Positions 1-44,336 of a stretch of 44,336 nt of DNA are shown here, in pieces (the first letter of the stretch is position 1; every line of letters begins with the position of its first letter). Position numbers and translations under genes: made by a program. This DNA is from Acidobacteriaceae bacterium (GTDB lineage Bacteria; Acidobacteriota; Terriglobia; Terriglobales; Acidobacteriaceae): assembly GCA_003134435.1 (NCBI GenBank), contig PLBE01000189.1, forward strand, positions 49,299 through 93,634. The letters run 5' to 3'. A model generated the notes under the pieces. That model had not been told where the DNA came from. It did no database searches and saw only the letters and a list, made by a program, of their open reading frames with translations.

Positions 1-585
1 GTCCCGCGGACCTAGCTGAAGTTTGCGGCAGATGCGATCGAATTTCTGGACCTGCGCTTTCTCCAGAGTGTCTTCCGCAGCGTCGCAATTTCCAAAATAA
101 GCGCAGGAATAGGCCAGGCTGCGATCCAGGAAAAGGCGGTAAAAGTCGTTGCCCAGATCGTAGTGATACGCGATATTACGGCGGCTGCCGGACTGCGTAT
201 TACGGTGGCGCCGGTGCTCGACCAAGTCGGCCATCCGGCGAAACAGGGTGAACAAGCGGTTGCTATTCTCGAGTTGATTCAGATTGCGCACCGCTAACCG
301 GACCACCGCAACTAGATCTGGCGTGGACCACTCGCCGTCCATGTAGGCTTCCCCAACGCCGATGTCCCCCGCCAACAATGCGCGCTGGAAGAACCGGTCG
401 TCATGAACGGCCACCACGGCGCACAACGAGTCTTCCATCTGACCCGCAGTGAACTGGCCGGTGTGGGACTCGCCAAAGCTGTACGTAGCCTCTGGACAGA
501 CCAAGTCCAAACGGCCGCCCCGCAGGCCCGACAAAGTTTTCAGGAAGATACGCTTGGCCACACTGGTCGCTATTCCGCTCGCCAT
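1..585 (-). CDS. Cyclopropane-fatty-acyl-phospholipid synthase-like methyltransferase (3' end outside window)
   Basis: The frame is open from the ATG at 585 to the window edge, giving the N-terminal 195 residues; the SAM-binding core lies outside. Visible hallmarks of the CFA synthase family are a GVGEAYMDGEW block and the YHYDLGNDFYRLFLD and LAYSCAYF blocks, which form the start of the lipid-binding and catalytic region. CFA-family enzymes transfer a methylene or methyl group from SAM to the double bond of unsaturated acyl chains in membrane phospholipids. The gene overlaps the end of the DUF1365 gene by 16 bases, so it is the fourth gene of a tightly coupled leftward operon with a desaturase and an FAD oxidase. 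Substrate and product cannot be told from the fragment; cyclopropane, methyl-branched and furan-precursor fatty acids are all possible. Confidence 0.9.
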   Translation of the reverse strand, partial: MASGIATSVAKRIFLKTLSGLRGGRLDLVCPEATYSFGESHTGQFTAGQMEDSLCAVVAVHDDRFFQRALLAGDIGVGEAYMDGEWSTPDLVAVVRLAVRNLNQLENSNRLFTLFRRMADLVEHRRHRNTQSGSRRNIAYHYDLGNDFYRLFLDRSLAYSCAYFGNCDAAEDTLEKAQVQKFDRICRKLQLGPRD

Positions 586-1367
586 GAGGCCCCCAGATGC
601 CTGGTTGGCGCTGCCTGGAAATGACCCGCGCCGGGATGCGAAACCACTGGCACCCGCTTGAATAACAGGCGCAACGCCTGCCAATGGATGGCGGTGATCA
701 CTTTCGCGGTCATCCATGGAAAGCGAGCCAGTTCGCGGTGCAACGCGGCCCGAGTCCATTCCCGACGCTCCATTTTCAAGGTTGAATCGAAGATCGCATG
801 GCCATTCTCATGACTGACGCACTGCGCAATCAGGCGTTCGCCGGGAGGCGTAAATGTCCATTCGTATTCGTGTCCCAGTTGCATGAAGGGCGAAACGTGA
901 AACGTCTTCTGGAAGCGGTACTTCCTGCTCTCTCCTGCAGGATACTCGACGTTTGACGTCAACCAATAATTTTCCGTCTCCCCAAAAGTGTTGTTCACTT
1001 CGGCCATGACCATCTCGAATCCGCCGTCACTTCCGGAGCAGTAAAAAAATGACACTGGGTTGAAGTTGTATCCCAGATAGCGGAGGTGGGTGAGCAGAAA
1101 AATCCGTCCCGACGGAAGCGCGACGCCCTTCGCATGAGCATCGTGCAGCAATCTTGCGCGAAGCATTTTCGTCGGATCGCCGAAATGGTCCCGCTCCTGG
1201 TAAGACACCCAATTCCGGCGGTTGTATCCGGCCAGCGGAGACACCTTCATCAACTCCGGCAACTGGTCGATGTCCAGGAATACCATGAACAGCGGGTAAG
1301 TAAACTCGTGGCGGGCAGGACTGAACCTGCGATGACGCAATGTGCCGGTATAGATTCCCGATTCCAT
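570..1367 (-). CDS. DUF1365 family protein
   Basis: A 265-residue protein of the DUF1365 family, with the typical N-terminal block (GTLRHRRFSPARHEFTY), NPVSFFYC near the middle and EVNNTFGE. No catalytic role is established for the family that I can name. It is repeatedly found between an FAD amine-oxidase-like gene and a CFA-synthase-like gene, and that is the case here. The ATG overlaps the stop of the upstream oxidase gene as ATGA, which fixes the start. The C-terminus overlaps the start of the CFA-like gene by 16 bases. Translational coupling on both sides suggests the products are needed together, probably on the same lipid substrate. There is no signal peptide; the family assignment is firm and the function is open. 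Confidence 0.9.
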   Translation of the reverse strand: MESGIYTGTLRHRRFSPARHEFTYPLFMVFLDIDQLPELMKVSPLAGYNRRNWVSYQERDHFGDPTKMLRARLLHDAHAKGVALPSGRIFLLTHLRYLGYNFNPVSFFYCSGSDGGFEMVMAEVNNTFGETENYWLTSNVEYPAGESRKYRFQKTFHVSPFMQLGHEYEWTFTPPGERLIAQCVSHENGHAIFDSTLKMERREWTRAALHRELARFPWMTAKVITAIHWQALRLLFKRVPVVSHPGAGHFQAAPTRHLGASWRAE

Positions 1368-2674
1368 CAGGCCACCACTCTGCAGTTTGATTTCGAGGCC
1401 GAACCCGAAGCCCGCTCCCTAGCCTGTCCCCAGCATACGCCCAGCTCTTCCGCTACCCGAATCGCGGAGTTCAGGCCGTCTTCGTGGAATCCGTAGAACC
1501 AGTATGCGCCGCAAAAGTGCGTCCGGTTGTGGCCGCTGATCTCGGGCCATCGCGCCTGGGCGCGCACCGCGTCCAAAGTATAGAGAGGATGGAAGTAGGT
1601 CATCTCGCGGAGAATGCTACGGGTGTCCACCGAAAGCGTGTCGTTGAGCGTCACACAATAGTCTTCCCGCGTGGGCAGGCTCTGCAAGCGGTTCATGTGA
1701 TACGTCAGGGTAGCGGCGCGCCGTTCGGTGCCGAGGTGATAATTCCAGGATGCGCGCGCCCCAGGCCGCCGGGGCAGGAGGCGCGAATCGTTATGCAGCA
1801 CGGTCTCATTGCGGCTGGTACGAAAATTGTTCAGAATTTGCCGCTCTGGGGGCGTAGGCTCGACGAGCAGTTGCAGGGCTTGCAGGGCGTGGCAGGCGAG
1901 TACCACCTCGTCAAAATATTCTGACGGACGGTCCTCAAAACCAATCTTCACACCTGCTGGTGTCCGGATCACGCCATCAATTTTTGCCCCCAAGCGGATC
2001 CTTTCTCGATAAGGCGCGGTCAGCGGGGGAATGTAGGAACTACTGCCGCCCTGCAGCACATACCACTGCGGCTGCGTGGTTAGTCCCAGCAGCCCGTGAT
2101 TTTCGAGAAAACGAATCAAGGTAAAGGCCGGAAAGTCTTCAATTTCCTCGGGCGAAGTGGACCATACCGCCGCCGCCATGGGATGAAGATAGTAGCGTGT
2201 AAAGTCTCCCTGAAACCGATGGGCGCGAAGATAGTCGCCCAACGTGACGCCAGCGTTGGCCGGATCCTGGAGCAACTTGCGGGCTTCCCGATTAAAGCGC
2301 ACGATCTCGGCGAGGAAGCGGTAGTGTCCCAGGCGATACAGATTGCGACGGCCGGCGAAGAAGCCCGTCAGTCCGCGGCTGCTGTATTCAAATCCGGTCT
2401 GGCGGCAGGAGACGCCGAACGACATGTCACTGGCCTGCCGCGCGACGCCCAAACTGCGGAATAGCCGGACAAGGTTCGGATAAGTACGGTCGTTATGCAC
2501 GATAAAGCCAGTATCAATGGGAAGCGGCCCGCAACTGGTTTCAATCTGGTGTGTGTGTGTATGCCCGCCGATGCGGTTCTCTTTCTCGAACAGCCACACT
2601 TCGTGATTTCGGCTGAGCAGGTAGGCCGCAGACATGCCTGAAATTCCCGCGCCGATGACTGCGATTCGGCTCAT
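1367..2674 (-). CDS. FAD-dependent amine-oxidase-like (NAD(P)-binding Rossmann) oxidoreductase
   Basis: A 435-residue flavoprotein. Residues 4-13 carry the dinucleotide-binding GxGxxG (GAGISG at 8-13), followed by the ribose-binding Glu30 and the RIGGH motif (34-38) typical of phytoene-desaturase and amine-oxidase folds. The ATG at 2674 is chosen because it overlaps the desaturase stop as ATGA and has a strong GGAGGCGGG Shine-Dalgarno just upstream; the frame is open further upstream, but that part lies inside the desaturase gene. Together with DUF1365 and the CFA-like methyltransferase it forms a three-gene cassette known from many bacteria as part of light- or singlet-oxygen-inducible regulons. 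It probably oxidises or desaturates a fatty-acyl substrate at the membrane; the substrate is an inference. Confidence 0.88.
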   Translation of the reverse strand: MSRIAVIGAGISGMSAAYLLSRNHEVWLFEKENRIGGHTHTHQIETSCGPLPIDTGFIVHNDRTYPNLVRLFRSLGVARQASDMSFGVSCRQTGFEYSSRGLTGFFAGRRNLYRLGHYRFLAEIVRFNREARKLLQDPANAGVTLGDYLRAHRFQGDFTRYYLHPMAAAVWSTSPEEIEDFPAFTLIRFLENHGLLGLTTQPQWYVLQGGSSSYIPPLTAPYRERIRLGAKIDGVIRTPAGVKIGFEDRPSEYFDEVVLACHALQALQLLVEPTPPERQILNNFRTSRNETVLHNDSRLLPRRPGARASWNYHLGTERRAATLTYHMNRLQSLPTREDYCVTLNDTLSVDTRSILREMTYFHPLYTLDAVRAQARWPEISGHNRTHFCGAYWFYGFHEDGLNSAIRVAEELGVCWGQARERASGSASKSNCRVVA

Positions 2675-3486
2675 CCCGCCTCCGAAAGAGGCAGGCGGAT
2701 TCCACGCAATTCTTTTGCAACTCCGAGCCAGCTCAGCATTTTCAACGCGTAGAAAGTAATATCCACTTCCCACCAGCGAATTCCCTGCTGGCAGGCATAC
2801 ATGAACTTGTGATGATTGTTGTGCCAGCCTTCCCCCAGAGTGATAAGGGCCAATACAAAATTGTTGCGGCTGTCGTCTGGTGTATCGAATCGCCGCGATC
2901 CCCAAAGGTGCGCCACGGAGTTGATGGTGAACGTCCCGTGGAACAGCAGAACCGTCGAAGCCACGAAGCCCCAGGCGAAAGCTCCCCACCCGCCCAGCCA
3001 CAGCATGAATGCTCCCAAAACGATAGGCGGCAATAGATAATGCTTGTCCAGCCAGCGCAGTTCTGGATACTTACTGAAGTCCTTGATCAGTCTGGGATCG
3101 TAACCATCGTAGTCATTGGACAATACCCATCCGACGTGGGCCCACCAGAAACCGCGCTGCCCGGGAGAGTGTATATCGCGCTCCCCGTCGGCATGCTGAT
3201 GATGAACGCGATGGTGCGCCGCCCACCACAGGATGCCCTTCTGCCCGGACGTTTCCGCGAGAAAGGCCATCAGGAACTGCCACCCGCGCGCCAGTTTGTA
3301 GGTGCGGTGGCTGAAATAGCGGTGATATCCGGCGGTAATGCCAAACATGCGTACCGAGTACGAGAGCAGCATGAGGCCCACCCACGACCAGCGGAACGGA
3401 ACGAACAACAGGCCCAAGCATCCCCCATGAAGCACGAGGAAAGGGATTACCGTCCCGAAACTGTAGTTCTTGAATCTCTTGGACAC
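2671..3486 (-). CDS. Membrane fatty acyl desaturase (delta-9 type)
   Basis: A di-iron membrane desaturase of 271 residues. All three histidine boxes are present: HRYFSH (55-60), HRVHH (92-96) and HNNHH (222-226), in the order and spacing of stearoyl-CoA/acyl-lipid delta-9 desaturases, with hydrophobic pairs between them. The frame is open up to an ATG at 3603, but that ATG lies upstream of a good predicted promoter (TTGACG, 17 bases, TATAAG at 3591-3563), has no ribosome site, and would add a non-homologous tail. The GTG at 3486 gives the family's usual start, although its ribosome site is also weak. First gene of the leftward operon; it would supply the double bond on which the CFA-like enzyme acts. 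Expression is probably controlled by the divergently encoded B12 regulator. Confidence 0.88.
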   Translation of the reverse strand: MSKRFKNYSFGTVIPFLVLHGGCLGLLFVPFRWSWVGLMLLSYSVRMFGITAGYHRYFSHRTYKLARGWQFLMAFLAETSGQKGILWWAAHHRVHHQHADGERDIHSPGQRGFWWAHVGWVLSNDYDGYDPRLIKDFSKYPELRWLDKHYLLPPIVLGAFMLWLGGWGAFAWGFVASTVLLFHGTFTINSVAHLWGSRRFDTPDDSRNNFVLALITLGEGWHNNHHKFMYACQQGIRWWEVDITFYALKMLSWLGVAKELRGIRLPLSEAG

Positions 3487-3562
3487 GTTGGATCGCTGAC
3501 GCTTTCTTGCTCCGACAAAGTCAGTACGCTCTCGGGCGGCGCGCTGGATTGCCCCTAAATCT

Positions 3563-3591
3563 CTTATACCGTCAGATGTCAATAGCGTCAA
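3563..3591 (-). promoter_or_regulatory. Promoter of the desaturase operon
   Basis: On the minus strand TTGACG (complement of 3586-3591) and TATAAG (complement of 3563-3568) are separated by exactly 17 bases. Transcription would start near 3556, about 70 bases before the GTG at 3486. The -35 element is embedded in the left arm of the inverted repeat at 3587-3617, so an operator-bound protein would block it. Confidence 0.65.
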
Positions 3592-3635
3592 GCATTTGTC
3601 CATGACAAGTGCTTGACATACTCCAAAGCACTTGT
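3587..3635. promoter_or_regulatory. Operator: nested inverted repeats between divergent promoters
   Basis: Two overlapping dyads share one arm. The first has 14-base arms at 3587-3600 and 3604-3617 around a CAT centre, with one mismatch. The second has perfect 10-base arms ACAAGTGCTT (3605-3614) and AAGCACTTGT (3626-3635). The arms contain CTTGAC, so both -35 boxes lie within the dyad. LitR/CarH-type regulators are known to bind sites overlapping -35 elements as AdoB12 tetramers in the dark; this is the natural target for the regulator encoded at 3653-4549. Confidence 0.72.
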
Positions 3636-3641
3636 TACTAT
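3613..3641 (+). promoter_or_regulatory. Promoter of the regulator-photolyase operon
   Basis: TTGACA (3613-3618) and TACTAT (3636-3641) are 17 bases apart, close to the sigma-70 consensus. The predicted start near 3648-3649 lies only 4-5 bases before the ATG at 3653, so the regulator mRNA may be leaderless. The -35 box lies in the right arm of the operator dyad. Confidence 0.65.
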
Positions 3642-3652
3642 CTGTGGTGCCA

Positions 3653-4549
3653 ATGTCAGCCTCCTATCCGATTGGCGCCGTCACCAAACTCACTGGACTC
3701 CCGCTGGACACGCTGCGCGCCTGGGAGCGACGTTATGGGGCGGTGGTGCCGGCACGCTCCCCCCGGGGGCGACTCTATTCCGAGGATCAGGTCAAGCGAC
3801 TGATCCTGCTGCGGCAGGTGGTCGAACAGGGCCATGCCATCGGGCAAATCGCGGCAATCAAGGACCGCGAACTGCGCGCGCTGCTGGAAAAGAACGCTTC
3901 CATGGCGCTGACGGCTTCCGACGAAATGCTGGTGCCGGTTTTGCGCGCCCTCGAACGCTTCGATTATTCCGCGACCGATCGCGAGATTAACCGACTGGCT
4001 GCCTCCATTGCCAATCCCAGGGACTTTGTTCATCAAGCCGCGCTCCCTCTGATGCGTACCATCGGCCAGCGCTGGCATGACGGCAAATGCAGCATTGTGC
4101 AGGAGCACATCCTGACTCACCATCTGAGCGCCCTGCTGTCATCCTTGGTGCGCACCTATTCGCGGTCGAATTCGTCGGGCCGCGTTCTACTTGCTACCGT
4201 GAGCGGCGAACGCCATGAGTTCCCTATCCTGGCCGCCGCGATGCTCGTGGCTGCGGGTGGACTGGACGTGATTTACGTGGGATCCGATCTGCCGGCGGCC
4301 GACATTGTCCTGGCCGCCCGCAGGACAGACGCGATGGTGGTTTTGCTCAGTCAGTCAATGGCACCGGGTACCGGGGCTTTGGAGAGCTGGGCCCATATCG
4401 CTCGCAAACTGCCTCGCGGCACCGCTTTATGGCTGGGCGGCCCGCCAGAATTGGATCTGCATCAGGCAACCGCAGGCTCTCTATGGTTGGTTTTGAATGA
4501 CTTCTCAGCGCTGGAGCACCAACTAACCGCGATGGGAGGAAGGTACTAG
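3653..4549 (+). CDS. litR: MerR-family B12-binding transcriptional regulator (LitR/CarH-type photoreceptor)
   Basis: A 298-residue protein with a MerR winged-helix N-terminus (GAVTKLTGLPLDTLRAWERR, residues 8-27), a helical-bundle middle and a C-terminal cobalamin Rossmann domain. It carries the residues that define adenosylcobalamin photoreceptors: Trp141-His142, then Glu151-His152 (the W-x9-EH signature, with the adjacent His that binds cobalt after illumination in Thermus CarH), and E186-R-H188 as lower cobalt ligand. The E-x-H-x2-G motif ends in Pro191 instead of Gly. In the dark the AdoB12-bound tetramer should repress; light breaks the Co-C bond and releases DNA. The ATG at 3653 is used because an upstream TTG at 3632 lies inside the promoter. 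It is divergent from the desaturase operon and first in the operon ending with photolyase. Confidence 0.9.
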   Translation: MSASYPIGAVTKLTGLPLDTLRAWERRYGAVVPARSPRGRLYSEDQVKRLILLRQVVEQGHAIGQIAAIKDRELRALLEKNASMALTASDEMLVPVLRALERFDYSATDREINRLAASIANPRDFVHQAALPLMRTIGQRWHDGKCSIVQEHILTHHLSALLSSLVRTYSRSNSSGRVLLATVSGERHEFPILAAAMLVAAGGLDVIYVGSDLPAADIVLAARRTDAMVVLLSQSMAPGTGALESWAHIARKLPRGTALWLGGPPELDLHQATAGSLWLVLNDFSALEHQLTAMGGRY

Positions 4550-4617
4550 CGGCGGCGTTCGGCAATCCGCAGGGCTGCCCATACTCGTACTTCACGGTTG
4601 CTGTAGAAATATAGATT

Positions 4618-4956
4618 ATGAGGACGCTTTTGAAGGTTACCTTCGCTGCCATTTTCATTTGGATGATCGGTATGACCGCTTACGTCAGTTGGCACAAGTC
4701 GATCATGCTGGCGGGATCGGAATTCAGCTGGGTGAGCAGTCCGTGGGCGGTAGCGACGCTCTTCGACGCTTACTGCGGGTTTTTGACATTTTTTGTCTGG
4801 GTATGCTTCAAAGAGCGCACCTGGGCGGCGAAAGCAATTTGGTTTGTGCTCATCATGGGACTGGGAAACATCGCCATGTCGGGATACGTCCTAGTGCAGC
4901 TTTTCAAACTTCAGCCGGAAGAACCGCTGGCAGACTTGTTGATCAAACGTGCGTGA
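4618..4956 (+). CDS. DUF1475-like small integral membrane protein
   Basis: A 112-residue protein with three or four hydrophobic segments (about 6-25, 40-60, 70-95). The SPWAVATLFDAYCGFLTFF block and the KERTWAAKAIWFV loop resemble the DUF1475 family. No enzymatic motif is seen. It starts 68 bases after the regulator gene and is followed 38 bases later by another membrane protein gene, so it is probably co-transcribed in the light-controlled operon. A membrane-resident accessory role in lipid remodelling is inferred from context only; family assignment is moderately sure. Confidence 0.75.
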   Translation: MRTLLKVTFAAIFIWMIGMTAYVSWHKSIMLAGSEFSWVSSPWAVATLFDAYCGFLTFFVWVCFKERTWAAKAIWFVLIMGLGNIAMSGYVLVQLFKLQPEEPLADLLIKRA

Positions 4957-4994
4957 TGAGGCGTGCGTCTGTAATCGAGGCCACCTGATTTTTT

Positions 4995-5783
4995 ATGCTA
5001 TCCGCAATTCTCCACCTCGTTTTGACCGGAGCCGCGCTGGTGGGTTCGATGATGTTCCTGTTGTGGCTGATCCACCTGGGCATACGGAACGCGAGCGTTG
5101 TAGATCCTGGCTGGGCGTTCGGTATTCCCCTGCTGGCTGTGGTCTATGCAGTGATGGGTCCCGGCTATTTCTGGCGCAGGTGGCTGCTGGCGGGGATGGC
5201 GGCAATCTGGGGAGTCCGGTTGGGGACTTACCTCTTGTTGCGTATGGTGGGCAAGCCCGAGGAGGGACGCTATCAGGAATTGCGCCGCCAATGGCAACAT
5301 CACTTGGCTTTGAGGTTTCTCGCCTTCTTCGAATTTCAGGCCTTGCTGGATTTATTGCTGTCGCTTCCTTTTTTGCTGGCCGCGCTGAATCCAAGAACGA
5401 CGTTGTCGCTGCTGGAATATGCCGGCTTTGCGCTGTGGCTGGTGGCGCTGGCTGGAGAAGCGGTCGCGGATGGTCAGCTAGCGGCTTTCAAGCGCGATTC
5501 ATCCTCCCATGGACAAGTCTGCCAGCGCGGGCTGTGGAACTACTCGCGTCATCCAAATTATTTCTTCGAATGGCTCATCTGGCTGGCTTGGGCGCTATTT
5601 GCTTTGGCTTCGCCTTATGGTTGGATGGCATTGGTTTGCCCGGTACTCATGTTCTATTTCCTCTTCCGGGTGACGGGCATTCCGGCAACCGAAGCGCAGG
5701 CACTGCGCAGTAAGGGCGAGGCCTATCGACGATACCAGCAGACCACCAGCGCCTTTGTCCCGTGGTTCAAGCATGCGACTTAA
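4995..5783 (+). CDS. DUF1295 family integral membrane protein (steroid 5-alpha-reductase/ICMT-like)
   Basis: A 262-residue multi-spanning protein. The C-terminal half carries the hallmark of DUF1295: GLWNYSRHPNYFFEWLIW, then a GIPATEAQALRSKGEAYRRY block ending in SAFVPWF, as in steroid 5-alpha-reductase-like and isoprenylcysteine-methyltransferase-like membrane enzymes. The N-terminal half has WAFGIPLLAV and RWLLAGMAAIWGVRLGTYLL. Members are commonly next to CFA synthase genes and are suspected to act as reductases or methyltransferases on lipids, but no reaction is proven. The next gene follows within 16 bases. Confidence 0.88.
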   Translation: MLSAILHLVLTGAALVGSMMFLLWLIHLGIRNASVVDPGWAFGIPLLAVVYAVMGPGYFWRRWLLAGMAAIWGVRLGTYLLLRMVGKPEEGRYQELRRQWQHHLALRFLAFFEFQALLDLLLSLPFLLAALNPRTTLSLLEYAGFALWLVALAGEAVADGQLAAFKRDSSSHGQVCQRGLWNYSRHPNYFFEWLIWLAWALFALASPYGWMALVCPVLMFYFLFRVTGIPATEAQALRSKGEAYRRYQQTTSAFVPWFKHAT

Positions 5784-5799
5784 GGAGCGGGAGTCAGGG

Positions 5800-6369
5800 A
5801 TGAAGTTGTTTGTCTGGACGGTCGCAATGCTCGGGGCCACATTTTTCGTGATCTTGGGGGGAGTTATCGCTTTGGCAACGCCAGTAGCATCTTCATGGGA
5901 CACAGCGCCAGTGCGATTCCCCCACGTACAAGGTTCCAACCTCGAGAAACAGGATTTCAACCTGCCCTCTGATTTCCAGGGGCAGCACAACTTGCTGTTG
6001 GTGGCTTTTGAACGCGAGCAGCAGAAGGACGTCGATACCTGGCTCAAGGAAATGAAACGCTTTGAAGAGGTCGATCCGGGCTTTTACTACTATGAACTGC
6101 CGACGATCGAAAGGCCCAACACTCTGATGCGCTGGTTCATTGACAGCGGGATGCGGCGGGGCATACCGGATCGCAAAGCACGCGAGCGCACGATTACGTT
6201 GTACCTGGATAAAAACCAATTTTGCGCCGCCTTGCAGATCGTCGAGCAGAAGAGAATCTATGAATTTCTGGTAGATCGCAGCGGCAATGTACTGTGGCGT
6301 TCTGAAGGAGTGTTCGATGAGACCAAGGGCGTGAGTTTGCAACGCGCCCTCGGAGAACATCGGCCATAG
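5800..6369 (+). CDS. Membrane-anchored thioredoxin-fold-like protein, resembles ATP10 family
   Basis: A protein of 189 residues starting with a single hydrophobic segment (about 4-25), which may anchor it or be cleaved, followed by a soluble domain. Blocks such as [31 protein letters not shown] and [17 protein letters not shown] match the pattern of ATP10/AhpC-like thioredoxin-fold domains, but no CxxC pair is present. The ATG at 5800 follows a GGGAG ribosome site; earlier in-frame starts (5755, 5773) overlap the upstream gene. It sits between the DUF1295 and methyltransferase genes in the same orientation. Function is unknown; a folding or assembly role for a membrane enzyme is a guess from the fold. 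Confidence 0.72.
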
Positions 6370-6421
6370 CCGGCGAGGGCGAAAGGGCAAGCGAAAACAG
6401 TTTCGACCTAAGGCGTTAATC

Positions 6422-7543
6422 ATGAGAAGTTTTCTGACGATGAGCGAGACTCGCGGACGAATGGTAGACGCGCTTTCACGTGGCGCTGCGAAAGAGGTTC
6501 CATTCGCTTTGCTCGAACGCGATTTGATCCCTGATCACATCATCCGCATCGGCATTCGGCGTTTGCTGGTTCAGCGTTTGCGCGAAGAGGACAAGTGCTC
6601 TCCGGAGCGGCAACAGGAGCACTTGATGCGCTTCATCGATCAACTGAGGCGGGGACCGGTTGCAGTCGAAACCGGGGCTGCCAACGCGCAGCATTACGAA
6701 GTCCCGGCCCGCTTCTTTGAATTAGCGTTAGGCAAGCACTTGAAATACAGTTCCGGGCTGTGGCTGGAAGGAACCAGCACGCTGGATGAAGCCGAAGAGG
6801 CGATGCTCGCGCTTACCACAGAACGCGCCGGCCTGACTGACGGGCAACGGGTTCTGGAACTCGGGTGCGGATGGGGTTCGCTTTCCCTGTACATCGCCGA
6901 GCGCTTTCCCCGCAGTGAAATTGTGAGTGTCTCGAATTCCGCCTCGCAGAAACAATTCATCGACGCTCAAGCCTCGACTCGCGGTCTGCGCAACCTGCGC
7001 GTCATCACGGCGGATATGAACACTTTTGAAGCGCCCGGCAAATTTGACCGCGCGGTTTCAGTGGAGATGTTTGAGCACATGCGCAACTACGAAGTGCTGC
7101 TGGCGCGGATCAGTACATGGATGCAGCCCGAGGGCAGTCTGTTCGTTCACATCTTCAACCATCACCGCTTCGCGTATCCCTTTGAGGTTCGGGACGACAG
7201 CGACTGGATGGCGCAGCATTTTTTCACCGGCGGCATCATGCCGAGCGACGATCTCCTCCTCTATTTTCAGCGCGATTTGCGGCTGCAAAATCACTGGCAA
7301 GTGAGCGGCGTGCACTACCAGAAGACGGCGGAGGCATGGCTGCGAAATATCGATGCTCATCGCGGAAACATCCTTGATCTCTTTACTGGCGCGTATGCCC
7401 ACGGGCTCTCGGGCCGGGAGGCACGATCGGAAGCTTTGCGCTGGTTGGTTCGGTGGCGGGTCTTTTTCATGGCGTGCGCCGAGCTCTTCGGATACCGGAA
7501 GGGACGGGAGTGGATGGTTTCCCACTACTTGTTCAGCAAATGA
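6422..7543 (+). CDS. Second CFA-synthase-family SAM-dependent methyltransferase
   Basis: A 373-residue class I methyltransferase of COG2230. [15 protein letters not shown] (90-104) followed by LKYSSGLW, then SAM motif I ELGCGWG (146-152), [12 protein letters not shown], a VEMFEHM acidic block and [10 protein letters not shown]. This set is closer to the short CFA-like/coclaurine-N-methyltransferase-like branch than to classic CFA synthase, and it lacks the GVGEAYMDG N-domain seen in the protein at 1-585. It may methylate unsaturated acyl chains or a small amphipathic substrate. AAGG lies about 9 bases before the ATG at 6422; ATG codons at 6440 and 6461 are alternatives. Fifth gene of the regulator operon. 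Confidence 0.88.
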
Positions 7544-7610
7544 GTTTACTCAGGCATGCGGCACACCGGGTAGTCCGCGTAGACAACAGACTTCGCCAAC
7601 GAGGTGGCCA

Positions 7611-7838
7611 ATGGACGCAGAGACTTTCATTTCCGACTCCAGAACGAAGATCGCCGTCGAACGCCGCGTAGAGTTGTTTCTGGTTCTCACGGGCCAGATG
7701 GCATTGCTGGACAGCCTGCTAAGAACCGCCCGAGAGCGTCGCGGCGTGACCGACTGTGGAGTCCGTTTTGCCGACATGAAAACCGAAGAGCTCGATCACA
7801 TCTCCCAGCCTTTTATTACGCAAACGTGGACGACCTAA
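7611..7838 (+). CDS. Small conserved protein of unknown function (paralogue A)
   Basis: A 75-residue, charged, probably helical soluble protein. A GAGGTGG ribosome site stands four bases before the ATG. It overlaps the photolyase start by 13 bases, indicating coupling. I recognise no family, but it is clearly related to the 67-residue protein at 35449-35652: the core ERRVELFLVLTGQMALLDSL followed by TARERR aligns with DRRIELILDLTRRLDLLDDL plus TARARR, about 19 identical positions over 40. The ten-base leader CAACGAGGTG is also shared by the two genes. The R/E/L/D heptad-like pattern suggests a helical hairpin or coiled coil. Confidence 0.8.
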   Translation: MDAETFISDSRTKIAVERRVELFLVLTGQMALLDSLLRTARERRGVTDCGVRFADMKTEELDHISQPFITQTWTT

Positions 7839-9214
7839 ACCGATTCGCTCACGACCTTCCGGCAAAAGACCCCCGCATCACCGTGCGGCGCGCAGGTCCG
7901 CCCGATCCGGCCGGCACTTGCGTTGTCTATTGGATGCAGCGGGCGCAGCGCGGTGTGGATAATCCCGCGCTGGACGTGGCCGTCGAGGCAGCTAACGAAC
8001 TGGGGAGACCGGTAGTCGTATTCTTCGCGCCCGTCCCTTTTTATCCTCATGCCAACCTTCGCCATTACCGCTTTCTCGCCGAGGGGATCTCGGATATTGC
8101 CGAGTCGCTCAAGCGGCGCGGAATCGGCTTCGTGCTCCGTCGATTTCCTGAACACAGCCTGGTCAAGTTCTGCGAGCAGGTGAAGCCCTCGCTGGTGGTA
8201 GGCGACGAGAATCCGATGCGCGAACCGGAATCGTGGCGGCGCAAGGCGGCCAGAAAACTCAACCTCCCGTTCTGGACCGTAGATGCGGACGTGATCGTGC
8301 CCTCGATACTGCTGGAGAAAGCGCAGTACGCGGCGCATATCATCAGGCCGAGGCTGCAGGCACAACTTGGGCGCTTCCTGGTGCCACCGAAAAATGCTCG
8401 AGCAAGAGTGCCGTGGAAAAAGCCAGAAGGCCTGTCGTCGCTCGACCCAAAGTTTGACATCACCCGGGGCTGGCCGCTGGACACCTCGGTCGGTCCGGTG
8501 GCAAGCTTCCGCGGAGGCACGAATGAGGCGCTGCGGCTTCTGCAACACTTCATCGAGCACGGGTTGTCAACGTACGGCACGAACCGCAACCGGCCGGAGT
8601 GCGACGGCACGAGCCGACTTTCGCCGTACCTGCATTTCGGGCATATCGGTCCGCTCACTGTAGCACTGGCTGCGCAAGGCGCCGACGTCCCCAAGGACGA
8701 CAAAGATGCGTTTCTGAATCAGATCATCACGTGGCGCGAGTTAGCCGTGAACCTGGTGCGATTCAATCCCAATTACGACAGTTTCGACTGCGCGGAGCCG
8801 TGGGCCCATCGGACTCTGGCAACGCATTCGAGGGACGAACGCCCGGTGCTCTACAGTGAGTCGCAACTGGAGAATGCCGAAACGCACGACCGGCTTTGGA
8901 ATGCGGCGCAGAGGCAGATGGTGACAACCGGCTGGATGCACAACTATCTGCGCATGTACTGGGCCAAGAAAATTCTGGAATGGAGTCCTTCTCCAGCTCA
9001 GGCTTTCGAAATCGCAGTTCGAATGAACGACAAGTATGAAATGGATGGACGCGACCCTAACGGCTACGCGGGAATTGCCTGGTCCATCGTGGGGAAGTTC
9101 GACCGCCCCTGGTTTGAACGGCCTATCTTCGGGCAGATCCGATATATGTCGGGAGCGAGTACGGGAAAGAAATTCAACAGCAAAGCGTATATCCAGCAGA
9201 ATCTGTTTCAGTAA
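7826..9214 (+). CDS. phr: Class II deoxyribodipyrimidine photolyase
   Basis: A photolyase of about 462 residues. VVYWMQRAQRGVDNPALDVA near the N-terminus and NLRHYRFLAEG are typical class II antenna-domain blocks. The C-terminal FAD domain has TWRELAVNLVRF, SFDCAEPWAHRTLATHSRDE, WMHNYLRMYWAKKILEW, DPNGYAGIAWSIVGKFDRPW and the final IRYMSGAST. The enzyme repairs cyclobutane pyrimidine dimers with FADH- and blue light. The frame is open back to 7604, but that part lies inside the small gene at 7611-7838 in another frame; the GTG at 7826 leaves the usual short N-terminus and a 13-base overlap. Last gene of the regulator operon, which strongly supports light control. Confidence 0.93.
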   Translation: MDDLNRFAHDLPAKDPRITVRRAGPPDPAGTCVVYWMQRAQRGVDNPALDVAVEAANELGRPVVVFFAPVPFYPHANLRHYRFLAEGISDIAESLKRRGIGFVLRRFPEHSLVKFCEQVKPSLVVGDENPMREPESWRRKAARKLNLPFWTVDADVIVPSILLEKAQYAAHIIRPRLQAQLGRFLVPPKNARARVPWKKPEGLSSLDPKFDITRGWPLDTSVGPVASFRGGTNEALRLLQHFIEHGLSTYGTNRNRPECDGTSRLSPYLHFGHIGPLTVALAAQGADVPKDDKDAFLNQIITWRELAVNLVRFNPNYDSFDCAEPWAHRTLATHSRDERPVLYSESQLENAETHDRLWNAAQRQMVTTGWMHNYLRMYWAKKILEWSPSPAQAFEIAVRMNDKYEMDGRDPNGYAGIAWSIVGKFDRPWFERPIFGQIRYMSGASTGKKFNSKAYIQQNLFQ

Positions 9215-9524
9215 CTCCCACCGATTGAAGATCGGGCAGCCTTGGATCCCACCATTTGCCCTCACGAGTTGCCCTCGCGATACCGGCTTGCGACGCACTG
9301 CCCAGAGGTCGATTTGTCGTTGACGCGATGTCTGATGGGTAAAAAAAACTCGTTCGGATGTGAACATTCCCTAAATTCCGATTTCAGGAAAACAGCGCAG
9401 ATCATTAGATTCGTTGACCTTATGTTCGCGACCGCCCTCTGAGTCCAGATCGTAACCATTCGAGGACTACTTTCCTCAAGCCGCGCGGGACTATGATTAA
9501 TATGATTAAGTTGAGGAGTTGCAA
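9215..9524. other. Intergenic region before the transcarboxylase operon
   Basis: About 310 bases without a supported gene. Just before the operon, a perfect tandem repeat TATGATTAA x2 (9492-9509) abuts the GAGGAG ribosome site; its first unit offers a TATGAT -10 but no convincing -35 lies 17 bases upstream. A short CCGAT/ATCGG dyad follows the photolyase stop, too weak to call a terminator. Confidence 0.5.
9492..9509 (+). repeat. Tandem 9-base repeat at the operon leader
   Basis: TATGATTAA occurs twice head to tail directly before the TTGAGGAG ribosome site of the 5S gene. It could be a -10 region, a short operator or part of the 5' leader. Confidence 0.6.
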
Positions 9525-11030
9525 ATGTCGCGCGTCATTGAGATTACGGAACTCGCCCTTAGAGATGCTCACCAGAGTTTGCTGGCCACGCGGATGGCAT
9601 TGGATGACATGACTCCGGTTTGCGAAGACATCGACAACGCCGGTTACTGGTCGGTGGAATGCTGGGGTGGGGCGACTTTTGATTCTTGCATCCGCTTCTT
9701 GAATGAAGATCCCTGGGAACGGCTGCGGATCTTCCGCAAACTTCTTCCGAAGAGCCGGCTGCAGATGTTGCTTCGCGGCCAAAACCTGCTCGGATATCGC
9801 CATTATGAAGATGGAGTAGTGGAGCGCTTCGTGGAGAAAGCTGCGAGCAACGGGATGGACGTGTTCCGTATTTTCGACGCGCTCAACGACGTGCGCAACT
9901 TGAAAACCAGCATTGACGCCGTAAAGAAGACGGGCAAGCATGCGCAAGGCACGATCTGTTACACCATCAGTCCGCTGCATACCGTGGCAGCGTTTGTCGA
10001 AATGGCGGAGCGTCTGCAAGCTATGGGATGCGACTCAATTTGCATCAAGGACATGGCTGGCCTGCTGAAGCCGCAACCTGCCTACGATCTGGTGAAAGGC
10101 ATCAAGGAAAAATGCGGCGAGCAGATGCTGGTCCATGTTCACACCCATGCTACGACCGGAGTCACGCTGGTCTCGCTGATGAAGGCGATCGAAGCAGGAT
10201 GCGACATTGTCGACACTGCCATCAGTTCCCTTTCTTTGGGGCCGGGACACAACCCCACGGAGAGTCTGGTCGAGATGCTGGAAGGAACGGGCTATGAAAC
10301 CCGGCTCGACAAGGCACGGGTTCTGCGGGTCAGCAACCATTTTGCTTCCATCCGGCCCCGCTACCGGGAGTTCTTCAGCGAATTCACCGGGGTGGATACG
10401 GAAATTTTCAAGAGTCAGATTCCGGGTGGCATGATTTCCAACATGGAAAGCCAGCTCAAAGGTCAGGGTGCTGCCGACCGGTTGCAGGAAGTTCTGCTGG
10501 AGGTTCCGAATGTTCGCAAGGACGCCGGCTATCCGCCCCTGGTCACGCCATCGAGCCAGATTGTTGGTTCCCAGGCCGTATTCAACGTGCTGATGGGAAA
10601 GTACAAAGTGATGACGGGAGAGTTTGTCGATCTCATGCTGGGCTACTACGGGAGCACGCTTGGCGAGAAAAATCCCGAGGTTTTGAAAAAGGCGGAGGCG
10701 CAGGCGAAGAAGCCGCCCATCACCTGCCGTCCCGCCGATCTGCTCAAGCCGGAGTGGGAACAACTGAGCGCGGCCGCGCACGCCCTCGAGGGTAACAACG
10801 GCAGCGATGAGGATGTGCTGACCTATGCCATGTTTCCGCAGGTCGCTCCAAAGTTTTTCAAGACCCGGGCCGAAGGGCGGAAGAATCTGGGCAAGGATCC
10901 GTCGCGCAAAAGTGTGGAGTCGAAGCCTCCGGCGGCGCCGGGCAGCGGGCAGGAAAGACGCGCCAAAGCGACTTATCTGATTACGCTGAACGGCCAGGAG
11001 CACCGCGTAACGGTGCTCCCCGAACGATAG
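9525..11030 (+). CDS. Methylmalonyl-CoA carboxytransferase 5S subunit (pyruvate/oxaloacetate carboxyltransferase)
   Basis: A 501-residue biotin-dependent carboxyltransferase that moves CO2 between biotin and pyruvate/oxaloacetate. The HMGL-like TIM barrel begins with RDAHQSLLATRMALDDM and WSVECWGGATFDSCIRFLNE; the carboxylated active-site Lys lies in SICIKDMAGLLKP, and the metal-binding HVHTHATTG and LGPGHNPTES follow. The C-terminal conserved domain contains the TPSSQIVGSQAVFNV and DEDVLTYAMFPQVAPKFF blocks and ends with a short TYLITLNGQEHRVTV strand, as in the Propionibacterium 5S subunit. There is no biotinyl domain, unlike many OadA proteins. The ATG at 9525 has GAGGAG six bases upstream. 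Context with 12S and 1.3S genes favours transcarboxylase; Na+-pumping decarboxylase is less likely because no OadB is present. Confidence 0.9.
   Translation: MSRVIEITELALRDAHQSLLATRMALDDMTPVCEDIDNAGYWSVECWGGATFDSCIRFLNEDPWERLRIFRKLLPKSRLQMLLRGQNLLGYRHYEDGVVERFVEKAASNGMDVFRIFDALNDVRNLKTSIDAVKKTGKHAQGTICYTISPLHTVAAFVEMAERLQAMGCDSICIKDMAGLLKPQPAYDLVKGIKEKCGEQMLVHVHTHATTGVTLVSLMKAIEAGCDIVDTAISSLSLGPGHNPTESLVEMLEGTGYETRLDKARVLRVSNHFASIRPRYREFFSEFTGVDTEIFKSQIPGGMISNMESQLKGQGAADRLQEVLLEVPNVRKDAGYPPLVTPSSQIVGSQAVFNVLMGKYKVMTGEFVDLMLGYYGSTLGEKNPEVLKKAEAQAKKPPITCRPADLLKPEWEQLSAAAHALEGNNGSDEDVLTYAMFPQVAPKFFKTRAEGRKNLGKDPSRKSVESKPPAAPGSGQERRAKATYLITLNGQEHRVTVLPER
10997..11019 (+). other. Perfect 9-bp hairpin at the end of the 5S gene
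   Basis: GGAGCACCG (10997-11005), a CGTAA loop and CGGTGCTCC (11011-11019) form a GC-rich stem ending just before the stop codon, with no T-run. It could stabilise the upstream mRNA or set the 5S to 12S ratio. A 10-base direct repeat CGAACGATAG follows at 11021-11030 and 11037-11046. Confidence 0.6.
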
Positions 11031-11135
11031 GAGTAACGAACGATAGTAAAGCGATGGAAGATAGTCTCGAACAGAACCGGCTTTAATAGAATTTTATAGA
11101 TTTACCAATCATGATTGATTCATTCAGGAGCAAGG

Positions 11136-12710
11136 ATGGCAAAGCAAGCGACCATTGCGAAACAGAAGACCATTGACTCGGAAATCTCGGAACTTCGCGC
11201 CAAGCGCGCTGCCGTTGAACTGGGAGGCGGCAAGGAGCGCATCGAGAAGCAGCACGCCGCCGGTAAGTTGACCGCACGGGAACGAATCGAACACTTAGTC
11301 GACAAGAGCAGCTTCCAGGAGGTCGGCTTATTTGCGCGGCACCGCGCGACCTATTTTGGGATGGCCGATAAAGAGATGCCGGCGGATGGCGTGGTGACCG
11401 GGTGCGCCACGATCGACGGCCGCATCGTGCATCTCGCAAGCCAGGACTTTACGGTAGCCGGCGGAGCAGCAGGAGAGATGCACAGCGACAAGATTGCCGA
11501 CATGATGCGCATGTCGCTCAAGACCGGCAGCCCTTTTGTTTTTATCAACGACTCCGGCGGCGCCCGAGTCCAGGAAGGCATCGACAGCCTGGCTGGCTAC
11601 GGTCGCGTGTTTTACAACAATGTCATGCTCTCGGGAACCGTGCCGCAGATTTCGCTGATCTGTGGTCCTTGCGCGGGAGGCGCCGCGTATAGCCCCGCGC
11701 TTACCGATTTCATCATTCAAACTCTACAGGCCCAGATGTTTATAACCGGCCCGCAGGTCATCAAACAGGTCACTGGAGAAGTGGTCACCGCCGAGGAATT
11801 AGGCGGCGCGCAGTCTCAGATGTCGCACTCGGGAGTGATCCACCTGATCGCCCAGAACGACGATGAAGCGTTGCAACTCTGCCGCCGTCTTCTCAGCTTT
11901 ATGCCCTCCAACAACATGGAAGACCCGCCGCGCATGGCGTTCAATCTGCCGCTCGAGTCCGATGCGGAGATGAATGGCATTGTTCCCATCGAGACGAAAA
12001 TGGCGTATGACGTCCGCGGTGTCGTCACTCGCATCCTTGACTATCGGGACTTTCTCGAAATCCAGCCGAGTTTCGCCCCCAATATTGTCATCGGCTTTGG
12101 ACGCTTGCAAGGCCGGCCGGTCGGAATCGTCGCGAACCAACCCAATGTGCTGGCCGGCGCGCTCAATATCGACGCCTCGGTTAAGTCGTCCCGGTTCATC
12201 CGGTTCTGCAACGCCTTCAATCTTCCTCTGCTCACTTTTGTCGATGTGCCGGGATTTCTGCCCGGGGTCGAGCAGGAGCGCGGCGGCATCATCCGCCATG
12301 GCGCCAAAATGCTGTTTGCTTACTCGGCGGCCACGGTCCCAAAAATTACGGTGGTGCTGCGCAAAGCTTATGGTGGCGCTTATCTCGCGATGTGCGGCAA
12401 GGATCTGGGCGCGGATCGCGTGGTGGCCTGGCCTACGGCTGAGATTGCGGTCATGGGCGCTGAGGGTGCCGCCGAAATCGTGTTCCGGCGGGAGATCGAC
12501 GCCGCCCAGGATAAAGCGGGCCGTCGCAAGGAATTGGTCGCCCAGTATCGCGAAACATTTGCCAATCCCTATATGGCCGCTGGCCGCCGCCTGGTGGACG
12601 ACATCATCGAGCCCGCCGAAACCAGAAAGTATCTGGCGCAGGCGCTCGAATCGTTGCACGCCAAGCGCGAACTGCGTCCTCCCAAGAAGCACGGATTGAT
12701 ACCTCTTTAA
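11136..12710 (+). CDS. mmdA: Methylmalonyl-CoA carboxytransferase 12S subunit / acyl-CoA carboxylase beta subunit
   Basis: A 524-residue crotonase-fold carboxyltransferase acting on propionyl-CoA/methylmalonyl-CoA. Two oxyanion-hole Gly pairs are visible: GPCAGGAAYSPALTDF in the N-domain and RKAYGGAYLAMCGKDLGAD in the C-domain. SGGARVQEGIDSLAGYG, FITGPQVIKQVTGE and FVDVPGFLPGVEQERGGIIR are family blocks, and the C-terminus PKKHGLIPL matches 12S and PccB proteins. The ATG at 11136 is preceded by CAGGAG at five bases; an upstream in-frame start at 11115 is unlikely. With 5S and 1.3S as neighbours it should form the second half-reaction of transcarboxylase. Without a biotin carboxylase nearby, a propionyl-CoA carboxylase role would need one from elsewhere in the genome. 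Confidence 0.92.
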   Translation: MAKQATIAKQKTIDSEISELRAKRAAVELGGGKERIEKQHAAGKLTARERIEHLVDKSSFQEVGLFARHRATYFGMADKEMPADGVVTGCATIDGRIVHLASQDFTVAGGAAGEMHSDKIADMMRMSLKTGSPFVFINDSGGARVQEGIDSLAGYGRVFYNNVMLSGTVPQISLICGPCAGGAAYSPALTDFIIQTLQAQMFITGPQVIKQVTGEVVTAEELGGAQSQMSHSGVIHLIAQNDDEALQLCRRLLSFMPSNNMEDPPRMAFNLPLESDAEMNGIVPIETKMAYDVRGVVTRILDYRDFLEIQPSFAPNIVIGFGRLQGRPVGIVANQPNVLAGALNIDASVKSSRFIRFCNAFNLPLLTFVDVPGFLPGVEQERGGIIRHGAKMLFAYSAATVPKITVVLRKAYGGAYLAMCGKDLGADRVVAWPTAEIAVMGAEGAAEIVFRREIDAAQDKAGRRKELVAQYRETFANPYMAAGRRLVDDIIEPAETRKYLAQALESLHAKRELRPPKKHGLIPL

Positions 12711-12746
12711 GATAACTACGACTTAGACTTAGAAAAGGAACGGTGC

Positions 12747-13229
12747 GTGGCCTTGAATCTCGTGGATGTGCTGATTGCGGCGGCCTTGGTCGTAGTAGGC
12801 TGTTGGCTGACCTATGCCAGGGTGTGGGGCGCTTTCAAGCAGGCATTTTCCGAATTGCGCCGAGCGAACGAACTCCAGATCAATTCCCTCACCAGCACCC
12901 TCAAGGCGCTGGAGACGCGAGTGGCGGAGCTGAGCTCGGGGCTTGACGCCGGATCAGATCGATCCGCAACGAAACCTTCGGCCGCAGCGCCTAGGCTCGC
13001 GTCCGTTGCAAACACTGGGACGACAGCCGCGACCCCTCAAACCGTTGCGCCATCGCAGGAGGAGGTCTCGCCCGAAATCCTAGTCATGATTGCTGCCGCT
13101 GTAACTTCGTTCATGGGCAAGAAAGTGCGGATTCGTTCGGCCCGAATGCTGCAGTCGCCCTACGAAATCGTCAATCCCTGGTCGCAACAAGGACGGGTCT
13201 TCATACAGGCGTCTCATAATTTGCGTTAG
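12747..13229 (+). CDS. OadG/MmdE-like small subunit of a biotin-dependent decarboxylase or transcarboxylase
   Basis: A 160-residue protein with one N-terminal membrane segment (about 4-22), a helical stretch, an Ala/Pro/Thr-rich linker and a C-terminal block (EEVSPEILVMIAAAVTSFMG, then SPYEIVNPWSQQGR and SHN) that resembles the small gamma/epsilon subunits OadG and MmdE. In Na+ pumps such subunits anchor the carboxyltransferase to the membrane and support assembly. The membrane-pump beta subunit is missing here, so this protein may tether the soluble complex or bridge 12S and 1.3S. The GTG at 12747 follows AAAGGAA. Assignment is by short motif and position, so moderately sure. Confidence 0.75.
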   Translation: MALNLVDVLIAAALVVVGCWLTYARVWGAFKQAFSELRRANELQINSLTSTLKALETRVAELSSGLDAGSDRSATKPSAAAPRLASVANTGTTAATPQTVAPSQEEVSPEILVMIAAAVTSFMGKKVRIRSARMLQSPYEIVNPWSQQGRVFIQASHNLR

Positions 13230-13293
13230 CGGATTTAAGGCTACAAGAAAAAGTCGCTCGACGGACAATCGCTCGAGAGAAGGAACTCATACA

Positions 13294-13683
13294 TTGAAAC
13301 TTCAGATCGGGATTGATGGCAAGACATACGAAGTCGAAATCGAAGTTCTGGAAGACGATGCGGCCCCGCGAATGCCCAACTACGGCCCCTATCCGGTCGT
13401 CCCCGCAACCCTCCAGTCGGCGCCAACCGCCGCCCCTCAGCCCGAAACCGTAGCCGAAACCGCGGCCGACGATAAGCTGTGCCGGAGTCCGGTAGCCGGG
13501 GTTGTCATCAAGGTTAATGTTGAACCGGGACAAACCATGCGGGCGGACGAGCTGATGATCGTGCTCGAAGCCATGAAGATGGAAACTAATGTTACGGCTT
13601 CGAGGCCCGGCAAAGTAAAGAGCGTAAGGGTAGCCCAGGGTGATTCGGTGAAAGCGAATCAGGTCGTCGTCGAGTTCGAATAG
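13294..13683 (+). CDS. Biotin carboxyl carrier protein (transcarboxylase 1.3S-like)
   Basis: A 129-residue carrier. An N-terminal strand region (KLQIGIDGKTYEVEIEVLE) like that of the 1.3S subunit is joined by a Pro/Ala-rich linker (about 35-60) to a biotinyl domain whose EAMKMET motif holds the biotinylated Lys95. Biotin on this Lys shuttles CO2 between the 5S and 12S subunits. The TTG start at 13294 is supported by an AAGGA ribosome site nine bases upstream and by homology starting at residue 2. It lies in the middle of the operon between the OadG-like and epimerase genes. Confidence 0.9.
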   Translation: MKLQIGIDGKTYEVEIEVLEDDAAPRMPNYGPYPVVPATLQSAPTAAPQPETVAETAADDKLCRSPVAGVVIKVNVEPGQTMRADELMIVLEAMKMETNVTASRPGKVKSVRVAQGDSVKANQVVVEFE

Positions 13684-13724
13684 ACTCGACGAAACAAAAC
13701 ATTAATTCAAAGAGGAATCATAGA

Positions 13725-14246
13725 ATGAACACCGTCGATACGCTGCAAGACGCCGATACAGACAGAAACGATAGCAACATAAGCAATGATCTAAAGCATA
13801 TTCCGGGGATTGAGTTCGTCGATCATGTGGCCATCGCAGTCAAACCAGGTGAATTGGACGGACAGATCAAGGCGTACGAAATGGTGGGATTCCGGGAAGT
13901 TCATCGGGAAGAAGTTCTTGGAACCGATCAGGTGCGCGAAGTTTTGCTGCGGATCGGCAACGGCCCGAATCTTATTCAACTGCTCGAGCCTCTGACGGCG
14001 GACTCGCCGGTGCAGAAACTGATCGACAAAAACGGCGGCCGTGGCGGACTGGCGCACGTCGCTTTTCGTGTAAAGAGCGCGCGGCAAGCTTACGACGCCA
14101 TGAAGGCAAGCGGATTTCAACTTATCGACAAGGCTCCCCGCAAAGGCTCGCGGGGCACCACCGTCTTTTTTGTCCATCCGAAATCGAGAGCAGAAAGCCC
14201 CTTCGGCTACCTCATCGAGATCGTCGAAGAACCGGAAAGCAAGTGA
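13725..14246 (+). CDS. mce: Methylmalonyl-CoA epimerase
   Basis: A 173-residue VOC-fold enzyme converting (S)- to (R)-methylmalonyl-CoA, the form used by the mutase. Metal-binding His residues are seen in VDHVAIAV and GLAHVAFRV, with the C-terminal Glu in GYLIEIVEE; NGPNLIQLLEPL lies between. An N-terminal extension of about 30 polar residues (to about KHIPGIE) is longer than the usual family start, but an AAAGAGGAA site precedes the ATG at 13725. Six bases separate it from the mutase small-subunit gene. Confidence 0.93.
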   Translation: MNTVDTLQDADTDRNDSNISNDLKHIPGIEFVDHVAIAVKPGELDGQIKAYEMVGFREVHREEVLGTDQVREVLLRIGNGPNLIQLLEPLTADSPVQKLIDKNGGRGGLAHVAFRVKSARQAYDAMKASGFQLIDKAPRKGSRGTTVFFVHPKSRAESPFGYLIEIVEEPESK

Positions 14247-14252
14247 GGGGAA

Positions 14253-15989
14253 ATGGGCGCTGATCGTTTATTGCAGGAGTTCCCTCCGGTTAGCACCGAG
14301 GCCTGGGAAGAGGTGATTGCCCGGGATCTCAAGGGCGCGGATTACACCAAGAAGCTTGTTTGGCAAAGCGACGATGGGTTCGCCGTAAGGCCCTACTACC
14401 GCGCCGAAGACTTGGTCGGGTTGGAGTATCTGGACGCGCCGCCGGGGAGTTTCCCGTATGTCCGCGGCACCCGCCCGACGGGAAACTGGCGCATTCGCCA
14501 GGACGTGGATGCCGTCGATCCCATTCCGGCCAATCAGGCGGCGTGCAGCGCGGTGGTGGCGGGAGCGGAAGAGATTGCATTTCGCAACGTACAGATCGCA
14601 AACGCTTCCGACCTCGCAAACCTACTGACCAATCTGCGGGAGATTCCGGTCCACTTTCCGAATGCCAAAGAGGCCTTGCTCCGCCTTCTGGTCGCAAGCG
14701 AGCTGTCGGCCTCGGTATCGACCGGATGGGATCCGTTCACGAACCTGGACTTGGCGGCGGAAATTGCCGCGACCGCAGCTCCAACGTTCGCGCCTTTTAC
14801 GATTCACGGCGACGAACTCGAGGAATCGGGAGCGACGACGGTTCAGGAAGTTGGCTTCACGCTCGCGGCAGGCATCGATTTTGTGGCGGAGATGCAGTCT
14901 CGAAAACTAGACATCAGTCGCGCTGCCAGCGCTCTCGTGTTCTCTTTCGCGATGGGCTCGAACTATTTCTTCCAGATGGCTAAACTCCGCGCCTTCCGAC
15001 TGTTATGGGCGCGGGCGGTTGAAAGTTTTGGGGGAAGCCGGGAAAGCGCAAAAGCCAGAATTCATGCCCGCACGTCCCGCTGGAACGAAACCATATACGA
15101 TCCGCACGTCAACGTGTTGCGTGGCACCACGGAGGCGATGTCGGCTGCGTTCGGCGGCGCGGACTCGATTTCTGTCGCGCCCTTCGATGAGTGTTACAAG
15201 ACTCCCGATGAGGCCAGTCGCCGGCTTGCCCGGAATACCCAGATCCTTCTCAAGCAGGAGTCCCTGCTCGGCCAGGTCGCAGACCCCGGCGGAGGTTCCT
15301 ACGCGCTGGAGATGATTACCGATTTTTTGGCGCGTGAGGGTTGGAAAACCATGCAGAGCATCGAGTCAGTTGGCGGGTATCAGAAGGCTCAGGCGGACGG
15401 ACTGATCGCGCCTGCGCTGGACAAGTCGCTGGCAGGCAGAGAAAAGGCGGTGGAACTCCGGCGGCGCATCTTTACCGGGACCACGCAGCACGCCAACCTC
15501 AACGAGAAGGCGCTGGACCGCATTGACGTCTCGGGCCCGACTGGGAAACGCCGCGGCACAGAGGCCTATGAAGAGCTTCGTTTGCGCACCGAACGGCACG
15601 TGGCAGCGGGCGGTAAGAACGCGCGTGTTCTGCTGGCCGAAATCGGAGACGTTAAAATGCGGGCGGCGCGATCTAACTTCGCCGCCAATTTTTTCGGCTG
15701 CGCGGGCTTTGATATCGTCACCCGGCACTTTGACAACATCGATGAAGTTGCCGCGGCTGACGCCGACATCGTCGTGCTCTGCAGTTCCGATCCGGAGTAT
15801 CTCGCGCTGGCCACTGCCCTGATCGCCAAACGGAAAGCGCTGGGACGCACCGTCCCAGTCGTGGTTGCAGGGTATCCGGAGTCCGCCGAGCAAATGCAAG
15901 CCGCCGGTGTCGCCGATTTCATTCACATTAAAAGCAATCCGATTGAGGTTCTTACAAAATGGCAGGAACAGCTAGGGATCAAAAGCTAG
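14253..15989 (+). CDS. mutA: Methylmalonyl-CoA mutase small (beta) subunit
   Basis: A 578-residue protein with the mutase TIM-barrel domain (for example the [20 protein letters not shown] and [20 protein letters not shown] regions) and a degenerate C-terminal cobalamin-like domain. Where the catalytic subunit has D-x-H-x-x-G, this one has [11 protein letters not shown], so it cannot bind B12 through His, as expected for the non-catalytic subunit of heterodimeric mutases. GAGGGG lies three bases before the ATG at 14253. The last 31 bases overlap the start of mutB, consistent with stoichiometric coupled translation. Confidence 0.93.
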
Positions 15990-18154
15990 ACAAGCGCCTG
16001 GATTTTTCAAAGATCAGCTACCGTCCAGCGCCGGAACCGGCCAGCGCACGCGAGAACGCCGTCAAGGAAAGCCCCGCCCCAGAATTTCTCTCCGCCGAAC
16101 ATATTGCCATCAAAGGCTCTTATACGCCGGAAGACCTGAAGGGCCTCGAACACCTGCAGTACGCTGCCGGAATTCCTCCTTACCTGCGGGGGCCGTACAG
16201 CACGATGTATGTTATGCAGCCGTGGACAATTCGACAGTACGCGGGTTTCTCGACGGCCGAAGAATCGAATGCCTTCTACCGCCGCAACCTGGCCGCGGGG
16301 CAAAAGGGACTCTCGGTCGCATTCGATCTGGCCACGCACCGAGGCTACGACTCCGATCACGAACGCGTTACCGGGGATGTGGGCAAGGCAGGCGTTGCCA
16401 TCGACTCCATTCTCGATATGAAGATTCTGTTCGACCAGATTCCGCTCGGACAGATGTCGGTATCGATGACCATGAATGGTGCCGTGCTCCCCATCATGGC
16501 TTTTTATATCGTGGCCGCCGAAGAGCAGGGAGTGAAGCTACAGCAGTTGAGTGGAACCATTCAGAACGACATCCTGAAGGAATTCATGGTGCGCAACACC
16601 TACATATATCCGCCGGAAGGTTCGATGCGGATTGTAGGTGACATTTTCCGCTACTGTTCCGAGAAGATGCCAAAATTCAACTGCATCAGCGTGAGCGGAT
16701 ACCACATGCAGGAAGCCGGAGCGACCGCCGACATTGAACTAGCTTACACGTTGGCTGACGGCATGGAATACCTGCGCACGGGAGTGAAAGCCGGCCTCGA
16801 CGTCGACAATTTTGCGCCGCGTATTTCTTTCTTCTGGGGCATCGGCATGAACCACTTCATGGAGATTGCCAAGATGCGCGCGGCCCGTATGTTGTGGGCA
16901 AAGCTGGTCAATACCTTTAATCCGAAGAATCCGAAATCGCTTGTTCTGCGCACCCACTCGCAGACTTCGGGCTGGAGCCTCACGGCTCAGGATCCTTTCA
17001 ACAACGTAGTCCGCACCTGCGTCGAGGCGCTGGCAGCGGCCTTCGGTCACACCCAGTCTTTACACACCAACGCGCTTGATGAAGCTTTGGCGCTACCGAC
17101 GGATTTTTCCGCGCGCATCGCCCGCAATACTCAGCTTTATCTGCAGGAAGAAGCCTGCATCACGCGCATGGTCGATCCTTGGGCGGGCTCTTATTACGTG
17201 GAGCGGTTGACGCATGAACTGATGCATGCCGCCTGGACGTTAATCGAAGAGGTAGAAGAACTGGGCGGCATGGCCAAAGCCATCGAAACCGGCGTTCCCA
17301 AAATGCGGATCGAGGAAGCGGCGGCGCGGAAGCAAGCCCGCATCGACTCCGGCCGTGACGTGATCGTCGGCATCAATGCTTATCCTTCGCCCGAGGAAAC
17401 GCCGATCCCCGTCCTCGATATCGACAATGCCGCGGTTCGAGAATCGCAGGTGAAACGACTGGACCAGTTGAAGCGCGAGCGGGGCAATGGTGCCGTGCAA
17501 GCATCGCTTGACAAACTGGAAAAGTGCGCCGCGACCGGCAAAGGCAATTTGCTCGAGTGCGCCGTGGATGCGGCGCGCAACCGCGCTACCCTGGGCGAGA
17601 TTTCCGCTGCCCTCGAAAAAGTGTGGGGGCGCTACCAGGCCACTACCCGCTCCATTACCGGAGTCTATTCCGCGGAAAGCGGTAATGCGGAGGAATTCAA
17701 GAAGGCACAGCAGCTAGTTGTAGAGTTTGAAAGAGCTGAAGGCCGCCGTCCCCGCATTCTGGTGGCAAAGATGGGGCAGGACGGCCACGACCGCGGATCG
17801 AAAGTGATTGCCACCGCCTTTGCGGACGTCGGCTTCGACGTTGATATCGGCCCGCTCTTCCAGACGCCGCGCGAGGTGGCGCGGCACGCGGTCGAGAACG
17901 ATGTGCATGTTGTCGGTGTGTCCTCGCTGGCCGCTGGCCACAAGACTTTGGTTCCGCAGTTGATCGATGAGTTGCGGAAGCTCGATCGGGGTGACATTCT
18001 CGTGGTCGTGGGGGGCGTAATTCCTCCGCAAGATTATGACTTCCTTTACCAAGCGGGAGCGGTTGGCGTCTACGGGCCGGGTACGGTGATTCCGATCGCG
18101 GCGCAGAAGATTCTTGCCATCCTCAGCGGCAGTCTCGTCGGGGGACATTCCTGA
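15959..18154 (+). CDS. mutB: Methylmalonyl-CoA mutase large (alpha) subunit
   Basis: A 731-residue adenosylcobalamin-dependent mutase interconverting (R)-methylmalonyl-CoA and succinyl-CoA. The substrate-binding barrel has [39 protein letters not shown] and [19 protein letters not shown]. The C-terminal B12 domain carries D608-G-H610-D-R-G613, with His610 the lower cobalt ligand. Length matches the family. The start overlaps mutA by 31 bases with a GAGG 11 bases upstream. The chaperone gene meaB follows with no gap, so B12 loading is co-expressed. Confidence 0.96.
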
Positions 18155-19258
18155 TTGTCAGACCCGAAGGAAACTGCACTGAGTGTTCGCCCCGGGCGCG
18201 TGGTGCCGGAGCCGCCTCTGGAATTGATCGCACAAGCCTCGCACCGTCGCCGCTCTCTTTCTCCGCAACAGTACGTCGATGGAATCCTCCAAGGTCAGCG
18301 CACCGTGCTGGCACAGGCCATCACGATGATCGAGAGTTCTCGCGCAGCCGACCGCGAACTGGCGGAGCGCATCCTCGAAGACTGCCTTCCCCACAGCGGC
18401 AAATCCATTCGCGTCGGCATCACTGGGGTTCCTGGCGCGGGCAAGAGCAGCGTAATCGAAGTGCTCGGCACCTTCCTGATTCGTGAGCACCGACAAAAGG
18501 TCGCGGTGCTCGCGATCGACCCCAGCAGCCAGCTTTCCGGCGGCAGCATCCTGGGCGACAAAACGCGCATGAAATCGCTGGCTACCAGCGACATGGCGTT
18601 TATCCGCCCCTCCCCTTCCCGCGGATCTCTTGGCGGAGTCGCGCAACGTACCCGCGAAGTTATGCTGCTGTGCGAAGCAGCCGGTTACCAGAACGTTATC
18701 GTGGAAACCGTTGGTGTGGGACAGTCCGAGACGGCGGTTCATGACATGGTTGACTTCTTCCTGCTCATCATGCTGACCGGCGCCGGAGACGAACTTCAGG
18801 GCATGAAGCGGGGAGTAATGGAAATGGCGGATATCGTGGTGATCAACAAAGCCGACGGAGCGAATCGTGCTGCTGCGGAGCGGGCGCGGATCGAAGCGCA
18901 GAACGCATTGCACTACTTTCCAAGCTCTGCCTCGGGCTGGACGCCGCGCGCCCTTACTTGCTCAACCCAGACCGGCCACGGCATCAGCGAACTTTGGAAT
19001 TGCGTCCTCGAGCACACCGCCGTGACCCAGCGTACCGGCTGGTTCGCGGCGACTCGACATCAACAGACGCGAAAATGGATGCAGGAGATTATTCAGCAGG
19101 GACTCTTGCAGCGTTTTGAATCTCACCCCGCCATTCAGAAGCGGTTAGAAACCCTGGAGCAAGACGTGCTGCAAGGACGCACTACGTCGTTTCGCGCGGC
19201 ACGCACGCTGCTGGACCTTTATCGAGATCCAAAGCCGCCGGAAGACAATAAAACTTAG
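18155..19258 (+). CDS. meaB: Methylmalonyl-CoA mutase-associated GTPase MeaB
   Basis: A 367-residue G3E-type GTPase that guards loading of adenosylcobalamin into the mutase. Walker A is GVPGAGKSS (91-99); LAIDPSSQLSGGSILGDKTR carries the base II and switch region, ETVGVGQSE is the switch III-like block, and NKAD gives guanine specificity. The reading frame begins with TTG directly after the mutB TGA, with GGGGGA upstream. No ATG or GTG in frame exists before the conserved region, so the TTG start is accepted. Last gene of the operon. Confidence 0.94.
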   Translation: MSDPKETALSVRPGRVVPEPPLELIAQASHRRRSLSPQQYVDGILQGQRTVLAQAITMIESSRAADRELAERILEDCLPHSGKSIRVGITGVPGAGKSSVIEVLGTFLIREHRQKVAVLAIDPSSQLSGGSILGDKTRMKSLATSDMAFIRPSPSRGSLGGVAQRTREVMLLCEAAGYQNVIVETVGVGQSETAVHDMVDFFLLIMLTGAGDELQGMKRGVMEMADIVVINKADGANRAAAERARIEAQNALHYFPSSASGWTPRALTCSTQTGHGISELWNCVLEHTAVTQRTGWFAATRHQQTRKWMQEIIQQGLLQRFESHPAIQKRLETLEQDVLQGRTTSFRAARTLLDLYRDPKPPEDNKT

Positions 19259-19314
19259 AGCACATGCAGCAGTCGGGAGAATGCGTTCCGCTAACGCTCG
19301 GGTCGCAATGCCCT

Positions 19315-21615
19315 CTAGTCGGCTTGCACCACTGCATTCGCGACATCTGGAACTAAGTTGCCAGGCTCGCTTTCGCGAGCGTCGACCACCGCGATCGCAA
19401 CCACATTCACGATTTCCTCAGCCTCGGCACCGCGGGCCAGCAAATGCACGGGTTTGGTCATTCCCATGAGGATCGGGCCCAGAGTCTCGGCACCGCCAAT
19501 TGTCGCCAGCAGTTTGCAGGCAATGTTGGCCGACGCTAGATCAGGGAAGATCAGTACGTTGGCCCCACCCTGCAGCGAACTGAAAGGATAAGTCTGTGCC
19601 AATATATCCGGAGAGACGGCGGCATCAGCCATGATCTCGCCATCCACGATCAAGGTTGGGTCGGCTTTATGCAATAAGTCCACCGCCTTCCGGACCTTGT
19701 CGCAAAGCGGGTGGCTGGTGCTCCCAAAGCTAGAGAAGGAAAGCATCGCGACCCGCGGCACCACGTCAAAGCGCCGAGCCTCTTGTGCCGCGCACAGGGC
19801 GATCTCCACCAGGTCTTCCGCCGTGGGATCGATGTTCACGCTGGTGTCGGCGAGGAACAGCAGTTCCCCGCTGCGCGTGATCATGGGATAGCAACCGGCA
19901 ACCTTGTGCAGACCTTCGCGCATGCGGACCACCTGCAGTGCGGGACGAATGGTGTCGGGAAAGTGCTGCGTAACTCCGGCCACCAGAGCATCGGCATCTC
20001 CCATGTGCACCATCATCGACGCGAAAATATTACGGTCGTCGATCAGGGTGTGCGCTTCACTGAGTGTTACACCACGTCGCTGCCGCAGGCGATACAGTTC
20101 CTGGATGTAACGCTCGCGCAGGAGCGAGGTGGCGGGATCGACGACCTCGGCGAGTTTCAGGTTCAATCCCAGCTCCGTCGTCTTCGCCTGAATGGCGGCA
20201 ACTTTACCGAGCAGGATAGGCGTAGCGATTTTTTCTTCCAATATTAAGTGGCAGGCGCGCAGGATTTTCTCGTTGTCACCTTCAGGAAAAACAACGTGCT
20301 TGGGCTTCGCCTGCGCTTTGTGAATCATCATGCGTGAGATTTCATGGGCTTTGCCGTGGTGACGCTCGAGTTGCTCGCGGTATAACGCAATATCGACCGG
20401 CTCCTGGGCCACTCCGGTATCCATCGCCGCCTGGGCAACGGCGGAGGATTCCCACACCAGCACGCGCGGATCAAACGGCTTTGGGATCAGGTAGTCAGCG
20501 CCAAACTTCAGCCGGGCCACGCCATAGGCGCGGCATACCGAGTCCGGCACATCTTCCTTGGCTAGGTTCGCCAAGGCGCGGGTCGCTGCCAACTTCATCT
20601 CTTCGTTGATCGTAGTGGCGCGCACATCCAACGCTCCGCGGAAGATGAATGGAAACCCGAGCACATTGTTCACCTGATTGGGATAGTCGGACCGACCGGT
20701 CGCCATGATCACATCATCCCGAGTTGCTTTCGCCTCTTCGTAGGTGATTTCTGGATCGGGATTGGCCATGGCAAAGACAATTGGACGAGCCGCCATCGAA
20801 CGAATCATGTCGGGCGTGAGCGCTCCTTTAACGGAGAGGCCAAGAAAAACATCGCAGCCCTTCATCGCATCCGTCAGTGTGCGCAAGCTCGTCTCGATTG
20901 CAAATCGCTCTTTGTAGGGATTCATTCCGGCGGTGCGGCCCTTGTAGACCACTCCTTTGGTGTCACAGAGAAGCACGTTTTCGCGCTTCACGCCGAGACG
21001 GACGTAGTGCTCCGCGCACGCAAAGCCGGCGGCTCCCGCGCCGTTCACCACTACCCGGACCTTGCTGATGTCTTTGCCAACAACCTCCAGACCGTTGAGC
21101 AATGCCGCCCCGGAAATAATTGCCGTGCCATGCTGGTCATCGTGAAAAACCGGGATCTTCATTGTCTTTTTCAAGGTTTCTTCGATGTAGAAGCACTCCG
21201 GCGCTTTGATGTCTTCGAGATTGATCGCGCCGAAGGTCGGCTCCAACAACTGGCAGACTTTGATGACCTCATCCGGATCGTGAGTGTTCAGTTCAATGTC
21301 AAACACGTCCACGTTGGCAAAGCGTTTGAATAAGACGGCCTTACCTTCCATGACGGGTTTGCCGGCGAGAGCCCCGATGTCACCGAGTCCAAGGACTGCG
21401 GTGCCGTTAGTAACCACGGCCACAAGATTGCCGCGCGCCGTGTACTTGAATGCATCGTGTGGGTTTCTCTGGATCTCCAGGCACGGATCAGCCACTCCTG
21501 GCGTGTAGGCGAGGCTGAGGTCGCGCTGGGTGCGGCAAGGCTTGGTCGGAGTAACTTCAATTTTCCCCGGATGAGTGCCGAAGTGATAGTCGAGAGCTTG
21601 TTGCTTGGTAACCAT
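19315..21615 (-). CDS. maeB: NADP-dependent malic enzyme with C-terminal phosphotransacetylase-like domain
   Basis: A 766-residue MaeB-type fusion. The malic enzyme part (about 1-420) has [12 protein letters not shown] with the catalytic Tyr37, [20 protein letters not shown], the metal-binding [10 protein letters not shown] and the dinucleotide motif [11 protein letters not shown]. The rest (about 430-766) is homologous to phosphate acetyltransferase ([45 protein letters not shown]), which in MaeB proteins is regulatory and not catalytic. It decarboxylates malate to pyruvate with NADPH. It is convergent with meaB and supplies pyruvate for the transcarboxylase. The ATG at 21615 has an AGGTG site. 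Confidence 0.95.
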
Positions 21616-22020
21616 GAATGCACCTCATTGACTTCTTGTCGTCTCAGAGCCGCTACGAAGCATTTGAAACTATGGCCCTTCGCCGCGGATCGTGCTGTGA
21701 CGTAGAGCACATCCGGCGGTGAGCCCGGTAGTCAGCCTAACCCATTGCACTTTCATCGCAAAACTGGAAAGTCATGCTTCGGCAGGACTGGTAAAAACCA
21801 CAATCCCGCAATGCCAGGCCCACCGGAGAGATAAGGTGTGAGTTAGATCACAATGGCGTGTGCCTGACAGCACAGCCAAGCGTTCCTTCCCGGCGGAAAC
21901 TGACCTCAGACGAGGCCTGCAAACTGGCCGCAGAGTGCGCGACAAGCGTGCTGGATAAGCGACCCACGCGAGCGGGCCGGGTTTGAAGTTTGGCAAAAGG
22001 TTGTGCCAGGAGGCTGGTTC
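21616..22020. other. Divergent intergenic region between maeB and the CRP/FNR regulator
   Basis: About 405 bases. It holds one perfect CRP-type palindrome (21837-21852), 170 bases upstream of the regulator and 222 upstream of maeB. I see no strong -35/-10 pair in either direction and no coding potential I would defend. Confidence 0.5.
21837..21852. promoter_or_regulatory. CRP-like binding site TGTGA-N6-TCACA
   Basis: TGTGA (21837-21841), GTTAGA, TCACA (21848-21852) is an exact match to the CRP consensus. The neighbouring regulator has a CRP-type recognition helix (SRETVTR), so autoregulation or control of maeB is plausible. Confidence 0.68.
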
Positions 22021-22743
22021 ATGCTCTCGCCCTACGGAATGGAGATTGTCGAAAGTTGCATTACCTGCAAGCTGCGCACGGATCGCATCTTCTGCGACCT
22101 TCCACCCAATGCGCTGCAGGCCTTTGAAAGCATCAAGTATGCCACTGCGTACCCGCAAGGTGCGGTACTGTTTGTCGAAGGGCAAGTGCCGCGCGGCATA
22201 TTTGTGCTCTGCAAAGGCAGTGTCAAACTCTCGATTAACTCCCCCAGCGGGAGAACCATCATTGTGAAGCTTGCCGAACCGGGCGAGGTGTTGGGGTTGA
22301 GCGCCACGATCTCCGGCAAACCATATGAAGTAACGGCGGAGACGATCGATCCCTGCCAAGTCAATTTCGTCAAGCGCGAGGACTTTCTACGTTTTCTTAA
22401 AGATGATGTAGAAGCCTGCTTCAAAGTGGCCGAGCAGTTAAGCGAAAAATATCATAATGCGTGTAAAGAAGCGGGTTCGCTGGGACTGTCCCACTCCGCC
22501 GCCGAAAAACTGGCTAAATTGCTGCTGGAGTGGAGCTCGAAAAACGGCGAAGCCTCCAAGGCAGAGCCCCGGTTGAAACTTCGACTCACCCACGAAGAAA
22601 TTGCGCAGATGATCGGGACTTCGCGAGAAACAGTGACGCGCTTGTTTGCCGAGATGAAGAAGCGCCAGATCGTGCAATCGAAAGGCTCGACTCTGGTAAT
22701 CCGTAACACGGCCGCCCTGCGCGATCTGGCAAATCACAACTGA
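22021..22743 (+). CDS. CRP/FNR-family transcriptional regulator with N-terminal Cys triad
   Basis: A 240-residue protein: Cys-containing N-terminus, cyclic-nucleotide-like beta barrel (about 30-140), long dimer helix and winged HTH (about 185-230). Cys13, Cys16 and Cys25 (C-x2-C-x8-C) recall the iron-sulfur ligands of FNR, with further Cys in the barrel that might be the fourth ligand. The recognition helix TSRETVTRLF keeps the R-E-x3-R pattern of E. coli CRP, predicting TGTGA half-sites, unlike FNR's E-x2-S-R. Such sites are seen at 21837 and at 22874 and 22896. The ATG at 22021 has AGGAGG six bases upstream; an in-frame GTG at 22003 lies ahead of that site. Probably an oxygen or redox sensor; the ligand is unproven. 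Confidence 0.9.
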   Translation: MLSPYGMEIVESCITCKLRTDRIFCDLPPNALQAFESIKYATAYPQGAVLFVEGQVPRGIFVLCKGSVKLSINSPSGRTIIVKLAEPGEVLGLSATISGKPYEVTAETIDPCQVNFVKREDFLRFLKDDVEACFKVAEQLSEKYHNACKEAGSLGLSHSAAEKLAKLLLEWSSKNGEASKAEPRLKLRLTHEEIAQMIGTSRETVTRLFAEMKKRQIVQSKGSTLVIRNTAALRDLANHN

Positions 22744-22873
22744 CCACTTGGTGGAGACTCGGGTGCTCTCCTGCGATACCCTTGGACATAGGGAGTTACT
22801 GCGTCCCTCCAAGGATAGTCCCGAAAACTTCCTGTGCATTGGTATTTCTAAGGATAGCAAAGGGTTTAGCTCG

Positions 22874-22889
22874 CGTGACCAAGATCACA
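22874..22889. promoter_or_regulatory. CRP-like site 1 (CGTGA-N6-TCACA)
   Basis: CGTGA (22874-22878), CCAAGA, TCACA (22885-22889). Its centre is 22 bp from site 2 and at about -63.5 from the predicted start of the radical SAM gene, close to a class I activator position. Confidence 0.68.
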
Positions 22890-22895
22890 ATTTCC

Positions 22896-22911
22896 GGTGA
22901 TGACTGTCACC
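22896..22911. promoter_or_regulatory. CRP-like site 2 (GGTGA-N6-TCACC)
   Basis: GGTGA (22896-22900), TGACTG, TCACC (22907-22911), fully symmetric in its outer five bases. Its centre is at -41.5 if transcription starts at 22945, the class II activator position that overlaps a missing -35 box. Confidence 0.68.
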
Positions 22912-22931
22912 GCCGCGGGGTTTGCGACCTA

Positions 22932-22937
22932 TATACT
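22932..22937 (+). promoter_or_regulatory. -10 element of the radical SAM gene
   Basis: TATACT with no recognisable -35, as expected for an activator-dependent promoter. The start would be at 22945, giving a leader of about 47 bases. Confidence 0.55.
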
Positions 22938-22991
22938 GTTGCTCCTAGGGTGGGGTGAGAAAACCCGGTTCGAATGGGAGGGAAAGCGCAG

Positions 22992-24296
22992 ATGGCTCCT
23001 TCAAATGGCAATGGGCATCATACGGATCATTCCAGTCAAATTCCTCAAAACAAACCACGATTGATTTTTTGGGAGTTAACCAAAGGCTGCAATCTCCGCT
23101 GCATTCATTGTCGCGCCACTGCGACCGAGCTGAGCTCTCCCTCCGATCTCTCCACCGAAGCAGCCCGCGATATCATCGATCAGATTGCCGAAGTCTCCAC
23201 TCCCATTCTGGTGTTGAGCGGCGGCGAACCGCTCTTCCGCTCCGACATTTTCCAGTTGGCTCGTTATGGCACTGATAAAGGTCTCCGCGTGGCCCTGGCC
23301 ACGAATGGCACGCTGGTCACCAAGCACGTCGCCCGCATGATCGTCGATAGCGGCGTGCAGCGCGTAGCCATCAGCCTGGACGGCGCCGATGCCCTCACTC
23401 ACGATACGTTCCGGGGCATTCCCGGGGCATTCGATGCCGCCATCGCCGGCTTTCGCAATCTGAAGAATCTGGGCATGTCGGTGCAGATTAACACGACGAT
23501 CGCCCGCCACAATGCTCATCAGCTTCCGCAAGTACTCGATTTGGCGAGGTCGATTGGAGCGGACGCGTTGCACACATTCCTTCTGGTGCCTGTAGGTTGT
23601 GGGGTGGATATCGCGGCCGAACAGATGGTTCCTCCCGAAGAATACGAGCGCATGCTGAACTGGTTTTACGATCGCTCGCTCGAAGGCGGCATCGAAATGA
23701 AGGCAACCTGTGCGCCGCACTACTTCCGTGTTGTCCGTCAGCGGCGAGTAGCGGAACACCGGTCGGAAGCGGCGGCTGCAGCCGTACATGCCGCGCCGCT
23801 GGCAGTTGAAGCCATGCAGAAAACGCCCAGCATCGGGCCGACCGAGATGGTGATGCCGGGATCGACCGGCATGGAGCTGAAGTCTCATGCCACTGGAAGA
23901 GTAGGCTTGGGACAGCCGGTGGGACATCCCGGATCTCATCCCTCCGACATGAACGCCATGACCAAGGGATGCCTGGCCGGAACCGCAGTGTGTTTCATCT
24001 CGCATCAAGGCGAAGTCTTCCCTTGCGGGTACTTACCCGCGCTGGCAGGAGATCTGAGGAAGCAGGCCTTCGCCGATATCTGGGCGAACTCAGTCGTGTT
24101 CAACGAGCTGCGGGATACGAACAACCTCGAGGGTAAATGTGGATGCTGTGAGTTCCGCAACATCTGCATGGGTTGTCGTGCGCGCGCTTATGCCGCTACG
24201 GGTAACTATCTCGACGAGGAGCCGTTCTGCGTCTACCAGCCGCAAGCAAAGGGCTTGAAGGAGAAGGAAGCGAAGCCAGCGGAAGTCGTGCGCTGA
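22992..24296 (+). CDS. Radical SAM/SPASM protein of the AhbD/NirJ heme-biosynthesis type
   Basis: A 434-residue radical SAM enzyme. The cluster motif CNLRCIHCRA (C-x3-C-x2-C) opens the barrel; VLSGGEPLFR and ISLDGADALTHD follow. KATCAPHYFRV and the C-terminal SPASM region with many Cys (GKCGCCEFRNICMGCRARAY, ending PFCVYQP) match the AhbD and NirJ group, which decarboxylates Fe-coproporphyrin or modifies siroheme in oxygen-independent heme routes. Between about residues 255 and 320 lies a low-complexity Ala/His/Gly/Met-rich insertion. The ATG at 22992 is preferred: GGGAGGGAAAG lies upstream, whereas the ATG at 22974 has no ribosome site. It is followed by hemA, which supports a tetrapyrrole role; AhbD versus NirJ-like function is not settled. 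Confidence 0.85.
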   Translation: MAPSNGNGHHTDHSSQIPQNKPRLIFWELTKGCNLRCIHCRATATELSSPSDLSTEAARDIIDQIAEVSTPILVLSGGEPLFRSDIFQLARYGTDKGLRVALATNGTLVTKHVARMIVDSGVQRVAISLDGADALTHDTFRGIPGAFDAAIAGFRNLKNLGMSVQINTTIARHNAHQLPQVLDLARSIGADALHTFLLVPVGCGVDIAAEQMVPPEEYERMLNWFYDRSLEGGIEMKATCAPHYFRVVRQRRVAEHRSEAAAAAVHAAPLAVEAMQKTPSIGPTEMVMPGSTGMELKSHATGRVGLGQPVGHPGSHPSDMNAMTKGCLAGTAVCFISHQGEVFPCGYLPALAGDLRKQAFADIWANSVVFNELRDTNNLEGKCGCCEFRNICMGCRARAYAATGNYLDEEPFCVYQPQAKGLKEKEAKPAEVVR

Positions 24297-24480
24297 AGTT
24301 GCTTCACAACCAGGTCCAGTTAGAAAGTCTCTTTCTGCTAGAAGCACTTGGGAGGGGCCAAAAGCCGCTGCCCAGCGTGATATCCCGCAATCCCGTCCCA
24401 TAAGCGCTACTTCCCTGCCTGCCACTTTCGTCCCTAACTCATTGACAATACATAAGAACCGTCCTCTGTGCTTATTGGCA

Positions 24481-24516
24481 TCTCCCGTGCTTTGTGAATA
24501 ACTGATCTTCGGGAGA
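24481..24516 (+). promoter_or_regulatory. Hairpin that can cover the hemA ribosome site
   Basis: TCTCCCG (24481-24487) pairs perfectly with CGGGAGA (24510-24516), which contains the Shine-Dalgarno of the hemA GTG at 24524. The 22-base loop includes TTGTGAATAACTGATC. Pairing would lower initiation; whether anything regulates it is unknown. Confidence 0.4.
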
Positions 24517-24523
24517 AGAATAC

Positions 24524-25831
24524 GTGGAACCGGCTCTGATGGTCGTCGGCCTAAACTACCGTACAGCCCCGGTGGGAGTGCGGGAACGCTTCTGGATCAG
24601 TGAGACCAGGCGCTACGAAGCGCTGGTGCAATTGTCGCGTGCCGAAGGCATCGAAGAGGTTATCGTAATGGCCACCTGCAACCGTACTGAATTCTGGTTG
24701 TGGGGCACGGACGTAACTCTAGCCGCCAACTCAGTCATGCGCCTCCTCGGCGCCGAATATGGACTGAAGCTCTGCGAGTGGAAGCACTTCTATCGCCTGC
24801 TCGATGAAACCGCCCTCCTCCACATCTTTCGCGTCGCCTCCAGTCTCGACTCCATGGTCGTGGGCGAACCCCAGGTTGTAGTTCAGGTAAAGGAAGCCTG
24901 GAAGCAGGCGCAGAAGTTGGGAGCGACCGGACGTTTCCTCGATGCCGTGCTGCAAAAGGCGCTCGTGGTTTCGGATCGCGTGCGCAGCGAGACGACGATA
25001 GGCAAATCAGCAGTTTCCATTCCTTATGCGGCAGTGCAACTAGCCCGTCAGATTTTCGGCACGCTGGGAAATAAGAAAGTCCTATTGCTGGGTGCAGGCC
25101 AGATGAGTGAACTCTCCGCCGGCGAACTGCTGAAACATGGCGCGCACTCAGTCTGCGTCATCAATCGCACCCTGGAACACGCCGCGGAACTGGCTGCGAA
25201 ACTTGGCGGACTTGCCATCCCGTTTGAAGAGCGCTGGCAGCACATGGCGGAGGCCGACATTATCATCTGTTCGACGTCATGTCCGCACACGATTTTGAGT
25301 CGCGACGAAGCTGAACTCATGGTCCGAATGCGCGCCGAAAAGAGCGGGCCTCTGGTTATCGCGGATATCGCCATGCCGCGCAACGTCGATCCCAGTGTGC
25401 GCAACGTTCACGGCATCTTCCTCTACGATCTTGACGATCTCGAAAATGTACCCGACGAAAATGCCAGCGAGCGCGAGGCCGCGGCAGTCGAAGCGCAAAA
25501 GATTCTGCAGGCTGAGGCGCAAGGCTTTCGCCGCAAACTCACAAACGAGAAAGTGGTGCCGACCATCGTCGCGCTCCGCCTGCGACTGGACGAAATTTGC
25601 CGGCAAGAACTGGATTCCTTCCGACAAGAGAACGGGCCATTTGCCAAGGACCAGGACGAAATGCTTAATGCCATGATGTCCCGGATGACGCAGAGAATTG
25701 CAGGCTCCCTGTCCCGCGAACTCAAGGGGCTTCCAGAAAAGGTAGATCAGGAACTAATGACGACTGCGTTGCAGCGTCTGTTTCATCTGCCCACCGCCCA
25801 ACAGGCGATTGCCGGCACCAAATCCGCATAA
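24524..25831 (+). CDS. hemA: Glutamyl-tRNA reductase
   Basis: A 435-residue enzyme reducing glutamyl-tRNA to glutamate-1-semialdehyde, the first committed step of C5-pathway tetrapyrrole synthesis. The catalytic Cys52 lies in [28 protein letters not shown] and [16 protein letters not shown] are catalytic-domain blocks. [18 protein letters not shown] is the NADPH-binding motif, [16 protein letters not shown] follows, and a C-terminal helical dimerisation domain ends the protein. The GTG at 24524 has GGGAGAAG upstream, inside a possible hairpin. It follows the radical SAM gene by 227 bases and may have its own promoter. Confidence 0.95.
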
Positions 25832-25850
25832 GAAACACTCCCGGAACTTT

Positions 25851-25875
25851 GCGATGCAAATTCGATTTGCATCGC
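25851..25875. terminator. Perfect 11-bp palindrome between convergent genes
   Basis: GCGATGCAAAT, loop TCG, ATTTGCATCGC, with no mismatch. It lies 19 bases after the hemA stop and 24 bases beyond the amidase stop, so it can fold in both transcripts. No T-run follows on either strand, so intrinsic termination is uncertain; transcript-end protection is an alternative. Confidence 0.55.
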
Positions 25876-25899
25876 GGCCATATTGGGACAGCGTTTGCT

Positions 25900-27696
25900 T
25901 CAGAAGCCCGGGGGGCGTTCGTTGGCTATGCCGAAGGTGCGCTCCAGTGCCATCCCCGCCAGCCCTAAAGTCCCTTCATCGAAAAGCTGACCGATCAGGG
26001 TGATGCCGTGGGGCACTCGACGGGGCGGGGAAAACTTCGGGAGAGGGTGATTCGGATCGGGTGCCCAATCGCTGCGCGCCTCGGACACCGCGACAAAGCC
26101 CGCACGCAGCGTGAGCGAGGGGTGACCGGTGAAGTTCGTGATGGTGAGTATCTCGTCCCGCAGCGACGGCACCAGCAGCAGGTCGACTCTGGCAAAAATG
26201 CGCGCCATCTCGTCCGCCACTTTGCGCCGGAAGCGATCCGCCTGCACGAAATCCACGGCCGACAGAAAGCGCGCTTGACGAAAAAGGTTGGGCCAAGCGT
26301 CCGACACCTGAACTTTCAACTGATTCAAGGCGCCGCTCAGTGTCAGTTCCTCGAACGCGGCCGCGCCTTCGGCGAAGAGAATCAATTCCAGCGAGTCATA
26401 GGGCCAATCGGGAAGTGTCAACTCAACCGGAACCATCCCCAGCTTCTTGGCAACGCTGAGAGCCGCACGGTCGACTTCGGTTGCGGGGTTTTCCTTCATC
26501 CAAGCCGGGAAATAGCCAACCCGCAGCCCCGCCACGGGAGTTTCGGCATCGAAGTCGAGTTTGCTGGCAACACTGGCCAAGTCACCGGCGTCAGGCCCGG
26601 AGATTGCGTTTAGCACCAGTAAGGCGTCCTCGACGTTTCGCGTCATGGGACCGAGTTTGTCGAGCGACCAACAGAGTGTCATGGCGCCTGTACGCGGTAC
26701 ACGCCCGTAGGTGGGACGCAAGCCGGTGACGCCACAACGCATGGCGGGAGAAACGATACTGCCCCCGGTCTCGCTGCCGATGGCAAAACCCACTAATCCA
26801 GCGGCCGTTGCGGCGCCCGGCCCGGCGCTTGAACCCGACGATCCTTCCTCCAGCAACCATGGATTCATCGTCTGCCCGCCGAACCAGATGTCATTCAGCG
26901 CCAGCGCTCCCAGGCTCAGCTTGGCCACCAACACCGCTCCCGCCGCATGGAGACGCTTCACCACCACAGCATCTTCAGTGGGGATACGGTTTCGCAAAGG
27001 CTCGGCACCGTACGTCGTAGGAATGCCCGCAGTATCGAGAAGATCCTTGGCTCCCCACGGGATTCCATGCAGCGGACCGCGATACTTGCCGGCAGCGATC
27101 TCCGCGTCCGCCTGTTTGGCTTGTGCCAGCGCCAGATCGCGAGTAAGAGTGATGACGCAACGCAGCTTGGAGTCAAATTGCTCGAGCCGGCTAAGATAAA
27201 TCCGCGTAAGCCGCTCGGAACTCAGCTTGCGCTGCTCGATCCAGCGCGAAAGCTGCACCACCGAGGAGAAAGCAATGTCTTCGTCGTTCGCAGGAAGGGC
27301 GGCGACTACCTCGCTGCTGCGCACAAATCGATCGCGTGCCGGACCAGCTTTCAATCCCGGCAGCACAGGATTCCACTGGGTCGCGGGAGCGAGCATTGGG
27401 TCGAGCGCCACTTTGCGCGGCCCGGTGCGGCGCTCGTAGAGGGCGGCCATATTCGCGCGCCAACTGCCCGCAGCCTCGGAACGCTCGGGTTCAGTCAGTT
27501 GGAACTGGACGAGCTTTTGCGCCTCAGCAAAAGTGGCGGCCGACACCTCAGGTCCAACCAGCGGCCCGGCGCCAAATGCAGGCGGCGCCCCGGGCGGCAA
27601 GTCGTTGGGCGCCTGGGCATGGCTCGTGCTCGTGACTGCGGCGCCCATTAATCCAAGAGATGTGAGGGTCAGGAATTGTCTGCGCGAGCTTGACAT
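25900..27696 (-). CDS. Tat-exported amidase (amidase signature family)
   Basis: A 598-residue hydrolase. The N-terminus SSSRRQFLTLTSLGLMGAA is a twin-arginine signal ending near SHAQA, so the protein is exported folded. An accessory domain of about 110 residues precedes the amidase signature region: the catalytic Lys in GAKDLLDTAGIPTTYG, the cis-Ser in SSGSSAGPGAA, and the nucleophile region GSETGGSIVSPA. VTGLRPTYGRVP is also typical. It should hydrolyse amide bonds outside the cytoplasm; the substrate cannot be predicted. The ATG at 27696 has GGAGAA upstream; an in-frame ATG at 27726 would add a tail before the Tat motif. It is 33 bases downstream of the NtrC-type regulator gene, likely the same operon. 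Confidence 0.92.
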   Translation of the reverse strand: MSSSRRQFLTLTSLGLMGAAVTSTSHAQAPNDLPPGAPPAFGAGPLVGPEVSAATFAEAQKLVQFQLTEPERSEAAGSWRANMAALYERRTGPRKVALDPMLAPATQWNPVLPGLKAGPARDRFVRSSEVVAALPANDEDIAFSSVVQLSRWIEQRKLSSERLTRIYLSRLEQFDSKLRCVITLTRDLALAQAKQADAEIAAGKYRGPLHGIPWGAKDLLDTAGIPTTYGAEPLRNRIPTEDAVVVKRLHAAGAVLVAKLSLGALALNDIWFGGQTMNPWLLEEGSSGSSAGPGAATAAGLVGFAIGSETGGSIVSPAMRCGVTGLRPTYGRVPRTGAMTLCWSLDKLGPMTRNVEDALLVLNAISGPDAGDLASVASKLDFDAETPVAGLRVGYFPAWMKENPATEVDRAALSVAKKLGMVPVELTLPDWPYDSLELILFAEGAAAFEELTLSGALNQLKVQVSDAWPNLFRQARFLSAVDFVQADRFRRKVADEMARIFARVDLLLVPSLRDEILTITNFTGHPSLTLRAGFVAVSEARSDWAPDPNHPLPKFSPPRRVPHGITLIGQLFDEGTLGLAGMALERTFGIANERPPGF

Positions 27697-27729
27697 TCGT
27701 TCTCCGGTAACCCAGGGCCTCGACAAAGC

Positions 27730-29193
27730 TCACTGGTCTTCAGTTCCACCCGTCTGCGCCCCTTCGTCATCACCGCGAATCAGCCCGAATTTCTTCAGCT
27801 TGTAGCGCAGCGCGTCGCGGCTGATGTCGAGCAGCTTGGCGGCGTGGGTCTGGTTGCCGTTGGCTTGGCGCATGGCTAACTCGACCATGGAGTGTTCCAC
27901 TTCCTCGAGCGAGGTCCCGCCTTCGGGAATATAGAGGCGCGGGAGGGTGCGGCCATTGGGCAACACCTGTCCGCCGTCGGCGGGCGAAGTTCGCTCGAAA
28001 ACAGTGCGGCCGCCCGATTCGCCCACGGAAAACGGCAGATACAGAGGTCGCAGAAACGGCTCCTCTTCGAGGATCATGCCACGCTCGATAGTGTTCTTGA
28101 GTTCGCGAACATTGCCCGGCCAGTTGTGGCTGAAGATGAGGCGGCGAGTGTCATCGGTAATGCCGCGAATCGATTTCTTGAAGCGGCGGTTGTAACGATC
28201 GATGAAGAAATCCACCAGGGGCATGATGTCTTCTTTTCGGTCGCGCAACGGTGGAATAAAAATCGCAATAATGGCCAGCCGGTAATAGAGATCCTGTCGA
28301 AACTGACCGTCCCGCACCGCTTTTTCAAGATCGCGATTGGAGGCGGCAATCACCCGCACATCCACCTGCATATCGCGAATACCCCCTACGCGACGGATAA
28401 CCTGGTCTTCCAGCACGCGTAGCAGCTTTGCCTGCAGTAAGGCCGAGAGTTCACCGATTTCATCGAGAAACAACGTACCGCCGTCAGCCGCCTCGAACAA
28501 GCCCTTCTTCATCTGCTTGGCGTCGGTGAACGCGCCTTTTTCGTGGCCAAAAAGTTCAGCTTCCATCAACGTCTCGGGAATCGCCGAACAGTTGATGGCG
28601 ACGAAGGGCTTATTCTGGCGAGAGCTTTCGTAGTGAATGGCTTTGGCGATAAGGTCTTTGCCGGTACCGCTTTCGCCTTGAATCAGGATGGTGGTAGCTT
28701 CGCTGGAGGCAACCTTACGGACAAAATTCATCAACTCCGTCATCTTGGGCGACACGCTCACCACGCTGTCATAACCGGCTCCGCCGCGCACCTCGCCGCG
28801 GAGAGCCTGCACTTCTGTGCGCAGGCTGGTGGCCTCGAGCGCGTTCTTGATAGCCACGTGCAGTTCGTCGAAATCGATGGGCTTGCCGACAAAGTCGTAC
28901 GCCCCGAGCTTGAGTGCTGCTTTTACATCGTCTAGCTGAGGATCGGCGGTGATCATGATGACGGCGCGGGCGTCGCCATTCTTTTTGAGTTGATCGAGGA
29001 CTTCGATGCCGCTGAGGTCGGGCATGCGCACGTCAAGCAGGACGAGGTCAGGCGATTCCCGCTGCGCCAATCTAAGCGCAGGCTCGCCAGAATCCGCCTC
29101 GATCACGTGGTAACCCCACTCCTCGCATTTCTGGCGGAGCGACCAACGCACCAAGCGCTCGTCGTCCACTATCATGATCTTCTGGGTAGGCAC
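27730..29193 (-). CDS. Sigma-54-dependent NtrC-family response regulator
   Basis: A 487-residue three-domain activator. The receiver domain has Asp10-Asp11, the phospho-acceptor Asp54 in LLDVRMP and Lys104. The AAA+ domain has Walker A GESGTGKD (173-180), the sigma-54 contact loop GAFTDA (220-225), then FLDEIGEL and ASNRDLEKAV. The C-terminal Fis-type HTH is NQTHAAKLLDISRDALRYKL. It needs a partner histidine kinase, and none is encoded in this window. It precedes the Tat amidase gene, which it may control, though the target promoter was not found. Confidence 0.95.
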   Translation of the reverse strand: MPTQKIMIVDDERLVRWSLRQKCEEWGYHVIEADSGEPALRLAQRESPDLVLLDVRMPDLSGIEVLDQLKKNGDARAVIMITADPQLDDVKAALKLGAYDFVGKPIDFDELHVAIKNALEATSLRTEVQALRGEVRGGAGYDSVVSVSPKMTELMNFVRKVASSEATTILIQGESGTGKDLIAKAIHYESSRQNKPFVAINCSAIPETLMEAELFGHEKGAFTDAKQMKKGLFEAADGGTLFLDEIGELSALLQAKLLRVLEDQVIRRVGGIRDMQVDVRVIAASNRDLEKAVRDGQFRQDLYYRLAIIAIFIPPLRDRKEDIMPLVDFFIDRYNRRFKKSIRGITDDTRRLIFSHNWPGNVRELKNTIERGMILEEEPFLRPLYLPFSVGESGGRTVFERTSPADGGQVLPNGRTLPRLYIPEGGTSLEEVEHSMVELAMRQANGNQTHAAKLLDISRDALRYKLKKFGLIRGDDEGAQTGGTEDQ

Positions 29194-29339
29194 CGCTGTT
29201 TAATTTACACGAAACGGAGGCGCATTGCTTCCACTTGTCACAAAGAGCACAGACGAGCAACAAAGCGGATTGGGCCGACTCGCTAGCCCGCCGGACCCGC
29301 ACAAAACCGCGTCCAAGGCGGGAGGACGCCGCTGGACAC

Positions 29340-30839
29340 CTATCCGCCCTGCGCAATCGTTCGGGCCTCAAGTTCCGCCCGAACCGCGATCGCACGCAGC
29401 ATTCCGGCAAATATCCAGCAATGGATAGGATACAAAGCGTACCAGTAGACGAGGCCAGCCAGACCCGCAGGGTCAAAAATGGCCGTCTGGCGGATGGTAG
29501 ATCCAGAAGAATTCGACGTTCCACTGATGGGTTCAACCTCGAATTGCAGCCAGGCGCGTCCGGGCACCTTCATTTCGGCGACCAGATTTAGAAGGTGATC
29601 GGGATCGAAGGCTTCCACCCGCCAGAAATCGAGAGCGTCCCCCACCGCCAGAGTCCTGGCATTGCGTCGTCCCCGGCGCATTCCGACGCCGCCTGCCAGA
29701 AGATCCAGAAAACCGCGCAACCACCACAGAAAGCCTGCGAAGTACCAGCCGTTCGCCCCTCCAATCCGCCGGATGGGTGCAAATGCCGCTGGCGGGGCCA
29801 CGGAGACGCGTTGCGCACGAGAGTCCACGAGCCTGGTTCCAAAGCGGATACCACCCCACGAGCGGGTCTTTCCGGCGGACGAGAGGGCGTCCGACCAGGA
29901 CGTCGCTGCAAACTCGAGATTCTCATTGTGTAGAGCGCTTTCAATCGCATCCTTCAAACCTTTTGGCCTGATGCCAAACACTGCAAGCGCCGATGGATTC
30001 CGCACGAGAGTGGGGTTGCGCATGCTATCGACGAGTTTGCGTCCGACTCGTGCATAAATAGGAGTGACCAGGCCCAGCCACAAACTCGATAGGCGAGGCG
30101 TTAAGACCGGAACCGGGATCATCCACCGGCGCAGTCCGCATTGCCGTGCGTACTCTCGCATAATGTCGCCATAGCTGACCTGGTCGGCGCCTCCAATCTC
30201 AAACACCGCTGCTTCTCCGACCGGCAACTCAAGCGCCTGAAGCAGATAAGCGATTACATCCTCAACCGCGATCGGCTGGGCCTTCACGGCAACCCAACGC
30301 GGGCAAATCATCACTGGTAGACGCTGAACCAGGGCCCGAATCATTTCGAAGGAGAGGCTGCCGGACCCGATGACGATCGAAGCGCGGAATTCGATCGTGG
30401 GAATGCCCGAGGAACGCAGAATGTCGGCCACCTCCTGCCGGCTCCGCAAATGGGCAGACAGCGACTGTCCCTCTGCACCAAGACCGCCTAAATAGATGAT
30501 GCGGCGCACTCCTGCAAGACGCGCGGACGCGGCGAAATTGCTGGCCGCTCGACGATCCTCTTCTTCGAACTTGCCCGGGGATCCCATCGAGTGAACCAAA
30601 TAATAGGCGGTTTCCACTCCGGCCATAACCGGCGGGAGTGAAGCCTGGTCGAGACAATCTCCCTTCACAACTTCAGTGTTTGGAGCCGTGCGCGGCCGCA
30701 GAAATTCAGGATGCCTGGCCAAACAACGAACTGGGCAGCACGCCTTCTCTAACCCCTTGAGCAGACGCCCTCCGATATAGCCCGAGGCGCCAGTCAGCAG
30801 AACCAGTGGTCGGCTGCGGAAATCGAAGGGTAACTGCAT
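29340..30839 (-). CDS. SDR-family NAD(P)-binding protein with C-terminal DUF2867
   Basis: A 499-residue two-domain protein. The N-terminal extended Rossmann domain has VLLTGASGYIGGRLLKGLE, YYLVHSMGS and FRASIVIGSGSLSFEMIRAL, as in the YfcH/NmrA-like atypical SDRs. The C-terminal part (about 320-480) with GGANGWYFAGFLWWLRGFLD, GDALDFWRVEAFDPDHLLNL and GRAWLQFEV is DUF2867; it ends with a hydrophobic segment near YWYALYPIHCWIFAGML. Members occur with DUF2177 proteins, CFA synthases and B12 regulators in light-responsive clusters. It lies 45 bases downstream of the DUF2177 gene. The reaction is unknown. Confidence 0.88.
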   Translation of the reverse strand: MQLPFDFRSRPLVLLTGASGYIGGRLLKGLEKACCPVRCLARHPEFLRPRTAPNTEVVKGDCLDQASLPPVMAGVETAYYLVHSMGSPGKFEEEDRRAASNFAASARLAGVRRIIYLGGLGAEGQSLSAHLRSRQEVADILRSSGIPTIEFRASIVIGSGSLSFEMIRALVQRLPVMICPRWVAVKAQPIAVEDVIAYLLQALELPVGEAAVFEIGGADQVSYGDIMREYARQCGLRRWMIPVPVLTPRLSSLWLGLVTPIYARVGRKLVDSMRNPTLVRNPSALAVFGIRPKGLKDAIESALHNENLEFAATSWSDALSSAGKTRSWGGIRFGTRLVDSRAQRVSVAPPAAFAPIRRIGGANGWYFAGFLWWLRGFLDLLAGGVGMRRGRRNARTLAVGDALDFWRVEAFDPDHLLNLVAEMKVPGRAWLQFEVEPISGTSNSSGSTIRQTAIFDPAGLAGLVYWYALYPIHCWIFAGMLRAIAVRAELEARTIAQGG

Positions 30840-30884
30840 CTCTTAAGATCCACCGGGATGATAACTACCTGGGTCGAATAGCAG

Positions 30885-31292
30885 TCAGATTTTGGACGCG
30901 CCGATCTTAGCCGCAACCAGGTAGCTTGCCACGGATACGGAAGCTGCCAAGACCATACCCCAGATTAAATCCACAACCGTCACCGCCAGCGGCCAATCTT
31001 TGAGTGTCGCGAGATTCGTGAGATCGTAGGTCGCATAGGTAATGAGACCGAACAGCGCCCCGAACAGGAGAGCACGCAACCATGAACCTCTTTCCACGGC
31101 TGGAGCAACGACGAACACCACCAAGCCCGCGATGAAGAGTAGGTAAAACAGGATAGCCGCCGCCCAGTTGACGTTGGCTTTCATCAGGAACCCGATCTGT
31201 CTGGCGTAGAAACTCTTCGCCGCCACTCCGAGCCAGACCATATCCACAGCAAAGAAAATCGGCAAGGCAATGCAATAAAGTCTTAGGAACAT
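30885..31292 (-). CDS. DUF2177 family integral membrane protein
   Basis: A 135-residue protein with four membrane segments. FFAVDMVWLGVAAKSFYARQ, FYLLFIAGLVVFVVAPA and GLITYATYDLTNLATLKDWP are the DUF2177 signature, with acidic residues in or near the membrane. The frame is open up to 31433, but the family start fits the ATG at 31292; the extra upstream residues look non-coding. First gene of a leftward pair with the SDR-DUF2867 gene. The family has no known reaction; context links it to lipid or carotenoid clusters. Confidence 0.88.
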   Translation of the reverse strand: MFLRLYCIALPIFFAVDMVWLGVAAKSFYARQIGFLMKANVNWAAAILFYLLFIAGLVVFVVAPAVERGSWLRALLFGALFGLITYATYDLTNLATLKDWPLAVTVVDLIWGMVLAASVSVASYLVAAKIGASKI

Positions 31293-31914
31293 ATCATCCG
31301 CACTGCAGATCCACGCTCGTGATCTACCCTGACCATGAGCATCCGCGAAACGAGTCGGGATTACAGAATCAGGACACAGGCTGTCCTCTATGTTAGTCCA
31401 CATCCCAAGTCTTATCGAACACGTGTACTCCAAGCAAGGGAGGTCTTTTCAAGTCTGCCAGCCCGATGCAAGATCCCGGGAGCCCAACGGCTGCGTCGAT
31501 CTGACCAGCGTCGCAACCGAGAGGCGCAACTGGGAACGTGGTTCAGCGACTGCAGCCGATGGATAACCCGGGACTCTAGGGGGAGGCCGGGCCGGTTTTC
31601 CCGACCATTCCCAATGCGGTTTTCGCACCGCTCCCCTATTCCTCGCAAAATGTACTACCGACTCTCCAACAAAACTCTTCCTGTTACTAAAGATGAGCGG
31701 AGCCGCGCGAGCGCAGGGCGAAATTTGCGGATCGGAACGAGTGCCGCGGATGCTGGTGCAAGGTTCACGGTCAGAATTATCTCGCTGATCAAAACCCATA
31801 TCCGAAACGCGAGACCGAAAGTTGCGACTTTTCCCTTTTCATTTGCATCCTTATAACCGTAGTTAAATTGAATACAGATAAAATGTGTTGTATCGCTGTG
31901 ACAGGGAGGCCGCA
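31293..31914. other. Divergent intergenic region, no supported gene
   Basis: About 620 bases between the DUF2177 gene (leftward) and the XRE-cupin gene (rightward). Open frames exist on both strands, but their products are Arg/Ser-rich with no family pattern. It holds an ACACGTGT palindrome and a TACTCCAAGCA segment (31427-31437) resembling part of the operator at 3619-3630. The last 70 bases are AT-rich and probably hold the promoter of the XRE gene, but no clean -35/-10 pair is seen. Confidence 0.5.
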
Positions 31915-32577
31915 TTGGCCGCAACCGGTATGACAGGAAATCCAAACAAGCAGCAGGCTGCGCCTGGCGCGAAAAGGTCGGAGCCAACCTCATCCAAGGA
32001 AACCGTGGCAGGATGGCTAAAGCCGTACTCGATCGGTGAAAAGTTAAAGACCTTGCGCCTTAGAAAGAAACTGGGACTGGTGGAACTGGGGCGGCACACA
32101 GGGCTTTCGGCGGCACTTCTGTCAAAGCTCGAGCGCAGCAAGCTTTATCCTACTTTGCCCACCTTGGCACGCATTGCAACCGTGTTCGACGTAGGGTTGG
32201 ATCACTTTTTCACGGACGAGCGGAAGCGGCATCTGGTGGCAGTGGCCAAAAGGCGGGATCGCCAGCGCTTTCCTGAGCGCCCGGGGAAATCCGAGGTCTC
32301 ATATTTTTTCGAAACTCTCGACTACGGAGCGACACCCAGGAAACTCAACGCCTATTACGCGGAATTTCAAAGGATCGCGAAGGAAAAACTGAAGCCTCAC
32401 GCTCACGCTGGGGCGGAGCTTTTGTATCTGACCTCCGGCGCACTCGTAGTCACGATTGGGGGGCAAGGCTATGACTTGGAGGCTGGCGACTCCATCTACT
32501 TCGATTCCAGCGTGCCGCATACCTACTGCAAATCGAGCGAAAACCTCTGCACCGCGCTGATTGTTACCGTACCTTGA
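31915..32577 (+). CDS. XRE-family transcriptional regulator with cupin domain
   Basis: A 220-residue regulator. After a polar N-terminal tail, the HTH spans about 40-95 (GEKLKTLRLRKKLGLVELGR, TGLSAALLSKLERSKLYPTL). The C-terminal small cupin (about 145-218) has PHAHAGAELLYLTSGALVV and EAGDSIYFDSSVPHTY, with His residues suited to metal or ligand binding. Such MocR-unrelated HTH-cupin proteins (PuuR-like) sense small metabolites. The TTG at 31915 is chosen for GGGAGG five bases upstream; a GTG at 31885 in frame lies before that site. It is convergent with the SDR gene, 22 bases apart. Target genes are unknown. Confidence 0.88.
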   Translation: MAATGMTGNPNKQQAAPGAKRSEPTSSKETVAGWLKPYSIGEKLKTLRLRKKLGLVELGRHTGLSAALLSKLERSKLYPTLPTLARIATVFDVGLDHFFTDERKRHLVAVAKRRDRQRFPERPGKSEVSYFFETLDYGATPRKLNAYYAEFQRIAKEKLKPHAHAGAELLYLTSGALVVTIGGQGYDLEAGDSIYFDSSVPHTYCKSSENLCTALIVTVP

Positions 32578-32599
32578 GAAAACCGCGATTCCCAACACG

Positions 32600-33334
32600 T
32601 CAGGATCTAGATCGTACTCGGGAGAGGCCGCCATCTACGCCAATCACCTGGCCTGTGACCCAACTCTGTTCGGGATCCAGCAACCACTCGATGGCCGAAG
32701 CAACATCGTCGGGCTCACCAATTCGACCCAGCGCGTGCATGCCGGCAGACGCTTTAGCCACCATCTCGTTCTGCAGCAATCTGGCCGTTAGGGGAGTTCG
32801 GGTCATGCCTGGCGCAATACAGTTAAATCGAATTCCTTCCGCGGCGTAAGAGGCGGACGCAGCCAGCGCTACACCTTCGATCCCGGCTTTGGCCGCGGAG
32901 ATTGCCTCGTGGTTGGCTAACCCCACGCGGGCTGCAGCGGAAGAGAGGAGAACGACCGATCCACCCGTTTGGGCCATCGCGATGGCTGCGCCACGGACCA
33001 CGGCGAACGCGGATTTTAGATTTGCCGTAACGGTGCCATCCCACTCCGCTTCAGAAAGCAGGTGCGCCGGTTTCAGCAGGAGTGAGCCCACACAATTAGC
33101 AACGCCATGCAGGGGACCGTGCAAGTCCACAGCTTGTTTGAGGCACGTCTCCACCTGCCGCAGGTTACAGGCATCGAGGCAGACTGTATCAGCGCCGAGT
33201 TCTGCCGCCAGACCAGCCAGACGCACCTCGTCTCGACCGGCCAGCACCAGCTTTGCACCCTTTCTGACGAGACGCCGGCAAAGCGCGGAGCCTATACCTC
33301 CGTATGCTCCGAAAATCACATACGATGAACTCAT
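32600..33334 (-). CDS. Short-chain dehydrogenase/reductase lacking the catalytic Tyr
   Basis: A 244-residue classical SDR fold: cofactor loop FGAYGGIGSAL (8-18), an NCVG block where NNAG is usual, and a C-terminal GQVIGVDGG. The active-site segment reads NHEAISAAKAG: Ile144 occupies the place of the catalytic Tyr while Lys148 is kept, and the catalytic Ser is probably Ser130 or Ser131. SDRs of this NHEAI-AAKAG kind are, as I recall, found in light- or singlet-oxygen-inducible lipid gene clusters. It may bind NAD(P) without classical oxidoreductase chemistry. Last of a row of four leftward small genes; the start ATG at 33334 gives the standard N-terminus. Confidence 0.9.
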   Translation of the reverse strand: MSSSYVIFGAYGGIGSALCRRLVRKGAKLVLAGRDEVRLAGLAAELGADTVCLDACNLRQVETCLKQAVDLHGPLHGVANCVGSLLLKPAHLLSEAEWDGTVTANLKSAFAVVRGAAIAMAQTGGSVVLLSSAAARVGLANHEAISAAKAGIEGVALAASASYAAEGIRFNCIAPGMTRTPLTARLLQNEMVAKASAGMHALGRIGEPDDVASAIEWLLDPEQSWVTGQVIGVDGGLSRVRSRS

Positions 33335-33389
33335 TTCAACATCTCAGAAAAGCGCAAATGAAGATTCTGCGTGCTCATCAGACCGAGCC

Positions 33390-33629
33390 TCAAGCGGCAG
33401 ACGCCCTCACGTCAACATCGAGCTGAGCGTTTGTCTCTGGGCAGTTGCTGTGCTCACTCCTCGCTCTGGCGACAGAAACGCGCCTACACGATGCGCTGCA
33501 GTACCTAACCTTGTCCCAATCGCTCGCTAAACGCCTTCGCCATAGAATGGTCCCGCCACAACAAATGCAGGGTTTGCTCGGTTTTTCCAGAGCGCCTGGC
33601 TTTGCCGCAGAAGATGTATCCCGATCCAT
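33390..33629 (-). CDS. DUF2256 family small zinc-ribbon-like protein
   Basis: A 79-residue protein. The core KPCICCGGTILWRRRLASDW followed by DKVRYCSASCRR fits DUF2256, with two Cys pairs (C-x2-C and C-x3-C) suited to bind Zn. The family is often encoded next to photolyase/cryptochrome genes. AAGGAGA stands upstream of the ATG at 33629, so the longer open frame to 33692 is not needed. It is 55 bases upstream of the Tyr-less SDR gene, likely co-transcribed. Confidence 0.85.
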   Translation of the reverse strand: MDRDTSSAAKPGALEKPSKPCICCGGTILWRRRLASDWDKVRYCSASCRRVSVARARSEHSNCPETNAQLDVDVRASAA

Positions 33630-33696
33630 GGTTTCGTCTCCTTGATAACAGGTCACAGAAAAGTAAGTCACAGACGCACTGCTGAGAAGCAATTGC

Positions 33697-33864
33697 TTAC
33701 CGTCTTAGATCCGCCGACACAATAGGTGCCTGCGGCCCGTCCGACTGCGGTTTGATCTTCGCTTCTTCCTCCACGCGCCGGACTTCCACGTATGTCAGGC
33801 AAACGCCCCCTGTCAGGAGGAGGAAGGTAAACGCGCCCACAAGGAATATTGCGGTATCAGACAT
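33697..33864 (-). CDS. Small single-span membrane protein (55 residues)
   Basis: One strong hydrophobic segment (about 5-25: FLVGAFTFLLLTGGVCLTYV) followed by a charged cytoplasmic tail. No family recognised. The ATG at 33864 overlaps the stop of the preceding 63-residue gene by eight bases and has GAAGAGAA before it, so translation is coupled. The two products may form a small membrane complex, a guess from the arrangement. Confidence 0.7.
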   Translation of the reverse strand: MSDTAIFLVGAFTFLLLTGGVCLTYVEVRRVEEEAKIKPQSDGPQAPIVSADLRR

Positions 33865-34048
33865 TTCTCTTCGCCCGCGCTGCCTGACGGAAGTAGTTAC
33901 CTGCCGAAAGAATGGATGGAACCCACAGGCCAACGAACACGCCCGACTCCTTGCTGGCGTTCATGCCCATGCCGAACCAGAGGGAAACCGAAAAAAGGAA
34001 TGATAAGAACGCCGCTCCAAGTATCAGCCAATCAGCCTTGGTGAACAT
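33857..34048 (-). CDS. Small two-span membrane protein (63 residues)
   Basis: Two hydrophobic stretches (about 7-27 and 36-50) separated by NASKESG, with a conserved-looking GVFVGLWVPSILSAGNYF block and a basic C-terminus. A GGAGG site lies eight bases before the ATG. No family can be named with confidence. It heads the leftward run of four genes (this one, the 55-residue protein, DUF2256, Tyr-less SDR). Confidence 0.72.
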   Translation of the reverse strand: MFTKADWLILGAAFLSFLFSVSLWFGMGMNASKESGVFVGLWVPSILSAGNYFRQAARAKRNV

Positions 34049-34363
34049 CTCATTTGCCTCCGCTTTTGTGACCTATCTGCCGTAACCAGTAGATGAATTG
34101 GCATGCGGGCAAGATTCATAAACATTAAATCTATTTGATCAAAGAGACAATCAGAATACACGAGCTGTGGGGCGATACCTGTCCTGCAATCCGGCGGATC
34201 TGAGTCTTTTTACTATCACGACTGACTGAGACCGCAGATTTACTCTTCGTGACAAGACCTGCCGGCAGAACGCCGATTGTCTCCATCGGAAAGTTCATTT
34301 GCATAATCTGAAACTCATACAGCTGGTTCAAGCTGAAATTTCCACAAATTAAGGAGAAACTAC
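34049..34363. other. Divergent intergenic region before the fasciclin gene
   Basis: About 315 AT-richer bases. On the minus strand TTGATC (complement of 34137-34142) and TATGAA (complement of 34115-34120), 16 bases apart, may be the promoter of the small membrane genes; TTTGATCAAA (34134-34143) is palindromic. On the plus strand a CATAAT near 34303 could be a -10 for the fasciclin gene without a clear -35. Confidence 0.4.
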
Positions 34364-34852
34364 GTGAAACGCATTTACGCCATGTCTTGCCTCACACTGT
34401 TGCTCGCACTAAGCTTCAGCAGCAGCGCCTTCGCCGCTTCCAAGAAGGACATCGTTGAAACTGCCGTCGCCGCGGGCGACTTCAAAACCCTGGCTGCCGC
34501 TCTTCAGGCTGCGGGCTTGGTCGACACCCTCAAGGGAGTCGGTCCGTTTACAGTCTTCGCACCGACTGACGCGGCCTTCGCCAAACTGCCGGCGGGAACG
34601 GTGGAAGATCTGCTCAAGCCCGAGAATAAAGGGAAGCTCGTCTCCATCCTCACCTATCACGTAGTCGCCGGAGACGTATTGGCCAAGGATGTTGTCAAGT
34701 TGACTGAGGCCAAGACCGTGAACGGTAAGGAATTGAAGATCACGGTTCAGGGCGGTAAGGTGACGGTTGGCGGCGCGAACGTGACCCAGACTGATCTCAA
34801 GTGCAGCAACGGTGTCATTCACGTGATTGACTCCGTACTTATACCGCAGTAA
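34364..34852 (+). CDS. Secreted fasciclin (FAS1) domain protein
   Basis: A 162-residue protein: Sec signal peptide (about 1-24, ending in SSAFA-A) and one FAS1 domain. The domain shows both family boxes: [17 protein letters not shown] and [12 protein letters not shown], ending with [17 protein letters not shown]1 proteins are exported adhesion or surface proteins. The GTG at 34364 has AAGGAGA at a good distance. A strong terminator follows at 34875, so it is a single-gene unit. Confidence 0.95.
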
Positions 34853-34874
34853 CGGTTTTGCAACTCTCAACCCT

Positions 34875-34910
34875 ACGGCTGGAGACTTTGTGCTCCAGCC
34901 GTGCTTTTTT
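34875..34910 (+). terminator. Rho-independent terminator of the fasciclin gene
   Basis: ACGGCTGGAG (34875-34884) and CTCCAGCCGT (34893-34902) form a perfect 10-bp stem with an eight-base loop, followed by GC and six T (34905-34910). Confidence 0.92.
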
Positions 34911-34933
34911 ACAAACGCTGAAGTAACAAAACG

Positions 34934-35350
34934 TTAGTTATGTTCGCCGGCCCATTCCTTGCCAGGTTCGCTGCAATTACCGTAAACCTCTGAGACCTTC
35001 CGCGCTTCGATCGTCAGGTAACCGACGCCGGTGGTTGAGCCTTCGTTGTAGAGGCCGTTCTGGTTAGCCAGAGCATCGTTCTTGCCAACCATGCCTACGA
35101 CCTTGACCGTGTGGCCGATCTTCCCTTTCAGAGCGGACACATTACCGGACACAATGCGGAACTGCTTCGGGCCGGGCGCGCCGCCGGTGACGACATAAGT
35201 GTCCGCGGTTTTTGAGAGGCAACCGACCACAGTTCTCAATCCGGTCGGCTGAGGCAGCGACTCTGGCCGACCAGTGTTCGTCGCTTCCTGCCCTGCGCCA
35301 GTTCCGGTCACGGTCATCATGGCAAAGCAAATCGTCGCAAGACACTTCAT
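34934..35350 (-). CDS. Small secreted protein, possible OB-like domain
   Basis: A 138-residue protein with an N-terminal signal (MKCLATICFAMMTVTGTGAG) and a beta-rich domain containing VVGCLSKTADTYVVTGG and GKIGHTVKVVGMVG, a pattern seen in many exported Acidobacteria proteins and similar to small OB-fold domains. The start at 35350 follows GGGAGG; the longer frame to 35449 is rejected for lack of a signal and a ribosome site. Function unknown. Confidence 0.8.
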   Translation of the reverse strand: MKCLATICFAMMTVTGTGAGQEATNTGRPESLPQPTGLRTVVGCLSKTADTYVVTGGAPGPKQFRIVSGNVSALKGKIGHTVKVVGMVGKNDALANQNGLYNEGSTTGVGYLTIEARKVSEVYGNCSEPGKEWAGEHN

Positions 35351-35448
35351 GGAAACCTCCCGGTCATTGAGAAAATACGCTCTCTTGTCTTTCTTTCTTC
35401 TGCTGCTTACTTTGTTTCTTAGAAGCCGGGTCTCGTAAGGACCCAGCA

Positions 35449-35652
35449 TCAGATCGCGGGCATCCCATTGATATCAACCTGTTCCGCCTCGATCAGCCGG
35501 ATCTCGGTGTCTCTCGCACAGCGCCTTGCTCTGGCAGTGCATAATAGGTCATCCAACAAGTCCAGGCGGCGCGTGAGGTCCAATATCAGTTCGATACGCC
35601 GGTCGATCGTCAAGTGCTCCTCACGCTCCGAATCCATAGAGTGCATATCCAT
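35449..35652 (-). CDS. Small conserved protein of unknown function (paralogue B)
   Basis: A 67-residue helical, charged protein related to the 75-residue protein encoded before photolyase (7611-7838). The shared core is DRRIELILDLTRRLDLLDDL followed by TARARR. The leader CAACGAGGTG before the ATG is identical to that of the other copy, which supports gene duplication including the ribosome site. It is divergent from the ferrochelatase gene, 256 bases away. No family recognised. Confidence 0.8.
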   Translation of the reverse strand: MDMHSMDSEREEHLTIDRRIELILDLTRRLDLLDDLLCTARARRCARDTEIRLIEAEQVDINGMPAI

Positions 35653-35908
35653 AAATCACCTCGTTGTCGTCTCTAATACCGTCCTGATTGTTACTGTACT
35701 GCAACTTCGTTTTACTATCGATCAATCGCGGACACAGCCGATAACCCATGTGAGCGGGGAGATAATCTTTGTCCCAATAGTTTCTCGCGAAGAAAAATGT
35801 GGAGATTGAGCGCGGTGCGACGTGGTGTGGCGAGGGCAAAATGTTTGAATCGATTCGAGGAAAATAGGCGTCTACAGGAAGGTTGTTCAGCACATTTGAA
35901 GTATTGCC

Positions 35909-36976
35909 ATGGAACCTTCTCCATGGATTGGTCAAGAAGTTTTGGGCGCAGACCGCATGATCTATGACGCGATTCTCGTAACCTCCTTCGGAGGTCCGGA
36001 GCAGCCGGCCGACGTCATGCCATTCCTGGAGAATGTATTGCGCGGGAAAAACGTACCCCGCGAGCGCATGATGGAAGTTGCCGAGCACTATTACCAATTC
36101 GGCGGCAAAAGTCCCATCAATGAACAGAATCGTCGGCTCATCGCGGCGCTTCAGGCGGAGCTTACAGAGCACGGCCCTAGCCTGCCAATCTATTGGGGAA
36201 ACCGCAACTGGCATCCGATGCTCCCCCACGCGATGAGCCAGATGAGAGCTGATGGAGTGCGCCGCGCGCTGGCTTTTGTCACCTCCGCTTACAGTTCCTA
36301 CTCAGGTTGCCGGCAGTACCGGGAAGATATAGCGCGCGCTCAGACAGCAGTGGGTGAAGGCGCGCCAATCGTGGACAAGATTCGAGCCTTCCACAATCAC
36401 CCTGGATTTGTTGAAGCCGTAACCGATCGCGTGCGACATGCCCTGGAACAGGTCCCGCAGGAACGCCGGGAGCCGGCGCATCTCATCTATACCGCGCACA
36501 GCATTCCATTGGCGATGGCCCAAGGCTGCGACTACGAAAAACAACTTAAGGAAACGGGCCGACTGGTGGCTGCGAATTTGGGACGCACAACCTGGCAACT
36601 GGTATACCAGAGCCGAAGCGGGCCAGCCTCGCAGCCGTGGCTGGAACCGGACATCCTCGATTGCCTGCGCAAACTCAAGGCCGATGGGGGCAGTTCAGAT
36701 GTAGTGATCGCGCCCATCGGCTTCGTTTCCGACCACATGGAGATTCTGTTTGATCTGGATACGGAAGCGCGTCAACTCTCCGCCGAGTTAGGATTGCACA
36801 TGGTGCGAGCGGAGACGGTCGGTGCGCACCCCAGGTTCATCAGCATGATTCGCGAACTGATTTGCGAGCGCATCGGCGACAATCAGATGCGACTCGCTGT
36901 GGGAGTACTCGGCCCGCGCCCTGACATTTGTCCCGCTGACTGCTGTTCGATGCCTAGTCGGCCGACCACGAATTGA
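35909..36976 (+). CDS. hemH: Ferrochelatase (possibly coproporphyrin type)
   Basis: A 355-residue ferrochelatase inserting Fe2+ into a porphyrin. The active-site His lies in YTAHSIPLAMA and the opposite Glu in GFVSDHMEILFDLD; YQSRSGPASQPWLEPDI is the substrate-loop block. The C-terminus CPADCCSMP carries three Cys that could join an iron-sulfur cluster, as in several bacterial ferrochelatases. The length and absence of a membrane tail fit soluble coproporphyrin-type enzymes, but the porphyrin preference is inferred. ATG 35909 or ATG 35957 are possible starts; neither has a clear ribosome site. It could pair with the AhbD-like enzyme at 22992-24296 in a coproheme route. Confidence 0.93.
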   Translation: MEPSPWIGQEVLGADRMIYDAILVTSFGGPEQPADVMPFLENVLRGKNVPRERMMEVAEHYYQFGGKSPINEQNRRLIAALQAELTEHGPSLPIYWGNRNWHPMLPHAMSQMRADGVRRALAFVTSAYSSYSGCRQYREDIARAQTAVGEGAPIVDKIRAFHNHPGFVEAVTDRVRHALEQVPQERREPAHLIYTAHSIPLAMAQGCDYEKQLKETGRLVAANLGRTTWQLVYQSRSGPASQPWLEPDILDCLRKLKADGGSSDVVIAPIGFVSDHMEILFDLDTEARQLSAELGLHMVRAETVGAHPRFISMIRELICERIGDNQMRLAVGVLGPRPDICPADCCSMPSRPTTN

Positions 36977-37072
36977 ACCGGCTAGGATGCCGCTCCATTC
37001 GCAGACTGAATGATTTTATATTTCCCTGCTTGCGATTAAGCACTAGCTTTCTGGTGTGTTCCCATCATTAAC

Positions 37073-37750
37073 ATGGCAATTCTCTCTCTGCAGAACGTCA
37101 GTAAGCATTTCGACACAGACGGCCAAACGGTCCACGCCTTGCGCGGCGTGTCCCTCGCCGTGGAGAGCGGTGAATTTGTCGCTCTGGTCGGGCGCAGCGG
37201 CTGTGGCAAGTCGACCCTGCTGCATCTGGCGGGCGCCATGGATTTTCCCAGCGAGGGTGTTGTGCTCATAGACGGAGTAGCATCCTCGTCTCTCGATGAC
37301 GCGAAGCAAACACGCCTTCGCCGAGAGAAGGTCGGCTTCATCTTCCAGTCTTTTCAACTGCTGCATACACTGACTGTCCAGGAGAATGTCGAGTTACCGT
37401 TACTACTCGCCGGGAAACCTCATGCCCGCGGAGAGGCGCTCAGGCGCCTGCAATGGGTGGAATTGGATGGCCTGGGCACTCGATACCCGCACCAGCTTTC
37501 CGGCGGACAAATGCAACGCGTCGCCATTGCCCGAGCTTTGGTTCACTCACCGAAGATTGTGCTGGCTGATGAACCCACCGGCAACCTGGATACCAGCACT
37601 GGACACGTGATACTCAGCTTGCTGCAACGCCTGACCCGCGAGCAACAGACAGCCACAATCATGGCTACCCACAGCACGGAGGCGACAACGGTTTGTGACA
37701 CGCTGGTGCGTCTGCGCGATGGACGCATCGAGGAGGTCGCGCGTCGCTGA
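37073..37750 (+). CDS. ABC transporter ATPase (LolD/MacB/AttE type)
   Basis: A 225-residue nucleotide-binding subunit. Walker A is GRSGCGKST, the Q-loop VGFIFQSFQL, the signature LSGGQMQRVAIARAL, Walker B IVLADEPTGNLD and the H-loop ATHS. Subtype features (HALRGVSLAVESGEFVAL) place it with the LolD/MacB group that powers mechanotransmission, extracting lipids or lipoproteins instead of pumping solutes. The next gene begins one base after the stop. With an FtsX permease and a lipocalin-like protein it forms an AttEFGH-like operon. Confidence 0.95.
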   Translation: MAILSLQNVSKHFDTDGQTVHALRGVSLAVESGEFVALVGRSGCGKSTLLHLAGAMDFPSEGVVLIDGVASSSLDDAKQTRLRREKVGFIFQSFQLLHTLTVQENVELPLLLAGKPHARGEALRRLQWVELDGLGTRYPHQLSGGQMQRVAIARALVHSPKIVLADEPTGNLDTSTGHVILSLLQRLTREQQTATIMATHSTEATTVCDTLVRLRDGRIEEVARR

Positions 37751-37751
37751 G

Positions 37752-40307
37752 ATGTTACGCCTGAAACTTTTCTACCGGTTGATGGTTCGCCCGCTCTTTC
37801 GGGAACCGGTGCGTCTCGCTCTCACCGTGCTCGCGGTCGCGTTCGGCGTTGCGGTTGTGCTTGCGATAGATTTGGCTGGAAACGCGGCTGCGGGATCGTT
37901 TCATTCATCGATGGAAACCCTGGCCGGAGACAATGATCTAGAAGTTGTGGCATCCGGCGGAGTCCCGGAATCAGTCGTCGCGACGCTCGCCACCTACCCC
38001 TCCCCACTGCAGATCTCTCCTCGAATAGAAGATTTCGCGGTGCTCGTAAATTCGCAACAAACTCTGCCGCTCATCGGGGTGGACCTCATCGCTGAGGCCA
38101 GCCGCTACGCCGCTCTGCAGTCCTCAACGGAATCGGCCACTCGCTCTCCGGAGCCTGGCGCCGACTCGTTGAATCATCTGACGGATCCGCAGAGCGTATG
38201 GGTAAGCAGCAGTCTTAACATGCATGCTGGCGACCAACTCGCCCTGCTGATCAACGATCGCGTCTATGACTGCAGCATACGCGGTGTCTATCCCGATTCG
38301 AGCGGCGGTGAGAGTGCCATCCTCATGGATATCGCGGGAGCGCAGCGTATTCTGGATCGCTTCGGCCGCGTGGATCGCATCCTGATCAAGCTTCCGCCGG
38401 GCGCGGATATCGACGCCGCGCAGCGAGAGCTGAAGAAAGTCTTGCCGCCCGGAGTGGAAATTCGTCCACAAGGCACGGGCACGGAAGAAAACCGGAAGAT
38501 GCTCGCGGCCTTCCGCTGGAATTTGCGGTTGTTGAGCTACATTGCGCTGGTGGTGGGAGCGTTCCTGATTTACAACACGATTTCCGTTTCAGTGGTCCGG
38601 CGCCGTACTGAAATCGGGATTGTGCGGGCCGTGGGTGCCAGCCGAACCGATGTGCTGTGCGCGTTTCTGGGGGAAGCAGCCTGTCTTGGCATCGCCGGCG
38701 CCTTCCTCGGATTGCCTCTGGGAAGGATCATGGCTTCGGGCGCAGTCAAATTGATGGCTCTCACGGTGGAGTCCTTGTACGTCAGCAGCCGGCCCGGATC
38801 GATTGCTTTGACTCCCCTCTCGGTCTTCTGGGCTCTTCTGATTGGCGTTGGCGTGTCGGTAATCTCTGCTCTTTCGCCAGCACGCGAGGCCATGAATGTC
38901 TCGCCGGCGGACGCCATGGCTCAGGGACGTCGCGAATACATCGCTGGAACTCATATGAGACGCGACCTCCTCATTGCCTCACTGCTCGAGGTGTTAGGTG
39001 TAATTGCCGCGCAGGCACCGGCGATCGGAGGCAAGCCGCTTCTGGGATACCTGGCCACGATTCTGATCATCGCTGCTTCGGCCTATGCCATGCCCGCTCT
39101 GGTGAGCTTTCTGTCGTGGGCTACCTCCGGCCTACTGAACCGACTGGTTGGCATCGAAGCTCTGTTGGCCGCCCGCAGTTTGACCGCTGCGCTGCGCAGG
39201 ACTTCCGTGCTCGTGGCTGCTTTAGCCACGGCTGTGGCCATGATGGTCTCGGTCGGAATCATGGTTGGAAGTTTTCGCCAGACCGTCGTGAGTTGGATGA
39301 ATACTCAATTGCCCGCTGACCTCTACCTGCGGCCCGCGGGCGATCCTGCAGCGGACCGTCATCCCACCATTTCGCTGGACCTTACGGAGAGAATCGCCCG
39401 CTTGCCCGGAGTTGCCGCCGTCGATCGTCTGCGCGCTTACGAAATAAGTTATGACGGAATGCCCGCGACCATGGCTTCGATAGACCTTCGTGTGCTTCAT
39501 TCCTATCGGAGTTCCGACTTCTTTTCGGCCCGACCGACCGAAGAAGTCCTCGGCCAGTTGCGAGGCCAGAACAACGTCATCGTCAGCGAACCATTCACCT
39601 ACAAGCACAACGTCAAGGCGGGAGACTCACTGGCGCTCTCCCTGGGTGAAACTCAAGCTAACTTCAAGATCATTGATGTGTATTACGACTACGCTAGCGA
39701 ACGCGGCTACATTCTGATGGACCGCGACACCATGTTGCGCTACTTGCCCGACCCCGCGCCATCGAATCTGGCGGTATTCGTGACGCAAGGGGCCAGTGTT
39801 CAGGACGTCCGCAATAGTATCCAGGCGATTGCCGCCGGCCATCGTATTCTGATTTTTTCCGATCGCGATTTGCGCACGGAGGCGATTCGCATCTTCGACC
39901 GCACCTTCGCCATCACCTATGCGTTGGAAGCCGTCGCTGTCCTCGTAGCCGTGATGGGGATCGCTGGGGCCCTGGTCGCCCTGGTCATTGACCGCCGGCG
40001 CGAACTGGGCCTGATGCGCTTTCTAGGCGCGTCGTCTTCGCAGATTCACAAGCTCATTTTGGTCGAGGCCGGACTCTTGGGCTTTCTCGCGAATCTTGCA
40101 GGCCTTGTGCTGGGCTATTTCCTTTCTCTGATCCTGGTCTTTGTCATTAACAAGCAGTCGTTTGGCTGGACGATTCGCTTCCATTGGCCAGTCGCGGTGA
40201 TTCTCGGAGCCCTCAGTTTCGTCTACGTCGCGACCATCTTGTCTGGACTTTATCCGGCGCGTGTCGCCGCGCGACTCAATCCTCTAGGAGTTATCCATGA
40301 GGAATAG
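37752..40307 (+). CDS. Fused FtsX-family ABC permease (AttF-AttG-like)
   Basis: An 851-residue permease with two FtsX/MacB-type units in one chain. An N-terminal membrane helix (about 20-45) is followed by a periplasmic domain (about 45-270) and three helices ending in SVISALSPAREAMNVSPADAM near 400. A second unit repeats the pattern: a helix pair around 420-470, a helix at about 495-520, a large periplasmic domain and three helices ending ILSGLYPARVAARLNPLGVI. The start is the ATG at 37752, one base after the ATPase stop; an upstream in-frame ATG overlaps the ATPase gene. Probably exports or extracts a lipophilic substrate from the inner membrane. Confidence 0.92.
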   Translation: MLRLKLFYRLMVRPLFREPVRLALTVLAVAFGVAVVLAIDLAGNAAAGSFHSSMETLAGDNDLEVVASGGVPESVVATLATYPSPLQISPRIEDFAVLVNSQQTLPLIGVDLIAEASRYAALQSSTESATRSPEPGADSLNHLTDPQSVWVSSSLNMHAGDQLALLINDRVYDCSIRGVYPDSSGGESAILMDIAGAQRILDRFGRVDRILIKLPPGADIDAAQRELKKVLPPGVEIRPQGTGTEENRKMLAAFRWNLRLLSYIALVVGAFLIYNTISVSVVRRRTEIGIVRAVGASRTDVLCAFLGEAACLGIAGAFLGLPLGRIMASGAVKLMALTVESLYVSSRPGSIALTPLSVFWALLIGVGVSVISALSPAREAMNVSPADAMAQGRREYIAGTHMRRDLLIASLLEVLGVIAAQAPAIGGKPLLGYLATILIIAASAYAMPALVSFLSWATSGLLNRLVGIEALLAARSLTAALRRTSVLVAALATAVAMMVSVGIMVGSFRQTVVSWMNTQLPADLYLRPAGDPAADRHPTISLDLTERIARLPGVAAVDRLRAYEISYDGMPATMASIDLRVLHSYRSSDFFSARPTEEVLGQLRGQNNVIVSEPFTYKHNVKAGDSLALSLGETQANFKIIDVYYDYASERGYILMDRDTMLRYLPDPAPSNLAVFVTQGASVQDVRNSIQAIAAGHRILIFSDRDLRTEAIRIFDRTFAITYALEAVAVLVAVMGIAGALVALVIDRRRELGLMRFLGASSSQIHKLILVEAGLLGFLANLAGLVLGYFLSLILVFVINKQSFGWTIRFHWPVAVILGALSFVYVATILSGLYPARVAARLNPLGVIHEE

Positions 40308-41385
40308 AGTCTTCCTACTCGCTGTTCTGTCAGTGTTGCTACGGATGGCTGGCGCGCAATATACGACTGCCCTGCCCGGCTACCATTACGAATTCCCGCG
40401 GGACCATTTCAACCATCCCGATTTTCAGACGGAGTGGTGGTATTACACCGGCAACTTGTCCGCGGCGGATGGCCATCGCTTCGGCTTTGAATTGACGTTT
40501 TTTCGGCAGGCAATCGACCGTGATCGCGCTAAGTCTTCGGCGTGGGACATCCACGATTTATATCTGGCTCATCTGGCGCTGAGCGATCTTGATGGCGGGC
40601 AGTTCTATCATGCCGAGCGCACGAACCGTTCTGGCCCAGGCATGGCGGGAATCAGCGCTATCCAGAAAAAGATTTGGAATGGCAACTGGCAAGTTCAATG
40701 GCAGGGCGACGATCTGATTTTGAAGGCGTATGACGATCGCTTTTCTTTTTCCCTGCAACTCCATCCCAGCAAGCCTCCCGTAATCCACGGCCTGGACGGC
40801 GTCAGTCAAAAGGCGCCGGGGCGGGGCCACGCCTCGCATTACATATCTCTGACTCGATTGCAAACGACGGGCACGGTGCGAGTTGGAGAGAAAAACAATC
40901 AGGTGACCGGGATAGCATGGATGGATCACGAATTTTTCACCCACCAACTGGAACCTGGCCAGGTGGGCTGGGATTGGCTCAGCCTGCAACTAAACGACAA
41001 CACGGAATTGATGCTGTTTCGCATTCGGCGCAAAGACGGTTCCATCGATCCTTTTTCAGCGGGAACTTACATTGATGGTGTTGACCACTCGGTACATCTT
41101 CAGGCATCGGATTTTTCACTTACCCCTCTGGGCGAGACTTGGATGAGTCCTATTACTTCGGCCAGATATCCGGTTCGCTGGCGCGTGGAAATTCCGATAT
41201 TAGGCTTCTCTTTGGAACTCAGCACGCCAGTGAAGTCGCAGGAATTCTCAGGCCACAGTAAGTTTGCTCCCAGTTATTGGGAAGGAGCCATCGCAATCGA
41301 AGGACGCCGCGGTCCCAATGTTATCAAAGGAGTCGGCTATCTGGAGATGACCGGCTACGACCATCCGATGGAGATAGCCCCTTAA
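40297..41385 (+). CDS. AttH/CrtC-like lipocalin-domain protein, exported
   Basis: A 362-residue protein with a signal peptide (about 1-20, LLAVLSVLLRMAGA). QTEWWYYTGNLSAADGHRFG, RGHASHYISLTRLQTTG and GIAWMDHEFFTHQLEPGQVG are typical of the AttH / carotenoid 1,2-hydratase-like double-lipocalin family. It overlaps the permease gene by 11 bases with GGAG upstream. In AttEFGH-like operons this protein is thought to receive or bind the lipophilic substrate moved by the transporter; hydratase activity is possible but no carotenoid genes are present. Confidence 0.9.
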   Translation: MRNRVFLLAVLSVLLRMAGAQYTTALPGYHYEFPRDHFNHPDFQTEWWYYTGNLSAADGHRFGFELTFFRQAIDRDRAKSSAWDIHDLYLAHLALSDLDGGQFYHAERTNRSGPGMAGISAIQKKIWNGNWQVQWQGDDLILKAYDDRFSFSLQLHPSKPPVIHGLDGVSQKAPGRGHASHYISLTRLQTTGTVRVGEKNNQVTGIAWMDHEFFTHQLEPGQVGWDWLSLQLNDNTELMLFRIRRKDGSIDPFSAGTYIDGVDHSVHLQASDFSLTPLGETWMSPITSARYPVRWRVEIPILGFSLELSTPVKSQEFSGHSKFAPSYWEGAIAIEGRRGPNVIKGVGYLEMTGYDHPMEIAP

Positions 41386-41424
41386 CTGCAAACTTCATCA
41401 AACGTCAGGGTTTTCGCAAAACAA

Positions 41425-41459
41425 AAGCGTTCCATGACTCAATGAGTCATCGAACGCTT
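41425..41459. terminator. 17-bp near-perfect hairpin after the AttEFGH-like operon
   Basis: AAGCGTTCCATGACTCA (41425-41441), a single A, and TGAGTCATCGAACGCTT (41443-41459) with one mismatch. No T-run follows, so it may end transcription in another way or be a protein-binding dyad; TGACTCA at its centre is itself symmetric. Confidence 0.5.
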
Positions 41460-41510
41460 CCGTTGAACAGCCCTCCCCCGAAGTCTGCTCGCAAACACCC
41501 TACGCTCTGA

Positions 41511-41529
41511 CCATTCCCAATGGGAATGG
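41511..41529. repeat. Perfect palindrome CCATTCCCA-A-TGGGAATGG
   Basis: Nine-base arms around one A. It lies between convergent genes, 126 bases after the AttH stop. Could be a hairpin or binding site; nothing nearby explains it. Confidence 0.5.
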
Positions 41530-41961
41530 CCCCAAGGTGCCATTGATCACTCCGCCAGCGGCATGCCGAATTATGGGTTCGTTGGGCTTATAGCTCGCGT
41601 CGTTGCATTGATGCCTAAGACATCAGCCGTGTGCCATCACCGGTAGCTGCGATTGCTTGAACCACCAAGGGCACCTAGCATCGCGAGCGCTCTTGGTCAC
41701 CGGCACAGAGACCTATCGCAACTACAAAATCGACCCGAGCCGAACATTCGGCTGGTCCGGGCTTTGGTGTTCGGAGCGTTGCCGGCGACTGTCATTCAGG
41801 AAGTTCGTTCCTTCGCGCTCGCGCAATTGCTCTCCGCCGTGATGGAGGGATGCTGCAGCGCCGGGTCGATGAATTTGCGAGTTGTGCGTGGGGGACGCAC
41901 AGAGCTTCAGAAACTCGGCGACGATGAGGGCGATGCGCCCGTGGCCGTTGTAGGTAACGGA

Positions 41962-42900
41962 TCAGGGAATCGACGGGCTAATAGCGGAAAACTGATTCGG
42001 CGTGCCGCTTCCGTTGCCTCCCTCCATAAATGCAGCCCCGTAGACGACCACACCACTCGAACCGCTGAGCGGGGCTGGCAACGAAGCCGTCGTTCTCCAT
42101 TTGTTGGTATGAGGATCGTAGACCTGCACCGTCGCCACGTCGCTGGTTCCGTTATTGCCTCCGAAGACATAGAGTTGGCCGTTGAGAGCGACGCTGGCTG
42201 CGCTCTGAACTGCGACCTTCATAGGTGCTAGCGTCGTCCAGGTGGCGGCGGCTGGATCGTACACTTCGAGCACCTTGGTGACCGCGCCGCTTCCATCCAA
42301 TCCGCCCGCCACGTAGAGCTTTCCATTGATCGCGCCGATAGCGGGCGCGGCGTGAGCGCTCGCTGATCCTGGCAAGCTCGTCCATGCGTTGGCTAGCGGA
42401 TCGTAAACATCAAGATAGTTCGCGTAGCCGCTGTATCCATTGCACGCGGTCGTGACGTAGAGCTGACTGTTGATGACGGCCGCTCCGCCGCAGGCGCTCA
42501 AGTGTGACATGCTGGCGAGAGTTGTCCACGTATTCGATGGTGGATCGTACCTGAGGAGCACGTTTGTAGGCAGATAGCCATTCCAGCCACCGGTGACGTA
42601 GAGCTGGCTGTTAATCACCCCCGCCCCGTCTCCTTGGTACAGCGTCAGGGGCATGTTCGCCAGCATCGTCCAGGTTTGGGTTTCTGGATTGAAGGCCTGC
42701 AGGGTTGAGTTCTTAATGCTCCCGTTGTTTCCGCCCGCAACGTAGATGACCCCGTTGATGGATTCAGCAGCGGCGGAGCCGGTCGGAACCGGCAATGTCG
42801 CCATTGACTTCCAGTCCGCAGCGTTCGCTGGGAGACTTAGCAGTAAGGCGGCTAGAATCCCGACCAACACTCTGAAACCACATAAAGCTTTAACCTTCAT
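41962..42900 (-). CDS. Secreted Kelch-repeat beta-propeller protein
   Basis: A 312-residue protein with a signal peptide (about 1-28, ending LPANAA) and about six Kelch repeats of 45-50 residues, each with a G-G pair and a Y/L-D-P...W element, for example YVAGGNNGS, YVTGGWNGY and YVFGGNNGT. Kelch propellers serve as binding platforms or, in some enzymes, as catalytic domains; no catalytic Cys-Tyr pair of galactose oxidase was seen. The ATG at 42900 has AAAGGAG upstream. A stand-alone extracellular binding protein is most likely. Confidence 0.92.
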   Translation of the reverse strand: MKVKALCGFRVLVGILAALLLSLPANAADWKSMATLPVPTGSAAAESINGVIYVAGGNNGSIKNSTLQAFNPETQTWTMLANMPLTLYQGDGAGVINSQLYVTGGWNGYLPTNVLLRYDPPSNTWTTLASMSHLSACGGAAVINSQLYVTTACNGYSGYANYLDVYDPLANAWTSLPGSASAHAAPAIGAINGKLYVAGGLDGSGAVTKVLEVYDPAAATWTTLAPMKVAVQSAASVALNGQLYVFGGNNGTSDVATVQVYDPHTNKWRTTASLPAPLSGSSGVVVYGAAFMEGGNGSGTPNQFSAISPSIP

Positions 42901-43646
42901 AACTGCTCTCCTTTGATAACTGAGTTCCCCGACTTTCAGGGCCGAACTTTACTTAGCACTCTTCTGGTCGACCTGAAGCACTCCGGGGAGAGTTCAACAC
43001 CTCGCCTACCTACTTCGACGCATTTTTCGCTCCAAAATTGGGCGAGATCGCTCGATGTTGTTATCAGCAGCTTAGAACCGCCCTGTCATGCCGTCCTAAA
43101 CCCCGCACTGTACTGCGCTGCACGCCCTGGCCATCGTTTTTCCTACCGAGTGCAGGGAAGTGCGTGCCCATGTCAGCTCGGGTCGAATGATTACTTTCGG
43201 TGGGTTACCACAAGACAGAATTTCGGTAGTCCCGTCCTCCGCTTCATGCAACTTCGCTGTCAGCACATTCGGAGGCCCTTAGTTTGCCCGGATACCGCGA
43301 ATACTCGGACGTGCCCGCCACATTCGCAGTCGAATTCAATTGGGCTTAATTGAGCGGCGTGCCATACGTTCAGGCCACAAGCTTCGATTCCAACTGCGAT
43401 GGTGACCGTGTTGCCGCTGATGGCTCAGGAGCCACTCGCGGTGATGGTGGGAGCGATGCCCGCTGCTGGCAATCATAGCGCTGGGCTGATGCACTGCGTC
43501 CGCTGATCGACGTGGCTCGCCGGATTTCCCTGTGGCCTGCCGCTGACTCGTTGACCCGGTGGCCAAGTCTTTGATTTCCTCGTCGAACGGCATACGTCTC
43601 CCCGGAGCGATGCGAAAAAAATAAATAGTATCCTCATCGAGGTTGG
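42901..43646. other. Region without an intact gene, possible decayed coding sequence
   Basis: About 750 bases. The part next to the cellulase gene shows short protein-like segments in different frames on the minus strand (LTNLDEDTIYFFRIAPG, resembling a fibronectin III end, and AISGNTVTIAVGI after a stop), interrupted by stops and by a run of seven A at 43615-43621. This looks like a lost C-terminal extension. The segment 42950-43320 shows nothing I can name. Confidence 0.4.
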
Positions 43647-44336
43647 TCAGAACAAGGGGACCGGGGCGCCGGCCATTCGCCACGACCACATGAGGAACGA
43701 CGTGGCAGTCAAGTCGATGCCTGGCTCGGTAGTGCTATAGGACTGAACATTGTCCCTATAAACGGCTACTTTTGAACTGCTATAACTCCCATCATTGCCA
43801 TTGAAGATCGCAAAGGCATCTACCTTGTTCGCCGGGCACAGCACCATTCCCGGGAGAGTTCCGGACGTCGCCGCGCTGGCAGGGCCCTCGGCGGCCGCGC
43901 CCCACAGTATAGGCGTGCCGCCCGAGGTTCCGTCCAGCGCTCCCGCCAGGTTTGCCACCTGGTGCTGGATGCAGTTGGGGAAGGTGCTACCATCCCCCAC
44001 AATGAACGACGAGCCCCAAGAATTCGCCCCCAAAATGTTAGCAAGCCAAAGCTGCGAGTAGTTGTTATAGGTAGCCGAACCGGTCAGGTAATAGAGTTCG
44101 CTGGCCATCACCGAGAGGCCGGCGCCGTGCGAGGTCGTGTCCCCCGCCTGCCATGGAACACCAAAGCCCCACACGTCTTCATGAGACTGAGCGATGGCCA
44201 CGGCAAGCTGATTTTCGAGCGCGCTGAGCAAAGTCGACTGATTCACCGCCAGGCCGCGTGGATTTCCTGCCAGGTCCAGCGCTCGATACAGTTCGAAGTG
44301 CGCGAGGCCGCTGACGTCGTAGAGGTTGAGCGTGTC
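43647..44336 (-). CDS. Glycoside hydrolase family 9 cellulase (N-terminal part outside window)
   Basis: The C-terminal 229 residues of a GH9-type enzyme; the frame is open to the window edge, beginning DTLNLYDVSGLAHFELYRAL. LWLANILGANSWGSSFIVGD with FPNCIQHQVANL corresponds to the conserved His region of GH9, WGAAAEGP to the GGPN-like block, and YRDNVQSYSTTEPGIDLTA to the acid-catalyst Glu region. GH9 enzymes cleave beta-1,4-glucans such as cellulose. The gene ends APVPLF-stop just after the catalytic domain; the following sequence looks like a frameshifted extension. The catalytic Asp pair and secretion signal would be upstream, outside the window. Confidence 0.85.
   Translation of the reverse strand, partial: DTLNLYDVSGLAHFELYRALDLAGNPRGLAVNQSTLLSALENQLAVAIAQSHEDVWGFGVPWQAGDTTSHGAGLSVMASELYYLTGSATYNNYSQLWLANILGANSWGSSFIVGDGSTFPNCIQHQVANLAGALDGTSGGTPILWGAAAEGPASAATSGTLPGMVLCPANKVDAFAIFNGNDGSYSSSKVAVYRDNVQSYSTTEPGIDLTATSFLMWSWRMAGAPVPLF

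Follow-up and report, generated by a model that had tools for sequence, protein, structure and literature searches.

The analysis of a 44,336-nt stretch of DNA from Acidobacteriaceae bacterium (assembly GCA_003134435.1, hereafter the window) revealed, between a lipid-gene operon and the operon of a LitR/CarH-type regulator, a compact site whose repeats supply the -35 boxes of two divergent promoters. We consider it probable that this site (3586-3618) is the operator of the regulator encoded at 3653-4549, and that the cobalamin-bound repressor shuts both promoters in the dark and light frees both. The anatomy of the site, its conservation, the register of its repeats and promoters, and its association with litR and with the boundary between the divergent operons are directly supported by the data. 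From homology and gene neighbourhood, we infer that LitR would be the binder, and likewise its repressor role, oligomeric state, cobalamin binding and release by light. The features of the locus are presented in Table 1.

Table 1. Features of the divergent lipid/litR locus in window coordinates.
Feature	Position	Strand	Description
DUF1365 protein	570-1367	-	Domain family containing UfaO of furan fatty acid synthesis
FAD-dependent amine-oxidase-like protein	1367-2674	-	Described in the same broad terms as UfaD: NAD/FAD-binding, phytoene-desaturase-like
Fatty acid desaturase (FA_desaturase)	2671-3486	-	Opens the minus operon; GTG at 3486 is the likely start
Minus promoter, predicted	3563-3591	-	TTGACG (3591-3586), 17 bp, TATAAG (3568-3563); desaturase/UfaD-like/DUF1365 operon
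Operator, predicted	3586-3618		Two head-to-head pairs of 11-bp-spaced TnnACA repeats
Outer minus-strand repeat	3591-3586	-	TTGACG
Inner minus-strand repeat	3602-3597	-	TGGACA
Inner plus-strand repeat	3602-3607	+	ATGACA, imperfect
Outer plus-strand repeat	3613-3618	+	TTGACA
Plus promoter, predicted	3613-3641	+	TTGACA (3613-3618), 17 bp, TACTAT (3636-3641), upstream TG; litR operon
litR/carH-like gene	3653-4549	+	298 aa; MerR HTH, B12-binding_2 (helix bundle), B12-binding (Rossmann)
DUF1475 protein	4618-4956	+	Presumed litR operon
DUF1295 (steroid-reductase-like) protein	4995-5783	+	Presumed litR operon
ORF	5755-6369	+	No Pfam or NCBIfam family match; 66% identical homologue downstream of litR in locus L046
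Cyclopropane-fatty-acid-synthase-like methyltransferase (CMAS)	6422-7543	+
Photolyase	7604-9214	+	Best model TIGR00591 phr2, 451 bits, below the curated cut-off of 550

The outer repeats of the operator coincide with the -35 boxes of the two promoters, while the base pair at 3602 is the centre of the site and is common to both inner repeats. As this base pair is the first position of each inner repeat, the consensus T is possible in only one of them; the centre base is A on the litR strand in 16 of the 17 divergent sites compared (see below), which completes the lipid-side repeat and leaves the inner plus-strand repeat with A for T. The preliminary description had presented the same stretch as a 31-base inverted repeat with one -35 box per arm, and a base-by-base check returned this sequence as it had been given: GTCAAGCATTTGTC / CAT / GACAAGTGCTTGAC at 3587-3600 / 3601-3603 / 3604-3617, with arms of 14 bp each, of which 13 bases are matched. 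Both -35 hexamers extend one base beyond the 31-bp dyad. The promoters, which had been called face-to-face, are both present, but their orientation is back-to-back, i.e., divergent.

In five Markov-shuffled windows, 14-bp dyads with no more than one mismatch and a gap of 0-20 numbered 0, 0, 2, 3 and 2. Since a dyad of equal quality occurs up to three times per shuffled window, the dyad alone proves nothing, and the case needs more than the window. Nor is the site kept as a plain palindrome: over the 17 sites, the main arms match at 8-13 of 14 positions, while the half-sites and their register are retained. The plain palindrome has been replaced by a model of two CarH-type 11-bp repeat pairs, placed head to head and having one base pair in common. 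A second dyad noted earlier (3605-3614/3626-3635) is indeed present, with 10 of 10 bases matched; as a further operator it was rejected because it is unconserved, only 0-4 of its 10 bases matching in the 16 other sites. An RNA element was considered and rejected, as the window gave no Rfam match at gathering thresholds.

The published CarH half-site is an 11-bp TnnACA repeat, nnnnTnnACAn (PMC9304148). Two such repeats are found in tandem on the minus strand of the operator, where the six close relatives have T(G/A)GACA and TTGACA 11 bp apart and the window, with TGGACA and TTGACG, is one base off. As in CarH operators, the -35 box lies within a repeat, here in both outer ones. A single same-strand array was not found: there are two repeats per strand, arranged head-to-head, and the inner plus-strand repeat is imperfect, for which reason the operator was classed as a variant of the CarH operator.

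It is conservation, and not the dyad itself, that raises the observation above chance. The scan of related genomes for the dyad beside litR-like genes, an idea of the preliminary description, was positive for 7 of 397 genomes of the order and, at the level of the phylum, for 28 of 65 litR loci. Within the order, the two-sided site is present in exactly those seven genomes that carry a full-length litR orthologue (E below 1e-100). Three more of the 397 genomes gave weak regulator matches (E 8.8e-12 to 4.2e-11, residues 94-265), two others matched the site pattern with two mismatches and on one strand only, and a reversed control pattern gave 9 matches in 8 genomes. In 61 genomes sampled out to the class, the pattern was found in six, which are the six having the orthologue. 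As the site adjoins litR in most loci, this co-occurrence within the order is partly linkage. Among the seven homologous sites, invariant columns make up 20 of 33 in the operator versus 5 of 122 in the flanks; over the 17 sites, the figures are 15 of 33 versus none of 122. The only flanking columns at least 85% identical over the 17 sites are the A of each -10.

Both promoters are of the sigma-70 type. The promoter scan of 1500-6000 listed one promoter, the plus one, while shuffles averaged 2.0; the minus promoter, whose -10 is without the final T, is absent from the list. In the six close relatives, the minus promoter reads TTGACA-17-TAnnnn. All seven order relatives, the window included, retain both -35 boxes, with TTGACG once, in the window, and have a -10 at 17 bp on each side, with one plus-side exception at 18 bp. 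On the plus side of the 17 divergent sites, TAnnnT lies 17 bp (13 sites) or 18 bp (two sites) from the -35 box; all remaining offsets from 8 to 31 gave none. The minus -35 box has TAnnnn at 17 bp (12 sites) or 18 bp (two sites), with 0-3 sites at other offsets, and the stricter TAnnnT at that spacing in only 2 of 17. The idea of a chance palindrome between two look-alike promoters could draw on the comparable dyads of the shuffled windows and on a promoter scan that finds no more than shuffles do; it is extremely improbable and is refuted by the comparative data, as 17 sites in six families are conserved, with both -35 boxes and a fixed -10 spacing.

In classical MerR promoters, the spacer is 19-20 bp long and the palindrome lies inside this over-long spacer. 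A classical MerR activator, which would bind a palindrome and twist a long promoter spacer, would agree with the MerR-type DNA-binding domain of the regulator and with the presence of a dyad. We regard it as highly improbable, since the spacers are 17 bp (18 in a few sites), the dyad lies over the -35 boxes rather than the spacers, and a simple palindrome would not predict the 11-bp same-strand register. A dyad over the -35 boxes together with spacers of normal length fits occlusion and does not fit MerR-type spacer twisting. Most likely, the regulator represses in the dark by occluding both -35 boxes, is released by light and is autoregulated.

The distance between the plus -10 and the litR ATG is 11 nt in the window and 7-11 nt over the window and its six close relatives, so the litR transcript (window 3641-3653) is probably leaderless or nearly so. 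On the other side, between the -10 and the desaturase start, lies a conserved block at 3522-3553 (CAGTACGC...GGATTGCC), presumed to belong to the 5' leader of the minus transcript, which is largely retained among the aligned relatives.

The distribution of the site in the phylum was analysed with a LitR profile built from six orthologues (E up to 1e-25) in 396 genomes, of which 63 contained LitR, in 70 places. For the site scan, 58 regions that cover 59 of the 69 places outside the window were taken together with two further regions; the 10 of 70 places left out all belong to family f32. The 65 loci analysed are the window, its six close relatives and 58 of these 60 regions. Left out of the 65 were L149, a region with no litR, and L106, in which the litR start is missing; site counts and spacing peaks were the same with and without L106. 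Three loci (L104, L143 and L147) have less than 60 bp of upstream sequence each, and a separate scan of genome contigs gave only two loci.

The composite score gives 15 points for two head-to-head TnnACA pairs. A score of at least 13 was reached in 28 of the 65 litR loci, with the 13-of-15 threshold and the choice of GACA fixed after sites had been seen. The site lies at most 300 bp upstream of litR in 21 of the 28 dyad loci and only elsewhere in the locus in the other seven, where 454-2306 bp separate it from the downstream litR and its left neighbour is an opposed amine-oxidase gene; the next recognised gene to its right is litR in six and DUF1295 in one. Outside the upstream stretches, only two other scores of at least 13 were found in 462,740 positions, both before the second litR copy of L092. 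In 17 cases, drawn from six families of the data set, the site has the litR operon on one side and an opposed lipid-type gene (amine-oxidase or desaturase) on the other. The opposed neighbour of the site is a weak photolyase match in L123, and none was recognised by our queries in the ten other dyad loci. As the sites stay at the lipid/litR boundary even when distant from litR, the operator marks the divergent boundary and not merely the litR start.

The dyad is absent from 37 of the 65 litR loci, some of which show other repeat layouts or none. In the distant LitR loci L080, L081 and L086, three same-strand minus repeats 11 bp apart, with no dyad, are found at most 170 bp upstream of litR. 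Several overlapping repeat pairs precede litR in L092 and L098 (family f35), and L092 carries two litR copies in a row. On one Betaproteobacteria contig with a LitR fragment (L031), a single case, the site was not found, the best score being 10 of 15.

The spacing of the repeats was counted in up to 300 bp upstream of the 65 litR genes, and the composite score was not used for this purpose. Same-strand GACA pairs were found 49 times at 11 bp, 7 times at 22 and 7 times at 42, with 0-5 at other distances between 4 and 45. Pairs of the TGTC..GACA type peaked at 7, 18 and 29 bp, i.e., at 7 + 11k (15, 30 and 16 pairs, respectively), with 5 at 28 and 0-2 elsewhere, and GACA..TGTC pairs gave small peaks only (5 at 13 and 6 at 24). 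When the six close relatives were removed, the remaining 59 regions still gave 39 same-strand pairs at 11 bp and 11, 20 and 10 head-to-head pairs at 7, 18 and 29 bp. The 11-bp spacing is the published register of the CarH half-site, and the window site thus corresponds to two CarH-type repeat pairs facing each other. The 42-bp same-strand spacing also stands out in the spacing table and was noted with the f35 loci L092 and L098.

The tree of the 65 LitR proteins showed that the dyad label changes 8 times, versus a shuffled mean of 21, and none of 500 shuffles was as low; such clustering of the dyad on the LitR tree would follow from relatedness too. One clade of 27 rows (support 99/95), comprising several families, gathers 23 of the 28 dyad rows, and those outside it are L092, L093, L098, L103 and L145.

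The number of copies per genome was determined at up to two mismatches in 18 genomes picked for having the site: 15 have one copy, two have two and one has three. Of the four extra copies, one precedes a paralogous litR (G600) and one the second litR of G741. The other two (G588 and G741; L167 3784-3816 and L168 1127-1159) precede further amine-oxidase/DUF1365/CMAS operons, and no LitR match was found near them on fragments of 3980 and 6000 bp. On their other side, both copies seem, by eye, to be flanked by an opposed reading frame. Regulation of these two operons in trans is possible. In the window's genome, the regulator is predicted to be single-site at the two-mismatch stringency.

The two copies on fragments with no LitR match bear on another explanation, in which a different regulator binds the dyad and litR is a mere passenger of the cassette. 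In addition, with the operator beside litR in most loci, its conservation is not enough to identify the regulator that binds it. This explanation is very unlikely, as the half-site and the 11-bp register are those published for CarH, the register persists upstream of litR in the 59 regions left without the six close relatives, and the dyad tracks one LitR clade, as described above.

The sequence of the regulator was compared with the domain models and signatures of CarH. The MerR-type DNA-binding domain (PF13411, 48.7 bits versus a cut-off of 21.6), the helix-bundle B12 domain (PF02607, 40.2 versus 23) and the Rossmann B12 domain (PF02310, 38.4 versus 32.1) were all identified, and the best matches among solved structures were 3whp, a 'probable transcriptional regulator' (E 2.4e-25), and 5c8d, a CarH chain (E 2.9e-25). 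The CarH signatures are Wx9EH, D/ExHx2G/P-x41-SxT/V-x22-27-GG and RxWERRY (PMC9304148). The regulator has the RxWERRY recognition-helix motif as well as Wx9EH with a His after the Trp; W141, H142, E151 and H152 are invariant in six aligned orthologues. Of the B12 motif, it has ExHxxP, the x41 spacing, S233 and GG with 26 residues between, as in CarH, while the third residue of SxT/V is S, the residue found in all six aligned orthologues. The signature residues are otherwise kept in these orthologues, the first S being G in one. With guessed gene starts and ends, the 28 dyad loci gave Wx9EH in 26, D/ExHxxG/P in 24 and RxWERRY in 21, but the B12 pattern with exact spacing in 6 only; the corresponding numbers for the 37 other loci, with guessed gene starts, were 34, 19, 19 and 12. 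As the exact pattern is found in few loci, the spacing of the B12 motif is not uniform in the wider LitR set. The best NCBIfam match was the CarH equivalog NF052513, with 119.4 bits against a cut-off of 400, and therefore the protein is named CarH/LitR-type and not a CarH orthologue.

The missed NCBIfam cut-off and the SxS in place of SxT/V would also agree with the same operator and regulator responding to a signal other than light on adenosylcobalamin, i.e., a partner protein, oxidative stress or cobalamin supply, with no B12 photochemistry, as for CarA of Myxococcus or class II LitR with its LOV partner. Such B12-independent relatives do exist (class II LitR, PMC9758184; CarA, PMC8156234). 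However, CarA is described as being without the Trp of Wx9EH (PMC9304148) and class II LitR as retaining only the helix bundle (PMC9758184), whereas the regulator and five aligned orthologues retain W, H, E, H and the ExH ligand, and both B12 domains of the regulator are above the cut-off. We therefore consider a signal of this kind unlikely. A CobA/BtuR adenosyltransferase was found in the window's genome, and the organism can thus probably make adenosylcobalamin from cobalamin; a PduO-type enzyme was searched for and not found.

Under the preferred reading, in which a B12-dependent repressor is released by light, the adenosylcobalamin-loaded regulator would occupy the half-sites in the dark as two head-to-tail dimers or one tetramer. 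Binding as two dimers is described for Cystobacter CarH (PMC9304148). The bound regulator would cover both -35 boxes and exclude RNA polymerase from both promoters, its own included (autoregulation). Light, or a lack of adenosylcobalamin, would dissociate the regulator and open both operons, releasing the desaturase/UfaD-like/DUF1365 lipid operon on the minus side, and litR, the CMAS methyltransferase and the photolyase on the plus side.

In Rhodobacter sphaeroides, UfaO (DUF1365), UfaD (NAD/FAD-binding) and UfaM (a methylase) jointly make a furan fatty acid (PMC7380195). DUF1365, FAD oxidoreductase and CMAS-type genes are present at our locus, and their likeness to the Rhodobacter Ufa proteins is by family and description. 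With DUF1365, UfaD-like and CMAS-like genes, the minus operon looks furan-fatty-acid-type, and a furan fatty acid would be its lipid product. The minus operon ends in a CMAS-like gene that overlaps the window's left edge (L166 about 5072-5983) and has undetermined bases in this assembly. Because the photolyase matches only start at residue 103, the true start codon may lie downstream of the one listed for this ORF.

The closest published parallels are the CarH operators of Sorangium cellulosum. One CarH site there overlaps two proposed divergent promoters; its footprint was obtained in the dark, using adenosylcobalamin and a CarH chimera (PMC9304148). With two divergent promoters possibly served by that site, the control of two promoters by one repressor is not a new idea. 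The CarH-type regulator and the 11-bp TnnACA repeats are likewise common to both systems; however, the Sorangium repeats are in tandem on one strand (three direct repeats, or one direct and two imperfect) and the targets are carotenoid genes (PMC9304148), whereas our site consists of two head-to-head pairs whose register is fixed and whose outer arms contain both -35 boxes, its targets being lipid and photolyase genes. The operators of Thermus thermophilus (three tandem repeats) and Bacillus megaterium (four) are similar in the 11-bp repeat, the TnnACA core, the overlap with the -35 (or -10) box and repression, but they are described as same-strand tandem arrays, with no dyad in the sections of the sources covered here (PMC9304148, PMC8156234). 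Inverted as well as TnnACA repeats, one of them with the -35 box, are reported in the CarA/CarH operator of Myxococcus xanthus (about 55 bp), to which CarA binds cooperatively as two dimers; that operator differs in being longer, with five repeats (three full and two partial) in one array at one promoter (PMC9304148).

Light-inducible genes of Pseudomonas, among them phrB and ufaM, are under the control of a class II LitR together with a LOV protein (PMC9758184). The PplR1/PmlR2 operators resemble ours in belonging to the LitR family, in the site over the -35 box and in having phrB, ufaM and an FAD-dependent oxidoreductase nearby, while the consensus, T(G/A)TACA-N12-TGTA(C/T)A, and the pairing of a class II protein with a LOV photoreceptor are different (PMC9758184). 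The ufaM/ufaD/ufaO genes of R. sphaeroides resemble the locus in their DUF1365 (UfaO), NAD/FAD-binding UfaD-like and methyltransferase genes; the fatty acids in that study were followed in chrR mutants, and no CarH-type control was seen in the portions of it covered here (PMC7380195). A head-to-head, base-sharing CarH operator with both -35 boxes as its outer arms was not found in the CarH/LitR operator literature searched, part of which was available in excerpt, the Thermus and Bacillus operators being covered through reviews and citing papers. The same goes for the 7 + 11k register, its spread over one LitR clade of the phylum and the lipid/photolyase targets. No CarH/LitR work in these bacteria was found in the literature searched.

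CarH, the model B12 photoreceptor for green light, also serves as an optogenetic tool. In a wider reading, for and against which the evidence seems to us evenly balanced, the site would be a dyad-symmetric CarH operator of two head-to-head pairs with one base pair in common (TGTC and GACA being 7 bp apart), both -35 boxes would be capped by a two-fold-symmetric complex, and the device would be old in one LitR clade, with light governing both photolyase and a membrane chemistry of the furan-fatty-acid type in much of the phylum. If this is true, a compact 33-bp site kept in six families silences two divergent promoters together and shows how a direct-repeat binder can be turned into a two-way switch. 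It would also offer a ready-made bidirectional light-controlled promoter, and the light control of lipid protection and DNA repair would become testable in these bacteria.
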